64,000 nucleotides of DNA from Pseudomonas putida (GTDB lineage Bacteria > Pseudomonadota > Gammaproteobacteria > Pseudomonadales > Pseudomonadaceae). The notes beneath the pieces were generated by a model. The model was not told the DNA's origin and ran no database searches. It saw only the letters and a program-made list of their open reading frames with translations. Location of the stretch: contig CP163498.1 in the NCBI GenBank assembly GCA_041071465.1, positions 4,792,001 to 4,856,000 on the forward strand. The letters are read 5' to 3'. Positions 1 to 64,000 of the stretch are shown here, one piece after another (positions within the stretch are counted from its first letter, which is position 1; every line of letters starts with the position of its first letter). The position numbers and the translations under genes were made by a program.

Positions 1-928
1 GGTACAGCCCTTCGTTGTAGGGGGGCGCCACCTGGGCGAACATCATCAGCCCCAGGTACACACCCGACACCGAGTTGCCCTCGTAGGAATTGATGAAGTA
101 CGGCACTTGCGGCGGGCTGTCGATGCGCACGTGGGCCTGGTCGCCACGTATCTGTACATGGGCGGTGATGGCCAGTTCGCCCAGGCCATGGCCGGCATCT
201 TCGAGCACGGCGGTGCCGCTGTAGTCACCGTCCGGCACATCGCGCAACAGTGCGCGCATGTGCCGGTCGGCCATGTTTTTCAGTTCGGCGATGCAGGCCC
301 GCACCTGCGCCACGCCGTACTTGTCGAGCAGTTCCAGCAAGTGCCGCTCGCCGACCTTGCAGGCGCCATACTGGGCATTGAGGTCGCCTTCCTGATAGGG
401 CCGGGCGCGCATGTTGGTGAGCATGAAGTTGATCACGTCCTCACGGCGTTTGCCCTTTTCCCACAGCTTGACCGGCGGAATGCGCAGGCCTTCGGCGTAG
501 ATTTCCTTGGCATCTGGGTTGTAGCCAGCCGGTACCGGGCCACCGATGTCGGTCAGGTGGCCTTTGCACACGGTCCAGAACACCAACTCGCCCTGGTAGT
601 ACACCGGCTTGTACATGCAACAGTCGAGAATATGGCTGCCCTTGTAGGCCGGGTCGTTGTGGTAGATCACGTCGCCTTCTGCGATGTCGTCGCCGAAGAA
701 CTCGGCCACGCATTTCATGGCCGGGATCAGCGAACCCAGGTGGATGGGAATGTCCTGGCCTTGCAGGATCATTTCCGGCAGGTGATCGAACAGCGAGTTG
801 GAATAGTCGTGGGCCAGGTTGAACACACTGGAGCGCCCGGTCTTTTCCAGGGTCAGGGTCATTTCGCGTTGCGCTGTCTCCAGCGCACCCCGGACAACCG
901 CAAGGGTGATCGGATCTACTGTCTGCAT
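1..928 (-). CDS. Hydantoinase B / oxoprolinase family protein (3' end beyond window)
   Basis: Translating the minus strand from the ATG at 928 gives an open frame of about 309 codons that runs off the left edge. The N-terminus (MQTVDPITLAVVRGAL) and the downstream DIPIHLGSL, HNDPAYKGSH and GHLTDIGG motifs are typical of HyuB/N-methylhydantoinase B and acetone carboxylase-like subunits, which hydrolyse cyclic amides such as hydantoins or 5-oxoproline together with a HyuA partner. HyuA is not in the window and should lie upstream or downstream of the pair. The family is usually about 500-600 aa, so roughly half is missing. The substrate cannot be told from this part. Confidence 0.85.
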   Translation of the reverse strand, partial: MQTVDPITLAVVRGALETAQREMTLTLEKTGRSSVFNLAHDYSNSLFDHLPEMILQGQDIPIHLGSLIPAMKCVAEFFGDDIAEGDVIYHNDPAYKGSHILDCCMYKPVYYQGELVFWTVCKGHLTDIGGPVPAGYNPDAKEIYAEGLRIPPVKLWEKGKRREDVINFMLTNMRARPYQEGDLNAQYGACKVGERHLLELLDKYGVAQVRACIAELKNMADRHMRALLRDVPDGDYSGTAVLEDAGHGLGELAITAHVQIRGDQAHVRIDSPPQVPYFINSYEGNSVSGVYLGLMMFAQVAPPYNEGLY

Positions 929-1117
929 AGGTCACCAACGTTTGTTCTTGTGCTTTGGGTGCGTGCCGCCAGAGGGGCGGCGCGTGGTGACAGGCTACGG
1001 GGCAGGGCGAGGGAAGGATTGTCGTTGGGTGTACTGGTTGTTGCGTTTGGGCGCACACGGCGACAGCTCCCCCAGGGTGGGGTGCGCAGCAGCGCCAACT
1101 TATTGCAGGTGAAAACC

Positions 1118-1972
1118 TTACGGTTTCAACATCTGCCGCACCAGCCATTGCCCCGCCGGCCCCAATGCCCGCCGGCTAGACCAGACCACATCCATATCCA
1201 CTCGGCGTGGGTAACCCGCTATCGGCAACTCCACCAGCCCATTGCCAAACCGTGCCACCAGCGCCCTGGGCAGCTCGGCCCAACCAAACCCGCGCACGGC
1301 GAACTCCAGCAGGGTGAGGTAGTCCGGTGCCGACCAGGCCTGGCCGCGGCCGCGGTGCAGGCTGGGGGCATAGGTCTTGATATACAGCTGCCGTGCATGC
1401 TCCAGGTGCTGCGCCTGCACCTGCGCCAGGCTTGCCAACGGGTGCCCGCTGGCCACGTAAACGCCAAATTCCGCCTGCTCCGGCAAGCGCGCCACGGCCA
1501 CGTCGGCGGGGTAGCTGGGTTGGGTGGCAAGAATGCCGACATGGGCCAGGCCCTGTTGGATCATTTCGATCACATCAGCGTCCTCCGCCGGGCCGCAGCG
1601 CAATTCAGTGTGTGAGTACTGCTGGGCGAAGCGGGCCATCACCGCGCCCTGGAACGTGACGCTGTAGCTGTCCGACATCACCACCGATACCAAGGGCTCG
1701 ACGTTCTGTGCCAGTCGCACCGCCAGCGCATCGAGCTGGGCGCTGGCATCGAGAATCGCCTCGACATGGCTCAGTACCTGCCGGCCCGCTTCATTCAGCG
1801 TGGGGTGGCGGCCACCGCGATCAAACAACGGGCAGCCGATATCAGCCTCGAAATTGGCGATGGCGATGCTGATGGTGGACTGACTTTTGCGCAGTTTGCG
1901 CGCTGCAGCAGAGAACGAACCCAGCGATGCAGCTTCGACAAACGCGACCAGAGCTTCGGGTGAATAGCGCAT
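1118..1972 (-). CDS. LysR-family transcriptional regulator
   Basis: 284 aa. The first ~60 residues form the LysR winged helix-turn-helix (ALVAFVEAASLGSFSAAARKL followed by STISIAIANFE), and the rest is a substrate-binding-like effector domain. I chose the ATG at 1972 (MRYSPEAL) because it places the helix at the usual distance from the N-terminus; an upstream ATG at 2038 would add 22 unconserved residues. It is transcribed divergently from the PACE exporter starting at 2065, with about 90 bp between them. That is the classic arrangement of a LysR regulator and its target exporter, so autoregulation and control of the exporter are likely (inference). Confidence 0.9.
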   Translation of the reverse strand: MRYSPEALVAFVEAASLGSFSAAARKLRKSQSTISIAIANFEADIGCPLFDRGGRHPTLNEAGRQVLSHVEAILDASAQLDALAVRLAQNVEPLVSVVMSDSYSVTFQGAVMARFAQQYSHTELRCGPAEDADVIEMIQQGLAHVGILATQPSYPADVAVARLPEQAEFGVYVASGHPLASLAQVQAQHLEHARQLYIKTYAPSLHRGRGQAWSAPDYLTLLEFAVRGFGWAELPRALVARFGNGLVELPIAGYPRRVDMDVVWSSRRALGPAGQWLVRQMLKP

Positions 1973-2064
1973 GGTATTGATAAAACCGATAGTAGCTATG
2001 TCGTGAGTATCAGTTTTATCAAAGAAAATAGACAGCACGACTCACGCAATGGATGGAATTTGCA

Positions 2065-2493
2065 ATGAAACACGTGTCCTTTACCGAACGCCTGGTTCAC
2101 GCCGTTGGCTACGAAGTGTTCGCGGTGTTGCTGTGTGCGCCGCTGCTGTCCTGGATCATGGGCAAGTCACTGGCGACGGCGGGCGCGCTGGCTGTGACCC
2201 TGTCGGTCATCGCCATGTTGTGGAACATGGTCTACAACGCGCTGGTCGACCGCTACGTGCAGGCCGAGCGTATCCACTGGAAGGCCCGTGCGCGTTTCGT
2301 GCACGGCCTGGGCTTCGAAGCCGGGCTGGTGGTGTGGTGTTTGCCGGTGGCGGCGTGGATGCTGGATATTTCGCTGGCGCAGGCGTTCATGGTGGAGCTG
2401 GGCTTCTTCGTCATCATTCTGCCCTACACCGTGCTGTACAACTGGGCCTTCGACAAAGCCCGGCATCTGCTGATGCAGCGTCGCCTGGCGTGA
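2065..2493 (+). CDS. PACE-family multidrug/biocide efflux transporter (AceI-like)
   Basis: 142 aa in two homologous BTP halves, each with two hydrophobic helices, as in AceI-type chlorhexidine/diamine proton antiporters. The first-helix glutamate that is essential in AceI is present in HAVGYEVF (Glu17), with a second one in HGLGFEAG of repeat two. The start could also be the ATG at 2053 (MEFAMKH); I prefer 2065 because of the purine-rich GGATGGA 5-10 nt upstream. It probably exports cationic biocides or short-chain diamines across the inner membrane. Its expression is likely set by the divergent LysR regulator. A bidirectional terminator follows. Confidence 0.88.
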   Translation: MKHVSFTERLVHAVGYEVFAVLLCAPLLSWIMGKSLATAGALAVTLSVIAMLWNMVYNALVDRYVQAERIHWKARARFVHGLGFEAGLVVWCLPVAAWMLDISLAQAFMVELGFFVIILPYTVLYNWAFDKARHLLMQRRLA

Positions 2494-2511
2494 AGATTCT
2501 GCCAGTGTCGA

Positions 2512-2549
2512 CAAAAAAAAGGGCATGCCATCGCTGGCATGCCCTTTTT
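2512..2549. terminator. Bidirectional intrinsic terminator
   Basis: A perfect 10-bp stem (GGGCATGCCA / TGGCATGCCC, 2521-2530 and 2535-2544) with a TCGC tetraloop is flanked by an A8 run on the left and a T5 run on the right. It therefore terminates both the PACE gene (+) and ilvE (-), which converge here. Confidence 0.92.
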
Positions 2550-2566
2550 CAAATCGCTGAAGCGCC

Positions 2567-3586
2567 TCAGGCGACTTTGACGATCCAGCCAGCCGGTGCT
2601 TCAACGTCACCGCTCTGGATGCCGGTCAGCTCGTTGTAGAGCTTCTGGGTAACCGGGCCGACCTTTTCCAGGTCGTGGAACACGTGCAGCTTGCCGTTGT
2701 ACTCGATGCCGCCGATCGGGGTGATCACCGCAGCGGTACCGCAGGCGCCAGCTTCGATGAAGCGGTCCAGCTTGCTGATTTCGACATCGCCTTCGATCAC
2801 GGTCAGGCCCAGGCGCGATTGCGCCAGTTCCATCAGCGACAGGCGGGTAATGCCTGGCAGCACCGAGGCCGATTTCGGGGTGACGAACTCGTTGTTGGCG
2901 GTGATGCCGAAGAAGTTGGCCGAACCGACTTCTTCGATTTTGGTGTGGGTCAGCGGGTCGAGGTAGATGGCGTCGGCGAAGTTGGCTTTCTTCGCTTCAG
3001 CACCCGGTTGCAGGCTGGCAGCGTAGTTGCCGCCGACCTTGGCTGCGCCGGTGCCTTGCGGGGCGGCACGGTCGAAGCTGGAAATCTGGAAGTTGTGCGG
3101 CTTCATGCCGCCCTTGAAGTACGAACCAACCGGGATGGCGAACACCGAGAAGATGAACTCGGGGGCGGTGCGCACGCCAATGTTGTCGCCGGTGCCGATC
3201 ACGAACGGGCGCAGGTACAGGGCGCCTTTGCCGTGCGGTGGCACGAATTTTTCGTTGGCCTTGACCACTTGCTTGCACGCTTCGATGAACACATCGGTCG
3301 GCACGTGCGGCATCAGCAGGCGAGCGCAGCTGCGCTGCATGCGAGCGGCGTTCTGGTCTGGGCGGAACAGGTTGATCGAGCCGTCCTTGCAACGGTAGGC
3401 CTTCAGGCCTTCGAAGCACTGCTGGCCATAGTGCAAGGCCGTGGAGCCTTCACTGATGTGCAGTACGTTGTCTTCGGTCAGGGTGCCCTTGTCCCACTCG
3501 CCATTGCGCCATACGGACAGGTAGCGTTTGTCGGTCTTGATGTAGTCGAAACCCAGCTTGTCCCAATTAATGCTTTCGTTGCTCAT
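2567..3586 (-). CDS. ilvE: Branched-chain amino acid aminotransferase
   Basis: 339 aa, the length of the Pseudomonas class IV PLP aminotransferase IlvE. It transfers the amino group between glutamate and the 2-keto acids of leucine, isoleucine and valine, the last step of their synthesis and first of their breakdown. The PLP lysine sits in AAKVGGNYAA (Lys183), and the phosphate-binding EEVGSANFFGI and LPGITRLSL segments are intact. I chose the ATG at 3586 (MSNESINWDKL) over an upstream in-frame start because a GAGGG ribosome site lies just ahead of it. Monocistronic; terminated at 2512-2549. Confidence 0.96.
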   Translation of the reverse strand: MSNESINWDKLGFDYIKTDKRYLSVWRNGEWDKGTLTEDNVLHISEGSTALHYGQQCFEGLKAYRCKDGSINLFRPDQNAARMQRSCARLLMPHVPTDVFIEACKQVVKANEKFVPPHGKGALYLRPFVIGTGDNIGVRTAPEFIFSVFAIPVGSYFKGGMKPHNFQISSFDRAAPQGTGAAKVGGNYAASLQPGAEAKKANFADAIYLDPLTHTKIEEVGSANFFGITANNEFVTPKSASVLPGITRLSLMELAQSRLGLTVIEGDVEISKLDRFIEAGACGTAAVITPIGGIEYNGKLHVFHDLEKVGPVTQKLYNELTGIQSGDVEAPAGWIVKVA

Positions 3587-3732
3587 GACACCCTCATTGT
3601 CTTGCAAGTGCCCGATCGCTCGGGCTGCTGTTATATGCGCACCATGCCACCTTAATACATCCTTGGCGGATCGGGAACGGCCAGTCACGAATTGATAGCG
3701 TGCGATGCATTTTTCGCAGCACATGGCTGCGC

Positions 3733-5309
3733 CTACAAGTGCAGGTATTCATCGAGCGCCAGGTTTTCCAGCAATACCGCATCATGGGACGCCACCATCA
3801 GCGCCCCGCGAAATTGCCCAAGCATGCGTTCCAGGGCTGTCAGCGATGGCAGGTCCAGGTGGTTGCCGGGTTCGTCCAGCAGCAACAGGTCGAGCGGCCG
3901 TTCGCGGTATAGCACGGCGGCCAGCGCCGCCTTCATCCGCTCGCCGCCGCTGAGCAGGCTGCTGGGCAGTTCGACACGGGCCGCATCCAGGCCCAATTGC
4001 GCCAGGCGGCTGCGCAACTCGCCCTGGGCCAGCATCGGGTTGGCTTGGCGCAGGTGTTCGAGCACGCTGCCGTGGCCCGCTAGCGTGTTGCAGTGCTGGT
4101 CGAGCAGGGCGGTTTCGCCACTGAGGCGCACATTGTCGGGCGGTGCCGGCAACTCCCCGTTCAGCAGCCTGAGCAGGGTGGACTTGCCACTGCCATTGGC
4201 GCCGATCAGCCCCACGCGCTGGCCCAGGCACACACGCAGGTCAAGCGGTTTGCGGGTGCCATGGGGCAAGCGAAGTGCCTGCAAGGCCAACACTTCTCGG
4301 CCTGGATGACGCTGAGGTGTAGGCGCGTGCAAGGTAATAGCGCTTTCTTGCTCGACCTCACGGGCGGCGTCACGTACTTTACCCACCAACGCTTGCTGGG
4401 CATCGCGATGGTCGCGGCGCTGCTTGCCAGCAGTGGACTGGCTGCGCTCCTGCTGGCGGTCGACCAGGATCTTGGCCTGGTTGGCGTGCTTGGCCTGGCG
4501 CCCGGCCCGCGCCTGATGGCGCTCCAGGTCTTCGCGCTGGCGCTGCAGTTCACGGGCCTGGCGTAGCTGCGCCTGCTTCAGCCGGGCAAGGTGCTGCTGG
4601 GCCTGCGCCGTCTGGTTGGCTTTTTGCGCTGCATAGATGCTGTAGTTGCCACCATAGCCCTGCAAACCCAGGCTGGATAATTCAACAATGCGTGCCATGT
4701 GCGCCAGCAGGCTGCGGTCGTGGCTGATCACCAGCAAGCCACGGTCCCAGGCTTCGATCATGCTCAGCAGTTGGGCACGGGCGTCGCTGTCCAGGTGATT
4801 GCTTGGCTCGTCGAGGATCAGGTAGTCGGCATCGCTGAGCCACGCGCCAATCAGCGCCACGCGCATGGCCTGGCCGCCGCTCAGGCTCCGTGCGGGCTGG
4901 CGCCAGTCGAGTTGGCCCAGGCCGTGGCCCTGAAGCTGGCGTTGCAATTGCTCGCGGATATCCCAGCGCTCGCCAACGGTGTCGAAATCGTGGGGCTGGA
5001 TGCTGCCTTGCTCGATACGCTCCAGCGCCGCAATCACCGGCCCCACTTGGGCCAGGTCGGCAAGCGTGGCGCTGCGCTCGATGACTTGCTGGTCCAGCAA
5101 ATGGACAGGCCCGAGGCGCCGGCAATGGCCGCTGCTGGGTTCACGCTGGCCGGCAAGAATCTGCCCTAGCAGGCTTTTGCCCACGCCATTGCGCCGACCA
5201 GGCCGGTGCGGCGTTGGTCGAAGGTTTCGTTGAGGTTGCTGAACAGCAGCCTGCCATCAGGCAAGGCCAAGGAGACGCTGTCCAGCGTCAGAATCGACGT
5301 GTTCGTCAT
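3733..5309 (-). CDS. ABC-F family ATPase, frameshifted in this sequence
   Basis: Two ABC nucleotide-binding domains without membrane segments, separated by a charged linker rich in Arg and Gln, as in ABC-F proteins that act on the ribosome. The second Walker A is GANGSGKST and both signature motifs (LSGGQAMR, LSGGERMK) are visible. The N-terminal part (MTNTSILTLDSVSL, start 5309) and the rest are in different frames. The break is in the first Walker A: restoring one G beside 5191 (plus strand) gives GLVGANGVGKSLL. As written, the protein stops soon after the P-loop. The full length would be about 525 aa. A one-base sequence error is the simplest explanation, but a real null allele is possible. 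The exact ABC-F subgroup is not resolved. Confidence 0.85.
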
Positions 5310-5480
5310 GCACAACTCCACAAATGCCGCGACATCTCCGGAGCGAGCCGGAGGCTGAAGACTGGCCGTCGAACGGACGGCGGCATCAATGGCGCATTGG
5401 ACGAACACCTCGTAATTAGAGAGCGCGTAGCCTAACGGACCGTCCGGGGCCGGGTAAAGCACCGGCCGCCGGTTGGGGCC

Positions 5481-5843
5481 TCAGCGTTGCGCCTGCAAGC
5501 GTTTAGCCCAGTCCCCGGCGTGGCCGTGCGCGCAGGCTTGTTCACTGTCGAACCGCACATGCCAGGCCGGATGGTCCAGCTGTATGCCGGCTTGCTCCAG
5601 TGCATGGCGGGTCAACGCCAGCATGTGCGCCTTCGCTTCGCCCGCGACGGCAGCGGCTTTGTCGGCCTCTTGCTCAAATACCCAGGTAATACGAAGGCTG
5701 CCCGGAAAGTCCTCGGGGTCGAGGCGGTGAGTGAGCCAGCTGAAACCGACGATCTGCGCCTTGGCGGTTTCGCAGGCATCGGTCAGGCACGCCACCAGCT
5801 CCCGCTCCAGGCGGGCCATTTCGCGTTTGCCCAGTGCCTTCAC
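5481..5843 (-). CDS. Conserved hypothetical protein
   Basis: 120 aa, soluble, with no signal peptide or recognised motif. It has a Trp-rich middle (IVGFSWLTHRLDPEDF) and a histidine/alanine-rich C-terminus. The ATG overlaps the stop of the upstream glyoxalase-fold gene by 4 nt (ATGA), so the two are translationally coupled and form a two-gene operon. I do not recognise its function. Confidence 0.75.
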   Translation of the reverse strand: MKALGKREMARLERELVACLTDACETAKAQIVGFSWLTHRLDPEDFPGSLRITWVFEQEADKAAAVAGEAKAHMLALTRHALEQAGIQLDHPAWHVRFDSEQACAHGHAGDWAKRLQAQR

Positions 5844-6217
5844 GGGTTGGCCTCGTCATCGATCTGCTGGCAAAAGCGCAGGCGGTTGCCGAACGGGTCC
5901 CACACCTGCATCTGCAGGCCCCAGTCCAGGCGCTCGGCCTCTGGCCGGGCGTAACCGTACTGTTTGTCCTGCAGCTCGCGCTCCAGCGCGCGCAGGTCGT
6001 CGATGCGGGCGAACACGGTAGAACCGGGGCATGCATCGCCATGGTGCTCGGAAAGGTGCAGGATCAGGCCGTCGCGGTGAATCTGTACGTACAACGGCAG
6101 GTCCGGGCTGAAACGATGCTCCCAGTCCAGGCTGAAACCGAGGAAATCGAGGTAGAACTCCTTGGCCTTGTCGACCGAGAAGATGCGCAGTACGGGTATG
6201 GCGGGGGCGAGGGGCAT
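5840..6217 (-). CDS. Glyoxalase/bleomycin-resistance superfamily protein
   Basis: 125 aa, a single VOC-fold domain: IPVLRIFSVDKAKEFYLDFLGF at the N-terminus and WDPFGNRLRF at the C-terminus are the paired beta-alpha-beta-beta-beta motifs of the family. Members bind metals or sequester drugs; the substrate here is unknown. I chose the ATG at 6217 because the domain begins immediately after it. It is divergent from the riboswitch-controlled cob operon and overlaps the next gene by 4 nt. Confidence 0.85.
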   Translation of the reverse strand: MPLAPAIPVLRIFSVDKAKEFYLDFLGFSLDWEHRFSPDLPLYVQIHRDGLILHLSEHHGDACPGSTVFARIDDLRALERELQDKQYGYARPEAERLDWGLQMQVWDPFGNRLRFCQQIDDEANP

Positions 6218-6321
6218 GGGACGTCCTTGACCGTGGGCAGAGTCGCTACTGTAACGCAGTAGAACCAAGAGTGGTCGACCAGCCCGCCGCAATGGTTGAC
6301 CACCCGCCAGCCACTGCGTAG

Positions 6322-6525
6322 CCTTGCCAGTTCGAGGTTCTTCGGCCAGGCCGAAGCTAAGATGGGAACGCGGTACACGCCGCGGCTGCCCCCGCAACTG
6401 TAAGCACCGACAACGGATCGACACTGCCACTGCGCCAGCGCGCGGGAAGGCGTCATCCCGCCAGCCCGCTGTTCAACCGAACGGGGGCCTGGAACGGTGC
6501 GAGCCAGGAGACCTGCCTCGTCACG
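6322..6525 (+). promoter_or_regulatory. Cobalamin (adenosylcobalamin) riboswitch
   Basis: The 419-bp gap before cobW carries the hallmarks of the B12 riboswitch in order: GGTTCTTCGG near the 5' end, AAGATGGGAACGCGGT, GCCGCGGCTGCCCCCGCAACTGT (in two pieces, about 6370-6403), GGGAAGGCG, and the B12 box AGCCAGGAGACCTGCC at 6502-6517. About 110 nt remain between the B12 box and the cobW ATG. B12 binding should reduce expression of the downstream cobW-cobN-chlI/D operon. Boundaries are approximate. Confidence 0.93.
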
Positions 6526-6636
6526 TTTTCGACTTTCAACCGGGCGGGGTGATCCGGTGGCGAACAAGCTCGGCCAACCTCTGGCCCGTGGCTGTCGTCC
6601 TGCATGCCCGCGCCACACTGCCAAGGGCAATGCGAC

Positions 6637-7704
6637 ATGAAAACACTGGCCAAGCTCCCCGTCACCATCGTCACCGGCTTCCTCGGCTCGGGCAAGACCA
6701 CCTTGCTGCGCCACATGCTCGACAACGCCCAAGGCCGCCGCATCGCGGTTATCGTCAACGAATTCGGCGAGCTGGGCATCGACGGCGAAATCCTCAAACA
6801 GTGCAGCATCGGTTGCACCGAGGAAGAAGCCAGCGGCCGCGTCTACGAACTGGCCAATGGTTGCCTGTGCTGCACCGTGCAGGAAGAATTCTTTCCGGTG
6901 ATGCGCGAGCTGGTGGCACGCCGTGGCGACCTCGACCACATCCTGATCGAAACCAGCGGCCTGGCCCTGCCCAAGCCTTTGGTACAAGCGTTCCAGTGGC
7001 CGGAAATCCGCAACGCCTGCACCGTCGATGCGGTCATCACCGTGGTCGACAGCCCGGCCGTGGCCGCTGGCACCTTCGCCGCCTACCCGGACCAGGTCGA
7101 TGCCCAGCGCAAACTCGACCCTAACCTGGACCATGAATCGCCACTGCACGAGCTGTTCGCCGACCAGCTGGCCAGCGCCGACCTGGTGGTACTGAACAAG
7201 GCCGACCTGATCGACGCCGAAGGCCTGGCCAAGGTGCGCGCCGAAGTGGCTGAAGAACTGCCGCCGGCCGTCAAGGTGATCGAGGCCAGCAGCGGCAAGC
7301 TGCCACTGGAAGTGCTGTTGGGCGTGGGTGCCGAGTCCGAGGCGCACATCGATGGCCGCCGCACCCACCACGACACGCACCACGACGGCGACGACCATGA
7401 CGATCATGACCACGACGCCTTCGATTCCATCTCCATCGACCTGCCCGAGGCCGACGAAAGCCTGCTGCTCGACGCACTGACGCAACTGGTGGTGGAGTTC
7501 GGCATCCTGCGTGCCAAGGGCTTCGCCGCCATCCCGGGCAAGCCGATGCGCCTGCTGGTGCAAGGCGTGGGTACCCGCTTCGACAAGCACTTCGATCGCG
7601 CCTGGCGCAACGACGAGCCGCGCATCACCCGCCTGGTGCTGATTGGTCAGGACCTTGACGCTGTTCAACTGGAAGCGCGCCTGCGCCAGGCCCTGGGCGC
7701 CTGA
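6637..7704 (+). CDS. cobW: CobW-type GTPase, cobalt metallochaperone
   Basis: 355 aa G3E-family GTPase. Walker A is GFLGSGKT (residues 14-21), and the metal-binding CxCC motif is GCLCC (76-79). A histidine/aspartate-rich loop (about residues 240-262) and a CobW C-terminal domain follow. It is thought to deliver Co2+ to the cobaltochelatase of aerobic B12 synthesis. I chose the ATG at 6637 so that the beta strand before the P-loop begins at the normal distance. It is the first gene behind the B12 riboswitch and ends 3 nt before cobN. Confidence 0.95.
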   Translation: MKTLAKLPVTIVTGFLGSGKTTLLRHMLDNAQGRRIAVIVNEFGELGIDGEILKQCSIGCTEEEASGRVYELANGCLCCTVQEEFFPVMRELVARRGDLDHILIETSGLALPKPLVQAFQWPEIRNACTVDAVITVVDSPAVAAGTFAAYPDQVDAQRKLDPNLDHESPLHELFADQLASADLVVLNKADLIDAEGLAKVRAEVAEELPPAVKVIEASSGKLPLEVLLGVGAESEAHIDGRRTHHDTHHDGDDHDDHDHDAFDSISIDLPEADESLLLDALTQLVVEFGILRAKGFAAIPGKPMRLLVQGVGTRFDKHFDRAWRNDEPRITRLVLIGQDLDAVQLEARLRQALGA

Positions 7705-7707
7705 CCC

Positions 7708-10700
7708 ATGCACCTGCTGCGGACCCAGCCCGGCGGCTTCGTGCCGGATGACAGCATTGCCGACCTCGGCCAGACACCCGCCGAGCTGGTGATTCTCTGC
7801 AGCGGCGATTCGCACCTGGCATTGCTCGCCGATACCGCCGAGCAATTGCCTGAAGACTTCCCCAGCCTGCGCCTGGCCAACCCGATGCAGGTGCAGAACC
7901 ATGCCTCGGTCGACTTGTACGTCGACCAGGTGCTGCGCCACGCCAAGGTCATTCTGGTGTCGCTGCACGGTGGCGTTGGCTACTGGCGCTACGGCGTCGA
8001 GCAACTGGTCGAATTGGCCGCCCGTGGCGTGCAACTGATTCTGGTGCCGGGCGATGATCGCCCGGACCCGGAACTGACCAGCTTGGGTAACGTTTGTGGC
8101 GAACAGGCCGAACGCCTCTGGCACTACCTGCGCCAGGGCGGCAAGGCCAATGCCATCAACCTGTTCAATTGCCTGGCCAGCCAGTGGCTGGGCCGTGACT
8201 ACGCCTGGGACGAGCCACAGCCTTTGCCACGCACCGCCGTGTATCACCCGGCCAAGGGGAGCGTTGCGCTAGAAGACTGGTACCCGCACTGGCACCCGGA
8301 TTACCCGGTGACGCCGCTGTTGTTCTACCGCTCGCACCTGCAGGCGGCCAACACCGCCTTCATCGACGTGTTCTGCCAGCGCCTGCAAGCAGCCGGGCTG
8401 AACCCGTTGCCGATCGCCGTGGCCAGCCTCAAGGAAAGCGCCTGCCTGGAGCAGGTCGAAGCCTGGCTGGACGAGGTCGGCGCTGAAGTGCTGGTCAATA
8501 CCACCGGCTTTGCCCTGTCCAGCCCAGAGCGCCCCAACCTGCGGCCGTTGCGCCGTGACATCCCGGTGTTGCAGGCCATTTGCGCGCAAGACAACCAGCC
8601 CGGCTGGGAAGCCAGCGAGCAGGGCCTGGGCGCGCGTGACCTGGCCATGCACATCGCCTTGCCGGAGCTGGACGGGCGCATCATCACCCGTCCGGTCAGT
8701 TTCAAGGACATGGCCTGGCGCAGCGAGCGCAGCCAGTCCGACGTGGTGTGCTACCGCGCGCACCCCGAGCGCATGGACTTCGTCGCCGAGCTGGCCCGCC
8801 GCTGGGTTGAGCTGGCGCGCCTGCCTAATGCCCAAAAGCGTATTGCCCTGGTGCTGGCCAATTACCCGACCCGTGATGGCCGCATTGGTAACGGCGTCGG
8901 CCTGGACACCCCGGCAGCGGCGCTGAACATCCTCAAGGCGCTACAGGCCGAAGGCTATCCGCTGGCCGATTTGCCGAGCAGCGGCACGCAGTTGATTCAC
9001 CAACTGCTCGGTGGCGTGACCAACGACCTTGACCACCTGGACCAACGCCCCTGCGCCCAGAGCCTGAGCCTGGCCGACTACCAGGCTGCATTCGAGCGCC
9101 TGCCCGACGCCAACCGCCAGGCCGTGCTGGAACGCTGGGGGCCGCCCGAGCAAGACCCGATGTACCGCAGCGGCCGGCTGATGGTCGCCGGCTTGCGCTT
9201 TGGCCTGACTTTCGTCGGTATCCAGCCGGCGCGGGGGTATCAGGTGGACCCGAGCGCGGTGTACCACGACCCCGACCTGGTGCCGCCGCACGGCTACCTG
9301 GCGTTTCACTTCTGGCTGCGTCACGCCTTTGCCGCCGACGCGGTGATCCATGTCGGCAAGCACGGCAACCTTGAGTGGCTGCCCGGCAAGGGCGTGGGGT
9401 TGTCGGCACAGTGCTGGCCGGATGCGCTGCTCGGCCCGCTGCCGAACATCTACCCGTTCATCGTCAACGACCCGGGCGAGGGTGCTCAGGCCAAGCGCCG
9501 CACCCAGGCGGTGATCATCGATCACCTGATGCCGCCGCTGACCCGTGCCGAAACCTATGGGCCGCTGCGCCACCTGGAACAGTTGGCTGATGAGTTCTAC
9601 GAAGCGCAGCTGCTCGACCCACGGCGTGCTCGCGAGTTGCAGCGCGATATTCTCGAACTGGTAAAAGCCAACCACATCGACCGCGAGTTGCAACTGGAAG
9701 GGCAATTGGACGATGCCGCCGTATGGCTGCCACGCCTGGACACCTACCTGTGTGACCTCAAGGAATCGCAGATTCGCGATGGGCTGCACGTGTTCGGGCA
9801 GTCGCCTGAAGGGCGCCTGCGCCTGGATACATTGCTGGCGCTGTTGCGGGTTGAGCGTGGCGACGGTCGCGGTGGCAATGCCAGCCTCCTGCGGGCGCTG
9901 GCCAAAGCACTGGTGCCGGGCTTCGACCCGCTCGACTGTGACCTTGGGCAGCCGTGGCAGGGTACACGCCCTGAACAGCTGCAAGCCATCGGCAATGACC
10001 CTTGGCGCACGTGTGGCGATACCCGCGAGCGCCTCGAACTGTTGGCACACCAGGTGATCGGGCAGGCGCTGGAAGGCACTGCAGCGTTACCCGCCCTAAG
10101 TGAATGGCAGCCGGTGCACGACGTACTTCAGGCCCTGCGTGACGCGGTGGCACCCAGCCTGGACGCCTGCGGCACTGCCGAAATGAATGGCCTGCTGGCG
10201 GCATTGGCGGGGCGCTTCGTGCCCGCCGGCCCCAGCGGCGCACCCAGCCGCGGGCGCCTCGACGTGCTGCCCACCGGCCGCAACTTCTATACCGTGGACG
10301 TGCGCAACCTGCCCACCACCACGGCCTGGCGCCTGGGTTTCGCCTCGGCCAGCCTGATCCTCGAACGCCACCTGCAGGACCACGGCGATCACCTGCGCCA
10401 GCTCGGCCTGTCGGTATGGGGTACGGCGACCATGCGCACTGGCGGCGACGACATTGCTCAGGCCATGGCGCTGATGGGCGTGCGGCCGGTGTGGGCCACT
10501 GGCAGCCAGCGCGTGGACGATTTCGAAATCCTGCCGCTGAGCTTGCTCGACCGCCCGCGTGTAGACGTGACCTTGCGCGTTTCCGGCTTCTTCCGCGATG
10601 CGTTCGGTAACCTGATCCGTCTGTTCGATGCCGCCGTGCAGGCCGTGGCCGCGCTGGACGAGCCCGACGACCTCAACCCCCTGGCTGCCCGTGTACGCAG

Positions 10701-11468
10701 CGAGCGGGCAGTGCTGCAGGCGCAAGGCGTGGACGCCGATCAAGCTGCTCGCCAGGCCGGTTGGCGGGTGTTCGGTGCCAAACCCGGCGCTTACGGTGCC
10801 GGGGTGCAGAACGCCATTGATGGGCGGCTGTGGCACAGCCGTGACGACCTGGCTGAGGTCTACCTCAACCATGGCGGCTATGCCTACGGTGGCAGCGACG
10901 ATGGCACCCGGCCCGCGCCCAGTTCGCCCAGCGTCTGGCCAAGGTGCAGGCGGTGCTGCAAAACCAGGACAACCACGAGCATGACCTGCTCGACTCCAAT
11001 GATTACTACCAGTTCCAGGGCGGTATGCTGGCAGCGTCGGAAACGCTGTCCGGGGCGGCGGTGGCCAGCTACCACGGCGACCACAGCCAGGCCGATCGAC
11101 CGCGTATCCGTACCCTCAAGGAGGAGCTGAACCGGGTAATCCGTGCCCGTGCGCTCAACCCGAAGTGGATCGACGGGGTCAAGCGTCACGGCTACAAGGG
11201 CGCCTTCGAGATGGCGGCGACAGTCGATAACGTGTTCGCCTTCGACGCCACCACGCACCTGATCGACGACCATCATTATCAGGGGCTGGCCGATGCCTAC
11301 GTGCTCGACCCGGCCACCCGCGATTTCATGCGCGAGCACAACCCCGAGGCCTTGCGCGACCTCACCGAGCGCCTGCTGGAGGCCCAGCAGCGCGGTTTGT
11401 GGCAGGCGCCGGGCAATTACCGCGAAGCCCTCGAAGAACAACTGCTCGACGGCGAGGAACAGGCTTGA
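7708..11468 (+). CDS. cobN: Cobaltochelatase large subunit CobN, frameshifted in this sequence
   Basis: About 1253 aa in total. CobN inserts Co2+ into hydrogenobyrinic acid a,c-diamide together with two AAA+/VWA subunits. Typical segments are present: HGGVGYWRYG, NYPTRDGRIGNGVGLDTPAA, HVGKHGNLEWLPGKG and GGDDIAQAMALMGVRP. The frame changes after SDDGT: adding one C to the CCC at 10907-10909 restores TPARAQFAQRLAKVQ and then runs cleanly to the stop at 11468. As written, the first frame continues out of register to 11130. The loss of one C in a C-run looks like a sequencing error. The gene follows cobW by 3 nt and is followed 1 nt later by chlI. Confidence 0.93.
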
Positions 11469-11469
11469 A

Positions 11470-12492
11470 ATGAGTGAACCCGTACAATTTCCGCTGGCGG
11501 CGGTGGTCGGTGCCGACGACCTGAAGCTGGCGCTATGCCTGACCGCCATCGACCCGAAGATCGGCGGCGTGCTGATCGAAGGGCCGCGTGGCATGGCCAA
11601 GAGCACCCTGGCCCGTGGCCTGGCTGACCTGCTTGGCGAAGGCCCGTTCGTGACCTTGCCATTGGGCGCCAGTGAAGAGCGGCTGGTCGGCACCCTCGAC
11701 CTGGATGCCGCGCTGGGGCAGGGCAAGGCGCAGTTTTCCCCAGGGGTGCTGGCCCAAGCCGACGGTGGCGTGCTGTATGTCGATGAGGTCAACCTGCTGC
11801 CGGACACGTTGGTTGACCTGTTGCTCGATGTGGCTGCCAGCGGCACCAACCGCATCGAGCGCGACGGCATCTCGCACCGGCACAATGCCCGCTTCGTGCT
11901 GATCGGCACCATGAACCCGGAAGAGGGCGAGCTGCGCCCGCAACTGCTCGACCGTTTTGGCCTGAACGTGGCGCTGGAAGGCTTGCCCGAGCCCGAGGCC
12001 CGGCAGCAGATCATTCGCCGGCGCCTGGCGTTCGACAGTGACCCCAAGGCATTCTGTGACCAATGGGCAACGGCCCAGGCGCAACTGCGTGAGCGCTGCC
12101 AGGCGGCGCGCCAGGCCTTGGCCCAGATTGCCCTGGATGATCAGGCGCTGGCCTGGATTACCGAGCGCTGCTACGCCGCTGGCGTCGACGGCCTGCGCGC
12201 CGACCTGGTCTGGCTGCGTGCGGCGCGCGCCCATTGTGCCTGGCGCGGTGCTGCGGCTATTGAAGAGGTGGATGTCGAAGCGGTGGCCGAGTTCGCCTTG
12301 CGTCATCGCCGCCGTGTCATGCCCCAGGCCAAAACGCCGTCGGCGCCGCAGCAGCCTGACCAGCAGCCCGGCCAACCGGGTGGCGGCAACCCTGGTGAAC
12401 AGGGTGCGCAGGGCGACTGGGGGGCATTGCCGGCGCAGCCGGTGGCCAGCGGCGCACGCCGCGAGGTACCGAACTGGGCAAAAAAGCCCTGA
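11470..12492 (+). CDS. chlI: Cobalto-/magnesium-chelatase AAA+ subunit (ChlI-like; zero-frame product)
   Basis: 340 aa. The AAA+ core has Walker A GPRGMAKST (about residues 37-45), Walker B VLYVDEVNLL and the arginine-finger helix region LLDRFGLNV, as in ChlI/BchI, the small ATPase subunit that powers metal insertion by CobN. The C-terminus is a Gln/Gly/Pro-rich linker (about residues 285-325) ending EVPNWAKKP. The stop at 12490-12492 comes right after an A_AAA_AAG heptamer. A ribosome that slips back one base there would continue for 224 more codons into a VWA domain, so this frame can be read as the short product of a chlI/chlD recoding gene. Confidence 0.9.
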   Translation: MSEPVQFPLAAVVGADDLKLALCLTAIDPKIGGVLIEGPRGMAKSTLARGLADLLGEGPFVTLPLGASEERLVGTLDLDAALGQGKAQFSPGVLAQADGGVLYVDEVNLLPDTLVDLLLDVAASGTNRIERDGISHRHNARFVLIGTMNPEEGELRPQLLDRFGLNVALEGLPEPEARQQIIRRRLAFDSDPKAFCDQWATAQAQLRERCQAARQALAQIALDDQALAWITERCYAAGVDGLRADLVWLRAARAHCAWRGAAAIEEVDVEAVAEFALRHRRRVMPQAKTPSAPQQPDQQPGQPGGGNPGEQGAQGDWGALPAQPVASGARREVPNWAKKP

Positions 12493-13160
12493 GCATCCCC
12501 CAGCTACCTGCCAAAGGGGCGGATGCAAGGCCTGGTGCAGGCAAGCAGGGCGAGGCCAGCCGTGGCCGCGGTCGCAATGCGGCGGCCGGCCGGGTGGCCT
12601 GGCTACCGACATTGCTCAAAGGGCGGCCACGGCTGCGCCAGGACCTGTGTTGGCAACAGCGCCAGGCTCGGCCCGCAGAACTGTGGCTAGTCATCGTCGA
12701 CGCGTCGGCCTCGACCCGTCGCCATCAGGCGCTGGCGCAGACCAAAGGGTTGCTGGCAGCGCTGTTCGATCAGGCTTACCGCCAGCGCGCCCGGTTGGCG
12801 TTGCTGACCGCCAGCGGGCGTACACCGCAGTGGCAGCGCCACGGCCTGAAGGCCTCGTCGGCTTTGCAACCCTGGCTGCAGGCGTTGGGTGCGGGTGGCG
12901 GCACGCCGCTGATTTGTGCATTGGAGCAGGCCCGACACTGGCTACAGGCACGACAGCGCGCCTATCCAGATGAAGCCGTGCGCTGCCTGGTGTTTACCGA
13001 CGGTCGTCTGCAGCGCTGGGACACTGTTCAACCCATGCCCTGTGCAACGTTGCTGGTGGATATGGAATTGGCGCCGGTGCGTGTTGGCCGCGCGCAGCAC
13101 CTGGCAGAACAGTTGCAGGCCGATTATCAGCACTTGCAACACTTCAAGGTCGTGGATTGA
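11470..13160 (+). CDS. chlD: ChlI-ChlD fusion by -1 frameshift; VWA-domain portion 12486-13160
   Basis: In the -1 frame, codons from 12486 are open without a stop to 13160. They encode a basic Gly/Arg linker (RGRGRNAAAGR) and then a von Willebrand A domain with the MIDAS motif DASAS and GGTPL. Read through from the ChlI frame this gives a ~563-aa AAA+-linker-VWA protein, the architecture of ChlD/BchD medium subunits. The frames meet at 12480-12486. The only independent start inside the VWA frame that I find is a GTG at 12594 with a poor ribosome site, and it would cut off the linker. Alternatives are a separate VWA gene from that GTG, or a missing A in the A6 run. Confidence 0.75.
12463..12526 (+). 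promoter_or_regulatory. Candidate programmed -1 ribosomal frameshift signal
   Basis: There are three parts in canonical order and spacing. An SD-like GAGGT lies at 12463-12467. A slippery heptamer A_AAA_AAG lies at 12480-12486 in the zero frame (GCA AAA AAG CCC TGA). A stem-loop starts 6 nt later, pairing GCATCC-CCC (12493-12501) with GGG-GGATGC (12517-12519, 12521-12526) around a 15-nt loop with one bulged C. The zero-frame stop lies between the heptamer and the stem. The same heptamer drives frameshifting in E. coli dnaX. Confidence 0.8.
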
Positions 13161-13226
13161 ACCGTACTGGCGCGACACTATGTCGCAACAGGAAAAGTTG
13201 CCAGAACAGCAACTTTGCATCCGAAC

Positions 13227-13250
13227 AAGTGCGTGGCGCTGCACGCACTT
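13227..13250. terminator. Hairpin between convergent genes
   Basis: A perfect 8-bp stem AAGTGCGT / ACGCACTT with an 8-nt loop lies between the end of the cob operon and the convergent small gene at 13267-13533. There is no long T-run, so it may be a weak or Rho-assisted terminator. A smaller perfect hairpin, GCGACA-CTA-TGTCGC, lies at 13172-13186. Confidence 0.45.
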
Positions 13251-13266
13251 GGTTTACCGGGCGATA

Positions 13267-13533
13267 TTACTTCGGCATCGACCACGGTTGCAGGTCGTAA
13301 CCCTTTTCACATAATTCGGCGCGCACTTCTTCAATCAGGCTGGCCCATTGGGCCGGGTCGGAGTAGATACGCGAGGACACTTGCTTGGCGCCGATGCGGG
13401 TGCTGGTCCGGTCGATCACTGCCAGGCTCAGCTCACCAGTACCGTTGGGTGCATCCCAGGCTACGCACTGGAAAGGTTCGAAGGCGTGGTCGGCAATCAG
13501 CAGTGCTTCGTTGACACGGAGCGGGGCATTCAT
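13267..13533 (-). CDS. Conserved hypothetical small protein
   Basis: 88 aa, soluble, rich in Ala and Ser, with no signal peptide or known motif (MNAPLRVNEALLIADHAFEP...). GAGAGA ahead of the ATG at 13533 is a plausible ribosome site. It stands alone between the cob operon (convergent) and the sigma-54 activator (divergent). I do not recognise its function; small proteins of this type are common and conserved among pseudomonads. Confidence 0.7.
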   Translation of the reverse strand: MNAPLRVNEALLIADHAFEPFQCVAWDAPNGTGELSLAVIDRTSTRIGAKQVSSRIYSDPAQWASLIEEVRAELCEKGYDLQPWSMPK

Positions 13534-13874
13534 GGTTCGGTCTCTCTATGGTCCCAAACATCGAAGTGAAGTCCGCGTTGCTTCAAAGTCGCCTCAATGA
13601 TCGCGAAGTGCAGCGCGGGGTTATGTGTACTGATGCTCGTTGTCCGGGACAAGTCACACATTGGTTGTAAATTTTTTTGTCAGAGGCATATTCGTTGTTG
13701 CCTGCGCCGCCATGTGATGTCGATAAAGTGCGAAAATTCCCGGGGCACTTTGTAAAAAAATGCGTCCGCAGACAAACGGTAGTGGGCACTGTCAACTTCG
13801 TTGCTACTGTTAAACGGGCGCCACAACTTGCTGTTTTACTTCAAAAAACCAAAAACTGGCGCCAAGGATCGGTC

Positions 13875-15200
13875 ATGCAGCAGCCTGCCGCTCAACGCCG
13901 TTTGCTAATCGTCGACCCCTGCGACGACTGCCACCGCTTATTGCCTGGCCTGCGCAACGCAGGCTGGGATGTGGACAGCTGTATGCTCGGGGCCGCGCTG
14001 GACCATCCCTGCGATGTAGGCCTGCTGCGCTTGCAGGCCACGCACCTGAGGCATCCGGATGCGGTCAAGGACATGATCAAGCGCAGCAACACCGAATGGA
14101 TTGCCGTGCTCAGCGCCGAACAGCTGCGCATGCCGGCGTTCGGTGATTTTGTTTGTGAGTGGTTTTTCGACTTCCACACCTTGCCGTTCGACGTCTCCCG
14201 CGTGCAGGTGACCCTGGGCCGCGCCTTCGGCATGGCCCGTTTGCGCGGCAAGGGGGCGGTCAAGGTCGATGAGGCGACCCACGAGTTGCTCGGCGAAAGC
14301 CGGCCGATCCGTGAGCTGCGCAAGTTGCTGGGCAAACTGGCGCCCACCGAATCGCCCGTGCTGATCCGTGGTGAGAGCGGCACCGGCAAGGAACTGGTGG
14401 CACGCACCCTGCACCGTCAGTCGCAACGCAGCGAGCAGCCGTTCATCGCCATCAACTGTGGGGCGATCCCCGAGCATCTGATCCAGTCCGAACTGTTCGG
14501 CCATGAAAAGGGCGCATTCACCGGGGCGCATCAGCGCAAGGCCGGGCGCATCGAAGCGGCCCATGGTGGCACGCTGTTTCTCGATGAAATCGGTGACCTG
14601 CCGCTGGAGTTGCAGGCCAACCTGCTGCGTTTTCTGCAGGAGAAGCACATCGAGCGGGTGGGCGGCAGCCAGCCGATCCCAGTGGATGTGCGAGTGTTGG
14701 CGGCCACCCATGTGGACCTGGAGCGGGCCATCGAGCAAGGGCGTTTTCGCGAAGACTTGTATTACCGCCTGAACGTGCTGCAGGTGGTGACCGCGCCGTT
14801 GCGCGACCGGCATGGTGACCTGTCCATGCTGGCAAGCCACTTTGCCCATTTCTACAGCCTGGAAACCGGGCGCCGGCCGCGTTCGTTCAGCGACCATGCC
14901 CTGGCCGCGATGGGCCGGCATGACTGGCCGGGCAATGTGCGCGAGCTGGCCAACCGCGTGCGTCGCGGGCTGGTGCTGGCCGAAGGACGGCAGATCGAGG
15001 CGCAGGACTTGGGTTTGCAGCTACTCGACCAGGAGCAACAGCCGCTGGGCACGCTGGAGGAGTACAAGCAACGCGCCGAGCGCCAGGCGCTGTGCGATGT
15101 GCTTAACCGGCACAGTGACAACCTGAGTGTGGCGGCGAAGGTGCTGGGTATCTCGCGGCCGACTTTTTATCGCTTGCTGCACAAGCATCAGATTCGTTGA
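13875..15200 (+). CDS. Sigma-54-dependent response-regulator-like activator (VpsR family)
   Basis: 441 aa. Residues ~1-120 are a receiver-like VpsR domain starting [12 protein letters not shown]. The central AAA+ domain has Walker A GESGTGKE, the sigma-54 contact loop GAFTGA and Walker B LFLDEIGD. The C-terminal Fis-type helix-turn-helix is [16 protein letters not shown]. It should bind upstream sites and open sigma-54 promoters. VpsR relatives respond to c-di-GMP and control exopolysaccharide or adhesion; the targets here are unknown. I chose the ATG at 13875 because the receiver fold starts there. The 341-bp upstream gap is A+T-rich and holds an inverted repeat GGCGCCA...TGGCGCC (13817-13823, 13857-13863). 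Confidence 0.88.
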
Positions 15201-15284
15201 TTCCCCTTGTAGGTTTGACGTGGCATCTGCCAGGCGGCGAAGATGTCACGCCGAGCTTCACAATTCTTAACAAAGTATCAAATG

Positions 15285-15308
15285 AGACAAAATTGACTCA
15301 TTTTGTCT
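15285..15308. promoter_or_regulatory. Candidate TetR operator of the RND operon
   Basis: A perfect 9-bp inverted repeat AGACAAAAT-tgactc-ATTTTGTCT lies 49-72 bp before the adaptor ATG, extended outward by ATGAGAC (15282-15288) and CTCAT. The half-site ATGAGAC recurs in the palindrome upstream of the tetR gene at 21762, which supports a shared repressor. Confidence 0.6.
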
Positions 15309-15356
15309 TCGCTCATATCATTCGGGCCGTTTTTCCATTTGAAGCTCGGGTGAATC

Positions 15357-16499
15357 ATGAGCAACTTGCGTGCAATAGGAATGGCCAGCTGCCTGGCGGC
15401 GGCAGTCGCGCTGGCCGGCTGCGGCGAAGCTGAAGCGCCGCCGTCTGCGGCCCACAGTGCCTTTCCGGTCCAGACCGTCACGGTCGCCAGCGAACCCCTG
15501 ACCTTGGCGGCAACGCTGCCGGGCCGGGTCGAACCCATGCGGGTGGCCGAGGTTCGCGCCCGAGTGGCCGGCATCGTCCTGCACAAGCGCTTCGAAGAAG
15601 GCGCCGACGTAAAAGCCGGCGATGTGCTGTTCCAGATAGACCCGGCACCCTTCAAGGCCGCGCTGGCACGCGCCGAGGCCGACCTGGCCAGGGCCCAGTC
15701 GGTCATGTTCGAAGCCCAGGCGCGGGTACGCCGCTACGAACCGCTGGTGAAGATCGAGGCAGTCAGCCAGCAGGACTTCGACACCGCCAGCGCCGACCTG
15801 CGCAGCGGCCAGGCCGCTGTGCGTTCGGCCCAGGCCGATGTCGAGACCGCGCGCCTGAACCTGGGCTACGCCACGGTCAAGGCGCCGATCTCTGGCCGTA
15901 TCGGCCGTGCACTGGTCACCGAAGGTGCGCTGGTGGGGCAGGGCGACGCCACGCTGATGGCGCGCATCCAGCAACTCGATCCGATTTACGTCGACTTTAC
16001 CCAGTCCGCCGCCGACGCGCTGCGCCTGCGCCAGGCGCTGAAGGAGGGTGCGCTGGCAGCCGGTGATCAGCAGGCCCTGACCGCCCAGGTGGAAGGCACC
16101 GACTACGAGCGCCAGGGGGCGCTGATGTTCACCGACGTCGCGGTCGACCGCGGCACCGGCCAGGTCACCTTGCGCGGCCGCTTCGACAACGCCGACGGCA
16201 TCCTGCTGCCGGGCATGTATGTGCGCGTGCGCACCCCGCAAGGCACCGATAACCAGGCCATCCTTGTGCCGCAGCGCGCCATCCAGCGCGGCAGCGACGG
16301 CGAGGCGCGGGTCATGCTGGTGGGCATCGGTGGGGTTGCCGAGGCGCGCAGTGTGCGCACCGGTGCCATGCACGGTGCCCGCTGGCAAGTCACCGAGGGC
16401 TTGCGCCCAGGTGACCAGGTGATCGTCGGCAGCCCTGCCGGGCTGGCTGCGGGCATGCCAGTGGTGACTGCCCCGGCGCAACAAGCCGCAGCACGCTGA
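15357..16499 (+). CDS. RND efflux pump periplasmic adaptor (membrane fusion protein)
   Basis: 380 aa lipoprotein. The signal peptide ends in lipobox LAGC (Cys ~22), followed by a barrel-sandwich hybrid half (VAEVRARVAGIVLHKRFEEG), an alpha-hairpin, the second lipoyl half (LGYATVKAPISGRIGRALVTEGALV) and a beta-barrel domain. It links the inner-membrane pump to the outer-membrane channel in AcrA/TtgA-type drug efflux. First gene of a three-gene operon; 15 nt separate it from the pump. Likely repressed by the TetR protein encoded at the far end. Substrate range cannot be read from sequence. Confidence 0.93.
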   Translation: MSNLRAIGMASCLAAAVALAGCGEAEAPPSAAHSAFPVQTVTVASEPLTLAATLPGRVEPMRVAEVRARVAGIVLHKRFEEGADVKAGDVLFQIDPAPFKAALARAEADLARAQSVMFEAQARVRRYEPLVKIEAVSQQDFDTASADLRSGQAAVRSAQADVETARLNLGYATVKAPISGRIGRALVTEGALVGQGDATLMARIQQLDPIYVDFTQSAADALRLRQALKEGALAAGDQQALTAQVEGTDYERQGALMFTDVAVDRGTGQVTLRGRFDNADGILLPGMYVRVRTPQGTDNQAILVPQRAIQRGSDGEARVMLVGIGGVAEARSVRTGAMHGARWQVTEGLRPGDQVIVGSPAGLAAGMPVVTAPAQQAAAR

Positions 16500-16514
16500 G
16501 GCGAGGGTAACGAG

Positions 16515-19500
16515 ATGTCCAAGTTCTTCATCAAACGGCCGAACTTCGCCTGGGTCGTGGCGCTGTTCATTTCCCTGGCGGGGTTGCTGGTCATACCTAC
16601 GCTGCCGGTGGCCCAGTACCCTAACGTAGCGCCACCACAAATCACCATCACCGCTACCTACCCAGGGGCTTCGGCCAAGGTGCTGGTGGACTCGGTTACC
16701 AGCATCATCGAAGAGTCGCTCAACGGCGCCAAGAACCTGCTGTATTTCGAGTCGACCAACAACTCCAACGGCATGGCCGAAGTGGTGGTCACCTTCGAGC
16801 CGGGTACCGACCCGGAACTGGCCCAGGTGGATGTGCAGAACCGCCTGAAAAAGGCCGAAGCACGCATGCCGCAGGCGGTGATCACCCAAGGCATCCAGGT
16901 CGAGCAGACCAGTGCCGGCTTCCTGCTGATCTACGCCCTCAGCTACAAGGAGGGCGCAGGCCAGGCCGATACCACGGCGCTGGGCGACTACGCCGCGCGC
17001 AACATCAACAATGAGCTGCGCCGGGTCCCGGGCGTGGGCAAGTTGCAGTTCTTCTCGTCGGAAGCCGCCATGCGCGTGTGGGTCGACCCACAGAAACTGG
17101 TGGGCTATGGGCTGTCGATCGATGACGTGAGCAATGCCATCCGTGGGCAGAACGTGCAGGTGCCGGCCGGCAGCTTCGGCAGCGCGCCGGGCAGCAGCCA
17201 GCAGGAGCTGACTGCCACCCTGGCGGTGCAAGGCACCCTGGACGACCCTCAGGCGTTCGGCCGAGTGGTACTGCGCGCCAACCCGGACGGTTCGCTGGTG
17301 CGCCTGGCCGATGTCGCCCGCCTGGAAGTGGGCATGGAAAGCTACAACTTTTCTTCGCGCCTGAATGGCAAACCTGCGGTGGCCGGTGCGGTGCAGCTGG
17401 CGCCGGGCGCCAATGCGCTGAAAACTGCCGATCTGGTCAAGGAACGCCTGGCCGAGCTGAGCGCGTTCTTCCCCGAGGGCGTCGAGTACTCGGTGCCCTA
17501 TGACACCTCGCGTTTTGTCGACGTGGCCATCGAAAAGGTCATTCACACCCTGCTCGAAGCCATGGTGCTGGTATTCCTGGTGATGTTCCTGTTCCTGCAG
17601 AACATCCGCTACACGCTGATCCCGTCGATCGTGGTACCGGTGTGCCTGCTGGGCACGTTGATGGTGATGAAGCTGCTGGGCTTCTCGGTGAACATGATGA
17701 CCATGTTCGGCATGGTGCTGGCGATCGGCATCCTGGTCGACGACGCCATCGTGGTGGTGGAAAACGTCGAGCGGATCATGGCCGAGGAAGGGCTGTCGCC
17801 TGTCGACGCCACCATCAAGGCAATGGGCCAGGTGTCCGGCGCGATCATCGGCATCACCCTGGTACTGTCGGCCGTGTTCATGCCACTGGCGTTCATGTCG
17901 GGTTCGGTGGGGGTGATCTACCAGCAGTTTTCGCTGTCGCTGGCGGTGTCGATCCTGTTCTCGGGCTTCCTCGCGCTTACCTTCACCCCGGCCCTGTGCG
18001 CCACGATGCTCAAGCCGGTGGCCCCTGGGCACCATGAAAAGCGCGGCTTCTTCGGCGCTTTCAACCGTGGCTTTGCGCGGCTGACCGAGCGCTACTCGGT
18101 GATGAACAACGCCCTGGTGCGCCGTGCCGGCCGCTACATGCTGCTGTATGCCGGTATTCTGGCGATGCTCGGCTATTTCTACCTGCGCCTGCCGGAATCC
18201 TTCGTACCGGTGGAAGACCAGGGCTATGCGATCGTTGACGTGCAGCTGCCGCCGGGCGCCAGCCGCGTGCGTACCGACGCCACCGGGCAGGCCCTGGAGC
18301 AGTTCCTGATGTCCCGCGAGGCGCTGGCCTCGGCATTCCTGGTCAGCGGCTTCAGCTTCTCGGGCATGGGCGAGAACGCCGCGTTGGCATTCCCTACCTA
18401 CAAAGACTGGTCGGTACGTAGCGCCGAGCAATCGGTGGATGCCGAAACCCAGGCGATCAATGCGCAATTTGCCAGCCATGGCGATGGCACGATCATGGCG
18501 GTCAACCCGCCGCCGATCGATGGCCTGGGCAACGCCGGTGGCTTCGCCCTGCGCCTGCTCGACCGTGGCGGCCTGGGCCGTGAGGCCTTGCTGGCGGCAC
18601 GCGACAAGATCCTGGGCGAAGCCAACGGCAACCCAGTCATCCTTTACGCGATGATGGAAGGGTTGGCAGAAGCGCCGCAGTTGCGGGTCGACATCGATCG
18701 GGAAAAGGCCCGTGCCCTTGGCGTGCCCTTCGAAACCATCAACAGCACCCTGGCCACCGCCTTTGGCTCGGCAGTGATCAACGACTTCACCAACGCTGGC
18801 CGGCAACAACGGGTGGTGGTGCAGGCAGAGCAGGGCGAGCGCATGACCCCGGAAAGCGTGCTGCGCCTGTACGCGCCGAACGTCGATGGCCAGCAGGTGC
18901 CGTTCAGCAGCTTCGTCACCACCCGTTGGGAAGAAGGGCCGGTACAGATCGTGCGTTACAACGGCTACCCGTCGATCCGCATTTCCGGTGATGCCGCGCC
19001 GGGCTACAGCACCGGCCAGGCGATGGCCGAAATGGAGCGCCTGGTCAGTGAACTGCCGCCGGGGATCGGCTACGCCTGGACGGGGCTTTCTTACCAGGAG
19101 AAGGTCTCCAGCGGCCAGGCCAGCAGCCTGTTCGCCCTGGCCATCCTGGTGGTGTTCCTGCTGCTGGTGGCGTTGTACGAAAGCTGGGCGATCCCGCTGA
19201 CGGTGATGCTCATCGTGCCGATCGGTGCGTTGGGCGCGGTGCTGGCGGTGATGGTCACCGGCATGCCCAACGATGTGTACTTCAAGGTTGGCCTGATCAC
19301 CATCATCGGCTTGGCGGCGAAGAACGCCATCCTCATCGTCGAGTTCGCCAAGGAGCTGTGGGAGAAAGGCTATAGCCTGCGTGACGCTGCGATCGAAGCC
19401 GCGCGCCTGCGCTTTCGGCCGATCGTGATGACTTCGATGGCGTTCATCCTCGGCGTGGTACCCCTGGCGATCGCCAGCGGTGCCGGTGCTGCCAGCCAGC

Positions 19501-19646
19501 GGGCGATTGGTACCGGGGTGATCGGCGGCATGCTCAGCGCCACGTTGCTGGGCGTGCTGTTCGTGCCGATCTGTTTTGTCTGGGTGCTGTCGCTGCTCAA
19601 GCGCAAGCCAGCGCCGCAGGCCCAACCTGCCGAGGTGCTGGAGTGA
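16515..19646 (+). CDS. RND efflux pump inner-membrane transporter (HAE1 family)
   Basis: 1043 aa, the normal length of AcrB/TtgB-type proton-driven pumps, with 12 predicted membrane helices and two large periplasmic loops. The proton-relay aspartates are present in [18 protein letters not shown] (TM4) and the lysine in [18 protein letters not shown] (TM10). The Asp-Asp pair and Lys mark the HAE1 (hydrophobe/amphiphile) subfamily, so organic solvents or drugs are more likely than metals. Its stop overlaps the start of the channel gene. Confidence 0.96.
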
Positions 19647-21048
19647 TGGCCATGCGTAATCTGTTCGTGCCGATTGCCATGGCTTTGCTGGCCAGCGGCT
19701 GCTCCCTGGCACCGACCTACCAGCGCCCCGAGGCGCCGGTGGCGAACCAGTGGAGCGACGCCACCAACCACACAGGGCAGCAGGTGGACAAGCTGGGCTG
19801 GCAAGCCTTTATCGTCGACCCGACGTTGCGCCAGTTGGTGAACACGGCGCTGGACGACAACCGCTCGCTGCGCCAGACGCTGCTGGACATCGACCAGGCA
19901 CGGGCGCAGTTCCGCATCCAGCGCGCGGACCGTGTGCCGGGGCTGAGCGCTGGTGCTTCCGGTAATCGACAGCACCAGCCTGCCGGGCTGTCCAGTGATG
20001 GCCGCGAGGGCGTCGCCAGCACCTATCAGGTTGGCCTTTCGTTGCCTGAGTACGAGGTCGACCTGTTCGGTCGGGTGAAAAGCCTGAGCGATGCAGCGCT
20101 GGAGCAATACTTGGCCACGGAGGAGGCTGGCCGTGCGGCGCGCATCGCCTTGATCGCCGAGGTGAGCCAGGCCTACCTGACCCTGGACGGTAGCGAGCGG
20201 CGCCTGGCGTTGATCCGGCAGACCCTGGCCAGCCGCGAGCGCTCGCTGGCGCTGATCGACCAACGCCGCGCCGCCGGGACCGCCACGGCGCTGGACCACC
20301 AGGAAGCGCTCGGCCTGGTCGAGCAAGCGCGCGCCGAGCAAGAAAGCAACCTGCGCCAGCGCCAGCAGGCCTACAACGCCTTGGTGTTGCTGGTAGGCAA
20401 TAGTGAGGCGACCCAGGCTCTACCGGTCGAACGCCAGGCAGAACCCAGCGTGCTGCAGGACATTACCCCCGGTGCCCCGTCGGCGCTGCTTGAACGGCGC
20501 CCGGACATCCTTGCTGCCGAGCACCGCTTGCGGGCGCGCAATGCCGATATCGGCGCGGCGCGGGCGGCGTTCTTCCCGCGTATCAGCCTGACCGGCAGCT
20601 TGGGTACGTCGAGTACGCAGGTGTCTGGTTTGTTCGAGGGCGGTTCGCGTAGCTGGAGCTTCATGCCCAGGTGTCGCTGCCCATATTCGATGCTGGGCGC
20701 AATCAGGCTGGGCTGAGCCTGGCCGAGGCGCGCAAGGATTCGGCGGTGGCAGCTTATGAAGGGGCGATCCAGCAGGCGTTCCGCGAAGTAGCGGATGCCC
20801 TGGCGGCCACCGATACCCTGCGCCGTGAGGAAGTCGCGCGGCGGGCCCTGGCCGATACCAGCCGCGCCACCTTGACCCTGGCCAAGGCGCGCTATGAGGG
20901 TGGGATCGACAGCCACCTGCGTTACCTGGATGCGCAGCGTAGCGATTTTGTGAATGAAGCGGCGTACATCGAGGCGAGTACACAACGGCAGCTTGCGCTG
21001 GTGGACCTGTTCCGCGCCTTGGGCGGCGGCTGGCCGGCACGCGGCTGA
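19646..21048 (+). CDS. RND outer-membrane channel (OprM/TolC family), frameshifted in this sequence
   Basis: About 467 aa. The signal peptide has lipobox LLASGC, followed by the two repeated coiled-coil/beta-barrel halves of OprM-type factors (PLPILEADRR-like region LLERRPDILAAEHRLRARNADIGAARAAFFPRISLTGS). The frame changes after SRSWSFMP: one extra C in the CCC at 20666-20668 gives QVSLPIFDAGRNQAGLSLAEA and continues to 21048. As written it ends early at 20716. The start may be the ATG at 19646 or 19652; GGAG lies 8 nt before the latter. Third gene of the RND operon. Confidence 0.92.
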
Positions 21049-21083
21049 AAAAGGCTCCTTTGGTTGGATGATCCAACCGCTTT

Positions 21084-21117
21084 GGCCCTTGGGACTTGTG
21101 CCCAGGGGCCTTTTTTT
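21084..21117 (+). terminator. Intrinsic terminator after the RND operon
   Basis: A G+C-rich imperfect stem GGCCCTTGGG...CCCAGGGGCC (21084-21110) is followed directly by T7 (21111-21117). It sits 36 nt after the channel stop and just before the convergent tetR end, so it probably serves the efflux operon. Confidence 0.85.
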
Positions 21118-21135
21118 GCGCGTAGGCCAATGGCC

Positions 21136-21693
21136 TCATCCCCTGGCCAGCGCCCCCTGCAGGAACAATTGCTCCAAGGCCTGCGCCGAATTGGCACTGG
21201 CTGCGCGCCCGCGCCGCTCGGCGTCGACCATGGCGTAGATCTGGGTGATGAACACTTCGGTAAACACCGCTGCGCTGATGTCGATGCGCAACACGCCCAT
21301 CTGTTGCGCACGCAGGAAAAACGCATCCATCGCCCGGGTATAGGTCAACCAGCGGCGGTCTTCACTGTCGCCGAGCAATGTATCGGGGCGGTACTGAAAC
21401 ATCAGAAACACCAGCATTTCGCGGTGCTTGAGGTGTTCGGCAATCAGGTGACGCACCGCTTCCAAGGGGGCAGCGGTGTGCAAGGCGGCATTTGCAATCA
21501 CCTGGTTGAGCACTTGCTCGCCGTGGTTTTCGAGCATGGCCACCAGGTTGTCGCGGGTGCCGCAGAAGCGGTGCAGGGTAGCTTTGCTGACGCCGGCGGT
21601 CTCGGCCAGTTCCTTGAGCGTGGCGCGCGGGTGGACCACGATGGCGTGGGCCAGGGCCTTGAGCAGGCGTTCATCGTGGGGAGTGGGGGTCAT
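21136..21693 (-). CDS. TetR-family repressor
   Basis: 185 aa. The N-terminal TetR helix-turn-helix is TLKELAETAGVSKATLHRFCGTRDNL; the C-terminal part is a helical ligand-binding domain. I chose the ATG at 21693 (MTPTPHDERLL) because GAGG lies 7 nt upstream; the ATG at 21699 would be only 1 nt from it. It converges on the RND efflux operon and shares an ATGAGAC-type half-site with the operon promoter, so it is the likely local repressor, derepressed by a pump substrate (inference). Confidence 0.88.
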   Translation of the reverse strand: MTPTPHDERLLKALAHAIVVHPRATLKELAETAGVSKATLHRFCGTRDNLVAMLENHGEQVLNQVIANAALHTAAPLEAVRHLIAEHLKHREMLVFLMFQYRPDTLLGDSEDRRWLTYTRAMDAFFLRAQQMGVLRIDISAAVFTEVFITQIYAMVDAERRGRAASANSAQALEQLFLQGALARG

Positions 21694-21761
21694 CGGCATG
21701 CCTCGCGTGGGGTCGCAGGGCAATTATTGTGCAGAAAATGAGGCATGGATCAAGCTTTAAG

Positions 21762-21775
21762 GTCTCATATGAGAC
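21762..21775. promoter_or_regulatory. Perfect palindrome upstream of tetR, candidate autoregulatory operator
   Basis: GTCTCATATGAGAC is a perfect 14-bp palindrome about 70 bp upstream of the tetR start. Its half-site also occurs in the adaptor promoter at 15282-15288. Confidence 0.6.
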
Positions 21776-21872
21776 TTTTTTGTGTCTTGGCTGGCCGCCC
21801 CGCCGTACAGGGCTACTCCCACAGGGTGCAGGAGCAGCTTTGTGCGGCGAAAGGGCCGTTACCGGCTAACGA

Positions 21873-23873
21873 TCAATGCGCCCCGCGCGGAATCGTCTTC
21901 AACAGGTCTTCCGGGCTGATATGCCCCACCACCTGCGCCACCGCGCTACCTGGGGTCGGCAGGTCGATGATGTGGTTTTTCATCTTGCCGATCACATGCA
22001 TCTCGCACGGCTTGCAGTCGAACTTCAGGGTCAGCACTTCGTCACCCTGAATCAGCTGCATCGGTGCCACCTTGGTGCGCACACCGGTTACGCCTTTGGC
22101 CTGCTTGGGGCACAAATTGAAGGAGAAGCGCAGGCAGTGCTTGGTGATCATCACCGGTACTTCGCCGTGTTCTTCATGGGCCTCGTAGGCCGCGTCGATC
22201 AGTTGCACACCGTGGCGGTGGTAGAAATCGCGCGCCTTCTGGTTGTACACGTTGGCCAGGAACGACAGGTGCGACTCGGGGTATACCGGCGGCGGCGTGG
22301 TCTCGGCCTTGCGCCCGCCGCGCGGGTGCGCCTGCACGCGTGCTTCGGTCAGTGCCTCGATGGCTTCGCGGCGCAGAGCCTTGAGCTGTGAGTTGGGGAT
22401 GAAGTACGCCTGCGGGGCATCCAGCTGGATGCTGTCGGCATGGTACATCGTGGTACCCAGTTGGCCGAGCAGGTCGTGCAGTTGTTCCAGCGCCTGCTGC
22501 GGCTTGTTGGCTGCGCCGAACGGGCCGTCCAGGGCTACCTGCACGCTCACACCTTCTTCACTGCCAAGGGTAAGCATCAGGCGCTGCTCGCGCAGTACTG
22601 CGTGCCATTCCACACCGACCCGGCGCTCGGAGGAGGTGCGTTGCAGGGCTTGCTGCCAGTTGTGGTCGAGGTTGCGCGACAGCGGGTGGTTGGGCCGCAG
22701 CTTGTACAGGCCTTCGGGCATTTCGTTGGGTTCGACGCGGTAGCGGTAGCGCTTGCTGCCGTCTTCCTCGAACTCGCCACGGGGTTCGGCGATGTTGGCG
22801 CGAAAGCCCACCACTTCGCGTTTGACCAGCACATTGAGGCCGTCGCCGTTGGTCAGCGGTACGTCGGTGACCACTTGCATGTCACGCTTGCCGACCTTTT
22901 CCACCACACCCACCGGCAGGCCGGTGAAGGTTGGCGAGTCGAAGGCGCCGATATCGACCTTGCGGTCGGTGACGAAGTAGTCGGTGCTGCCACGGTGGAA
23001 CGTTTTGTCAGGGTCGGGCAGGAAGAAGTGCTGGGTCCGGCCGCTGGACGCACGGGCGTATTCCGGGCGGCCTTCAAGAATGGCGTCGAGCTCTTTGCGG
23101 TAGTGGGCGGTGATGTTCTTCACATAGCCCATGTCCTTGTAGCGGCCCTCGATCTTGAACGAACGCACGCCGGCATCCACCAGGTCGGCCAGGTTGGCGG
23201 TCTGGTTGTTGTCCTTCATCGACAGCAGGTGCTTCTCGAACGCCACCACGCGGCCCTGGTCATCTTTAAGGGTGTAGGGCAGGCGGCAGGCTTGCGAGCA
23301 GTCGCCACGGTTGGCACTGCGGCCGGTCTGCGCATGGGAAATGTTGCATTGGCCGGAAAACGCTACGCACAGCGCGCCGTGGATGAAGAACTCGATGGCG
23401 GCATCGGTTTCAGCGGCGATGGCGCGGATCTGCTGCAGGTTCAGCTCACGGGCCAGTACCAGCTGCGAGAAACCGGCCTGGTCGAGGAACTTGGCCCGTT
23501 CCAGGGTACGGATGTCGGTCTGGGTACTGGCGTGCAGCTCGATGGGCGGAATGTCCAGCTCCATCACCCCCAGGTCCTGCACGATCAGTGCGTCGACGCC
23601 GGCGTCGTACAGCTGATGGATCAGCTTGCGCGCCGGTTCCAGCTCGTTGTCGTGGAGGATGGTGTTGATCGTGGTGAACACGCGTGCATGGTAGCGACGG
23701 GCGAACTCGACCAGTTCGGCAATATCGCTGACGTCGTTGCAGGCGTTATGGCGCGCGCCGAAGCTTGGGCCGCCGATATAGATGGCGTCAGCGCCGTGCA
23801 GGATCGCTTCACGGGCGATGGCCACGTCACGGGCAGGGCTGAGCAGTTCCAGGTGATTCTTTGGAAGAGACAT
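21873..23873 (-). CDS. rlhA: U32-family protein, RlhA-type (23S rRNA C2501 hydroxylation)
   Basis: 666 aa. The N-terminal U32 barrel (LELLSPARDVAIAREAILHGADAIYIGG) is followed by the Fe-S cysteine cluster region GALCVAFSGQC...GDCSQACRLPY and a long C-terminal extension (DUF3656 region) ending in CLRFSFNLCP and KFDCKPCEM. The family was called peptidase U32, but E. coli members are tRNA/rRNA hydroxylation factors. The length and C-terminal extension fit RlhA (about 650 aa) rather than TrhP (about 450 aa). I chose the ATG at 23873 (MSLPKNHLELL). Stands alone. Confidence 0.85.
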   Translation of the reverse strand: MSLPKNHLELLSPARDVAIAREAILHGADAIYIGGPSFGARHNACNDVSDIAELVEFARRYHARVFTTINTILHDNELEPARKLIHQLYDAGVDALIVQDLGVMELDIPPIELHASTQTDIRTLERAKFLDQAGFSQLVLARELNLQQIRAIAAETDAAIEFFIHGALCVAFSGQCNISHAQTGRSANRGDCSQACRLPYTLKDDQGRVVAFEKHLLSMKDNNQTANLADLVDAGVRSFKIEGRYKDMGYVKNITAHYRKELDAILEGRPEYARASSGRTQHFFLPDPDKTFHRGSTDYFVTDRKVDIGAFDSPTFTGLPVGVVEKVGKRDMQVVTDVPLTNGDGLNVLVKREVVGFRANIAEPRGEFEEDGSKRYRYRVEPNEMPEGLYKLRPNHPLSRNLDHNWQQALQRTSSERRVGVEWHAVLREQRLMLTLGSEEGVSVQVALDGPFGAANKPQQALEQLHDLLGQLGTTMYHADSIQLDAPQAYFIPNSQLKALRREAIEALTEARVQAHPRGGRKAETTPPPVYPESHLSFLANVYNQKARDFYHRHGVQLIDAAYEAHEEHGEVPVMITKHCLRFSFNLCPKQAKGVTGVRTKVAPMQLIQGDEVLTLKFDCKPCEMHVIGKMKNHIIDLPTPGSAVAQVVGHISPEDLLKTIPRGAH

Positions 23874-23968
23874 GTCGTTATATTTTCGGGCTGTCACGGT
23901 TTAGGCGGGCATTGTAGCGGTGAAACGGGTTGGCGGCATCATCGGGGTGCCGGGAGGTGCAGGGTAAG

Positions 23969-23991
23969 GTGGGAGCGAGGACCGCTCCCAC
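23969..23991. repeat. Short REP-like hairpin
   Basis: GTGGGAGCG and CGCTCCCAC form a perfect 9-bp stem in the gap between ridA and rlhA. The sequence matches the GTGGGAGCGG core of the local REP family and may act as a transcription or mRNA-end barrier. Confidence 0.6.
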
Positions 23992-24000
23992 AAGCGCCGA

Positions 24001-24381
24001 TCAGCGCTTGGCGGCCATTGCGGTCACTTCGACGCGCATGCCTTCGAATGCCAGCGAGGCCACACCCACGGCGGCACGCACCGGCCAGGGCTTGCTGAAG
24101 AAGCGCTGGTACACCTCGTTGAACGCGGCGCGGTCGGCCATGTCGGTGAGGTAGATGGTCAGGTGCAGCACGCGGTCCATGCCGCTGCCGGCCTTCTCCA
24201 GCGCCACTTTCAGCGCCTGCAGGGTGCATTCGCTCTGCTCGACGATGCCGCCCAGCTCCAGGCTGCCATCGGCGTGGGTCGGGATCTGCGTGGTGACCAG
24301 CACGCCGTTGTACTCGGCGACATCGGACGAAATCGATTCGGCGTCCGGGTCCGGGGTGTAGATGATGTCTGCATGTGCCAT
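24001..24381 (-). CDS. RidA family protein
   Basis: 126 aa, a single RidA/YjgF trimeric domain. The residues around the catalytic arginine (VRAAVGVASL) and the C-terminal VEVTAMA strand are recognisable. Family members hydrolyse reactive enamine/imine intermediates from PLP enzymes; the LP step after the Arg segment differs from archetypal RidA, so this may belong to another Rid subgroup. Start at 24381 (MAHADIIYTPDPDAES). Divergent from trmK. Confidence 0.88.
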   Translation of the reverse strand: MAHADIIYTPDPDAESISSDVAEYNGVLVTTQIPTHADGSLELGGIVEQSECTLQALKVALEKAGSGMDRVLHLTIYLTDMADRAAFNEVYQRFFSKPWPVRAAVGVASLAFEGMRVEVTAMAAKR

Positions 24382-24518
24382 GGTGTGTTTTGCCTTGCTA
24401 CGGAAGGAAAACGGCAAGCCTACGCGAGCGCACCAGCCCGGTCGAGGGTGCCCCGGTGTTTGAAATACGCGGCGTTCACCGTCAGAATCGCGGCCGATTG
24501 CAAAACCAGGGGTTTACG

Positions 24519-25211
24519 TTGAACGAACAGACTTTGTCCAGGCGCCTGGAGCGCGTGGCCGCTCATGTGCCGCAGGGCGCGCGCCTGGCCGACATCGGCT
24601 CGGACCACGGCTACCTGCCAGTGGCCTTGATGCTGCGTGGCGTGCTCGAGGCCGCCGTGGCGGGTGAAGTGGCCGAGACGCCGTTCGCTTCGGCCCAGCG
24701 CAATGTGCGCAGAAACGGCCTGCAGGAGCGGGTAACCGTGCGCCTGGCCAATGGCCTGGCAGCGATCGAGCCGCAAGACCGCATCTCGGTGGTGAGCATC
24801 TGCGGCATGGGCGGCGACACCATGTGCGAGATTCTCGAGGCCGGCAAGCAGTGTCTGGGCGGCGTCACGCGCCTGGTACTGCAGCCCAATGGCGGTGAGC
24901 GCGAGCTGCGCCAGTGGTTGGCGGGCAATGGTTACCAGATCGTCTGCGAAGAGCTGCTGCGGGAAAACCGCTTCGACTACGAAATCATCGTCGCCGAGCC
25001 GGGCAGGGTGGTGTATAGCGCAGAACAGCTGTACTTCGGCCCGGTACTGATGCAGGAAAAAAGCGAAGCGTTTCGGGTCAAGTGGCAGCGGATGCTGCGG
25101 CAGAAGCAGCAGACCCTGGCCAATTTCCAGCGGGCCCGTGACGCGGTGCCACAGGCGAAAATCGACGACTTCAATCAGCAGGTGGGTTGGATCACCCAGC
25201 TACTGGCCTGA
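24519..25211 (+). CDS. trmK: TrmK-like tRNA (adenine-N1)-methyltransferase, TTG start
   Basis: 230 aa. The SAM-binding motif is LADIGSDHGYLPVAL near the N-terminus, with ICGMGGDTMCEIL and LQPNGGERELRQWL further on, as in TrmK (COG2384), which methylates A22 of tRNA in Gram-positives. No suitable ATG or GTG lies near the domain start; the TTG at 24519 is preceded by AGGGG at a good distance and gives MNEQTLSRRLERVAAHVP. It converges with the DUF2790 gene, leaving a 1-nt gap and no visible terminator. Confidence 0.82.
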   Translation: MNEQTLSRRLERVAAHVPQGARLADIGSDHGYLPVALMLRGVLEAAVAGEVAETPFASAQRNVRRNGLQERVTVRLANGLAAIEPQDRISVVSICGMGGDTMCEILEAGKQCLGGVTRLVLQPNGGERELRQWLAGNGYQIVCEELLRENRFDYEIIVAEPGRVVYSAEQLYFGPVLMQEKSEAFRVKWQRMLRQKQQTLANFQRARDAVPQAKIDDFNQQVGWITQLLA

Positions 25212-25212
25212 T

Positions 25213-25473
25213 TCACTGCTGCGAGCAGTTGCCCATTTCCCGGTAGTCGACTTCGCGCTTCTGGCCCTGGTGGTCGACGTACACCATGTGTGCGGTGCCC
25301 ACCTGGCAGTCGGCGGCGTTGCTGGCCGGGGTGATGGAGATGACCTTGGCCACGTCCAGCGGCATGCCGTATTCATAGGTGTTGCTCACGGGCTGGTTGC
25401 TGGCCGTATCAGCGAAGGCACCGAACGAAGCCAGGGCAGCGGCAACGGCAAACACAGCGATCGAACGTTTCAT
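25213..25473 (-). CDS. DUF2790 family small periplasmic protein
   Basis: 86 aa with a clear Sec signal peptide (MKRSIAVFAVAAALASFGAFA) and a short mature domain NTYEYGMPLDVAKVI...CQVGTAHMVYVDHQG, typical of DUF2790. These small secreted proteins are abundant in Pseudomonas and often respond to copper or stress, but their function is not established. GGAG precedes the ATG at 25473. Divergent from the LysR gene at 25598. Confidence 0.88.
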   Translation of the reverse strand: MKRSIAVFAVAAALASFGAFADTASNQPVSNTYEYGMPLDVAKVISITPASNAADCQVGTAHMVYVDHQGQKREVDYREMGNCSQQ

Positions 25474-25597
25474 GGCAGGCTCCTTTTTCAATGTATGACT
25501 AATGATGTATTCATTGCTCATCCACAATAAATGGGCTAACTCGTGATAGATTCCTGCCTGTAACGCAAGAATAAGACTGAACAAGGAGCACACCCTC

Positions 25598-26529
25598 ATG
25601 GACATGCTGCATGCCATGCGTACCTTCGCTCGTGTGGTGGAATGTGGCAGTTTCGCTGCAGCCGCCAATGCCCTGGATATTTCCGCAGCACAGGTTTCGC
25701 GCATCGTCGCGGAGCTTGAGAACCAGCTGCAGACCCGCCTGTTGCACCGCACCACCCGGCGCCTGCGCATGAGCGAGGCGGGCGAACGGTTTCTGGAGCG
25801 TGCGCGGCAGATCATGCTGCTGACCGAAGAGGCGGTGGGCGAGGCCCGAGGTGCGCACCTCACGCCGCGTGGCCATCTGCGCCTGCATTGCCCGCACGGC
25901 CTGGGCCTGTTGTTGATGCCGCTGGTGGCCGGCTACAACGCGCTGTGCCCGGAAGTGGTAATCGAATTGACCCTGTCCCAGCGCAACCCAGACCCGCTGG
26001 CCGAAGGGCATGACGTGGTGATCACCGTGGACGGTGCGCTGCCGGATTCGCAGTTGATAGCCGTGCCGCTGGGCAACATCTTCAGTATCCCTTGTGCGGC
26101 ACCCAGCTACCTGAACCGGCATGGCGTGCCCGAGCGCCCCGAGGACCTGCATGCGCACCGCTGCCTACGCATGGCTTACCCGATGTATGAAGGCGACTGG
26201 GTATTCCCCAGGGTGTGGACCAGTGCGTGATCACACCGAGCGACAACTTCTCCACCAACGTGGCCGACGCCATGCTGGTGGCCAGTGAGTTGGGCATGGG
26301 GATTGGCCTGCTGCCGTTCTATACGGCCAGCCAGGCGATCGAGCAGGGGCGTTTGTGCCGGCTGCTGGCGCCGTACCGGCTGCGGGAAAGTGCGCTGTAT
26401 GCGATGTACCCGTCACGGCATTACCTGGATGCCAAGGTGCGGACCTGGATCGACTACCTCAAGGAGCAACTGCCGGCGTTGTTCGAGGGGCATGCCAGGG
26501 TGGTGGATGATTCGAGGTATTGGCGCTGA
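25598..26529 (+). CDS. LysR-family regulator (CrgA/AaeR type), frameshifted in this sequence
   Basis: About 310 aa in full. The N-terminal winged helix (MRTFARVVECGSFAAAANALDISAAQVSRIVAELE) and the effector domain are both intact but split between two frames. Adding one C to the C4 run at 26206-26209 turns FPRVWTSA-stop into FPQGVDQCVITPSDNF and then runs to 26529. AAGGAG lies before the ATG. Divergent from the DUF2790 gene; its target is unknown. Confidence 0.88.
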
Positions 26530-26547
26530 AATACTGATCTGCTTTCT

Positions 26548-26663
26548 TGTAGGAGCGGCCTTGCGTCGCGATTGGGCCGCAAAGCGGCCCCAGCAATTTC
26601 GGCGTGTGACGCAGATTGTGGGGCCGCGTTGCGGCCCAATCGCGACACAAGGCCGCTCCTACA
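26548..26663. repeat. BIME: paired inverted REP elements
   Basis: TGTAGGAGCGGCCTTG...GGGCCGCAAAGCGGCCCC on the left is mirrored by GGGGCCGC...GCGGCCCAATCGCGAC...CAAGGCCGCTCCTACA on the right, an almost perfect ~50-bp inverted repeat. It sits between the convergent LysR and acyl-CoA dehydrogenase genes, the usual place for P. putida REPs, and could serve as a terminator for both. Confidence 0.85.
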
Positions 26664-26673
26664 GGCCGCCGTG

Positions 26674-27825
26674 TTACAGGGGATAGTGCTTCAGCTCGCG
26701 CGCAATCAGCATGCGCTGGATCTCGCTCGACCCTTCATAGATCTGGGTAATCCGCGCATCCCGGTAATAGCGCTCCACCGGGTAATCTTCCAGGTAGCCA
26801 TAGCCACCATGTACCTGGATCGCCATCGAACACACCCGCTCGGCCATTTCCGAAGCGAACAGCTTGGCCTGTGACGCTTCCGAAAGGCACGGCTTGCCGG
26901 CGCTGCGCAGGCGCGCGGCATGCAGGATCAGCAAACGTGCGGCGTTCACCTGTACCTGCATGTCGGCCAGCAGGTTGGCGATGCTCTGGTGTTCGTTGAT
27001 CGGCTTGCCGAACTGCACGCGGTCACGTGAGTAGACCAGCGCGGCCTCGAATGCAGCGCGGGCAATGCCCAAGGCCTGGGCGGCAATGCCGATACGGCCG
27101 CCTTCGAGGTTGGACAGGGCAATGGCCAGCCCCTTTCCACGCTCACCCAGCAGGTTGGCGGCAGGGATGCGGCAGTTGTCGAAGGTGACCGCGCAGGTGT
27201 CGGAAGCGCGGATACCCATCTTGTGCTCGCTGCGGTCAACCTTGAACCCAGGGTTGTCGGTGGGCACCAAAAACGCCGACAGGCCTTTCTTGCCCAGCTC
27301 CGGGTCGGTCACTGCGAAAACGATGGCCAAACCGGCACGGCGGGCGTTGCTGACGAACTGCTTGGCGCCGTTGATCACCCACTGGCCATCCACCAGCTCG
27401 GCGCGGGTGCGCAGGTTGTGCGCTTCGGAGCCGGCCTGCGGCTCGGTCAGGCAGAAGCAACCGATCACCTCGCCGCTGGCCAGCCGTGGCAGCCATTGCT
27501 GTTGCTGTTCAGCCGTGCCATAGGCCAGCAGCGGGCCGCAGCCTACCGAGTTGTGGATGCTCATCATTGCCCCGGTGGCACCGCAGCCGGCGGCGATCTC
27601 TTCCACGGCCAGGGCGTAGGCCACGTAGTCGGTGTAACTGCCGCCGAAGTCCTCTGGCACCACCATGCCCAGCAGGCCCAGTTCGCCCATTTTGCGCACC
27701 ACGCCATCATCGATCCAGCCGGCCTTTTCCCAGGCCTGGGCATGCGGGGCGATTTCGCCACGGGCAAAGTCCCGGGCCATGTCGCGGATCATGACTTGTT
27801 CTTCGCTCAGTTCCAGGTCTTGCAT
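26674..27825 (-). CDS. Acyl-CoA dehydrogenase, probably isobutyryl/short-chain
   Basis: 383 aa FAD enzyme. The ACAD signature [16 protein letters not shown] and the catalytic glutamate in [12 protein letters not shown] are present. It is encoded 16 nt downstream of a 3-hydroxyisobutyryl-CoA hydrolase in the same direction, which points to the isobutyryl-CoA dehydrogenase step of valine breakdown. A generic short-chain or 2-methylbutyryl-CoA enzyme remains possible. Start at 27825 ([17 protein letters not shown]). Confidence 0.92.
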
Positions 27826-27841
27826 CTGTGTACTCCCGGGC

Positions 27842-28912
27842 TCACAGGCCTTCGAAGAATTGGTCGACCCGCTGGCGCTGCAGCGCGGCCAGGGTCGGCG
27901 GGTTCCAGCGGGGCTGCTTGTCCTTGTCGATGATCAGGGCACGCACGCCCTCTATGATGTCGCCATGCTGGAACCACTGGCGGTCCAGGTGCAGCTCCAT
28001 GGCAAAGCAATCGTCAAGGCCCAACTGGCGGCCCCGGCGCAGCATCTCCAGGGTAACCGCCATGGCCAGGGGGGAGCGGGTTTCCAGCTGGTCGGCGGTG
28101 GCCACCGCCCAGGCGTGGCTGTCGCCAATGCTCACCGCGCGCAGTTGTTCGACAATGGCAGGCAGGTCGGGCAGGGCGAAGAAGTGGTCGATGACCGGGC
28201 GCAGTTTTTCCAGTGGTGCATCGCCCAGCACCTGGGTGCCGAGCTTGGCCAGCAGGTTTTGCAGGTCTTTGAGCGGGGTGTCGCCAAACGTCAGCTGGTC
28301 CAGACCCTGGTCGAGGGCGGCGAGCTGGTCGCTGGCCAGGTACCAGTCGGCCAGGCCGCAGTACAGGGCGTCGGCTGCCTGGACCTGGGCGCCGCTGACA
28401 CCCAGGTAGATGCCCAGCTCGCCGGGGATGCGCGACAGGAAATAGCTGCCGCCGACATCAGGGAAGTAGCCGATACCGACTTCGGGCATGCCCAGGCGGC
28501 TACGTTCGGTCACCACGCGCAGGTCGCAGCCCTGGGCCAGGCCCATGCCGCCACCGAGGGTGAAACCGTCCATCAATACCAGTATCGGCTTGCGGTAGCG
28601 GTGGATGACCAGGTCGAGGGCGTATTCCTCGACGAAGAAGGTTTCATGCAGCGTGTCGCCGGCTTTGAAACTGTCGTGCAGCGAGCGGATATCGCCACCG
28701 GCACAGAACCCCTTGGGGCCTTCGCCGCGCAGCACCACGGCATGCACATGCGGGTCTTCGGCCCACTGGTCCAGGTGCTGGCGCAGGCTGCGTACCATGT
28801 CCAGGGTCAGGGCATTGAGGCCGGCAGGGCGGTTCAGGGTCAGGTGACCGATCTGGTTGCGGACTTCGGCCAGGATAGTGTCGGTTGCCGAGGCATTAGC
28901 GTGCGCAGTCAT
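27842..28912 (-). CDS. 3-hydroxyisobutyryl-CoA hydrolase (enoyl-CoA hydratase/isomerase family)
   Basis: 356 aa crotonase-fold protein, longer than plain enoyl-CoA hydratases (about 260 aa) and with HIBCH-type motifs: [24 protein letters not shown] and [21 protein letters not shown]. It hydrolyses 3-hydroxyisobutyryl-CoA in valine degradation. First gene of a two-gene unit with the acyl-CoA dehydrogenase. The promoter lies in the 255-bp divergent gap shared with mdcA. Confidence 0.9.
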
Positions 28913-29015
28913 TGCGTTCTCCCTGCTTTGTTATTGATTTTCCAAGTGAAGTCTGGAGTTCGCTGGAGGATCTGAGGATCCTGTCATGCGAATTTGCCTT
29001 GCACAATCGACAATT

Positions 29016-29034
29016 ATGCAGGGGCATCGTGCAT
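29016..29034. promoter_or_regulatory. Dyad in the mdc/valine divergent promoter region
   Basis: ATGCA-N9-TGCAT is a LysR-type interrupted dyad 134 bp upstream of mdcA and 104 bp from the divergent hydrolase gene. MdcR, the usual LysR activator of malonate operons, is not encoded in the window, so this is only a candidate site. Confidence 0.35.
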
Positions 29035-29167
29035 TTTTGCTGTGAGCCAGTCATCGGGCTGGGCGATTCATTAACCTGACCGTAACGAACATGCCAGTTG
29101 CTTGATTGATCCGCCAAGCGGCCCAACCCTAAGGTGGCCTCCACGACAGCGAACCTGTGGAGTCACC

Positions 29168-30829
29168 ATGACAATAACTCAGAATCCACCGCCGCAATGG
29201 TCGCGACGGCGCGCCGAAAAGCAGCGCCGCCTCGATCGGGTCCGCCACCTTGCCGATGGCGTGGTGCTGCCCACCGACCGCATCGTCGAAGCCCTGGAGT
29301 TGCTGCTGGCGCCCGGCGACCGGGTAGTGCTGGAAGGCAACAACCAGAAGCAGGCCGACTTCCTTTCCCGCTCGCTGGCCAAGGTCGACCCCGGGCGCCT
29401 GCACGACCTGCACATGATCATGCCCAGTGTCAGCCGCGCCGAGCACCTGGACCTGTTCGAGCGCGGCATCGCGCGCAAGCTCGACTTTTCCTTCGCTGGC
29501 CCGCAGAGCCTGCGCATTGGCCAGTTGCTGGAAGATGGCCTGCTCGAAGTCGGTGCCATCCACACCTATATCGAGCTTTACTCGCGGCTGCTGGTCGACC
29601 TGATCCCCAACGTTACCCTGGTAGCGGGCTTCATGGCCGACCGCGACGGCAACCTGTACACCGGCCCCAGCACCGAAGACACACCGGCCCTGGTGGAGCC
29701 GGCCGCGTTCAGCGATGGCATCGTCATCGCCCAGGTCAACCAACTGGTGGACCGCGTGGATGACCTGCCACGGGTCGATATCCCCGCGTCGTGGGTCGAT
29801 TTCGTGGTGGTTGCCGACCAGCCTTTCTATATCGAGCCTCTGTTCACCCGCGACCCGCGCCATATCAAGCCGGTGCATGTGCTGATGGCGATGATGGCCA
29901 TACGTGGCATCTACGAGAAACATCAGGTGCAGTCGTTGAACCACGGCATTGGCTTCAACACTGCCGCCATCGAGCTGATCCTGCCGACCTACGGCGAGTC
30001 TCTGGGCCTCAAGGGCAAGATCTGCCGCAACTGGACGCTCAACCCGCACCCGACACTGATCCCGGCCATCGAAACCGGCTGGGTGCAAAGCGTGCACTGT
30101 TTCGGCACCGAGCTGGGCATGGAGGACTACATTGCCCAGCGCCCGGATGTGTTCTTCACGGGCCGCGATGGCTCGCTGCGTTCCAACCGCATGATGTGCC
30201 AGCTGGCCGGGCAGTACGCGGTCGATCTGTTCATTGGCGCCACCTTGCAGGTGGATGGTGATGGCCATTCCTCGACCGTGACCCGTGGCCGCCTGGCCGG
30301 CTTCGGCGGTGCGCCGAACATGGGCCACGACCCTCGTGGCCGGCGCCACGCGACCCCGGCCTGGCTCGACATGACCGTGCCGGAAACAATGCTGGAGCGT
30401 GGCCGCAAGTTGGTGGTGCAGATGGTCGAGACCTACCAGGAAGGCGGCAAGCCCACCTTCGTGGAAACCCTCGATGCCGTGGAGGTGGCCAAAAAGGCCG
30501 GTATGCCGCTGGCACCAGTGATGATCTACGGCGACGACGTCACCCACCTGCTGACCGAGGAGGGCATTGCCTACCTGTACAAGGCCCGTAGCCTGGAAGA
30601 GCGCCAGCAGATGATCGCGGCCGTGGCCGGGGTCACTGCCATCGGCCTGCGGCACGACCCGAAGGACACCCTGCGCATGCGCCAGCAGGGCCTGATCGCC
30701 TTGCCCGAAGATCTCGGCATCCGCCGTACCGACGCCAGCCGTGAGCTGCTGGCCGCGCGCAGCATCGCCGACCTGGTCGAATGGTCCGGCGGCCTTTACA
30801 ACCCGCCTGCACGGTTCAGGAGCTGGTGA
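29168..30829 (+). CDS. mdcA: Malonate decarboxylase alpha subunit
   Basis: 553 aa. MdcA is the acetyl-S-ACP:malonate ACP transferase of the biotin-independent malonate decarboxylase. It has the family's N-terminal [12 protein letters not shown] segment and the conserved [27 protein letters not shown] and [15 protein letters not shown] regions. I chose the ATG at 29168 ([11 protein letters not shown]), preceded by a GGAG site. First gene of the mdc operon; its stop overlaps the mdcB start by 1 nt (TGATG). Confidence 0.96.
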
Positions 30830-31734
30830 TGAAGGCACAAAACCTGAATTTTGAAGCCACTTCGGTCCTTGTGGGAGCGGGTGTGCCCGTTAAGCGGCCA
30901 GCCCAGCCAACGCCAATCCCACTGCCAGACCACCTCGCCGACCTGGCTGTGGAAGCGCTGATCGACGAAGCCGACCTGTCCCCCAAACCCGGCCTGGTCG
31001 ACCGCCGCAGCAACGGCGCTCACCACGACATGACGCTGGCCTTGATGCACGCCTCGGCACTGGCCCTGTGGCCATGCCTGCGCAACATGGCAGCTGCCGC
31101 CCAGTCCATCGGTACGATCGGCCAGCCCCTGCGCGCCACGCTGGGCCAGCTTGGCCGCGAAGGAGAAACCGCGATGCTGGCCGCCACCCAAGGGGTAAAC
31201 ACCCACCGTGGCGCGATCTGGGCGTTGGGCTTGCTGGTAGCCGCCAGGGCCCTTGCCCCTCAGGCCGACGCCGCCACCCTGGCCGCCCGCGCCGGGCGTA
31301 TCGCCCTGTTCGACGACCCGGCCATGCCGCACCACAACAGCCACGGCCAGCAGGTGCGTCACCGTTACGGCACCGGCGGCGCCCGCGAGCAGGCACAGCA
31401 AGGCTTCCCCGCGGTTATCGGCCATGGCTTGCCGCAACTGCTGCGCAGCCGCGCTGCCGGGGCCGGCGAGCCGCATGCCCGGCTCGACGCGTTGCTGGCG
31501 ATCATGGCCGTGCTTAGCGACACCTGCGTGCTGTGGCGCAGCGGCCCAGCCGGGTTGGCCGCCGTGCAGCACGGGGCGCGTGCCGTACTCACTGAAGGCG
31601 GCAGCGCCACCCTGGCCGGGCGCCGGCACCTGCGCCGGCTGGACCAGCAACTGCTGCACCTGAATGCCTCACCGGGCGGCGCCGCCGACTTGCTTGCCGC
31701 CTGCCTGTTCCTCGACAAAGCCGGGAGCCTGTGA
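30829..31734 (+). CDS. mdcB: Triphosphoribosyl-dephospho-CoA synthase
   Basis: 301 aa. MdcB makes the precursor of the 2'-(5''-phosphoribosyl)-3'-dephospho-CoA prosthetic group carried by MdcC. Family motifs [22 protein letters not shown] and [12 protein letters not shown] are clear. Codons ~14-24 (30867-30900) read through a REP-like sequence (GTGGGAGCGGGTGTGCCCG), giving an N-terminus ([13 protein letters not shown]) that is unlike the rest of the protein. Translationally coupled to mdcA. Confidence 0.94.
30867..30900. repeat. REP-like sequence inside the 5' end of mdcB
   Basis: CCTTGTGGGAGCGGGTGTGC followed by CCGTTAAGCGGCCA closely resembles the local GTGGGAGCGGGC...GCCCGCGAA REP type, but lies in frame within coding sequence. 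Confidence 0.6.
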
Positions 31735-31735
31735 C

Positions 31736-32035
31736 ATGGAAACCCTGACCTTTAATTTTCCCGCCGCCGAACCTGGGCGTGGCCGTACGTTGGTGGGCTG
31801 CGTCAGCTCCGGCGACCTCGAAGTGCTGATCGAACCCGGCACTGCCGGCAGCCTGCAGATCCAGGTGGTGACCTCGGTCAACGGCAGTGCAGCCCGCTGG
31901 GCGCAACTGTTCCAGCGCCTGTTCGAGGGCCGCGCCTGGCCGGCCGTGAACATCGACATCCATGACTTCGGCGCCACCCCAGGCGTGGTGCGCCTGCGCC
32001 TTGAGCAAGGCTTCGAGGAGATCGCCCATGACTGA
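31736..32035 (+). CDS. mdcC: Malonate decarboxylase acyl carrier protein (delta subunit)
   Basis: 99 aa. It carries the phosphoribosyl-dephospho-CoA group on the serine of GCVSSGDLEVL (about residue 25), through which acetyl and malonyl thioesters pass between MdcA and MdcD/E. The length matches the family. It begins just after the mdcB stop and overlaps mdcD by 8 nt. Confidence 0.95.
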   Translation: METLTFNFPAAEPGRGRTLVGCVSSGDLEVLIEPGTAGSLQIQVVTSVNGSAARWAQLFQRLFEGRAWPAVNIDIHDFGATPGVVRLRLEQGFEEIAHD

Positions 32036-32876
32036 CACCGCACGCTTGCTGCGCAGCCGCAGCTTTGTCGAACTGGGTGCCCGCCAGCGCGCCCGCGTTG
32101 TGCTCGACCCTGGCAGCTTCCGTGAACTGCTGGGCCCGTTCGACCGCCTGATGTCGCCGTGGTTGCCGCGCCAGGGCATCGTGCCACAGGCCGATGATGG
32201 CGTGGTTATCGCCAAGGGCCTGCTGAACGGGCGCAATGCCGTGGTCGCTGCGATTGAAGGGGGGTTCCAGGGCGGCAGCATGGGCGAGGTGGGCGGCGCC
32301 AAGATTGCCGGAGCCTTGGAACTGGCCATCGAAGACAACCGCAACGGCATCCCCACCTGCGCCGTGTTGCTGCTGGAAACCGGCGGCGTGCGCTTGCAGG
32401 AAGCCAACCTGGGCCTGGCGGCGATTGCCGAAATCCAGGCTGCCATCGTCGAGCTGCGCGCCTGGCAGCCGGTGATCGGGCTGATCGCAGGTTCGGTCGG
32501 CTGCTTTGGCGGCATGTCCATCGCCGCCGGCCTGTGCAGCCACTTGCTGGTCACCCGCGAAGCCCGCCTGGGCCTCAATGGCCCGCAGGTCATCGAGCAA
32601 GAGGCGGGCATTGGCGAATACGACGCCAAGGACCGCCCCTTCATCTGGAGCCTGAGCGGTGGCGAGCAACGCCATGCCAGCGGGCTGGTGGACGCCTACG
32701 TGGCCGACGACATCGAAGCCCTGCGCGAACGCTTGCAGCAACTGCTGGGCCAACCTTCCAAAGACCGCGCCAGCCAACACGCCTGGTTCCTTGCACACCT
32801 GGCCCAGCTGGGCGACGACTGCCCGCAACTGGATGCCGCCGCCGTGCGCGCCCTTTACCAAGGAGAAACCCAATGA
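32028..32876 (+). CDS. mdcD: Malonyl-S-ACP decarboxylase beta subunit
   Basis: 282 aa carboxyltransferase-fold protein. GGFQGGSMGEVGGAKIAGAL and AGSVGCFGGMSIAAGLCSHLL form the oxyanion-hole and acyl-binding regions of MdcD. With MdcE it decarboxylates malonyl-S-ACP to acetyl-S-ACP. It overlaps mdcC by 8 nt and mdcE by 4 nt. Confidence 0.95.
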   Translation: MTDTARLLRSRSFVELGARQRARVVLDPGSFRELLGPFDRLMSPWLPRQGIVPQADDGVVIAKGLLNGRNAVVAAIEGGFQGGSMGEVGGAKIAGALELAIEDNRNGIPTCAVLLLETGGVRLQEANLGLAAIAEIQAAIVELRAWQPVIGLIAGSVGCFGGMSIAAGLCSHLLVTREARLGLNGPQVIEQEAGIGEYDAKDRPFIWSLSGGEQRHASGLVDAYVADDIEALRERLQQLLGQPSKDRASQHAWFLAHLAQLGDDCPQLDAAAVRALYQGETQ

Positions 32877-33663
32877 ACCGTGCCTTGAACTGGCTGCTGG
32901 GCCTGGCCGGTGGGCAAGCCTTGCCAGGCTATCCTGCCTCGCTGCGGGTGATCGACGGCGAATTGGACAACCGCCTGGCACGCTTCATCGCCGTGGTGCC
33001 GGATGCCGACAACCCGTTCCCCGCGCGCGCTCAGGCGAGGTCGGCCTGCTGGAAGGCTGGGGTTTGGCCAAGGCCGTGAGCGACGCGGTGGAAGCTGATC
33101 GCAACGGCCAGAAGCGCGCCATTGTCGCGGTGATCGACGTGCCCAGCCAGGCCTATGGCCGCCGCGAAGAAGCGCTGGGTATCCACCAGGCGTTGGCCGG
33201 TGCCGTGCAGGCCTATGCCCAGGCGCGGCTGGCCGGGCACCCGGTGATCGGCCTACTGGTCGGCAAGGCCATGTCAGGCGCCTTCCTGGCCCATGGCTAC
33301 CAAGCCCAGCGCCTGATTGCCCTGGACGATGCCGGGGTGATGGTGCACGCCATGGGCAAGGCGGCAGCGGCGCGCATCACCTTGCGCAGCGTCGAGCAAC
33401 TGGAAGCCTTGGCCGCCGAGGTGCCGCCGATGGCCTACGACCTGGGCAGCTACGCCTCGCTGGGCCTGCTGTGGCGCCGCCTGGCGGTAGACAGCGCCGA
33501 GACGCCGAGCAGCGCTGACCTCGCTCGGGTGCGTACTTGCCTGGTTGAGGCGGTGCATGACATCGGCAACTCGACTGACCTGACGTCACGGCTGGCGGGC
33601 GAAAACCGCAGTGCCTCGCGCCAGGTTCGTGAACAGCTGCGTCGTCAGTGGCAGGGCGCCTGA
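32873..33663 (+). CDS. mdcE: Malonate decarboxylase gamma subunit, frameshifted in this sequence
   Basis: About 263 aa in full. MdcE is the partner of MdcD in the decarboxylase. The frame breaks after ADNPFP: restoring one C to the C4 run at 33019-33022 gives PRARSGEVGLLEGWGLAKAV and continues through VGKAMSGAFLAHGYQAQR to the stop at 33663. As written it stops after ~68 residues. All flanking mdc genes are intact, which favours a sequence error over loss of the pathway. Confidence 0.92.
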
Positions 33664-33664
33664 G

Positions 33665-34279
33665 ATGAACGCGCCAAGGCCGCACGACCTGCTGTGGGGG
33701 ATGCCTGTGTCGGCCTTGCCTGCCGATGCGCCGCAGTGGGCGCTGGACGTGCTGGCCGGTGCTCAGCCGGTGGTGGTACGCCGTGCCATTTGTGACCATG
33801 GCTGGGTGGCGGTCGGGCTGCGTGGTCAGGGCCGGACACAGCGTTTTGCAGCGTTGATGCGTCTGGTCGACATTCAGCGCCAGCAAGGCCCCGAAGCGCT
33901 GCGCGGGCCTGGGCAAAGCCCGTGGCCTGCGCTGCAGGCGTTGGCCTCGGTCGCCCCGGTGTTGAATGCCAGTGGCCTGGCCTGGGGACCAACAGGCGGG
34001 GCGGGGTACCAGATCGCTACCGGTATCGAAGTGCTCCATACCGGCAGCGACCTGGACTTGCTGCTGCATACGCCACAACCGCTGGCCCGTGCCCAGGCGC
34101 GGGAGCTGTTGGATATCCTCGACTGCGCGCCTTGCCGTATCGACGTGCAGCTGGAAACCCCAGCGGGGGCTGTCGCCCTGCGAGAGTGGGCCGGTTTCGC
34201 TCGCCGCGTGCTGCTCAAGTCGGACCATGGGCCACGCTTGGTCGGCGACCCGTGGGCGGCGCAGGAGCGCGCGGCATGA
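33665..34279 (+). CDS. mdcG: Phosphoribosyl-dephospho-CoA transferase
   Basis: 204 aa. MdcG attaches the prosthetic group made by MdcB to apo-MdcC. HDLLWGMP at the N-terminus and the nucleotidyltransferase motif GSDLDLLL (two metal-binding aspartates) are present. Starts 2 nt after the mdcE stop and overlaps mdcH by 4 nt. Confidence 0.94.
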   Translation: MNAPRPHDLLWGMPVSALPADAPQWALDVLAGAQPVVVRRAICDHGWVAVGLRGQGRTQRFAALMRLVDIQRQQGPEALRGPGQSPWPALQALASVAPVLNASGLAWGPTGGAGYQIATGIEVLHTGSDLDLLLHTPQPLARAQARELLDILDCAPCRIDVQLETPAGAVALREWAGFARRVLLKSDHGPRLVGDPWAAQERAA

Positions 34280-35196
34280 GCAGCCTGTTCGCCTTCCCCG
34301 GTCAAGGCGCCCAGCAGGTAGGCATGTTGCAGCGCCTGCCTGAAGGTTCGGGGCAGTTGCTGGAAGAGGCCAGCGATGTGCTTGGCCAGCCGGCGCTGGC
34401 ACTGGACAGCCAGCATGCACTGCAAGCGACCCGTGCCGTGCAGCTGTGCCTGCTGTTGTTCGGTGTGGCCTGGGCGCGCTGGCTGATGCAGCGCAGCCCT
34501 GCGCCGGACTACGTGGCGGGCTTGTCGATTGGTGCCTATCCGGCTGCGGTGGTAGCGGGCGCCTTGGGGTTTGCCGACGCTGTGCGCCTGGTTGCCCTGC
34601 GTGGCGAGCTGATGCAGCGCGCCTACCCACAGGGGTATGGCATGACTGCACTCAGCGGCCTGGACCTGGCCAGCGTCGAGCGCCTGCTGAGCGAGGCGCC
34701 GGGAGAGGTGTACGTCGCCAACCTCAACAGTGAAAACCAGATCGTTATTGCCGGTAGCGATACTGCGATGGCTGCGGTCGCAGCCAGGGCGCGTCGCCTT
34801 GGCCAAGGTGCGGCCCGGCGCCTGGCAGTCAGCGTGCCGTCGCATTGCCCGCTACTGGCCGGCCCGGCGGCGGAACTGGCCAGTGCTTTCGCCACGGTCG
34901 TGCTGCAACGGCCACGTATCACGTACCTAAGTGGCAGCAGCGCACGGCCGATATTCGACCCACAGCGCCTGCGCGACGACCTGGCCGGCAACATGGCGCG
35001 GGTGGTCGACTGGCGTGCTACGTTGCGCAACGCCTATGAGCGCGGCGTACGCCTGCACCTTGAGCTACCGCCCGGTAGCGTGCTCAGCGGGCTGGCCCGC
35101 CCGGTGTTCGAACAGGGCAGGGTGGTGGCTGTGGAGGGTACCCGTTGGGACAGCCTGGATGCGCTGCTGCGCCAGGAGGTGGCCCAGAACCGATGA
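34276..35196 (+). CDS. mdcH: Malonate decarboxylase acyltransferase (malonyl-CoA:ACP)
   Basis: 306 aa FabD-like acyltransferase (epsilon subunit). The N-terminal FPGQGAQ loop, nucleophile serine in GLSIGAYPAAV and the histidine in VPSHCPLL are in place. It loads malonyl onto holo-MdcC to start the catalytic cycle. Last gene of the enzyme block; 100 nt separate it from the transporter genes. Confidence 0.94.
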   Translation: MSSLFAFPGQGAQQVGMLQRLPEGSGQLLEEASDVLGQPALALDSQHALQATRAVQLCLLLFGVAWARWLMQRSPAPDYVAGLSIGAYPAAVVAGALGFADAVRLVALRGELMQRAYPQGYGMTALSGLDLASVERLLSEAPGEVYVANLNSENQIVIAGSDTAMAAVAARARRLGQGAARRLAVSVPSHCPLLAGPAAELASAFATVVLQRPRITYLSGSSARPIFDPQRLRDDLAGNMARVVDWRATLRNAYERGVRLHLELPPGSVLSGLARPVFEQGRVVAVEGTRWDSLDALLRQEVAQNR

Positions 35197-35296
35197 TGGC
35201 AGGCTGATGCGCTCCCACATTGATCGCGTGAGCCGGGCAAGTGTGTTTACGAAGAACAACAACAAGCAACTTCGACACTATCTGAGGGCAACAACA

Positions 35297-35719
35297 ATGA
35301 TCATCTATGGTGTGGCACTGCTGGCAGTCTGCACGCTGGCCGGCGTTATCGTCGGTGACTTCCTGGGCGTGCTGCTGGGCGTCAAATCCAATGTGGGTGG
35401 GGTTGGCATCGCCATGATCCTGCTGATCTGCGCACGCCTTTATATGCACCGCAACGGTGGCATGAGCAAGGAGTGCGAGTTTGGCGTGGGCTTCTGGGGC
35501 GCCATGTACATCCCGGTTGTGGTGGCCATGGCCGCCCAGCAGAACGTGGTCACCGCCCTGCACGGCGGGCCGGTGGCGCTGCTGGCGGCGGTGGGCGCGG
35601 TGCTGGTGTGCGGCGCGACCATCGCCCTGATCAGCCGCAGCCATCGCGGCGAGCCTTTGCCCGCGCTTGACCCCACCCCTGAAGCCAGTGCGCAGGTTGC
35701 CCCTGCAGGAGGTCGTTGA
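35297..35719 (+). CDS. madL: Malonate transporter subunit MadL
   Basis: 140 aa membrane protein with four predicted helices (IIYGVALLAVCTLAGVIVGDFLG at the N-terminus). MadL and MadM together import malonate with sodium ions in Malonomonas; the pair is often named mdcL/mdcM in pseudomonads. The start ATG has GAGGG upstream. Its stop lies 2 nt before the madM ATG. Confidence 0.93.
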   Translation: MIIYGVALLAVCTLAGVIVGDFLGVLLGVKSNVGGVGIAMILLICARLYMHRNGGMSKECEFGVGFWGAMYIPVVVAMAAQQNVVTALHGGPVALLAAVGAVLVCGATIALISRSHRGEPLPALDPTPEASAQVAPAGGR

Positions 35720-35721
35720 AC

Positions 35722-36486
35722 ATGTGGCCCATCATTGAAAGTGCCTTGGAACACAACGGCCTGATCACTGCCTTCGCGGCGGTAGGCGCAATCATGTGGT
35801 TGTCGGTCGTGCTGTCGAAGTACCTGACCTTCGGCCGCGTGCACGGCTCGGCCATCGCCATCGTCATTGGCCTGGTCCTGGCCTGGGTCGGCGGCACCCT
35901 CACCGGCGGCCAGAAAGGCCTGGCCGACATGGCGCTGTTTTCCGGTATCGGCCTGATGGGCGGGGCCATGCTGCGTGACTTCGCCATTGTCGCCACGGCT
36001 TTCGAGGTGCAGGCCACCGAGGCGCGCAAAGCCGGCATGATCGGCGCGGTGGCGCTGTTGCTGGGCACTGTGTTGCCGTTCATTGTTGGCGCAGCGGTGG
36101 CTTACGCCTTCGGTTACCGCGATGCGGTGAGCATGACCACCATCGGTGCGGGTGCGGTGACCTATATCGTCGGGCCCGTGACCGGGGCGGCGCTGGGGGC
36201 CAGTTCGGATGTGATGGCCCTGTCGATTGCCACCGGGTTGATCAAGGCGATTCTGGTGATGGTGTTCACCCCTGTATCGGCGCGCCTGCTGGCGCTGGAC
36301 AACCCACGCTCGGCGATGGTGTTCGGTGGGTTGGCGGGGACGGTGTCGGGGGTGACGGCCGGGCTGGCCGCGACGGATCGGCGGTTGGTGCCGTATGGGG
36401 CTTTGACGGCCACTTTCCATACTGGACTGGGTTGCCTGATGGGCCCGTCGATCTTGTACTTTTGTGTTCGCGGTCTGGTCGGCTGA
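35722..36486 (+). CDS. madM: Malonate transporter subunit MadM
   Basis: 254 aa polytopic membrane protein (about seven or eight helices) with the MadM segments LSKYLTFGRVHGSAIAIVIG and GAGAVTYIVGPVTGAALGASSD. I chose the ATG at 35722 because AGGAGG ends 9 nt before it; a TTG at 35716 is closer than optimal. Last gene of the mdc operon. A 9-bp hairpin (GCCGCATCG/CGATGCGGC, 36506-36536) follows the stop. Confidence 0.93.
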   Translation: MWPIIESALEHNGLITAFAAVGAIMWLSVVLSKYLTFGRVHGSAIAIVIGLVLAWVGGTLTGGQKGLADMALFSGIGLMGGAMLRDFAIVATAFEVQATEARKAGMIGAVALLLGTVLPFIVGAAVAYAFGYRDAVSMTTIGAGAVTYIVGPVTGAALGASSDVMALSIATGLIKAILVMVFTPVSARLLALDNPRSAMVFGGLAGTVSGVTAGLAATDRRLVPYGALTATFHTGLGCLMGPSILYFCVRGLVG

Positions 36487-36505
36487 CAGCGAATTCGTGG
36501 GAGCC

Positions 36506-36536
36506 GCCGCATCGACATTAAACCCTGCGATGCGGC
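36506..36536. terminator. Stable hairpin after madM
   Basis: A perfect 9-bp stem GCCGCATCG / CGATGCGGC with a 13-nt loop, next to a REP-like GTGGGAGCC. No T-run follows, so it is a possible Rho-type or mRNA-stabilising end. Confidence 0.4.
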
Positions 36537-36627
36537 ACCCCCCGATTCTGGGAAATCCGTTGGGGGATCCTCCCCAATCTGTTTCGGTTGATCTCATAAC
36601 TTATTGATAAGGAAGAACATTATCTTC

Positions 36628-36643
36628 TGGCATACACCTTGCT
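36628..36643 (+). promoter_or_regulatory. Candidate sigma-54 promoter of the mnxG cluster
   Basis: TGGCATA-CACC-TTGCT matches the sigma-54 consensus TGGCACG-N4-TTGCW with the invariant GG (-24) and GC (-12) at exact spacing. A start of transcription near 36654 would leave a ~29-nt leader with GGAGG before the mnxG ATG. A GGGG/CCCC dyad (TTGGGG-N6-CCCCAA, 36560-36577) ~70 bp upstream could be the enhancer site. Confidence 0.7.
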
Positions 36644-36682
36644 GCAGCTCCCCGCAGAGTTCCTGTGTCCCGGAGGTGCAGC

Positions 36683-39600
36683 ATGACTACGCCACGCAAA
36701 GGCCCCCTTCTGTCATCACTCGTTCTGGCCCTGCTGGGTTGGGAATCGACCAGCGAGGCGGCCGTGCAGTGCCAGCGCACCTTGGTCGCCAACGTGGTGG
36801 CACTGGACCAACCCCTGATGTTCAACCGCCTTGGTGCGCAAAACGCCAACGGCATGCTGTTCGCGCTCCGCGAGGATGTGGTGGACGACAAGCAGGTGCC
36901 GCTGAGCAAAGGCGGGGCTGCGGTACCCGGCAAGGTTACGCTGCGCCCGGACAAGCGCCCACGGCCGATCGTGCTGCGCGTGGCTGCCGGTGACTGCCTC
37001 ACGGTCAACCTGACCAACCTGCTCGATTACCGGGCCAACCCCAACAAGCACGGCATCGAGGCAGAGGGGCCCGAGGGTGAAGAGGTGGAAAACGAAGCGG
37101 ATGAAGGCTTCGTTGCCGACGAACAGGTGGCCGAGCGCATGGTCGGCTTCCAGGTCAACGGTATGCAGGCGGTCAATAGCATCGCCGACATTTCTGCCTA
37201 CACCGGGCGCAATGGCAACTTCTTCGTCAGCCCCGGCAGCACCCGCAGCTACACCTTGTATGCCGAGCGCGAAGGTGCCTTTGCCGCTACCAGCAAAGCC
37301 GCCACGTTTGGCGGTGAAGGCACGGCGGGCAACGTTGCCAATGGCCTGTTCGGCCAGGTGGTGGTGGTGCCCAAGCTTGGCCGCACCTACCGCAACACCC
37401 TCACCGAAGAAGAAATGCGCCTGGCCACCACTGGCCGTACTGCCACCGGCCAGCCGGTGATCGACTACGAAGCGCGTTACCCGCAAGTAGAACCATGGAT
37501 CGCTGAAGGCAAGGCCGGCAAGCCGATCATAGCCATGGTCAACGGTAACGAGATCATCAACAGCGAAACCGATGCCATCGTCATGGGCCCAAACCCCGAC
37601 GGCAGCTTCCCCAAGTCGACCTACCCACTGGAAAGCATGGGCAAGCGCAACCCGGCGCTGCCCAACCGCCTGGAGGCGTTCCGCGACTTCGCCTCGCAGT
37701 TCGCCGACGAGGTCGCGGGCACTCAGGCGTTCCCCGGCTACTGGGCGGACCCTGTGATGGGCCATGTACTGGAGCCGACGCGTGACTCCTTCATGATCAA
37801 CTATGGCTCCGGTGGCATGGGCGCCGAAGTGGTGGCCAACCGCCTGGGGGTGGGCCCGATGCACGACTGCCTGTCGTGCGCTTACGAAGAGTTCTTCCTC
37901 AGCGCCCATACCGTCGGCGACATCGGCACCCTGGTGGATGTGCCGGCCAACGTCGGCCTGGAGCACATCCGCCCAGGCGAAGTCCCGCCGGCCAGTGCCG
38001 TTGGGGTCAAAGCCAGCATGGCCCTGTACCCCTCGGAACCTGCCAACGTGCACCACAGCTACATCGGCGACTTCACCAAGTTCCGCAACACCCACAACGG
38101 GCATGAGCAGCACATCTTCCACCTGCACGGCCACCAGTGGCTGTTCAACCCCAATGACGACAACTCTGACTACATCGATGCCCAAGGTATCGGCGCCGGT
38201 GTCGGCTACACCTACGAGATCGCCAACGGTGGTTCGGGCAACCGCAACCGGGTGGCCGGCGATGCCATCTACCACTGCCACTTCTACCCGCATTTCGCCC
38301 AAGGCATGTGGGCCATGTGGCGGGTACACGATGTGTTCGAAGAAGGCACCCGCCTGGAGGTGAGTGGGCAGGGCGAGAATGGCTTCCACAGTACGCCATT
38401 CGCCTTGCGTAGCGGCAAACCGGCAGCGGGCGCTCGGGCGCTACCCGATGGCGAGATCGTCGCCGGCACGCCGATCCCGGCCATCGTGCCGCTGCCGGGC
38501 AAAGCCATGGCACCGATGCCTGGAAAAGTGGTGGTGGTACCCAAACTCTCCGAAACGCTGGTCGCTGCCAATGACGATGATGACGACGATGAGGAGGGCG
38601 ATGACGACCACGCCAACCAACCCCCCGTGCGCAAGGCTGTCGGCTCGCTGGCATTGGTCGATCGTACCGAAGCCAACCGAAATGCCGACGGCACCCTGAA
38701 AAACCCAGGTTACCCATTCTGGATCGGCGGCATGGAAAGCAGCGTCGGCAACCGCCCACCCACCCCGCCGCTGGACATGCTCGACCCGGCCCTGGCCCGG
38801 CAGCTGAAAGACAGCGGCAAAGCCCTGTGGGCCAACCTGGATGCGAACCAGGTCGATGGCTGGGACGGTGGCCTTGGTCGCCACGCGCTGGACGGCGTTT
38901 CGGCCGGCGGCGAAGCCGAGACCACCACCACCAAGCTGGACTTCACCAAGGTCGTGCACAAGGCCAAGCCCATCTACCTACCGGAAGAGGGCACCGATGT
39001 CGAGCAGGCTGCCATGCAGTTCCACGCCATGGCCGAACACCCCAGCTATGCCCTGATCCCTGGCAGCCAACCCGTGGCCAAGGCATTCCGCACCAACGGT
39101 GCCTTGCCCACCGCCGGCGCACCGTACTACGAACCGTGCATGGATGACCGTGGCAAACGCTTGACCCAGTCTTCGGGCGTGGGCGAGTTCTTTAGCGGCG
39201 AGAGCCCTACCGGCCTGAACTTCCGTGGCGCTTCGGCCTTTACCGCCGACCGCCCACGTATCTACAAAGGTGCCAATATTCAATTCGACGCGGTGTACAA
39301 CAAGGTCGGCTACCACTTCCCACAGGCACGCATCATTGCCCTATGGGAAGACGCCTGGCCGGTGATTACCAAGCAGCGCCCACCAGAGCCACTGGTGATG
39401 CGCATGAACACCTTCGACTGCACCATGTACCAGCACACCAACCTGATCCCGAACATCTACGAGATGGACGACTACCAGGTGCGCACCCCGACCGACGTGA
39501 TCGGCCAGCACATCCACCTGCCTAAATGGGACCTGACCGCTGCCGATGGCTCGGCCAACGGCTGGAACTACGAAGACGGCATTCTCTCGCCCGGCAGCGT

Positions 39601-42517
39601 GGTCGAGCGCGTACATGCCATCCGTGCCTACAACGGCTGCACCGAGGGCGATAGCCGCGACGGTACCGCTGCCTGCCCGAAAGCCAAGCAGCACCCGTAC
39701 TTCGGCCGCTTCGGCCGCGCCGACTGGCTGGGCGCACGCACTGCCATGCAGCGCTGGTTCGCCGACCCGCTGGTGAACGTGTACAACGTCGACCGTGGCC
39801 TGGGTACCATCTTCACCCATGACCACCTTGGCCCATCGACCCACCAGCAACTGGGCCTGTATGCCACGGTGCTGGCCGAACCCGCTGGCTCCACCTGGTA
39901 CCACGCCGAAACCGGTGAGCAGCTGTACAACCCGGCCACGCGCCAGGATGGCGGCCCGACCTCGTGGCAGGCAGTGATCCAGACCGGCGACCACGATGGC
40001 GATGGCAAGAACGATAGCTACCGCGAGTTCTTCCTGGAGTACAGCGACTTCCAGCATGCTTATGAAGCGGGTGTTTACGTGGGCGCAGGGCCAGACGGCA
40101 TCCCCAATGCCCAGTCGTACCCTGCCACCGCTGACAGCTTCCGCTACGCCATCAACCCCCCAGTGCGCGGCAAGGCGTCGAACCTGCTTGAAGCCATCGT
40201 CGAAGAACGTGGCGGTATCAACCCTGGCTGCCCAAGCCGGCCATGCCCGCAGGCGATCTCGGTGGACGACCCAGGCATGTTCGTCGTCAACTACCGTAAC
40301 GAACCGTTGGCGCTGCGCGTGTACGACCCGAACAAGGTCGGCCCGGACGGCAAGCGTGGCATGCAGGCCGACGGTCTGGCCGGCGACCTCAGCTATGCCC
40401 TGCAAACCCGTACCGACCGCGCCATCCCGGCGATGAACCTGTCGCCTTCAGCGATCACCTCGGCGGTTGGCCCTACCGGCGGCACCACGCTGTTCCCGCC
40501 GCACATCAACAAGGCTGGCGCCGAACCGGGCGACCCATTCACCCCGTTGCTGCGCACCTACTCCGGTGACAACGTGCGTCTGCGCATGCACGCCGGGGGC
40601 CACGAAGAAGAGCACAACGTCACCCTGCATGGCGTGAAATGGCTGCAGAACGGTACCGGCTTCGGCAATAGCTCCAACTCGGGCTGGAAGTCATCACAGA
40701 TGATCGGCATTTCCGAGCAACTGGGCTTCATGGCGCCGGTGTCGATGATCTCGAGTTCCGCAGCCACCAACGGCGACTACCTGTATTCGCTGGACGCCGC
40801 CCTGGAAGGCTATTGGAACGGTATATGGGGCATCATGCGCAACTACACCGTGCAACGTGCCGACCTGTTTGCGCTGCCTAACAACCCGCAACCGGTGGCC
40901 ATGCGCAACACCGTGAACTTTGACGGCATCTGCCCGAAAACCACGGCCAACCCCAACGGCATCGGCACCCGCACCACGGTCAAGCGCAACTATGAGATTG
41001 TCGCGGCCCTGGCCAACGACATTCTCGAAAACCGCAACGGCGTCAGCATCAACGACCCGGCGGGCATCGGCCAGCACGTGGGTGGCGCGCTCAAGGCCAA
41101 CGGCGGCACCCTGGTGTTCAACAGCCGTAGAACCGCCATCCCGCTGGTGAGTGGGGTAGACCCCGAAGATGGGGAACCTTTCACCATCGGTGGTCACAGT
41201 GCACCGCTGCATGACCCGACCGCGATCCTGTATGTGCGCAAGGCCGACCTCGATGCCAGCACTGGCAAGCTCAAGGCAGGTGTCCCGGTAGAGCCGCTGG
41301 TACTGCGCGCCAACGCTGGCGACTGCATCAGCATCACCCTGGAAAACCGCCTGCCACTGGTGATGCCAGACCTGCCAAGTACCGCCGTGATGCACAACGT
41401 GGTCAAGCGTGACCGCTTCGGTAGCGAGGGCTCCACCGCCTTCGCCAACAACCTGATGCGGCCGTCCAGCCACGTGGGCCTGCATGCCCAGTTGCTGGCC
41501 TACGACATCACCAAGTCAGACGGTGCCAACGTTGGCCTGAACCCGGTGCAGACCGTGCCACCCCGTGCCGGCACCAGCGGCGCCTACCCAACCAAGGTGT
41601 ACCAGTACTACGCCGGCCACCTGGAGCGTGAAGGCAAACCGGTGTCGCAACTTGGCCGCACCGTGGACAACATCAACACCACGGCCATCGAGTTCGGCGG
41701 CCTCAACCTGACCCCGTCGGACTTCATCAAGCAGCCGCAAAAAGGCCTGGTGGGCGCCATGAGCATTCTGCCGCAAACCGCCACCTGGACCGAAGACACC
41801 GCCACCCGTGCCCAGGCCACGGTGAAGGTCAGCGGCCAGCCAGATTACCGCGACTTCGTCACGGTGTGGCAACGTGCGCTGAACATGCGCTGGGCCGATG
41901 GTCGCCCGGTAGAAGGCATCAATACCGAAGGCAACGGCGCTGCCGGTGACCCGCAGGACAACGGCAACATGGCGGTCAACTACAAGACCGAGCCGTTGTG
42001 GCTGCGCTTCGGCATGGCCCCCGACTCGCCATTCGGCCGCGCCAATGGCCTGGGCTTTGGTGATGTGCCCAACGCCCACATGGCGTACGCCAACGCCTTG
42101 GTCGGTGGCGACCCGCAGACCCCGGTGCTGTACGCCAAGCCTGGTCAGCCCGTGCGCAACCATATCGTGATGCCCAGTGGGGGCAGCCGCGGCATGGTCT
42201 ACCAGCTGGACGGGCACATATGGCCACTGCACAACTACCAAGCCGAGAAGAGTGATGTGGACGGCTACCCGATGAGTCTGCCGGGTATCGGTTCGGTGCG
42301 CTTCGGCAACAACCCGATGGCCATGTACATCGGCGCGCAGGAAAGCGTACTGCCAGCGGCGCACTTCAGCTTCATGCTGCCCAGTGCCGGCGGTGCCAAC
42401 GCGGTGGCGGGTGACTACCTGTTCCGCGACTACGCCGCCTACGGCAACCTTTCGGGGCTGTGGGGAATCTTGCGGGTGACCAACGAAGCGCCGCCGGCAA
42501 CGGCCCCGGCGCAGTGA
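36683..42517 (+). CDS. mnxG: Giant multicopper oxidase, MnxG-type Mn(II) oxidase
   Basis: 1944 aa, the size of the P. putida MnxG Mn(II) oxidase and far larger than ordinary multicopper oxidases (about 500 aa). A short signal peptide precedes AAVQCQ. Copper motifs occur in HIFHLHGHQW (~477-486), YHCHFYPHFAQGMW (~531-544), FTHDHLGPSTHQQLG (~1044-1058) and EEHNVTLHGVKW (~1308-1320), with a C-terminal DGHIWPLHNY. An acidic run of Asp/Glu (~629-644) may bind metal. The ATG at 36683 has GGAGG 6-7 nt upstream. It probably oxidises Mn(II) to Mn(III/IV) outside the cytoplasm; Mn specificity is inferred from relatives. The related McoA is an alternative identity. Confidence 0.88.
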   Translation: MTTPRKGPLLSSLVLALLGWESTSEAAVQCQRTLVANVVALDQPLMFNRLGAQNANGMLFALREDVVDDKQVPLSKGGAAVPGKVTLRPDKRPRPIVLRVAAGDCLTVNLTNLLDYRANPNKHGIEAEGPEGEEVENEADEGFVADEQVAERMVGFQVNGMQAVNSIADISAYTGRNGNFFVSPGSTRSYTLYAEREGAFAATSKAATFGGEGTAGNVANGLFGQVVVVPKLGRTYRNTLTEEEMRLATTGRTATGQPVIDYEARYPQVEPWIAEGKAGKPIIAMVNGNEIINSETDAIVMGPNPDGSFPKSTYPLESMGKRNPALPNRLEAFRDFASQFADEVAGTQAFPGYWADPVMGHVLEPTRDSFMINYGSGGMGAEVVANRLGVGPMHDCLSCAYEEFFLSAHTVGDIGTLVDVPANVGLEHIRPGEVPPASAVGVKASMALYPSEPANVHHSYIGDFTKFRNTHNGHEQHIFHLHGHQWLFNPNDDNSDYIDAQGIGAGVGYTYEIANGGSGNRNRVAGDAIYHCHFYPHFAQGMWAMWRVHDVFEEGTRLEVSGQGENGFHSTPFALRSGKPAAGARALPDGEIVAGTPIPAIVPLPGKAMAPMPGKVVVVPKLSETLVAANDDDDDDEEGDDDHANQPPVRKAVGSLALVDRTEANRNADGTLKNPGYPFWIGGMESSVGNRPPTPPLDMLDPALARQLKDSGKALWANLDANQVDGWDGGLGRHALDGVSAGGEAETTTTKLDFTKVVHKAKPIYLPEEGTDVEQAAMQFHAMAEHPSYALIPGSQPVAKAFRTNGALPTAGAPYYEPCMDDRGKRLTQSSGVGEFFSGESPTGLNFRGASAFTADRPRIYKGANIQFDAVYNKVGYHFPQARIIALWEDAWPVITKQRPPEPLVMRMNTFDCTMYQHTNLIPNIYEMDDYQVRTPTDVIGQHIHLPKWDLTAADGSANGWNYEDGILSPGSVVERVHAIRAYNGCTEGDSRDGTAACPKAKQHPYFGRFGRADWLGARTAMQRWFADPLVNVYNVDRGLGTIFTHDHLGPSTHQQLGLYATVLAEPAGSTWYHAETGEQLYNPATRQDGGPTSWQAVIQTGDHDGDGKNDSYREFFLEYSDFQHAYEAGVYVGAGPDGIPNAQSYPATADSFRYAINPPVRGKASNLLEAIVEERGGINPGCPSRPCPQAISVDDPGMFVVNYRNEPLALRVYDPNKVGPDGKRGMQADGLAGDLSYALQTRTDRAIPAMNLSPSAITSAVGPTGGTTLFPPHINKAGAEPGDPFTPLLRTYSGDNVRLRMHAGGHEEEHNVTLHGVKWLQNGTGFGNSSNSGWKSSQMIGISEQLGFMAPVSMISSSAATNGDYLYSLDAALEGYWNGIWGIMRNYTVQRADLFALPNNPQPVAMRNTVNFDGICPKTTANPNGIGTRTTVKRNYEIVAALANDILENRNGVSINDPAGIGQHVGGALKANGGTLVFNSRRTAIPLVSGVDPEDGEPFTIGGHSAPLHDPTAILYVRKADLDASTGKLKAGVPVEPLVLRANAGDCISITLENRLPLVMPDLPSTAVMHNVVKRDRFGSEGSTAFANNLMRPSSHVGLHAQLLAYDITKSDGANVGLNPVQTVPPRAGTSGAYPTKVYQYYAGHLEREGKPVSQLGRTVDNINTTAIEFGGLNLTPSDFIKQPQKGLVGAMSILPQTATWTEDTATRAQATVKVSGQPDYRDFVTVWQRALNMRWADGRPVEGINTEGNGAAGDPQDNGNMAVNYKTEPLWLRFGMAPDSPFGRANGLGFGDVPNAHMAYANALVGGDPQTPVLYAKPGQPVRNHIVMPSGGSRGMVYQLDGHIWPLHNYQAEKSDVDGYPMSLPGIGSVRFGNNPMAMYIGAQESVLPAAHFSFMLPSAGGANAVAGDYLFRDYAAYGNLSGLWGILRVTNEAPPATAPAQ

Positions 42518-42535
42518 CGGAAAAGGAGCGCGAGC

Positions 42536-44512
42536 ATGAACAAAAAGACTCGCCCTGCTTACTTGGGGGTAATGTTGGGTGTGGCGCTGATTGGCCTGGG
42601 CGTGGCGTATGAAAAGCTCTGGTGCGACCCGCGCGAGCTGTTGCAGGAACCTGCCGACCCGCAGGCCCTGCACCGGCTCAGCCGGGACGGCGTCACCGTG
42701 GAGTTCGAAGCCCGACCGTTGGCCGGCGGGGAGCTGAAGGAAGGCAGCTTCGCCAACATCCGTTTCAAGCTCAGCGACCAGAGCAGTGGCCAGCCGCTGT
42801 CGGGCATGGCCCCAGGGGCGTGGATCGACCCCGCGCAGTCGGCCCCGTTGGGTGACCGCGAGCAAAGCTGCAAGGCGCGGGTCGCGCTGTTTCTCAAGAG
42901 CAGCATCGGGGCCCGGCCGCTGCTCGACCTGAACAGCTACTTCCTGCTGATGCTGAACAAGGACGCCAGCCTGACCGTGATCGACCCGACTGTGTCGGTG
43001 GGCGGCGTGACCAGCACCATGGCCCGCATCGACCTGCCCGGACGGCCCATGGACTGGGTGGCCACCAGCGACGACAAGCAGGTGTTCGTGTCGATCCCCG
43101 AGCGCGGCAAGGTGGCGGTGATCGACACCGAAACCTTCACCCGTGTCGCCGATCTGGACGCCGGCGACCAGCCGCTGCGCGTGGCCTTGCAGCCGGACCA
43201 ACACCGGCTGTGGGTTGGCAACAACAGCAGCGACCCGGCCAAAGGCGGGGTAACCGTGATCGACGTGCCGGGGCGCAACACCCTGAAAAGCTTCAATACC
43301 GGCACCGGGCACCACGAAATCGCCTTCAGCGCTGACTCGCGCTATGCCTACGTCAGCAACCGCGACAGCGGCACCCTGAGCGTCATCGACATCCCGGAAA
43401 TGCGCCTGGCCAAGACCATCAAGGTTGGCCCGCACCCGCTCTCGGTCAGCTATTCGGCGCTGTCCCAGGCCGTCTACGTGGTCGATGGCGAGGAGGGCAG
43501 CGTGCGGGTCTTCGACGCCCGCAGCCATCAGCTGCGCCACACGGTCAAGGCCGAGCAGGGCCTGGGGCCGATGCGCTTCAGCAGCGATGGCCGCTACGGC
43601 ATCGTGCTCAATACCCTGGAGAACCAGGCGCTGGTCATAGATGCCAGTACCGACAAGCTGATCCACCACATCCCGGTGGCGGCCGAACCGTACCAGCTGA
43701 CCTTCACCAAGGGCTATGCCTACATACGTGGCCTGGCTTCGCCCAAGGTCACCATGATCAACCTGTCCAGCCTGGGCGAGGGGCGTGCACCGATCGTGCA
43801 AGGTTTCGAGGCCGGCCCGGCAGCGCCGCGCCAGGCAGGTGACCTGCCGCTGGCCCAGGGGCTGTCGGTGTCACGCGATGACAACTCGGTGTTCGTGGTC
43901 AACCCGGTGGACAACACCACCTACTTCTACGCCGAAGGCATGAACGCGCCAATGTCCGGCTACAACAACCGTGGCCACCAGGCCCGCGCGGCCATCGTCG
44001 TCGACCGCAGCCTGCGTGAAGTGGCGCCTGGGGTGTATGGCTCGACCGTGAAGCTGCCCGCCGCCGGCAAGTTCGACGTGGCCTTCCTGCTCAACCAGCC
44101 GCAGATCATCCATTGCTTCAGCACCGATGTGGCCGCAGCGCCCAATGCCAGCAAACGCAAGGGCGCGCGTGCCGAGTTCATCGGCCTCGACCAGCCTTTG
44201 CCGCAGCACAGCGACTTTACCGCGCGGGTGCGTATCGTCGGCGACGACGGCCAGCCACGCCTGGGCCTGAACGACCTGAGCCTGCGCTACTTTCTGGCGC
44301 CATCGTCGATGCCGCGCAACCTGCAGCTGCAAGAGGTGGGCGAGGGTGTGTATCAGGCGGCGCTGAACCTGCCTGAAGCCGGCGCCTGGTACCTGCATGT
44401 GCAGTCGCCCTCGCTGGGGCGCAAGTTTGCCGAAGAAAACTACACCAGCCTGCGCGTCCTGCCGGCTGCAGCGACCAACGCTTCCCAGACTGACGTGAGG
44501 AATGTGCGATGA
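42536..44512 (+). CDS. YVTN beta-propeller protein of the mnxG cluster
   Basis: 658 aa. One N-terminal membrane anchor or signal (YLGVMLGVALIGLGVAY) is followed by beta-propeller repeats of YVTN type (VAVIDTETFTRVADL, RYAYVSNRDSGTLSVID, MRLAKTIKVGPHPL) and a C-terminal immunoglobulin-like region. Such proteins sit in the periplasm and often partner redox enzymes. It starts 18 nt after mnxG behind AAGGAG and overlaps the first SCO gene by 4 nt, so it is co-expressed with the oxidase. Its role is unknown; a scaffold for copper loading or secretion is plausible. Confidence 0.85.
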   Translation: MNKKTRPAYLGVMLGVALIGLGVAYEKLWCDPRELLQEPADPQALHRLSRDGVTVEFEARPLAGGELKEGSFANIRFKLSDQSSGQPLSGMAPGAWIDPAQSAPLGDREQSCKARVALFLKSSIGARPLLDLNSYFLLMLNKDASLTVIDPTVSVGGVTSTMARIDLPGRPMDWVATSDDKQVFVSIPERGKVAVIDTETFTRVADLDAGDQPLRVALQPDQHRLWVGNNSSDPAKGGVTVIDVPGRNTLKSFNTGTGHHEIAFSADSRYAYVSNRDSGTLSVIDIPEMRLAKTIKVGPHPLSVSYSALSQAVYVVDGEEGSVRVFDARSHQLRHTVKAEQGLGPMRFSSDGRYGIVLNTLENQALVIDASTDKLIHHIPVAAEPYQLTFTKGYAYIRGLASPKVTMINLSSLGEGRAPIVQGFEAGPAAPRQAGDLPLAQGLSVSRDDNSVFVVNPVDNTTYFYAEGMNAPMSGYNNRGHQARAAIVVDRSLREVAPGVYGSTVKLPAAGKFDVAFLLNQPQIIHCFSTDVAAAPNASKRKGARAEFIGLDQPLPQHSDFTARVRIVGDDGQPRLGLNDLSLRYFLAPSSMPRNLQLQEVGEGVYQAALNLPEAGAWYLHVQSPSLGRKFAEENYTSLRVLPAAATNASQTDVRNVR

Positions 44513-45165
44513 ACGCCAAGCATGCTTTCACACTGTTGGCCCTGAGCCTGGCGTTTGCCAGCAACCTGGCCCTTGCCCACGCCGGTCACGACCATGACGG
44601 CCATGGCGCGCAACCGCCAGCGGCTCGCCAGGAAAAGACCAGCGTGCGCTTTGCCGATGTTTCGCTGCTTAACCAGGACGGCATGCCGGTACGCCTGGAG
44701 AAAGACCTGGTAAGCGACCACCTGGTGGTCATGGGCTTCATCTACACCAGCTGCACCACGGTGTGCCCGGTGGTGTCGTCGATCATGGGCAAGGTCCAGC
44801 AGCAGCTGGGTGGCCGGGTAGGCGAGGAGATCCACATGGTGTCGATCAGCGTCGACCCTCAGCGTGACGATGCCAAGCGCCTGCAAGACTACGCCAAGGC
44901 CTTCCAGAAGGGGCCGGGCTGGAGCTGGCTGACCGGCACCCCGTACGCCGTCACCGAGACCCTCAAGGGCCTGGGTAGCTTCAGTGCCGACCTCAGCCAG
45001 CACCCGCCGCTGATCCTGGTGGGTGACGGGCGCAGTGGGCACTGGACACGTTACTACGGCTTCACCGACCCGGCGGTACTGATCGAAGAGATCAACCGCC
45101 TCAGCGCCCGCCGGGTGCATGCCAAGAGCACTGCCATTGCCGACCGTCACGAGGTGCAACCATGA
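44509..45165 (+). CDS. SCO1/SenC copper chaperone 1
   Basis: 218 aa thioredoxin-fold protein with a signal peptide and a His-rich mature N-terminus (HAGHDHDGHG). The copper/thiol motif CTTVCP (~82-87) and the distal histidine in LSQHPPLILVGDG match SCO proteins, which deliver copper or reduce copper sites during cuproenzyme assembly. Next to a multi-copper enzyme, the probable client is MnxG. ATGA overlaps at both ends. Confidence 0.92.
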   Translation: MNAKHAFTLLALSLAFASNLALAHAGHDHDGHGAQPPAARQEKTSVRFADVSLLNQDGMPVRLEKDLVSDHLVVMGFIYTSCTTVCPVVSSIMGKVQQQLGGRVGEEIHMVSISVDPQRDDAKRLQDYAKAFQKGPGWSWLTGTPYAVTETLKGLGSFSADLSQHPPLILVGDGRSGHWTRYYGFTDPAVLIEEINRLSARRVHAKSTAIADRHEVQP

Positions 45166-45827
45166 GCACTGCAAGCTCCCGCCGCGCAAGCATGCGCGGG
45201 TTCGACTGGCTGGTGCTGGGTGGTTGCCTGTGGATTCTGGCCTCGGTGGCCTTCGCCCACGAAGGCCATGCGCCACAGGCCCCCGAGCCGCAGCCGGCGC
45301 CGCAGGCGATGACCAGTGGTGGCGGCACCCGTGATGCCCAGACCTGGTTCACCGACACGGTGTTGAAGGACCAGAATGGCCGCGAGCTGCGCTTTTACAG
45401 CGACGTGCTCAAGGACAAGGTGGTGATGCTTAACGTGATCTTCACCCACTGCACCGACGCGTGCCCGCTGATTACCCGCAAGTTGCGTGAAGTGCGCGAA
45501 GCGATGGGGCCGCAGCTGGCCAGCCAGGTGACTTTCGTGTCGATCAGCAGTGACCCGCTGAACGACACCCCGCAGGCATTGAAGGCGTTCGCCGAGAAGC
45601 AGGGCGTGGATGGGCCGAACTGGCTGTTCTTGACCGGCGACAAGGCCAATGTCGACCTGGTGCTGGGGCGTATAGGGCAGTTCCTGCCCAGCCCTGAGCA
45701 GCATTCGACTCAGCTGATTGCCGGTGACGTGGCCGGCAAACGCTGGAGCAAGATCCGCCCGGATGCGCCACCGGCGGCGATTGCCCAGCGCATGCAGCTG
45801 TTGGCTCAGCCACTGGCAGGCCGGTGA
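45162..45827 (+). CDS. SCO1/SenC copper chaperone 2
   Basis: 221 aa, a second SCO protein with an N-terminal membrane anchor (FDWLVLGGCLWILASVAFA), the CTDACP motif (~99-104) and the distal histidine in PSPEQHSTQLIAGD. It differs clearly from its neighbour, so the pair is an old duplication, perhaps split between copper delivery and disulfide reduction. Its stop overlaps the first possible start (GTG 45824) of the cytochrome fusion. Confidence 0.92.
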   Translation: MSTASSRRASMRGFDWLVLGGCLWILASVAFAHEGHAPQAPEPQPAPQAMTSGGGTRDAQTWFTDTVLKDQNGRELRFYSDVLKDKVVMLNVIFTHCTDACPLITRKLREVREAMGPQLASQVTFVSISSDPLNDTPQALKAFAEKQGVDGPNWLFLTGDKANVDLVLGRIGQFLPSPEQHSTQLIAGDVAGKRWSKIRPDAPPAAIAQRMQLLAQPLAGR

Positions 45828-45832
45828 TTGCC

Positions 45833-47509
45833 ATGGTGCGTTCCCTGTGGAGTCAACCTCTGAGGGGGCAGCCTTTGTGGGAGCGGCCTTGCGTCGCCAA
45901 AGGGCTGCGCAGCAGCCCCAGCACTGGCAGCCTTGACCCCGAAAGTGGGGAGCGTTGCGCGCTCCTTTTGCGACGCAAGGCCGCTCCCACAGGGCTTGCG
46001 ATCTGCTTGGCATGCTTGCTGGGCATGTCGCCTTTTGCCTCTGCACTGGACCTCACCGACCACGAGCAAGCCGGCAAACGCCTGTACCGCGAAGGTGTCT
46101 CCAGCAGCGACGCCCAGCTGCAAGCGCGGGTCGGCGCCAGCGATATGGCGGTGCCCGCCAGCGTACTGCCCTGCGCCAGCTGCCATGGCAACGACGGCCG
46201 TGGCCGCGCCGAAGGCGGTGTGCGCCCGCCCAGCCTCGACTGGCAACGCCTGGCACTCGGCCAGGGCACACGCGAGGCCAACGGCCGCAGCTACCCTGCC
46301 TATACCGACAGCAGCCTGGCCCGCGCCATCCAGCATGGCGTCGACCCGGCAGGCAACCGCCTGGACCCGGCCATGCCACGCTTCGAACTGACCCTGGCCG
46401 ACCAGCGCAACCTCACCGCCTATCTGAAGCGGCTAGCCCAGGAACGCGACCCAGGTGTGGAGGAGGGTGTGCTGCGCCTGGGCACCTTGCTGCCCGCGAG
46501 CGGCCCGCTGGCCGAAGCCGGGCAAGTGATACAGGCCGTGCTGGAAGATGGCCTGGCGCAGCTCAACCAGCAAGGCGGCATCCACGGCCGGCGCTTGGAA
46601 CTGGTAGTGCTTGACCCAGGTTTCGATCCCGCCAGCGCCGAACGCGCCTTGCACCAGTTGCTGGAGCAAGAGCGGGTGTTCGCCCTGGTCACGCCATTGG
46701 CACCGATGCTCGACCAGCGCCTGACGACCTTGTTGGCGCCACAGAACGTACCGCTGATTGGCAGCACCCCACGCAGCGGCGGCAGCGCACAAATCTTCGA
46801 CCCGCTACCCGGCCTGCCCGAGCAACTGCTGAGCCTGGCAGGCCATGCCCGTACAACGCTGGGGCTGGCCGCGGATGAGCTGCGCGTGGTGTATGCCGGC
46901 AACGAACAGGCCGCGTTGGCCGAGCAGGTGCGCGAGCGTTTGCTGCAGCAAGGCTGGGCGCCACCGGCCATCCAGGCGTTCGACGGCCAGGCGGTGGACG
47001 GGCAGGGCATCGTCTTCCTTGGCCGCGCCCAGGCCTTCGCCGAGTTGGCGGCGGCGTTGCAGGCGGCGGGCCGCCAGCCTTATCTGTTCGCCGCTTCCAG
47101 CCAAGTGGCCGGTGCGGTGGCACGCGTGCCCGAGCAGTGGTCGCAACGGCTGTTTCTGGCCTACCCCTACGTGCCGGAGGATTGGACCGAGCAAGGCCTG
47201 GCAACCCTCGCCGGGCTGCAGCAGCGCCAGGGCCTGGACCCACGCCAGGCGTCGTTGCAGGTCAACACGTTGTGCGCGTTGCAGCTGTTGAGTGAAGCGC
47301 TGAAACAGATTGGCCGTGATGCCAGCCGCGAGCAGCTGATTGCTGCGCTGGAAGGCCTGCACGATGTGCCTACCGGCCTGACCCCGGCGCTGGGCTTCGG
47401 CCCCGGCCGCCGCCAGGGCATGGCCGGGGCCCATGTGGTGGCGGTGGCCCTGCCGGGGCCACGCTTTACTGCGGTCACACCGTACCGGCCTGTGCCGGAC
47501 ACCCCCTGA
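45833..47509 (+). CDS. Cytochrome c-periplasmic binding protein fusion
   Basis: 558 aa from ATG 45833 (GTG 45824 adds three residues). After a signal-like stretch LAICLACLLGMSPFASA comes a c-type haem domain with CASCH, then a type 1 periplasmic-binding fold (LRLGTLLPASGPLAEAGQ...) as in branched-chain amino acid receptors. The fusion suggests a sensor or electron carrier for the oxidase cluster rather than an ABC importer, since no permease is near. Codons ~15-53 translate a BIME (45876-45990) that separates the start codon from the signal peptide, so either the start is misplaced or the signal peptide has a long unusual n-region. Confidence 0.82.
   Translation: MVRSLWSQPLRGQPLWERPCVAKGLRSSPSTGSLDPESGERCALLLRRKAAPTGLAICLACLLGMSPFASALDLTDHEQAGKRLYREGVSSSDAQLQARVGASDMAVPASVLPCASCHGNDGRGRAEGGVRPPSLDWQRLALGQGTREANGRSYPAYTDSSLARAIQHGVDPAGNRLDPAMPRFELTLADQRNLTAYLKRLAQERDPGVEEGVLRLGTLLPASGPLAEAGQVIQAVLEDGLAQLNQQGGIHGRRLELVVLDPGFDPASAERALHQLLEQERVFALVTPLAPMLDQRLTTLLAPQNVPLIGSTPRSGGSAQIFDPLPGLPEQLLSLAGHARTTLGLAADELRVVYAGNEQAALAEQVRERLLQQGWAPPAIQAFDGQAVDGQGIVFLGRAQAFAELAAALQAAGRQPYLFAASSQVAGAVARVPEQWSQRLFLAYPYVPEDWTEQGLATLAGLQQRQGLDPRQASLQVNTLCALQLLSEALKQIGRDASREQLIAALEGLHDVPTGLTPALGFGPGRRQGMAGAHVVAVALPGPRFTAVTPYRPVPDTP
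45876..45990. repeat. BIME inserted within the 5' coding region of the cytochrome fusion gene
   Basis: TGTGGGAGCGGCCTTGCGTC (45876-) is mirrored by GACGCAAGGCCGCTCCCACA ending at 45990, with an inner imperfect stem. The whole element is open in the cytochrome gene's frame and is translated (LWERPCVAKGLRSS...). Confidence 0.85.
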
Positions 47510-47521
47510 GCGGAGGTTGCC

Positions 47522-48163
47522 ATGCGTATCGTATTGTTGTGCCTGTTGCTGGTGCTGGCCAGGGCGAGCTGGGCCGATGTGCCGGCGGCGCGGGTCAATG
47601 GTGTGGAGATCGAGCTGTTGCGCCTGGAGCGCTACTTCAGCGAGTACCTGGACGCCCAGGGCCGTGCGGTGACCAGTATCCGCAACCCAGGCCTGTACAA
47701 GCGCCTGCGTGACCAGGCGCTGGACGAACTGATCGACAAGGAGCTGTTGTGGCAGGAAGCGCAACGCCAAGGCATTGCCGTCAGCGATGAACGGGTGTCG
47801 GCGCACGTCGGTGAAGTGGAAGCAGCCTTTGGCAGCCCGGCGGTTTTCGAACGGCGGCTGGCAGAGGCAGGCTTCGATAGGGCACAGTACACTGAATACA
47901 CCCGGCAGGACATGGCAGCCCAGCAGGTGTATGCCCAGCTCAGCGCAGTCGACGCGCCGAGCCAGGGCGAAGTGGAGGCATTCTATGATGCCAACAAAGA
48001 AAGACTGCAAGGAGCGCAGAACCAAAGTGATAACCCTTCGGTCATACGCGAACAGGGCCTGGTCTTGGCCAGGGCTACGCTCATCGGTCAACGCGAGGCG
48101 CAGGCGCGCCAATCCGTGCGCCAACGTTTGCGCGAATCCGCTAAAGTGGAGATCGCCGACTGA
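47522..48163 (+). CDS. SurA-like periplasmic chaperone (PpiC N-terminal type)
   Basis: 213 aa with a signal peptide (MRIVLLCLLLVLARASWA) and a SurA-type N-terminal helical domain (LRDQALDELIDKELLWQEAQRQGI). The parvulin isomerase domain is missing, so it is a chaperone-only form. GGAGG precedes the ATG. Last gene of the mnxG run; it may assist folding of the giant oxidase or another periplasmic client. Confidence 0.82.
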   Translation: MRIVLLCLLLVLARASWADVPAARVNGVEIELLRLERYFSEYLDAQGRAVTSIRNPGLYKRLRDQALDELIDKELLWQEAQRQGIAVSDERVSAHVGEVEAAFGSPAVFERRLAEAGFDRAQYTEYTRQDMAAQQVYAQLSAVDAPSQGEVEAFYDANKERLQGAQNQSDNPSVIREQGLVLARATLIGQREAQARQSVRQRLRESAKVEIAD

Positions 48164-48414
48164 GGCCCACGATGGCGTTTCCCCAATGCTGGGGAATTAA
48201 GGTTTGGCAATGTGCCATCATTCCCCCCGCTTGTGGGGAACCGGTTGGGTGCGCGTGCTCAGCGTATTTCGGGTGCTGGCCGGCACCCTTGGCAAATCAG
48301 TGACTTACAGCGGTGCAACATGACTATTCACGCCTGGCACGAAGCCTGCTCAAGCCTTGTTAAGGGCGCACTTCGCAGACCGGGTAACCGGGCAGTTTTT
48401 AGGAGTCGACCTTG
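48164..48414. other. Non-coding gap with two GGGG/CCCC hairpins
   Basis: 250 bp between the SurA-like gene and the response regulator. It holds TTCCCCA-atgc-TGGGGAA (48179-48196) and a second TTCCCC...GGGGAA dyad about 35 nt later. I see no gene and no clear sigma-70 or sigma-54 promoter. Confidence 0.4.
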
Positions 48415-48945
48415 GTGAACAGAGTATTGGTAGTCGATGACGAACAGACTCTTGCGCAGAACCTGCAAGCGTACCTGCAGGCGCAAGGCCTGGAAGTTCA
48501 TGTTGCCCACGACGGTGCCAGTGGTATCGAACAGGCTGAAAGCCTGGCACCGCAAGTAGTTGTGCTGGATTACCGCTTGCCCGACATGGAGGGTTTTCAG
48601 GTTCTGGAGGCTGTACGCAAGAACAGGCAATGCCACTTCGTGCTGATTACCGCCCATCCCACCGTCGAGGTGCGTGAGCGGGCCGCCGAACTGGGTGTGA
48701 GTCATGTCCTGTTCAAGCCGTTCCCACTGGTGGAACTGGCCCGTGCAATCTTCGACCTGATGGGCATCGAGCGCCGGCGCAGGGCCACGGACAACCCGGC
48801 AGAAGGGTTCGTCGAACGACGCCAGAACAGGAACGAATCGTTCCCCCTGCAGTTGTACGATGGAAGCTGGGTATTGGCCGACCGCCGCCGTAATGGCGTC
48901 AAGCCGCCAGGGCCCGACGACGATCAACTGCTCACAGGGGAATAG
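48415..48945 (+). CDS. Response regulator with short C-terminal tail
   Basis: 176 aa from GTG 48415 (MNRVLVVDDE); a TTG at 48412 is equally close to the AGGAG at 48401-48405. The receiver domain has the acidic pocket VVDDE, phosphoacceptor Asp in VLDYRLPD, a Thr (LITAHPT) and Lys in LFKPFP. No output domain is recognisable in the last ~55 residues (basic, RRRR, then acidic). No histidine kinase is adjacent. It lies between the oxidase cluster and the secretion locus and could serve either. Confidence 0.88.
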   Translation: MNRVLVVDDEQTLAQNLQAYLQAQGLEVHVAHDGASGIEQAESLAPQVVVLDYRLPDMEGFQVLEAVRKNRQCHFVLITAHPTVEVRERAAELGVSHVLFKPFPLVELARAIFDLMGIERRRRATDNPAEGFVERRQNRNESFPLQLYDGSWVLADRRRNGVKPPGPDDDQLLTGE

Positions 48946-49005
48946 CGGCGCCCGCACCCCTGGCCGAGCCAGCCTGCGACGCGCCCCTGAGCGGAGTCGC
49001 AGGCC

Positions 49006-50679
49006 ATGTCAGAAGCATTCGATGCAGCAGTATCAGCCTACCCCCGCGACCTGTTGGCCCAAGCCCGCCTGCAAGCCAGTGATGAGCGCCTGCTCAATTG
49101 CCTGGAACGCCTGGCCTGCGACACCCCCGATACCTTCACCCGCCGCCTGGGCCTGACCCTGCACTACCCGGTACTGGACAGCCACACCCTGCTGGCCAGC
49201 AACCCACGCTTCGACAAGGTGTCCCTGGCCCAGTGCCTGAAGCGCGAATTCGTGCTGATCGAGCAAAACGGCCAGTTGCTGGGCGTGTTCGCCGACCCCT
49301 TCGACCACACCCGCCTGGCCTGGATCGACGATGTGCTGCAAGGCGCGCCGCTGTACCTGGCCCACGCCGCCGAACTGGCCACCTTTCTGGCCCGGCACGA
49401 AGAAAGCTTCCATGCAGTCGATGCCCTGGACCACGACCCCGAGGCCAGCAGCGAAAGCGACCCGCTGCAACGCCTGTCACTGGCCAGTATCAGCGAAGAC
49501 CAAAGCCGCGTGGTCAAACTGGTCAACTCCACCCTGTACGATGCGCTCAAGCTGCACGCCAGCGACATCCACCTGGGCATGACCGGCCAGGGCCTGACCA
49601 TCAAGTACCGTATCGACGGCGTGCTCAACGGTGCCGGCAAAGCCAGCGGCAGCGCCTTTGCCGACCAGGTGATTTCGCGGATCAAGGTCATGGCCGAGCT
49701 GGACATCGGCGAAAAGCGCGTACCTCAGGACGGGCGCTTCAAGGTCGCCGTGGGCGATCGGCAAATCGACTTTCGGGTGTCGATCATGCCCAGCATCTTC
49801 GGTGAGGACGCCGTACTGCGGGTGCTCGACAAGCAGGACTTGTCCGACCGGGTCAGCGGCGTGCAGTTGCAAGCCCTGGGCTTTGCCGACGAAACCCTGC
49901 GCGCCCTGCGCCGGCTGGCCGCCGAACCTTACGGCATGATCCTGGTGACCGGCCCCACCGGCAGCGGCAAGACCACCACCCTGTACGCCATGATCAGCGA
50001 GATCAACCACGGCGTGGACAAGATCATCACCATCGAAGACCCGGTCGAGTACCAACTGCCCGGCGTGCTGCAGATCCCGGTCAACGAGAAGAAGGGCCTG
50101 ACCTTCGCCCGTGGCCTGCGCTCGATCCTGCGCCATGACCCGGACAAGATCCTGGTTGGCGAAATCCGCGACCCCGACACCGCCCAGATTGCCGTGCAGT
50201 CGGCGCTCACCGGCCACCTGGTGTTCACCACCATCCACGCCAACAACGTATTCGACGTGATCGGCCGCTTCAGCCAGATGCAGGTCGACCCCTACAGCTT
50301 CGTTTCCGCGCTCAATGCAGTGCTGGCCCAGCGCTTGATTCGCCTGGCCTGCCCGCACTGCGCCACGGCCTGCGAACACGATGACGACACCCTGTATGGC
50401 TCGGGCCTGACCCGCGAGGCCGTAGCCGGTTGGACCTTCGTGCGCGCCCAGGGCTGCGGCCAATGCCGGGGCAGTGGCTACCGCGGCCGCAGCGCCATTG
50501 CCGAACTGCTGCACCTGGACGACGACCTGCGGCAAATGATCGTGGAGCGCCGCCCCCTGGCGCAAATCAAGACGCTTGCCTGCCAGCGCGGCCTGCGCCT
50601 GCTGCGGGCCTCGGCCCTGGACCTGGTCCGCGATGGCCGTACCACCCTTGAGGAGATCAACCGTGTCACATTCATCTGA
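49006..50679 (+). CDS. gspE: Type II secretion / type IV pilus assembly ATPase (GspE/PilB family)
   Basis: 557 aa. An N-terminal GspE/MshE domain is followed by the secretion ATPase core with Walker A GPTGSGKTTT (~318), the Asp box IITIEDPVEYQ, Walker B ILVGEIRD and the His box TTIHANN. A four-Cys zinc motif (CPHC...CGQC) near the C-terminus is intact. It powers assembly of the pseudopilus encoded downstream. The next gene starts inside its last codons. Confidence 0.93.
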   Translation: MSEAFDAAVSAYPRDLLAQARLQASDERLLNCLERLACDTPDTFTRRLGLTLHYPVLDSHTLLASNPRFDKVSLAQCLKREFVLIEQNGQLLGVFADPFDHTRLAWIDDVLQGAPLYLAHAAELATFLARHEESFHAVDALDHDPEASSESDPLQRLSLASISEDQSRVVKLVNSTLYDALKLHASDIHLGMTGQGLTIKYRIDGVLNGAGKASGSAFADQVISRIKVMAELDIGEKRVPQDGRFKVAVGDRQIDFRVSIMPSIFGEDAVLRVLDKQDLSDRVSGVQLQALGFADETLRALRRLAAEPYGMILVTGPTGSGKTTTLYAMISEINHGVDKIITIEDPVEYQLPGVLQIPVNEKKGLTFARGLRSILRHDPDKILVGEIRDPDTAQIAVQSALTGHLVFTTIHANNVFDVIGRFSQMQVDPYSFVSALNAVLAQRLIRLACPHCATACEHDDDTLYGSGLTREAVAGWTFVRAQGCGQCRGSGYRGRSAIAELLHLDDDLRQMIVERRPLAQIKTLACQRGLRLLRASALDLVRDGRTTLEEINRVTFI

Positions 50680-51442
50680 TCGTTTCTGCGCTGTATTGGG
50701 CGCCGAGGGTGTCGGCCTGGGTCGCTGGCACAATAACCACCACCAATGGCTGGGTAGCCGTGAGTTCAGCTGCGATGCCGCCCAACCGGCCTGGGCAGCC
50801 GCCGTCGATGCACTGGCCGCGCTGCTGGCCGAGCATGCCGTACGTGGCGCCCAGTTGCGGGTATTGCTGTCGGCCCGCTACAGCCGCTTCTGCCTGGTGC
50901 CCTGGAGCGATGCCATCGGCCACCCCCGCGAACTGGATGCCTATGCCCGGGCCTGCTTCGAAAACCTCTACGGGCAGCCCTTGGACGACTGGCGCATCGT
51001 GCTGTCGCCTGAGCCTGCCGGTGCTGCCCGCATCGCCACGGCGCTGCCCGAAGCCCTGCTGCAACGGCTTCAGGCGCTGGGCCGGGAAAGCCGCCTGAAC
51101 CTGCGTTCGGTGCAGCCGTACCTGATGGCCGCCTACAACCGTTGCTCGCCGCAGCTGGAGCAAGGCGACTTCCTGTTCGTGCTGGCCGAACCGCGCCGCA
51201 GCGTGCTGCTGCTGGCTGCAGGTGGGGCCTGGCAGCAAGTGCTGGCGCAAGGTTGTGCCGACAGTGACCAGGCCCTGCAAGCGCTGATCGAGCGCACCTG
51301 CGAGCTGTACGGCGAGCACCTGCCACGGGTGTACCTGCATGCCCCAGGCCGGGGCGACGTGCCGCAACTGGCGGCGGTGCAGCTGTGCCAGCCGGCCAGC
51401 GAAGCCGACCCGCTGTGCGCCATGTGGCGGGCGGTGGCCTGA
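50663..51442 (+). CDS. Cytoplasmic protein in the GspL/PilM position
   Basis: 259 aa from GTG 50663, with GAGGAG 7 nt upstream; it overlaps gspE by 17 nt. It is soluble and alpha/beta. LRVLLSARYSRFCLVPW and SRLNLRSVQPYLMAAYN resemble the actin-like fold of GspL/PilM, which anchors the ATPase to the inner-membrane platform. Similarity is weak, so the assignment rests mainly on gene order before PilN- and PilO-like genes. Confidence 0.7.
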   Translation: MSHSSDRFCAVLGAEGVGLGRWHNNHHQWLGSREFSCDAAQPAWAAAVDALAALLAEHAVRGAQLRVLLSARYSRFCLVPWSDAIGHPRELDAYARACFENLYGQPLDDWRIVLSPEPAGAARIATALPEALLQRLQALGRESRLNLRSVQPYLMAAYNRCSPQLEQGDFLFVLAEPRRSVLLLAAGGAWQQVLAQGCADSDQALQALIERTCELYGEHLPRVYLHAPGRGDVPQLAAVQLCQPASEADPLCAMWRAVA

Positions 51443-51443
51443 C

Positions 51444-51986
51444 ATGCGCCGCCTCGACCTGGAATTCCAGCCCCGGCGCACCAGCCCTTTGGCCTGGTCG
51501 CTGCTTGCTCTGGGCAGCGCCGTGGTCGTAGGCCTGGTGCTGCTGCAACACAGCTTGCAGGCCGAGCAGGTCGACCTGGAGGCCAGCGTGCACAGCCTTG
51601 AGCTGCAACTGGGCCGCCGTCCGGCCACCGTAGCGCCACAAAACAGCGCTGCCAGCCGCGAGCAAGCCGAGCGTCTGGCACAGATGCGCAGTGTGTCGCA
51701 GCAACTGCAACGCCCCTGGCAGCAGCTGTTCGCCATGCTCGAAGCCATGCCCCAGGACGATGTCGCGTTGCTTGGCCTGACCCCGGATGCACGCAAGGGC
51801 CAGGTGCGCATTGCCGCCGAGGCACGCAACCTCGAAGCGATGCTGCAGTACCACCAGCGCCTGGAAGCCAGTGACGAGCTAAGCGATGTATCGCTGCTCA
51901 ACCACGAGGTGCTGGCCGCACAGCCTGAGCACCCCGTGCGCTTCACCCTCACCGCCACTTGGGAGACCGGCCATGCGCGCCCTTGA
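51444..51986 (+). CDS. PilN-like inner-membrane protein
   Basis: 180 aa. A short cytoplasmic start (MRRLDLEFQPRR) leads to one transmembrane helix (LAWSLLALGSAVVVGLVLL), a coiled-coil and a small ferredoxin-like domain, as in PilN/GspL C-terminal halves. It follows the PilM-like gene by 1 nt and overlaps the PilO-like gene by 14 nt. Confidence 0.8.
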   Translation: MRRLDLEFQPRRTSPLAWSLLALGSAVVVGLVLLQHSLQAEQVDLEASVHSLELQLGRRPATVAPQNSAASREQAERLAQMRSVSQQLQRPWQQLFAMLEAMPQDDVALLGLTPDARKGQVRIAAEARNLEAMLQYHQRLEASDELSDVSLLNHEVLAAQPEHPVRFTLTATWETGHARP

Positions 51987-52535
51987 ATCGCTGAACAGCC
52001 TGATCCTCCAGGAGCGCCTGCGCAGTGTCGGCCCGGTCGGCCTGGCGGCGGTGGCCGTAGGCCTGCTGGCCATTGGTGTGGCCTGTGCCGGGGTGCTGCC
52101 GCAATGGCAGGACGTGCGCGAACTGCGCGCCACCGAAGCGGACGCCAGCGTGCAGGTAGGGCGGGTCAAGCGGGAGAGCTGAAAATTGCCGTCAAACCCG
52201 AACAGCAGGCCCTGGACAGCCTGCGTCAGCAACTGCCGGGGCAGCCCCAGGCCAGCGAGCTGATCGAGCGCCTGTATCACCTGGCCAGCGCCGAGCACAT
52301 CAGCCTGGCCCGTGGTGAGTACGCCCTGGGCATCGACCCCAAGACCCAGCTGGCGCGCTACCAGATCGTGCTGCCGGTGCGCGGCAGCTATCCGCAGATT
52401 CGCGGCTTCCTCAAGGGCCTGCTCAAGCAACTGCCGACCCTGGTGCTGGAAGACCTCGAGCTGCAACGCAAACGCATTGGCGACAGCGAGCTCAATGCCC
52501 GCCTGCGCATGACCCTTTACCTGTCGAGGTCGTGA
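51973..52535 (+). CDS. PilO/GspM-like protein, frameshifted in this sequence
   Basis: About 187 aa in full: a single N-terminal membrane helix (VGLAAVAVGLLAIGVACAGVLP), a coiled-coil and a ferredoxin-like domain (PVRGSYPQIRGFLKGLLKQLP). One extra G in the GGG at 52172-52174 turns VKRES-stop into VKRGELKIAVKPEQQ and restores the frame to the stop at 52535. It belongs to the PilN-O platform pair. Confidence 0.8.
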
Positions 52536-53044
52536 TGAACACTCAACGTGCAGTCATCTGGGCCGGTTTCCTCGGCGTGAGCGCAGCGCTGGCCTGGGCA
52601 CCCGGCCATTGGTTCGGCCAAGAAGACGCGCTGGCCCCGGTCGCCGGCAAGCCAGCTCCCACAGAGACTGCGGGCAGCGCCGCTTCTGCGGGTGCGGCTT
52701 TGGCCGCGAAAGGGCCGGACCAGGCCTCCAGAGACCTGTTCCCCACCCAGCAGTGGACCAAGCCCAAAGCCCTGGCCACCGTCACCGAACAACCCGTGGT
52801 TGCCGCGCCAGCAGTAGTGCCAGCGCCAACCGCTCCGGCACTGCCATTCGAATTCATCGGCCGCATGGGTGACCGCGACGACCTGCAGATCTTCTTGCAG
52901 AGCGGCGAAAAACTCTACGTCGTGCGCCAAGGCGACGTGATCGAAGACACCTATCGCCTCGATCGGGTTTCGGCCAGTGAGCTGAGCCTGGTCTACCTGC
53001 CTTTGCACCAGTCGCAGACCTTGTCTGTCGGGAGCGCACCATGA
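52535..53044 (+). CDS. PilP/GspC-like periplasmic linker protein
   Basis: 169 aa. One N-terminal membrane helix (VIWAGFLGVSAALAWAPG) is followed by a Pro/Ala-rich linker and a small beta domain FEFIGRMGDRDDLQIFLQSGEKLYVVRQGD, the homology region that contacts the secretin in GspC and PilP. A REP-like sequence (52641-52664) is read in frame within the linker (VAGKPAPTE). GAGG precedes the ATG; overlaps the secretin gene by 4 nt. Confidence 0.82.
   Translation: MNTQRAVIWAGFLGVSAALAWAPGHWFGQEDALAPVAGKPAPTETAGSAASAGAALAAKGPDQASRDLFPTQQWTKPKALATVTEQPVVAAPAVVPAPTAPALPFEFIGRMGDRDDLQIFLQSGEKLYVVRQGDVIEDTYRLDRVSASELSLVYLPLHQSQTLSVGSAP
52641..52664. repeat. REP-like sequence inside the GspC/PilP-like gene
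   Basis: TCGCCGGCAAGCCAGCTCCC then ACAG matches the antisense half of the common P. putida REP (CGCCGGCAAGCCGGCTCCCAC) apart from one base, and lies in frame in coding sequence. Confidence 0.55.
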
Positions 53045-54905
53045 AGTCGTCGAAGCTGTGCAAGCCTGCTCCGTTCCTGCTCGTGGCGCTGTGCGTGGCC
53101 ATTGCCGGCTGCGGTACCAGCGCGGTACGCAAGGACAGCGACCAGTTGATGAAAGAGGGCCAGTACGAGGCCGGCATTGCTCGCCTGGAAGAAGCCCTGC
53201 GCGATGACCCACGCGACACCGAGCTGAACATCGCCCTGGCCCACAGCCGTCAGGCGGCAGTCGAGGCGCTGATCACCCAGGCCGACGCCGACCGCATCCG
53301 CCACGACTTCGCCAATGCCCGCATGGGCTATGGCCGGGTGCTGACCCTGGAGCCGAACAACCGCCGCGCCCAGGAAGGCATCCGCCAGCTGGAACTGATC
53401 CGCACCCTCGACGAGCGCGTGGCGCTGGGCCAGGCCGCGCTGCGCCAGGGCGACCTGTTCGGTGCCGAGCGCTACATGCGCGAAGTGCTGCGCCTGGACC
53501 CGCAGAACCAGAAGGGCATGACCCTGCGCAGCGACATCGAAAACGTCCAGGCGCGCACAGCACAGCCATACCCGCAGTTGCGCAGCAAGCTGGAGCGGCC
53601 GGTGACCCTGGAGTTTCGCGATGCCAACCTGAAGACCATCTTCGAGGTGCTGTCGCAGGTCGCCGGCATCAACTTCATTTTCGACAAGGACCTGCGCCCG
53701 GACATGAAAGCCACCATCTTCGTGCGTGAAGTGCGCATCGAAGACGCCGTGGCCCTGCTGCTGGAGCAGAACCAGCTGCGCCAGAAGATCGTCAACGACA
53801 ACACCGTGATGGTCTACCCCGACTCGCCACAGAAGACCAAGGACTACCAGGAACTGGTCATGCGCACGTTCTACCTGACCAGCATCGACGCCAACACCGC
53901 GCTGAACATGGTCAAGACCATGCTCAAGACCCGCGACGTGTTCGTCGACGAGCGCCTCAATACCCTGACCATGCGCGACACCCCGGATGCCGTGCGCATG
54001 GCCGAGAAGCTGCTGCAATCGCAGGACCAGTCCAACCCCGAGGTGGTGCTGGAGGTGGAGGTGATGGAAGTGGCCACCTCGCGCATCCTCGACCTCGGCC
54101 TGCAATGGCCCAACACCTTCGGCGTGCTGAGCAACGACGGCAAACCGGTCAGCGTGCTCGACCAGCTCAAGGGCATCGACTCCAGCCGCATCAGCATCTC
54201 GCCGGCGCCGCAGGCCAAGATCAACGCTTCGGACAAGGACATCAACACCCTGGCCAGCCCGGTGATCCGCGTCAGTAACCGCGAGCAGGCACGCATCCAC
54301 ATCGGCCAGCGGGTGCCGATCATAAGCGCCACCTCGGTGCCGTCCACCCAGGGCCCGGTGATCACCGAAAGCGTCACCTACCTGGACGTCGGTTTGAAGC
54401 TTGAAGTACAGCCCACCGTGCACTTGAACAACGAAGTGGCGATCAAGGTGGCGCTGGAAGTGAGCAACGCCACGCCGTTGGAAGCCACCCGCCAGGGCAC
54501 CATTCCGGTCCAGGTCGACACCCGCAACGCGCAGACCAGCCTGCGCCTGCACGATGGCGAAACCCAGGTACTGGCAGGCCTGGTGCGCAATGACCACAAC
54601 GCCAGCGGCAACAAAATCCCGGGCTTGGCGACATCCCCGGCCTGGGCCGGCTGTTCGGCAGCAACAAGGACGACATGAGCAAGAGCGAGCTGGTGCTGGC
54701 GATCACCCCGCGCATCGTGCGCAACCTGCCGTACCAGAGCCCGTCGGACATGGAGTTCTCCACCGGCACCGAGTCGGCCATGCAGGTACGCCAGATGGCC
54801 CCGCTGCCACCAATGGACGTGCCTGGCAATGCGCCAACCACCGACGCACCGGTCGTGGACAGCCAAATGGCGGTCGCCCCGGTCAACGGGAGCCCACGGC
54901 CATGA
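53041..54905 (+). CDS. gspD: Secretin (GspD/PilQ/MshL family), frameshifted in this sequence
   Basis: About 621 aa in full. A lipoprotein signal (AIAGCG) precedes TPR-like repeats (residues ~25-165), an STN/N0 domain (VTLEFRDANLKTIFEVLSQVAG), an N-domain and the secretin barrel with VPIISATSVPSTQGPV. One extra G at 54627-54628 changes LATSPAWAG to LGDIPGLGRLFGSNKDD, the conserved secretin C-terminal motif, and continues to 54905. TPR-containing lipoprotein secretins of this type resemble MshL more than classical GspD. Overlaps the first pseudopilin by 4 nt. Confidence 0.9.
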
Positions 54906-55381
54906 AAACCCGGCGCCGTATGCACGGCTTCAGCCTGATCGAGGTGGTGCTGACCCTGGCACTGCTCGGGCTGCTGGCCAGCATGGCCGCGCCGCTGACC
55001 GAAACCGTGGTGCGCCGTGGCAAGGAGCAGCAACTGCGCGAGGCGCTGTACCAGATTCGCGATGCCATCGACGCCTACAAGCGGGCCTTCGACGCCGGCT
55101 ACATCGAGAAACGCCTGGATGCCAGCGGCTACCCGCCGAACTTGCAGGTACTGGTGGATGGCGTGCGCGATGTGCGCAGTGCCAAGGGCGCCAAGTTCTA
55201 CTTCCTGCGGCGCATCCCGCACGACCCGCTGGTGGCGGCCAAGGATGAAGACGAAGGCGGCTGGGGCCTGCGCGCCTACGACAGCAGCCCCGACAACCCG
55301 CGCGAAGGCGAAGACGTGTTCGACGTGTACTCCAGGGCTCGAGGCAAAGGCCTCAACAGCATCCCTTACGGGCAATGGTGA
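54902..55381 (+). CDS. Pseudopilin 1 (GspG-like)
   Basis: 159 aa. The prepilin motif G|FSLIEV (Glu at +5) precedes a 20-residue hydrophobic helix, and a GspG-like C-terminal domain ends GLNSIPYGQW. It needs a prepilin peptidase (not in the window). First of three pseudopilin genes. Confidence 0.88.
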   Translation: MKTRRRMHGFSLIEVVLTLALLGLLASMAAPLTETVVRRGKEQQLREALYQIRDAIDAYKRAFDAGYIEKRLDASGYPPNLQVLVDGVRDVRSAKGAKFYFLRRIPHDPLVAAKDEDEGGWGLRAYDSSPDNPREGEDVFDVYSRARGKGLNSIPYGQW

Positions 55382-55386
55382 CAGCC

Positions 55387-55761
55387 ATGAAACGCAGCAA
55401 AGGCTTCACCCTGATCGAACTGCTGGTGGTCATGGCGATCATCGCCACGCTGATGACCATCGCCATGCCGCGCTATTTCAACAGCCTGGAAAGCTCCCGC
55501 GAGGCCACCCTGCGCCAGAGCCTGGCGGTGCTGCGCGAGTCATTGGACCACTACTACGGCGACACCGGCCATTACCCGGACTCGCTGGAGCAACTGGTGG
55601 AGCAACGCTACCTGCGCAACACCCCGGTCGACCCGATTACCGAACGCAGCGATGCCTGGCAGTTGGTGCCACCACCCGAAGGCGTGGCCGGCGGCGTGGC
55701 CGATATCAAGAGCGGTGCCACAGGGAGGGCGCGTGATGGCAGCCTCTTCGCTGAATGGTAA
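55387..55761 (+). CDS. Pseudopilin 2 (GspG-like major)
   Basis: 124 aa from ATG 55387. The prepilin motif is G|FTLIELLVVMAIIATL with Glu +5, and GHYPDSLEQLVEQRYLRNTPVDPIT is the GspG calcium-loop region. The best candidate for the major pseudopilin. Overlaps the third pseudopilin by 26 nt. Confidence 0.88.
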   Translation: MKRSKGFTLIELLVVMAIIATLMTIAMPRYFNSLESSREATLRQSLAVLRESLDHYYGDTGHYPDSLEQLVEQRYLRNTPVDPITERSDAWQLVPPPEGVAGGVADIKSGATGRARDGSLFAEW

Positions 55762-56263
55762 GGCCCAAAGCGGCTTCACCTACCTGGGCGTGCTGCTGCT
55801 GATTGCGGTCAGCAGCGTGGCACTGGCCGCTACCGGCACGATCTGGGCCAGCGCCGCCCAGCGTGACCGCGAACGCCAACTGCTGTGGGTGGGCAGCCAG
55901 TACGCCCAGGCCTTGCGCAGCTACTATCGCGCCTCGCCGGGTTTGGCCCAGTACCCGCAGGACTTGGCCGACCTGTTGCAGGACAACCGTTTCCCCCAGG
56001 CCAGGCGGCACATTCGCAGGCTGTACCCCGACCCCATCACCAACAGCGACGAGTGGGGCCTGCTGCGCTCGATCGACGGCCGCATCACCGGCGTGCACAG
56101 CCGTTCGGACGCCACCCCATTCAAACGCAGTGGCTTCAGCGCCGAATGGACAGGCTTCGAGGGGTTGGAGCATTACAGCGACTGGCAGTTCGTCGCCGAG
56201 CAGGCCTTCAGCGAAAGTGCCGGCGGTGTGCAGACCCACAGCGGCCCGGGAGACACGCCATGA
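55736..56263 (+). CDS. Pseudopilin 3, atypical (no Glu+5)
   Basis: 175 aa from ATG 55736, preceded by GGGAGGG. The cleavage region G|FTYLGVLLLIAV has Gly where nearly all pilins have Glu at +5. In type II systems only the minor pseudopilin GspK normally lacks Glu+5, so this may be a tip subunit. YPDPITNSDEWGLLRSIDG resembles the C-terminal part of GspG-type proteins. Overlaps csgE by 4 nt. Confidence 0.82.
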   Translation: MAASSLNGKAQSGFTYLGVLLLIAVSSVALAATGTIWASAAQRDRERQLLWVGSQYAQALRSYYRASPGLAQYPQDLADLLQDNRFPQARRHIRRLYPDPITNSDEWGLLRSIDGRITGVHSRSDATPFKRSGFSAEWTGFEGLEHYSDWQFVAEQAFSESAGGVQTHSGPGDTP

Positions 56264-56652
56264 ACAGCCTGGCAGCGCTGTGCCTGAGCCTGCTGTTGCT
56301 GGCCACCTCGGCCAAGGCCGGTAATGAAGACGAGATGCAAGGCTTTATCGTCGACAACACCATCTCGCACATCGGCCACGACTTTTATTACTACTTCGCC
56401 GACCGCCTGCGCGCCACCAGCCGCCTGGACTTCAACCTGGTGGTACGCGAACGCCCCGATGCCCGCTGGGGCAGCCTGGTGACGGTGGAATTCGAGCGTG
56501 AGGTGATGTACCGCCGCTTCCTGCCACCAAACACCACCGAACTGAAAGACGAGGCCGTTGCCGCCGCCGACCTGGTCAAGCAGCAAATCATTCAACGCAA
56601 GCTGCAACGCCTGCTGCAGGACACCACCGACTTGGAGAGGGACGAGCTATGA
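56260..56652 (+). CDS. csgE: Curli secretion/assembly factor CsgE
   Basis: 130 aa with a signal peptide (LCLSLLLLATSAKA) and the CsgE motifs GFIVDNTISHIGHDFYYYFADRL and LVVRERPDARWGSLVTVE. CsgE caps the CsgG channel and delivers amyloid subunits. It overlaps both the last pseudopilin and csgF by 4 nt, so it is in one transcript with the secretion locus. Confidence 0.93.
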   Translation: MNSLAALCLSLLLLATSAKAGNEDEMQGFIVDNTISHIGHDFYYYFADRLRATSRLDFNLVVRERPDARWGSLVTVEFEREVMYRRFLPPNTTELKDEAVAAADLVKQQIIQRKLQRLLQDTTDLERDEL

Positions 56653-57062
56653 ACCACCGCATTCCACGTTGCATCGCCGCCTGCCTGCTGGCCAGCGCTT
56701 TTGCTGCCCAGGCCACCGAGCTGGTGTACACCCCGGTCAACCCGGCGTTTGGCGGCAACCCATTGAACGGCACCTGGCTGCTGAACAACGCCCAGGCGCA
56801 GAACGACTACGACGACCCCGATCTCAAGGACCGTGCCTCGGCCTTTACCGGCACCACAGCCCTGGAGCGCTTCAGCAACCAGCTGGAGTCGCGGATGTTG
56901 TCGCAGTTGCTGGACAACATCAGCAACGGCAGCACCGGCAGCATGGCGACCGATGCGTTTCTCATCGACGTCATCGACGATTCCGGGGCCTTGAGCATCA
57001 AGGTCACCGATCGCGCCACAGGAGAAATTTCGATCATTGAGGTCAGCGGCCTGAACCCCTGA
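56649..57062 (+). CDS. csgF: Curli assembly factor CsgF
   Basis: 137 aa with a signal peptide ending FAAQA and the CsgF motif LVYTPVNPAFGGNPLNGTWLLNNAQAQN; the N-terminus of the mature protein is the part that inserts in CsgG. CsgF couples secretion to nucleation at the surface. Followed by csgG after 34 nt. Confidence 0.94.
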   Translation: MNHRIPRCIAACLLASAFAAQATELVYTPVNPAFGGNPLNGTWLLNNAQAQNDYDDPDLKDRASAFTGTTALERFSNQLESRMLSQLLDNISNGSTGSMATDAFLIDVIDDSGALSIKVTDRATGEISIIEVSGLNP

Positions 57063-57096
57063 GAGGGAAGGGCTTTTATGTTGGGGAGAGAACACC

Positions 57097-57948
57097 ATGA
57101 ATCGTCTGCTGAGCACGCTGCTGATCCTCACCGCCCTTGGCCTGCAAACGGGTTGCAGCCTGCGCGAACCCATGTCGGCCGAACAGGACTCGGAAACCCC
57201 GACCCTGACCCCGCGGGCCTCGACTTACTACGACCTGATCAACATGCCACGCCCCAAAGGCCGGCTGATGGCCGTGGTTTACGGCTTCCGCGACCAGACC
57301 GGGCAGTACAAGCCGACCCCGGCCAGCTCGTTCTCCACCAGTGTCACCCAGGGTGCTGCCAGCATGCTGATGGACGCCCTGAGCGCCAGCGGCTGGTTCG
57401 TGGTGCTGGAGCGTGAAGGCCTGCAGAACCTGCTGACCGAACGCAAGATCATCCGGGCTTCGCAGAAAAAGCCTGATGTGGCGGAAAACATCATGGGCGA
57501 GTTGCCACCGCTGCAGGCCGCTAATCTGATGCTCGAAGGCGGCATCATTGCCTACGACACCAACGTACGCAGCGGCGGGGAGGGGGCTCGTTACCTGGGG
57601 ATAGACATCTCCCGCGAGTATCGGGTGGACCAGGTGACCGTGAACCTGCGTGCCGTTGACGTGCGCACCGGGCAGGTGTTGGCCAACGTGATGACCAGCA
57701 AGACCATCTACTCGGTTGGCCGCAGCGCCGGGGTGTTCAAGTTCATCGAGTTCAAGAAACTGCTGGAAGCCGAGGTGGGCTACACCACCAACGAACCGGC
57801 GCAGCTGTGCGTGCTGTCGGCGATCGAGGCGGCGGTGGGGCATTTGCTGGCGCAGGGGATCGAGCGGCGGTTGTGGCAGGTGGCCGGGGATGCGGGGGAT
57901 GGCAAGGCCACGGTGGACAAGTATTTGAGCCAGAATCAGCAGCCGTGA
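57097..57948 (+). CDS. csgG: Curli secretion channel CsgG
   Basis: 283 aa lipoprotein (lipobox LQTGC). The outer-membrane nonameric channel for curli subunits. Family features: LMAVVYGFRDQTGQYKP, ERKIIRASQ and ELPPLQAANLMLEGGIIAYD. GGGGAGAG precedes the ATG. Neither CsgA/CsgB nor CsgD is in the window. A decayed copy of its middle occurs at 59065-59208. Confidence 0.95.
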   Translation: MNRLLSTLLILTALGLQTGCSLREPMSAEQDSETPTLTPRASTYYDLINMPRPKGRLMAVVYGFRDQTGQYKPTPASSFSTSVTQGAASMLMDALSASGWFVVLEREGLQNLLTERKIIRASQKKPDVAENIMGELPPLQAANLMLEGGIIAYDTNVRSGGEGARYLGIDISREYRVDQVTVNLRAVDVRTGQVLANVMTSKTIYSVGRSAGVFKFIEFKKLLEAEVGYTTNEPAQLCVLSAIEAAVGHLLAQGIERRLWQVAGDAGDGKATVDKYLSQNQQP

Positions 57949-58092
57949 AACAGGTTGAACGGCACCGGTGCGGTCGACGTGGGTGAGGCATTTTGCGACA
58001 CAAGGCCGCTCCTGAGCCTAACATTTTTGCCAGTAGAAATTTTTACCATTAGCCATGATTATCTTGTGTAAAGCTGGAGGTGGGGAATCATC

Positions 58093-59016
58093 GTGACACC
58101 TACGCTAGGAACGTTATTTGACACGTCACGTGGCAGACCGATGTCTGGTGCTTTTCCTTATTCGCCTTATGGTTTCGTTCCTCGGTCAACGAGTTTGCTC
58201 GGTTTTAACGGCGAGCGACTAGACCCGTGTACCTGTAGTTATCTGCTTGGGAGCGGTTATCGATTATTTAACCCTGCTCTGATGCGATTTGGTTCTCCGG
58301 ACAGTGTAAGTCCGTTCGGGTACGGTGGATTGAATTCATATGGATATTGCCAAGGGGATCCAATAAATTTAAAAGATCCCAGCGGGCATGGCCCAGTGCC
58401 CCCAGGCTATGATTTTGTAGGGTATCATGGTAGTACGCTAAAACATCAAAGCTCGTTGTTAAGTGGCGTTCAGCTCAAGTCACGTCCTACGGTTCATCAT
58501 GGCAAGGGGTTTTACTTTACGCAAGACAGAAAATTGGCTTGGCATTATGCAAGGAGAACAAGTAGTCGTGAACGGGATGGGTCAACTCCGCACGTGTTTG
58601 GAGTATATGTAAAAAATTTCAAAGAACTGAAGGCGGGAGCGGAAGTCGTTAACCTCTGGCGTGGCACTGATAGACGCGTCAAAGAAAGCTACCGGATTCG
58701 TGAATCAGTATTTAATAAAGTAAAAGTGCTGGAAACAACTTACGGCCATCTTGTTCGTAGAAATTCGTTTGTCAAAAATCCGGGGTCTCATTCGCAGCGC
58801 TATCAAGGATCTCAGGGATCTCAGGGCTTTCAGAGCTTCCAGACTTTTCAGGGTTATCAGGGTTATCAGGGTTATCAGAGTTTTCAGGGTAATCAGAGTT
58901 TTCAGAGCTTCCAGGGTTTTCAGAACTTCCAGAGTTTTCAGGGCTTCCAGAATATGCAGGATATTCGTGGAAATCAGAACTTTCGGGGCTTTCACAACTT
59001 TCAGTACCCTCAGTAG
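58093..59016 (+). CDS. Rhs orphan with ADP-ribosyltransferase-like region and Q-rich repeat tail
   Basis: 307 aa from GTG 58093 (GGAGG/GGGG upstream). Residues ~1-98 are the Rhs core end (FNGERLDPCTCSYLLGSGYR, FGSPDSVSPFGYGGLNSYGYCQGDPINLKDPSG). Residues ~110-235 are a unique C-terminal domain with YHGS and GKGFYFTQDRKLAWHYA, the His and Tyr motifs of DUF3990/PARP-like ADP-ribosyltransferases; the third catalytic residue is not certain. Residues ~236-307 are [FY]-Q-[GSN] triplets. Base composition is markedly lower in G+C than the neighbours. No immunity gene follows. Likely a toxin tip or remnant acquired by transfer. Confidence 0.8.
   Translation: MTPTLGTLFDTSRGRPMSGAFPYSPYGFVPRSTSLLGFNGERLDPCTCSYLLGSGYRLFNPALMRFGSPDSVSPFGYGGLNSYGYCQGDPINLKDPSGHGPVPPGYDFVGYHGSTLKHQSSLLSGVQLKSRPTVHHGKGFYFTQDRKLAWHYARRTSSRERDGSTPHVFGVYVKNFKELKAGAEVVNLWRGTDRRVKESYRIRESVFNKVKVLETTYGHLVRRNSFVKNPGSHSQRYQGSQGSQGFQSFQTFQGYQGYQGYQSFQGNQSFQSFQGFQNFQSFQGFQNMQDIRGNQNFRGFHNFQYPQ
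58801..59013 (+). repeat. Nine-base tandem repeats coding for [FY]-Q-[GSN] triplets
   Basis: Around 20 degenerate copies of a 9-nt unit (TTTCAGGGT / TATCAGGGT / TTCCAGAGT). The unit contains no stop in any frame, so all frames on both strands look open here; only the Rhs frame is coding. Confidence 0.9.
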
Positions 59017-59064
59017 CAGAAAAAAGGCCGGTACGCTCTGGGAGTAAGCAATAACAATCCGTTT

Positions 59065-59208
59065 CATCCCCGCCTCACAGAAAAAGCCTAATGTCGGAGG
59101 GACATCATGGTCGAGCTGCCACCGCTGCAGTCCGCCAACCTGAAGCTGGAGGGTGGCATCATCGCCGACGACACCACCTGGGTATCGACACCTCCAGCCG
59201 TGATCTAT
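59065..59208 (+). pseudogene. csgG fragment
   Basis: Bases 59065-59208 align with the intact csgG (about 57452-57625): CAGAAAAAGCC, ATCATGG-CGAG-TGCCACCGCTGCAG and LEGGIIADD are shared at roughly 80% identity. A 31-base deletion then fuses GACACC to ACCTGGGTATCGACACC. The short open frame from ATG 59107 is only this fragment read on into a REP. It marks an old duplication or a second curli locus interrupted next to the Rhs gene. Confidence 0.8.
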
Positions 59209-59214
59209 CTTGAG

Positions 59215-59246
59215 GGCCTTTTCGCGGGCTTGCCCGCGAAGAGGCC
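59215..59246. repeat. REP element
   Basis: GGCCTTTTCGCGGGCTTGCC followed by CGCGAAGAGGCC is a near-perfect palindrome of the P. putida REP type, directly after the csgG fragment. Confidence 0.85.
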
Positions 59247-59342
59247 AATGCGGTTGACAGAAGTGTTACGACAAATGCCCTCAGCTTGAAACCCTTCCCT
59301 GACCTCGGTAGTCTTTGCCCGCTGCTGTCAATCCAGCAGCCG

Positions 59343-59561
59343 GGTTTGGTAGCCCGCGATCAATCAAGGCGCACAAGCGCCCGCTCTGCGATACAGTTGG
59401 CGCTTTTTTGTGCCCGGCTGTTTCGTTTTATGGCGGCTGTGCGTAGGGCGCCTCCGTGCGCGCCGGTTTCCTTGATTCCCGGTCTACCAACCTGCGTACA
59501 GCCGTCACCACTTCGTTTGGTAGCGATCTGTGGCGGCTCCAGTGAATCAAGGAGCGACACA
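59343..59561 (+). promoter_or_regulatory. Structured leader with internal terminator ahead of the DUF3077 gene
   Basis: Motif TTTGGTAG...ATCAAGG occurs twice in direct orientation (59343-59369, 59515-59552) and once inverted (59470-59492), so alternative hairpins are possible. A 7-bp stem AAGCGCC/GGCGCTT followed by T6 (59375-59409) is a clear intrinsic terminator within the leader. A second inverted pair is GGCGGCTGTGCGTAGG / CCTGCGTACAGCCGTC (59432-59447, 59491-59506). Confidence 0.55.
59375..59409 (+). terminator. Intrinsic terminator/attenuator in the leader
   Basis: Stem AAGCGCC (59375-59381) / GGCGCTT (59399-59405), then T-run to 59409, more than 150 nt upstream of the DUF3077 start. 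Confidence 0.65.
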
Positions 59562-59892
59562 ATGACAAAAGGCTTACCTGATCCTCCCGTACGCGCCACC
59601 ACGGCGTCCTCCAGTTTTTCGACTTGTGAATGCAGCCATCCGCCGTTGTTTGCCGTGCGTGCAGGGGTGGACTACGAAGATGCGCTGGTGCATCTGTCCA
59701 CGCTGCTCTCAGGGGGCGTTTGCGACCAACCTCAAGGCGTTGGAGTTGGCCAAGGGGACTTGTCGTGATCTGTTGTTGAGCAATGACCATGGGCTGGATT
59801 CGGCAAAGGCGGTGGTGGAGGCTTTGCTGGATGGGGTTGAAAGGCAGCAGCTGACCGGGCGAGGGAAGGCGGTACAGATGCAGGGTTTTTGA
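59562..59892 (+). CDS. DUF3077 family protein, frameshifted in this sequence
   Basis: About 109 aa in full. MTKGLPDPPVR, then FAVRAGVDYEDALVHLSTLLS, then AFATNLKALELAKGTCRDLL are typical of this small Pseudomonas-specific family of unknown function. Here the error is the opposite of the others: removing one G from the G5 run at 59712-59716 joins LLSGAFATNLK into one frame ending at 59892. AAGGAG lies before the ATG. Confidence 0.8.
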
Positions 59893-59956
59893 GGGCTGGC
59901 TCGGGGCCTGCGTATGGGCCTCCAGGTGCACGCCTATACAGGTTTGGCGCCTGTGA

Positions 59957-60180
59957 GATCGAGCGCCGCCCGCGCGGCGCATCGCGAGCTACGCTCGCTC
60001 CTACGTTTGTTTCGGGCCAATTATGTCTGTGGGATTTGCGCGCGAATGCCTTGGCACACGGCTCAATATCGCGTCGAACAAACAAGGCGGTCGCGCGCAC
60101 CTGGCACAGGCGTTACTGGCCAAAAACAAACGTAGGAGCGAGCGTAGCTCGCGATGCGCCGCGCGGGCGGCGCTCGATAT
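59957..60180. repeat. Large inverted repeat of REP type
   Basis: GATCGAGCGCCGCCCGCGCG... to TTTGTTTCGGGCCA (59957-60020) is repeated inverted at 60117-60180 with over 55 matching positions, a G+C-rich BIME with a ~96-bp spacer. I see no gene in 59893-60325; the short open frames are products of the repeats. Confidence 0.8.
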
Positions 60181-60325
60181 CCGCCCCACCCGAAAACCCA
60201 AGCCATACACCCCCAGCCATCCCCCAACCCATCAACCAGATGACGCCCAGCCATTTCTCCCGCACACTGCGGAAAATTCCCAAGCCCGTACCCCGCCACC
60301 TTGCGGGGCACAGCCGGAGTAGAAA

Positions 60326-62236
60326 ATGGCGCGACAACTAATAACAAACGCCCACGACCCGCTGCACGAATCCCGCCAGGCCCGCCTGAAACTGGCCAGC
60401 GAAGGCGAGTTGCCGCTGGGCATGCTGCGCGACGAAATCGACGCTTCTTGGCGGCGCAGCCTAGGCCATGGCCTGGATTGCCTGCAAGGCGAACAAGTCG
60501 GCCTGGGCCTGGAACAGGGCCACGACCTGCGCATGCTGCTGGAGCGCAACCGCTTGCTGGTCGACGCCGTCACCCCCGAATTGGACTACCTGGTCGCCCG
60601 CCAGGGCAAGGCCGGTATCGTCATCCTCGGCGACGCCCAGGCCAACGTCCTGGCCATCGAAGGCCAGACGCACGTACTCAGCCGCGAGGGCCTGCGCGAC
60701 CTGCATCCCGGCAGTTGCTGGAGCGAATCGCTGCGCGGCACCAATGCCATCGGCACCGCCGTGGTGGAAGGCCGGCCGACGTTGATCAACTGCGGTGAAC
60801 ACTACCTCGACCGCCTCAGCCCGTTCTCCTGCACTTCCGTGCCTCTGCGCGATCCGCGTGGCGAGGTGATCGGTGTGCTCGACATTACCCGCGAAGGGGT
60901 GATGGCGCAGCCGCAGGACAGCCTGTCGACACTCATGCTGGCCGCTGGCAACATCGAAAGCCGCATGTTCGGCCTGTGCCACCCGGACCAACTGGTGTTG
61001 GCCTTCCACAGCCGTCCGCAGTACCTCAACAGTGCCTGGCATGGCCTGCTGGCGCTGAGCCTGGACGGTGAAGTGCTGGCCGCCAACGACAGTGCCTGCC
61101 AGTTGCTGCAGGTGGCGCGCCAGGAGCTGATTGGCCGGCGCAGCACGGACCTGCTCGGTGAGCGTTCACCTGCGTTTATTGCACGCCTGTGGCAGGGCGG
61201 CGTGAGCAGCGTGCAAACCGCCAAGGGCGAGTTCTACTTCCGTGCCCTGCAGCTGCCGCGCCATGGCCGGGTCAATGGCAGTACGCCGGCAAGCAAGCCG
61301 ACGCTGAGCAAGCAGTCGCCCGCGCTCGACGCGCTGGCCGGTGGTGACCCACGGCTGGCGCGCAACCTGCGCATGGCCCGCCAAGGGTTGGGCAATGGCC
61401 TGCCGGTGCTGCTGCTGGGCGAGACCGGTACCGGTAAGGAAGTGGTCGCCCGAGCCTTGCACCAGGCCAGCCCGCGTGCCGACAAACCGTTCGTGGCCGT
61501 CAACTGCGCGGCCATCCCCGAAGGGCTGATCGAGTCCGAGCTGTTCGGCTACCGCGAGGGTGCTTTCACAGGCTCCCGCCGGGGCGGCATGGTCGGGCGG
61601 CTGATGCAGGCCCATGGTGGCACACTGTTCCTCGACGAAATCGGCGACATGCCGCTGGCCTTGCAGGCGCGCCTATTGCGGGTATTGCAAGAGCGCCGTG
61701 TGGCGCCGCTGGGTGCCGGCGACGAGCAGGACATCGACGTGGCGTTGATTTGCGCCACCCACCGCGACCTCAAGCGTTTAGTGCAGGAGCAGCACTTCCG
61801 CGAAGACCTGTACTACCGGGTCAACGGCGTGTCGCTGCGCCTGCCGGCGCTGCGCGAGCGTGACGACCTGGCGGCGATCATTCAAGGCCTGCTGGACAAG
61901 TCCGATGCCCGTGGCGTCACGCTAGACCCGGCGTTGGCGGCATTGCTCGAAGGCTTCGACTGGCCAGGCAACATCCGCCAGCTGGAAATGGTGGTGCGCA
62001 CGGCACTGGCCATGCGCGAGAACGGCGAGCAGGTGCTGACGCTGGACCACCTCACCGATTGCCTACTGGACGAGTTGGCCAGCGGCTCGGCGCCCTCCGG
62101 CAGCCTCAAGGACAACGAGCTGGAGCTGATCCGTGGCGCCCTTGCGCGCCACCAGGGCAATGTGTCGGCTGCCGCCGAAGCACTGGGCATCAGCAGGGCG
62201 ACGCTGTACCGCAAGCTCAAACAGTTGCGCGGCTGA
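60326..62236 (+). CDS. Sigma-54-dependent activator, AcoR type
   Basis: 636 aa. A GAF-like sensor (VLSREGLRDLHPGSCWSESLRGTNAIGTAV), a PAS-like region (~230-300), then the AAA+ domain with Walker A GETGTGKE and Walker B LFLDEIGD, and a Fis helix-turn-helix (AAEALGISRATLYRKL). The sigma-54 contact loop reads GAFTGS instead of GAFTGA, a change at the last position seen in some AcoR relatives. It is 3 nt from the ABC exporter gene, so the two are co-transcribed. The signal is unknown; AcoR relatives sense small ketones or alcohols. Confidence 0.9.
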   Translation: MARQLITNAHDPLHESRQARLKLASEGELPLGMLRDEIDASWRRSLGHGLDCLQGEQVGLGLEQGHDLRMLLERNRLLVDAVTPELDYLVARQGKAGIVILGDAQANVLAIEGQTHVLSREGLRDLHPGSCWSESLRGTNAIGTAVVEGRPTLINCGEHYLDRLSPFSCTSVPLRDPRGEVIGVLDITREGVMAQPQDSLSTLMLAAGNIESRMFGLCHPDQLVLAFHSRPQYLNSAWHGLLALSLDGEVLAANDSACQLLQVARQELIGRRSTDLLGERSPAFIARLWQGGVSSVQTAKGEFYFRALQLPRHGRVNGSTPASKPTLSKQSPALDALAGGDPRLARNLRMARQGLGNGLPVLLLGETGTGKEVVARALHQASPRADKPFVAVNCAAIPEGLIESELFGYREGAFTGSRRGGMVGRLMQAHGGTLFLDEIGDMPLALQARLLRVLQERRVAPLGAGDEQDIDVALICATHRDLKRLVQEQHFREDLYYRVNGVSLRLPALRERDDLAAIIQGLLDKSDARGVTLDPALAALLEGFDWPGNIRQLEMVVRTALAMRENGEQVLTLDHLTDCLLDELASGSAPSGSLKDNELELIRGALARHQGNVSAAAEALGISRATLYRKLKQLRG

Positions 62237-62239
62237 ACC

Positions 62240-63973
62240 ATGGGCCCATTGTTCGCAAAGCTGGTGGAGTCCAGCGACCCTGTACTCATGCGCCAGGCGT
62301 TGGCCTGGCTGTATGGTTTCGTGCGCCCGCACCGGCGCGCCATCGGCCTGCTGCTGGGTTTGTCGCTGGGCGCCTCGTTGCTGGCCCTGGCGCAACCTTG
62401 GCTGGTCAAGACGCTGATCGACGAGGGGCTGCTGGCCAAGGACTACCAGACCCTCTGGCACATGGCAGCGATCATGATCGGCGCAGGCCTGCTGGGCACG
62501 GTGCTGGCCGGCGTCAACCGCTACCTGCACACGCGCTTGTCTGGGCGCATTCTGTTCGCCCTGCGCGATGACCTGTACCGCCACCTGCAGCAGTTGTCGC
62601 CTACGTTCTATGGGCGGCGGCGCATGGGCGACATTCTTTCGCGGCTGGACGGCGATGTGGCGGAGATCCAGCGCTTTGCCGTGGATTCGCTGTTCTCGGC
62701 GGTGTCGGCGGTGATCGGCCTGGTGGGCGCGGTGGCGTTGATGCTGATGCTGTCGTGGCAGTTGTCGCTGTTGCTGGCGCTGCTGGTACCGATCGAGGTG
62801 CTGTGGCTGCGCTGGATGCGGCGCAAGGTAGAGCACGAGGTGCGAAACCTGCGTGAGCGTTCGGCGGATGTGTCGTCGTTTCTGGTAGAGACCTTGCCGG
62901 CGATGAAGTTCATCCAGGCGGCCGGCCAGCAAGGCCGCGAGGCAGGGCGGCTGGATCAGCTGGGCCAAGGCTACATGCGCCAGTTGCTGAAGGTGCAGGT
63001 GACCGAATTCTTCACCCAGGCCATTCCCGGTACGCTCACCTCATGGTGCCGCGCTTGCGCGTTTTTGGTCGGCGGCTGGTGGGTGATTCAGGGGACCTGG
63101 CAGTTGGGCGCGTTGATCGCCTTTTCCACCTACATGGGCATGGCGGTAGGGCCGGTGCAGAGCCTGCTGGGCCTGTACGTGGCGGTGCAGCGCATGGCCG
63201 TGAGCCTTGGGCGGGTGATGGAGCTGAAACGGGAAACCGTGGCCGTACGCCCGGCAGCCAACCCGCAACCCATACCCGATGGGCCAGGCGAATTGCGCCT
63301 CGAAGCACTGAGCTTTGCCCATGAAGGGCGCCAGGGTGCGGTGCTGAATAACGTACAGGTGTGTGTACCAGGCGGGCTGAAGGTGGCCATCAGCGGCGCT
63401 TCGGGGGTGGGCAAGTCGACCCTGATCGACCTGTTGCAGCGCTTCTACGACCCGGACGCTGGGCGCATCCTGCTGGACGGGACCGACCTGCGCGAGCTGG
63501 ACTTGGCAGCGCTGCGTAGGCGTATCGCCGTCGTCAGCCAGGACATCGTGCTGTTCCGTGGCACTCTGGCGCAGAACCTGGCCTACGGCGTGCCCGAGGC
63601 CAGCCGCGCAGAGCTTGAGCGTGTGGTGCGCCTGGCGCGGCTGGACGGCCTGGTCGACAGCCTGCCGCTGGGCCTGGACGGCTTGCTGGGCGAACGTGGC
63701 CAGCAGTTGTCCGGCGGCCAGAAGCAACGCATCGCCATCGCCCGTGCGGTGTTGCAGGCCCCGGCGATTCTGGTGCTGGACGAGGCCACCTCGGCGGTGG
63801 ACGAAGCCACCGAACGTGAGGTGATCGCAGCTATCGACCAGCTGTTTGCCAGCCGCACGCGGATCCTCATCAGCCACCGCGCGTCGACTTTGGCTGATGC
63901 CGACCTGCACTTGCAGTTGCATGACGGCCAGTTGCAGGTACTGCCGCAGGAGACGGTCAAACATGGGCGCTGA
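62240..63973 (+). CDS. ABC exporter (fused permease-ATPase)
   Basis: 577 aa. Six-helix transmembrane domain (residues ~25-310) fused to an ATPase with Walker A GASGVGKST, signature LSGGQKQR, Walker B ILVLDEAT and switch His in ISHRAST, the MsbA/lipid-peptide exporter type. It has no N-terminal C39 peptidase. Its stop overlaps the next gene, a subtilisin-like protease, by 11 nt, which suggests a peptide processing and export unit. Confidence 0.92.
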   Translation: MGPLFAKLVESSDPVLMRQALAWLYGFVRPHRRAIGLLLGLSLGASLLALAQPWLVKTLIDEGLLAKDYQTLWHMAAIMIGAGLLGTVLAGVNRYLHTRLSGRILFALRDDLYRHLQQLSPTFYGRRRMGDILSRLDGDVAEIQRFAVDSLFSAVSAVIGLVGAVALMLMLSWQLSLLLALLVPIEVLWLRWMRRKVEHEVRNLRERSADVSSFLVETLPAMKFIQAAGQQGREAGRLDQLGQGYMRQLLKVQVTEFFTQAIPGTLTSWCRACAFLVGGWWVIQGTWQLGALIAFSTYMGMAVGPVQSLLGLYVAVQRMAVSLGRVMELKRETVAVRPAANPQPIPDGPGELRLEALSFAHEGRQGAVLNNVQVCVPGGLKVAISGASGVGKSTLIDLLQRFYDPDAGRILLDGTDLRELDLAALRRRIAVVSQDIVLFRGTLAQNLAYGVPEASRAELERVVRLARLDGLVDSLPLGLDGLLGERGQQLSGGQKQRIAIARAVLQAPAILVLDEATSAVDEATEREVIAAIDQLFASRTRILISHRASTLADADLHLQLHDGQLQVLPQETVKHGR

Positions 63974-64000
63974 CGTGCGCGTTGGGGTCATCGACAGTGG
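63963..64000 (+). CDS. S8 (subtilisin-like) serine protease, 5' end only
   Basis: The ATG at 63963 opens MGADVRVGVIDSG, whose VGVIDSG is the catalytic-Asp motif of subtilases. No signal peptide or propeptide precedes it, as in cytoplasmic subtilases. The remainder lies beyond the window. Confidence 0.7.
   Translation, partial: MGADVRVGVIDS

Follow-up and report, generated by a model that had tools for sequence, protein, structure and literature searches.

The chlI reading frame and the VWA frame overlapping its end, found in the stretch of Pseudomonas putida DNA analysed here (the window, meaning that whole 64-kb stretch), very probably form one recoded gene, in which programmed −1 frameshifting at an A_AAA_AAG heptamer would yield both the small and the medium subunit of a cobaltochelatase. 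The sequence-only reading of the locus had stated that recoding of chlD beside cobN was already described, and rightly so: the frameshift is in print for Pseudomonas (PMC3711429, PMC5009743, PMC9227772). The window is a known case, then, and what our analysis adds to it is base-level conservation over 161 evaluable loci, giving comparative support for the heptamer and the downstream stem, together with the limits of the Shine–Dalgarno (SD)-like part and a caution that this part is not general. A second arrangement, in the unbroken chlD genes of Marinomonas, would, if we read it correctly, be a novel form of this known type.

The recoded gene and its operon

All features of the window discussed here lie on the + strand. 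A cobalamin riboswitch (6318..6534; Rfam RF00174, 100.1 bits against a gathering threshold of 31.5) stands upstream of cobW (6604..7704; TIGR02475, 529.1 bits, above the cut-off), cobN for the large cobaltochelatase subunit (7708..11468) and the chlI/D gene, in agreement with the earlier assignment of the gene to a B12-riboswitch operon. The chlI frame (11470..12492), with its start taken as the ATG at 11470, encodes by standard reading a 340-aa small subunit that matches positions 88–338 of the 641-position TIGR02442 profile, that is, its N-terminal part (412.8 bits), as well as BchI-ChlI (334 bits), AAA_5 and AAA_lid_2. Its last codons, at 12475–12492, are TGG GCA AAA AAG CCC TGA, with exactly six As; the A_AAA_AAG heptamer thus occupies 12480..12486, near the end of chlI as the sequence-only reading had it, and is followed by one codon and then by the TGA that ends the small subunit (12490..12492). 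The −1 frame (12480..13160), said earlier to be open through a linker into a VWA domain, is indeed open for 226 codons from 12480 to a TGA at 13158–13160 and encodes a Gly/Arg-rich linker and a VWA domain (VWA_2, PF13519; TIGR02442 'putative cobaltochelatase', profile positions 460–640, 63.5 bits), which would be the C-terminal part of the medium subunit. The TIGR02442 and BchI-ChlI scores of the 0-frame protein are both below the whole-protein cut-offs, and neither piece of the window gene reaches the 779.45 bits of TIGR02442; the plainly fused homologue P0001 also falls below this cut-off (451.9). The stem-loop begins six nucleotides past the heptamer (12493..12526), where it had been placed, with 12493–12501 paired to 12517–12519 and 12521–12526 as six pairs, a one-base bulge and three pairs, and the SD-like GAGGT, a possible upstream stimulator, is at 12463..12467.

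Under the proposed mechanism, ribosomes reading the heptamer normally would stop at the TGA at 12490 and release a 340-aa AAA+ small subunit resembling ChlI, and a fraction of ribosomes would slip by −1 at the pair of lysine codons. The stem-loop would promote this slip, and the GAGG in front of the heptamer may contribute to it in this clade. The slipped ribosomes would read on through the linker and the VWA domain and make a medium subunit that resembles ChlD, is about 563 aa long and has its N-terminal 339 residues in common with the small one; both products are proposed to act with CobN as the cobaltochelatase. We infer the slipping in this organism, its rate and the entry of both products into the enzyme. 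Searches of the organism's own genome found neither a second ChlI-like gene (the next best match having an E of 1.4e-7) nor, at E ≤ 0.001, a match to CobS.

The large-subunit gene of the same operon needs a separate comment. In this assembly, cobN is split into two ORFs, 7708–11130 (TIGR02257, 1428 bits) and 10944–11468 (PF02514), by a short homopolymer run that differs in length by one base, a difference that among 30 aligned loci is seen in this assembly only and is absent from a genome of the same species (L009). The split is either an assembly error or a mutation of the strain, and in the second case the strain may lack an active cobaltochelatase.

The arrangement has close counterparts. 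Like the window, E. coli dnaX (tau/gamma) combines A_AAA_AAG with a downstream stem, an upstream SD-like element and two products, but its −1 product is short, whereas that of the window is long. Recoding of chlD to give small and medium chelatase subunits beside cobN was reportedly the subject of a study by Antonov in 2020 (MBE). The genes termed fs-chlD agree with the window in their AAA+ frame, A-rich shift site and −1 C-terminal part, in having cobN as a partner and in the lack of a separate small-subunit gene, and we see nothing essential in which they differ. According to Kuznetsov et al. 2022, P. aeruginosa is at a stage at which fs-chlD supplies both of these cobalt chelatase subunits (PMC9227772). 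Antonov et al. 2013 report −1 shifts in a cluster of 23 magnesium chelatase genes, Pseudomonas included, and frameshifting in E. coli of 63, 40 and 10% for cassettes with 11, 9 and 7 As (PMC3711429), the A runs tested all being longer than that of the six-A heptamer of the window. The magnesium chelatase entry in the review by Atkins et al. 2016 names Pseudomonas, reports A_AAA_AAR to be under purifying selection, prints the stem-loop of P. protegens and raises the idea of a triplex from a purine/pyrimidine strand bias (PMC5009743).

Conservation across the Pseudomonadaceae

Of the 298 Pseudomonas genomes searched, 280 match chlI strongly, with E at or below 5.9e-86. From these we took 160 loci, consisting of the best-ranked ones and a set of weaker ones and hence not a random draw, and added one from a further Pseudomonas genome and three from other genera of the family; of the resulting 164 loci, three that reach a contig end (L055, L161 and L162) were left out, giving 161 evaluable loci. 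The heptamer A_AAA_AAG is kept in 159 of them and, among these, lies in the chlI frame in 158, the remaining locus (L157) having the heptamer with a disturbed frame upstream. Neither of the two loci that lack the heptamer is fused: L099 has five As, and L167, from a genome that is 86% complete, has AGAAAAG. The sequence-only reading had named a plain fusion through seven As as evidence against itself, and we found six As here and no fused gene among the 161 loci. Downstream of the heptamer, the −1 frame runs for 214–281 codons and contains DxSxS in 158/159 loci, closing after 69 codons in L026, and the AAG is separated from the stop of the small subunit by one codon in 156/159 loci, by none in two and by seven in one.

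The pattern of variation around the site points to selection on bases. The codon that holds the first A of the heptamer is CCA in 93 loci, GCA in 55, ACA in 5, TCA in 3, CTA in 2 and GAA in 1, and it has changed 15 times on the tree of 157 loci; with six codons in use and an A at the third position in 159/159, it is the base that is kept and not the residue. The stop that ends the small subunit is similarly mixed (TGA 82, TAG 71, TAA 6; 12 changes on the tree). The two lysine codons themselves are AAA in 156/156 and AAG in 156/156 of the aligned set. A codon-bias ranking of 209 conserved chlI columns, which puts AAA third and AAG outside the top ten, is no more than supportive and would not by itself single out the heptamer. 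AAAAAAG occurs seven times in the window, three times more commonly than the 2.2 expected from shuffles, so that the heptamer by itself is no evidence.

Folded alone, the window stem shows no notable stability beyond what its base composition predicts (z −0.16; 83 of 200 shuffles equal it), and the support for the stem is comparative. Six or more consecutive outer pairs can be formed in 154/159 loci, against 9.7% of mononucleotide shuffles, and eight or more in 131/159, against 1.5%. The first two pairs are invariant across the 159 loci. Pair 3 is A-U in 154, C-G in 4 and G-C in 1; pair 4 is U-A in 151, C-G in 4, U-G in 3 and A-U in 1; and pair 5 is C-G in 104, U-A in 33, U-G in 20 and something else in 2, with all 33 loci that have an A on the 3' side having a U on the 5' side. 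Pairs 3, 4 and 5 are thus kept despite changes on both sides. Where the review states, in its chelatase entry, that the stem sequence is not strongly conserved (PMC5009743), we see invariance of the outermost two pairs and, at pairs 3–4, variation in few loci with pairing kept. The 3'-side A of pair 5 arose three times on the tree, and a tree-based independent-pairs test of that pair was not significant, having too few events (two pairs, supported branches). In L149 and L154, the arms are largely different and yet pair. Fewer than six consecutive pairs were found in five loci (L031, L164, L165, L166 and L205); among these, L164 can pair at eight of the nine positions but has another fold of minimum energy, and the consecutive-pair rule reveals no clear stem in L165 and L166. 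These comparisons support the presence of a downstream RNA structure, the stimulatory role of which is predicted.

The sequence-only reading had seen three stimulatory parts in the window. The heptamer and the stem hold up; the SD-like GAGGT exists in the window but does not extend to a general signal. A GAGG within 20 nt upstream of the heptamer is found in 52/159 loci, at the same spacing in 50 of the 52, and is absent in 107, with six changes on the tree; in the loci that lack it, the site is, by eye, often GAAGT or unrelated. Limited as it is to those 52 loci, the SD-like element does not belong to a signal of three parts common to all; GAGG may stimulate frameshifting in the part of the genus around P. 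putida.

In principle, chlI and the VWA frame could be translated as separate genes, the latter from a start of its own or by coupling, and the −1 frame does have a GTG at 12594, with GTG at the aligned column in 48/158 loci. However, only two of those 48 have an SD-like tetramer, and a wider search for ATG, GTG or TTG with an SD-like tetramer in the first 60 −1 codons gave hits in 13/158 loci and no conserved start, which agrees with the earlier remark that the VWA frame has no good start of its own; nor do the relatives replace the heptamer with an independent VWA start, as 159/161 keep it. The linker upstream of the GTG moreover stays open in the −1 frame in 158/159 loci, and separate genes would give no reason for the heptamer and the stem to be kept. 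We find this explanation hardly credible.

It is also very unlikely that RNA polymerase rather than the ribosome slips on the A run and provides the second reading. Slippage of this kind is known from the nine As of Thermus dnaX (PMC5009743), and some split relatives have 9–10 As (L168, L170, L174, L178 and L186). Here, however, and in 159/161 loci, the run is A6G, in a single phase in 158 and with a stem six nucleotides on; the 2013 study lists polymerase slippage where a run exceeds seven As (PMC3711429), and such slippage would presumably not need the phase of the heptamer. A sequencing error or a decaying gene at the heptamer might be suspected, as the one-base difference in cobN demonstrates that indel errors or mutations occur in this very assembly, but with the identical site in 159/161 evaluable loci from other assemblies the chance of this is practically negligible. 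Programmed ribosomal frameshifting is the reading we retain for the window.

Some pseudomonads depart from the common pattern in other ways. In the other 18 of the 298 genomes (G014, G041, G042 and others), the search gave weak AAA+ matches only, all with E values above 1e-10; completeness is below 80% in three of these genomes, and this cobalamin step has perhaps been lost in some of them. In one Pseudomonas genome (G176, locus L111), the cobN frame continues into chlI without a stop, making an open frame of 1582 aa, which is either a cobN–chlI fusion or an overlap. By eye, inverted arms able to pair are still present downstream of the site in L099 and L167.

Unbroken chlD genes of Marinomonas

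An unbroken chlD is read as one protein, and genomes with cobN and a fused chlD consequently seem to be without a small subunit. Marinomonas (our genus g28, the single genus of the family f26) has a chlD match in 45/48 genomes; 44 loci were analysed, the 45th match being partial and left out, and chlD is fused in all 44. The linker contains G_GGA_AAG, the shift site of phage lambda gpG/gpGT, in 38/44 loci, and a heptamer of the form XXXAAA[AG] in 41/44, against an expectation of 5.6 (3.3 + 2.3) when proteins and codon usage are kept unchanged. G_GGA_AAG is described as highly shift-prone in E. coli (PMC5009743).

Clade 1, with 31 loci, has the linker motif E-V-x-P-G-K, encoded with GAG in 30/30, CCG in 30/30, GGA in 30/31 and AAG in 31/31, though in these Marinomonas genes GGA accounts for 10% of the Gly codons, CCG for 30% of those for Pro and AAG for 31% of those for Lys. 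Among triplets of conserved columns, codon bias is strongest at P-G-K (6.5 bits, the next non-overlapping one having 3.0), and a tree that leaves out the linker gives this triplet one synonymous change, the lowest number among 186 three-codon windows with a median of 25; the next-lowest, with seven, is at the aligned protein start. The whole heptamer is found in 29/31 loci, the exceptions being L228 (G_GGT_AAG) and L234 (A_GGA_AAG), and a GAGG lies seven bases upstream of it in 29/31, being absent in L228 and L230. Clade 2 (L239–L247) has G_GGA_AAG in 9/9 loci, and in seven of them it is located about 50 codons before the clade 1 position. In these seven aligned loci, the heptamer codons are invariant and the G-K codons at the clade 1 position vary; the adjoining S-P-S codons are likewise invariant in this small set of sequences. 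Another XXXAAAA heptamer is present in three of the four deeper loci and none in the fourth, that of Marinomonas sp. MED121, and Marinomonas rhodophyticola (L299) has GGGAAAG with no GAGG. The codon constraint in Marinomonas is solid.

On these grounds, we think it probable, and the simplest account, that the wiring of Marinomonas is the mirror image of that in Pseudomonas, with standard reading giving the medium subunit and a −1 frameshift the small one. A −1 shift at the heptamer reaches a stop within 13 codons, a closeness that we do not count as evidence. The −1 product, longer in lambda gpG/gpGT, would be shorter in Marinomonas chlD, and the gene would have the polarity of E. coli dnaX, where the short product is likewise that of the −1 frame. 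The review mentions reversed dnaX genes and uses dnaX as an example of how one base can reverse the roles of the products (PMC5009743). Six Marinomonas genomes were found to contain CobN and one ChlI-like gene each; none of the six has CobS above the cut-off, the weak matches in G467 and G487 scoring 95 bits against a cut-off of 558.6.

The constrained codons might alternatively serve some other nucleotide-level function, which we consider unlikely but worth keeping in mind, or act through pausing at the domain border, which appears quite improbable. A search of the 31 loci of clade 1 for a consensus structure after the site found none (alifold −4.0 kcal/mol when the site is included, −0.3 for the sequence after it). 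Internal initiation at the Marinomonas GAGG was rejected, as the sequences inspected by eye have no ATG, GTG or TTG 5–10 bases downstream. If mirror-image frameshifting is the true explanation, at least one genus with fused chlD may make its small subunit by frameshift, and an event of this type would be invisible to searches for split ORFs. Among the titles and abstracts of the literature matches listed, a set that does not cover Antonov 2020, none concerned Marinomonas or chlD of mirrored polarity.

Split and fused chlD outside the family

Matches at E ≤ 1e-30 were present in 46/194 genomes of an order-level sample and in 60/398 of a phylum-level sample, and 40 loci were examined. Nineteen of these are split, 15 of them outside Pseudomonadaceae, and 21 are unbroken and fused. 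In the split loci, the −1 frame is open to DxSxS in 19/19 and the +1 frame in 0/19, and the runs consist of 6, 7, 9 or 10 As. CobN was found in 41/43 tested genomes, the two without it being 86–87% complete, and CobS above its cut-off in none of 44; in the order sample, each matched genome has one match at E ≤ 1e-30, the top first-look candidates having been scored. Four genomes (G720, G662, G461 and G352) have a near CobS match of 458–530 bits and may on this account possess a CobS-type small subunit.

The idea that all fused chlD genes carry a general signal of mirrored polarity was rejected, the counts of XXXAAA[AG] in the linker being near expectation outside Marinomonas: 0/31 observed versus 0.3 expected in Halomonadaceae, 4/5 versus 2.6 in family f28, 6/21 versus 3.3 in other Pseudomonadales and 4/29 versus 3.1 in other phyla. 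The chlD gene is unbroken in all 31 loci of Halomonadaceae (L268–L297 and L254); four genomes of that family (G369, G471, G840 and G333) contain CobN, and searches of these four turned up neither a second ChlI gene nor a CobS gene. With no heptamer in the linker and no small-subunit gene found, the free small subunit may be dispensable in these bacteria or made in some other way; the need of CobN for a free small subunit, and the solution adopted in lineages like Halomonadaceae, become questions that can be tested.

Genus g92 of family f28 (L260–L263 and L265), the genomes of which are fragmented (60–360 contigs; L309 is a metagenome assembly), has a run of nine As where the ChlI part ends in 5/5 loci, three of them fused and two split. 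Polarity here seems to change while the run stays, as if only the two-product output were under selection, and the nine As may also act by polymerase slippage.
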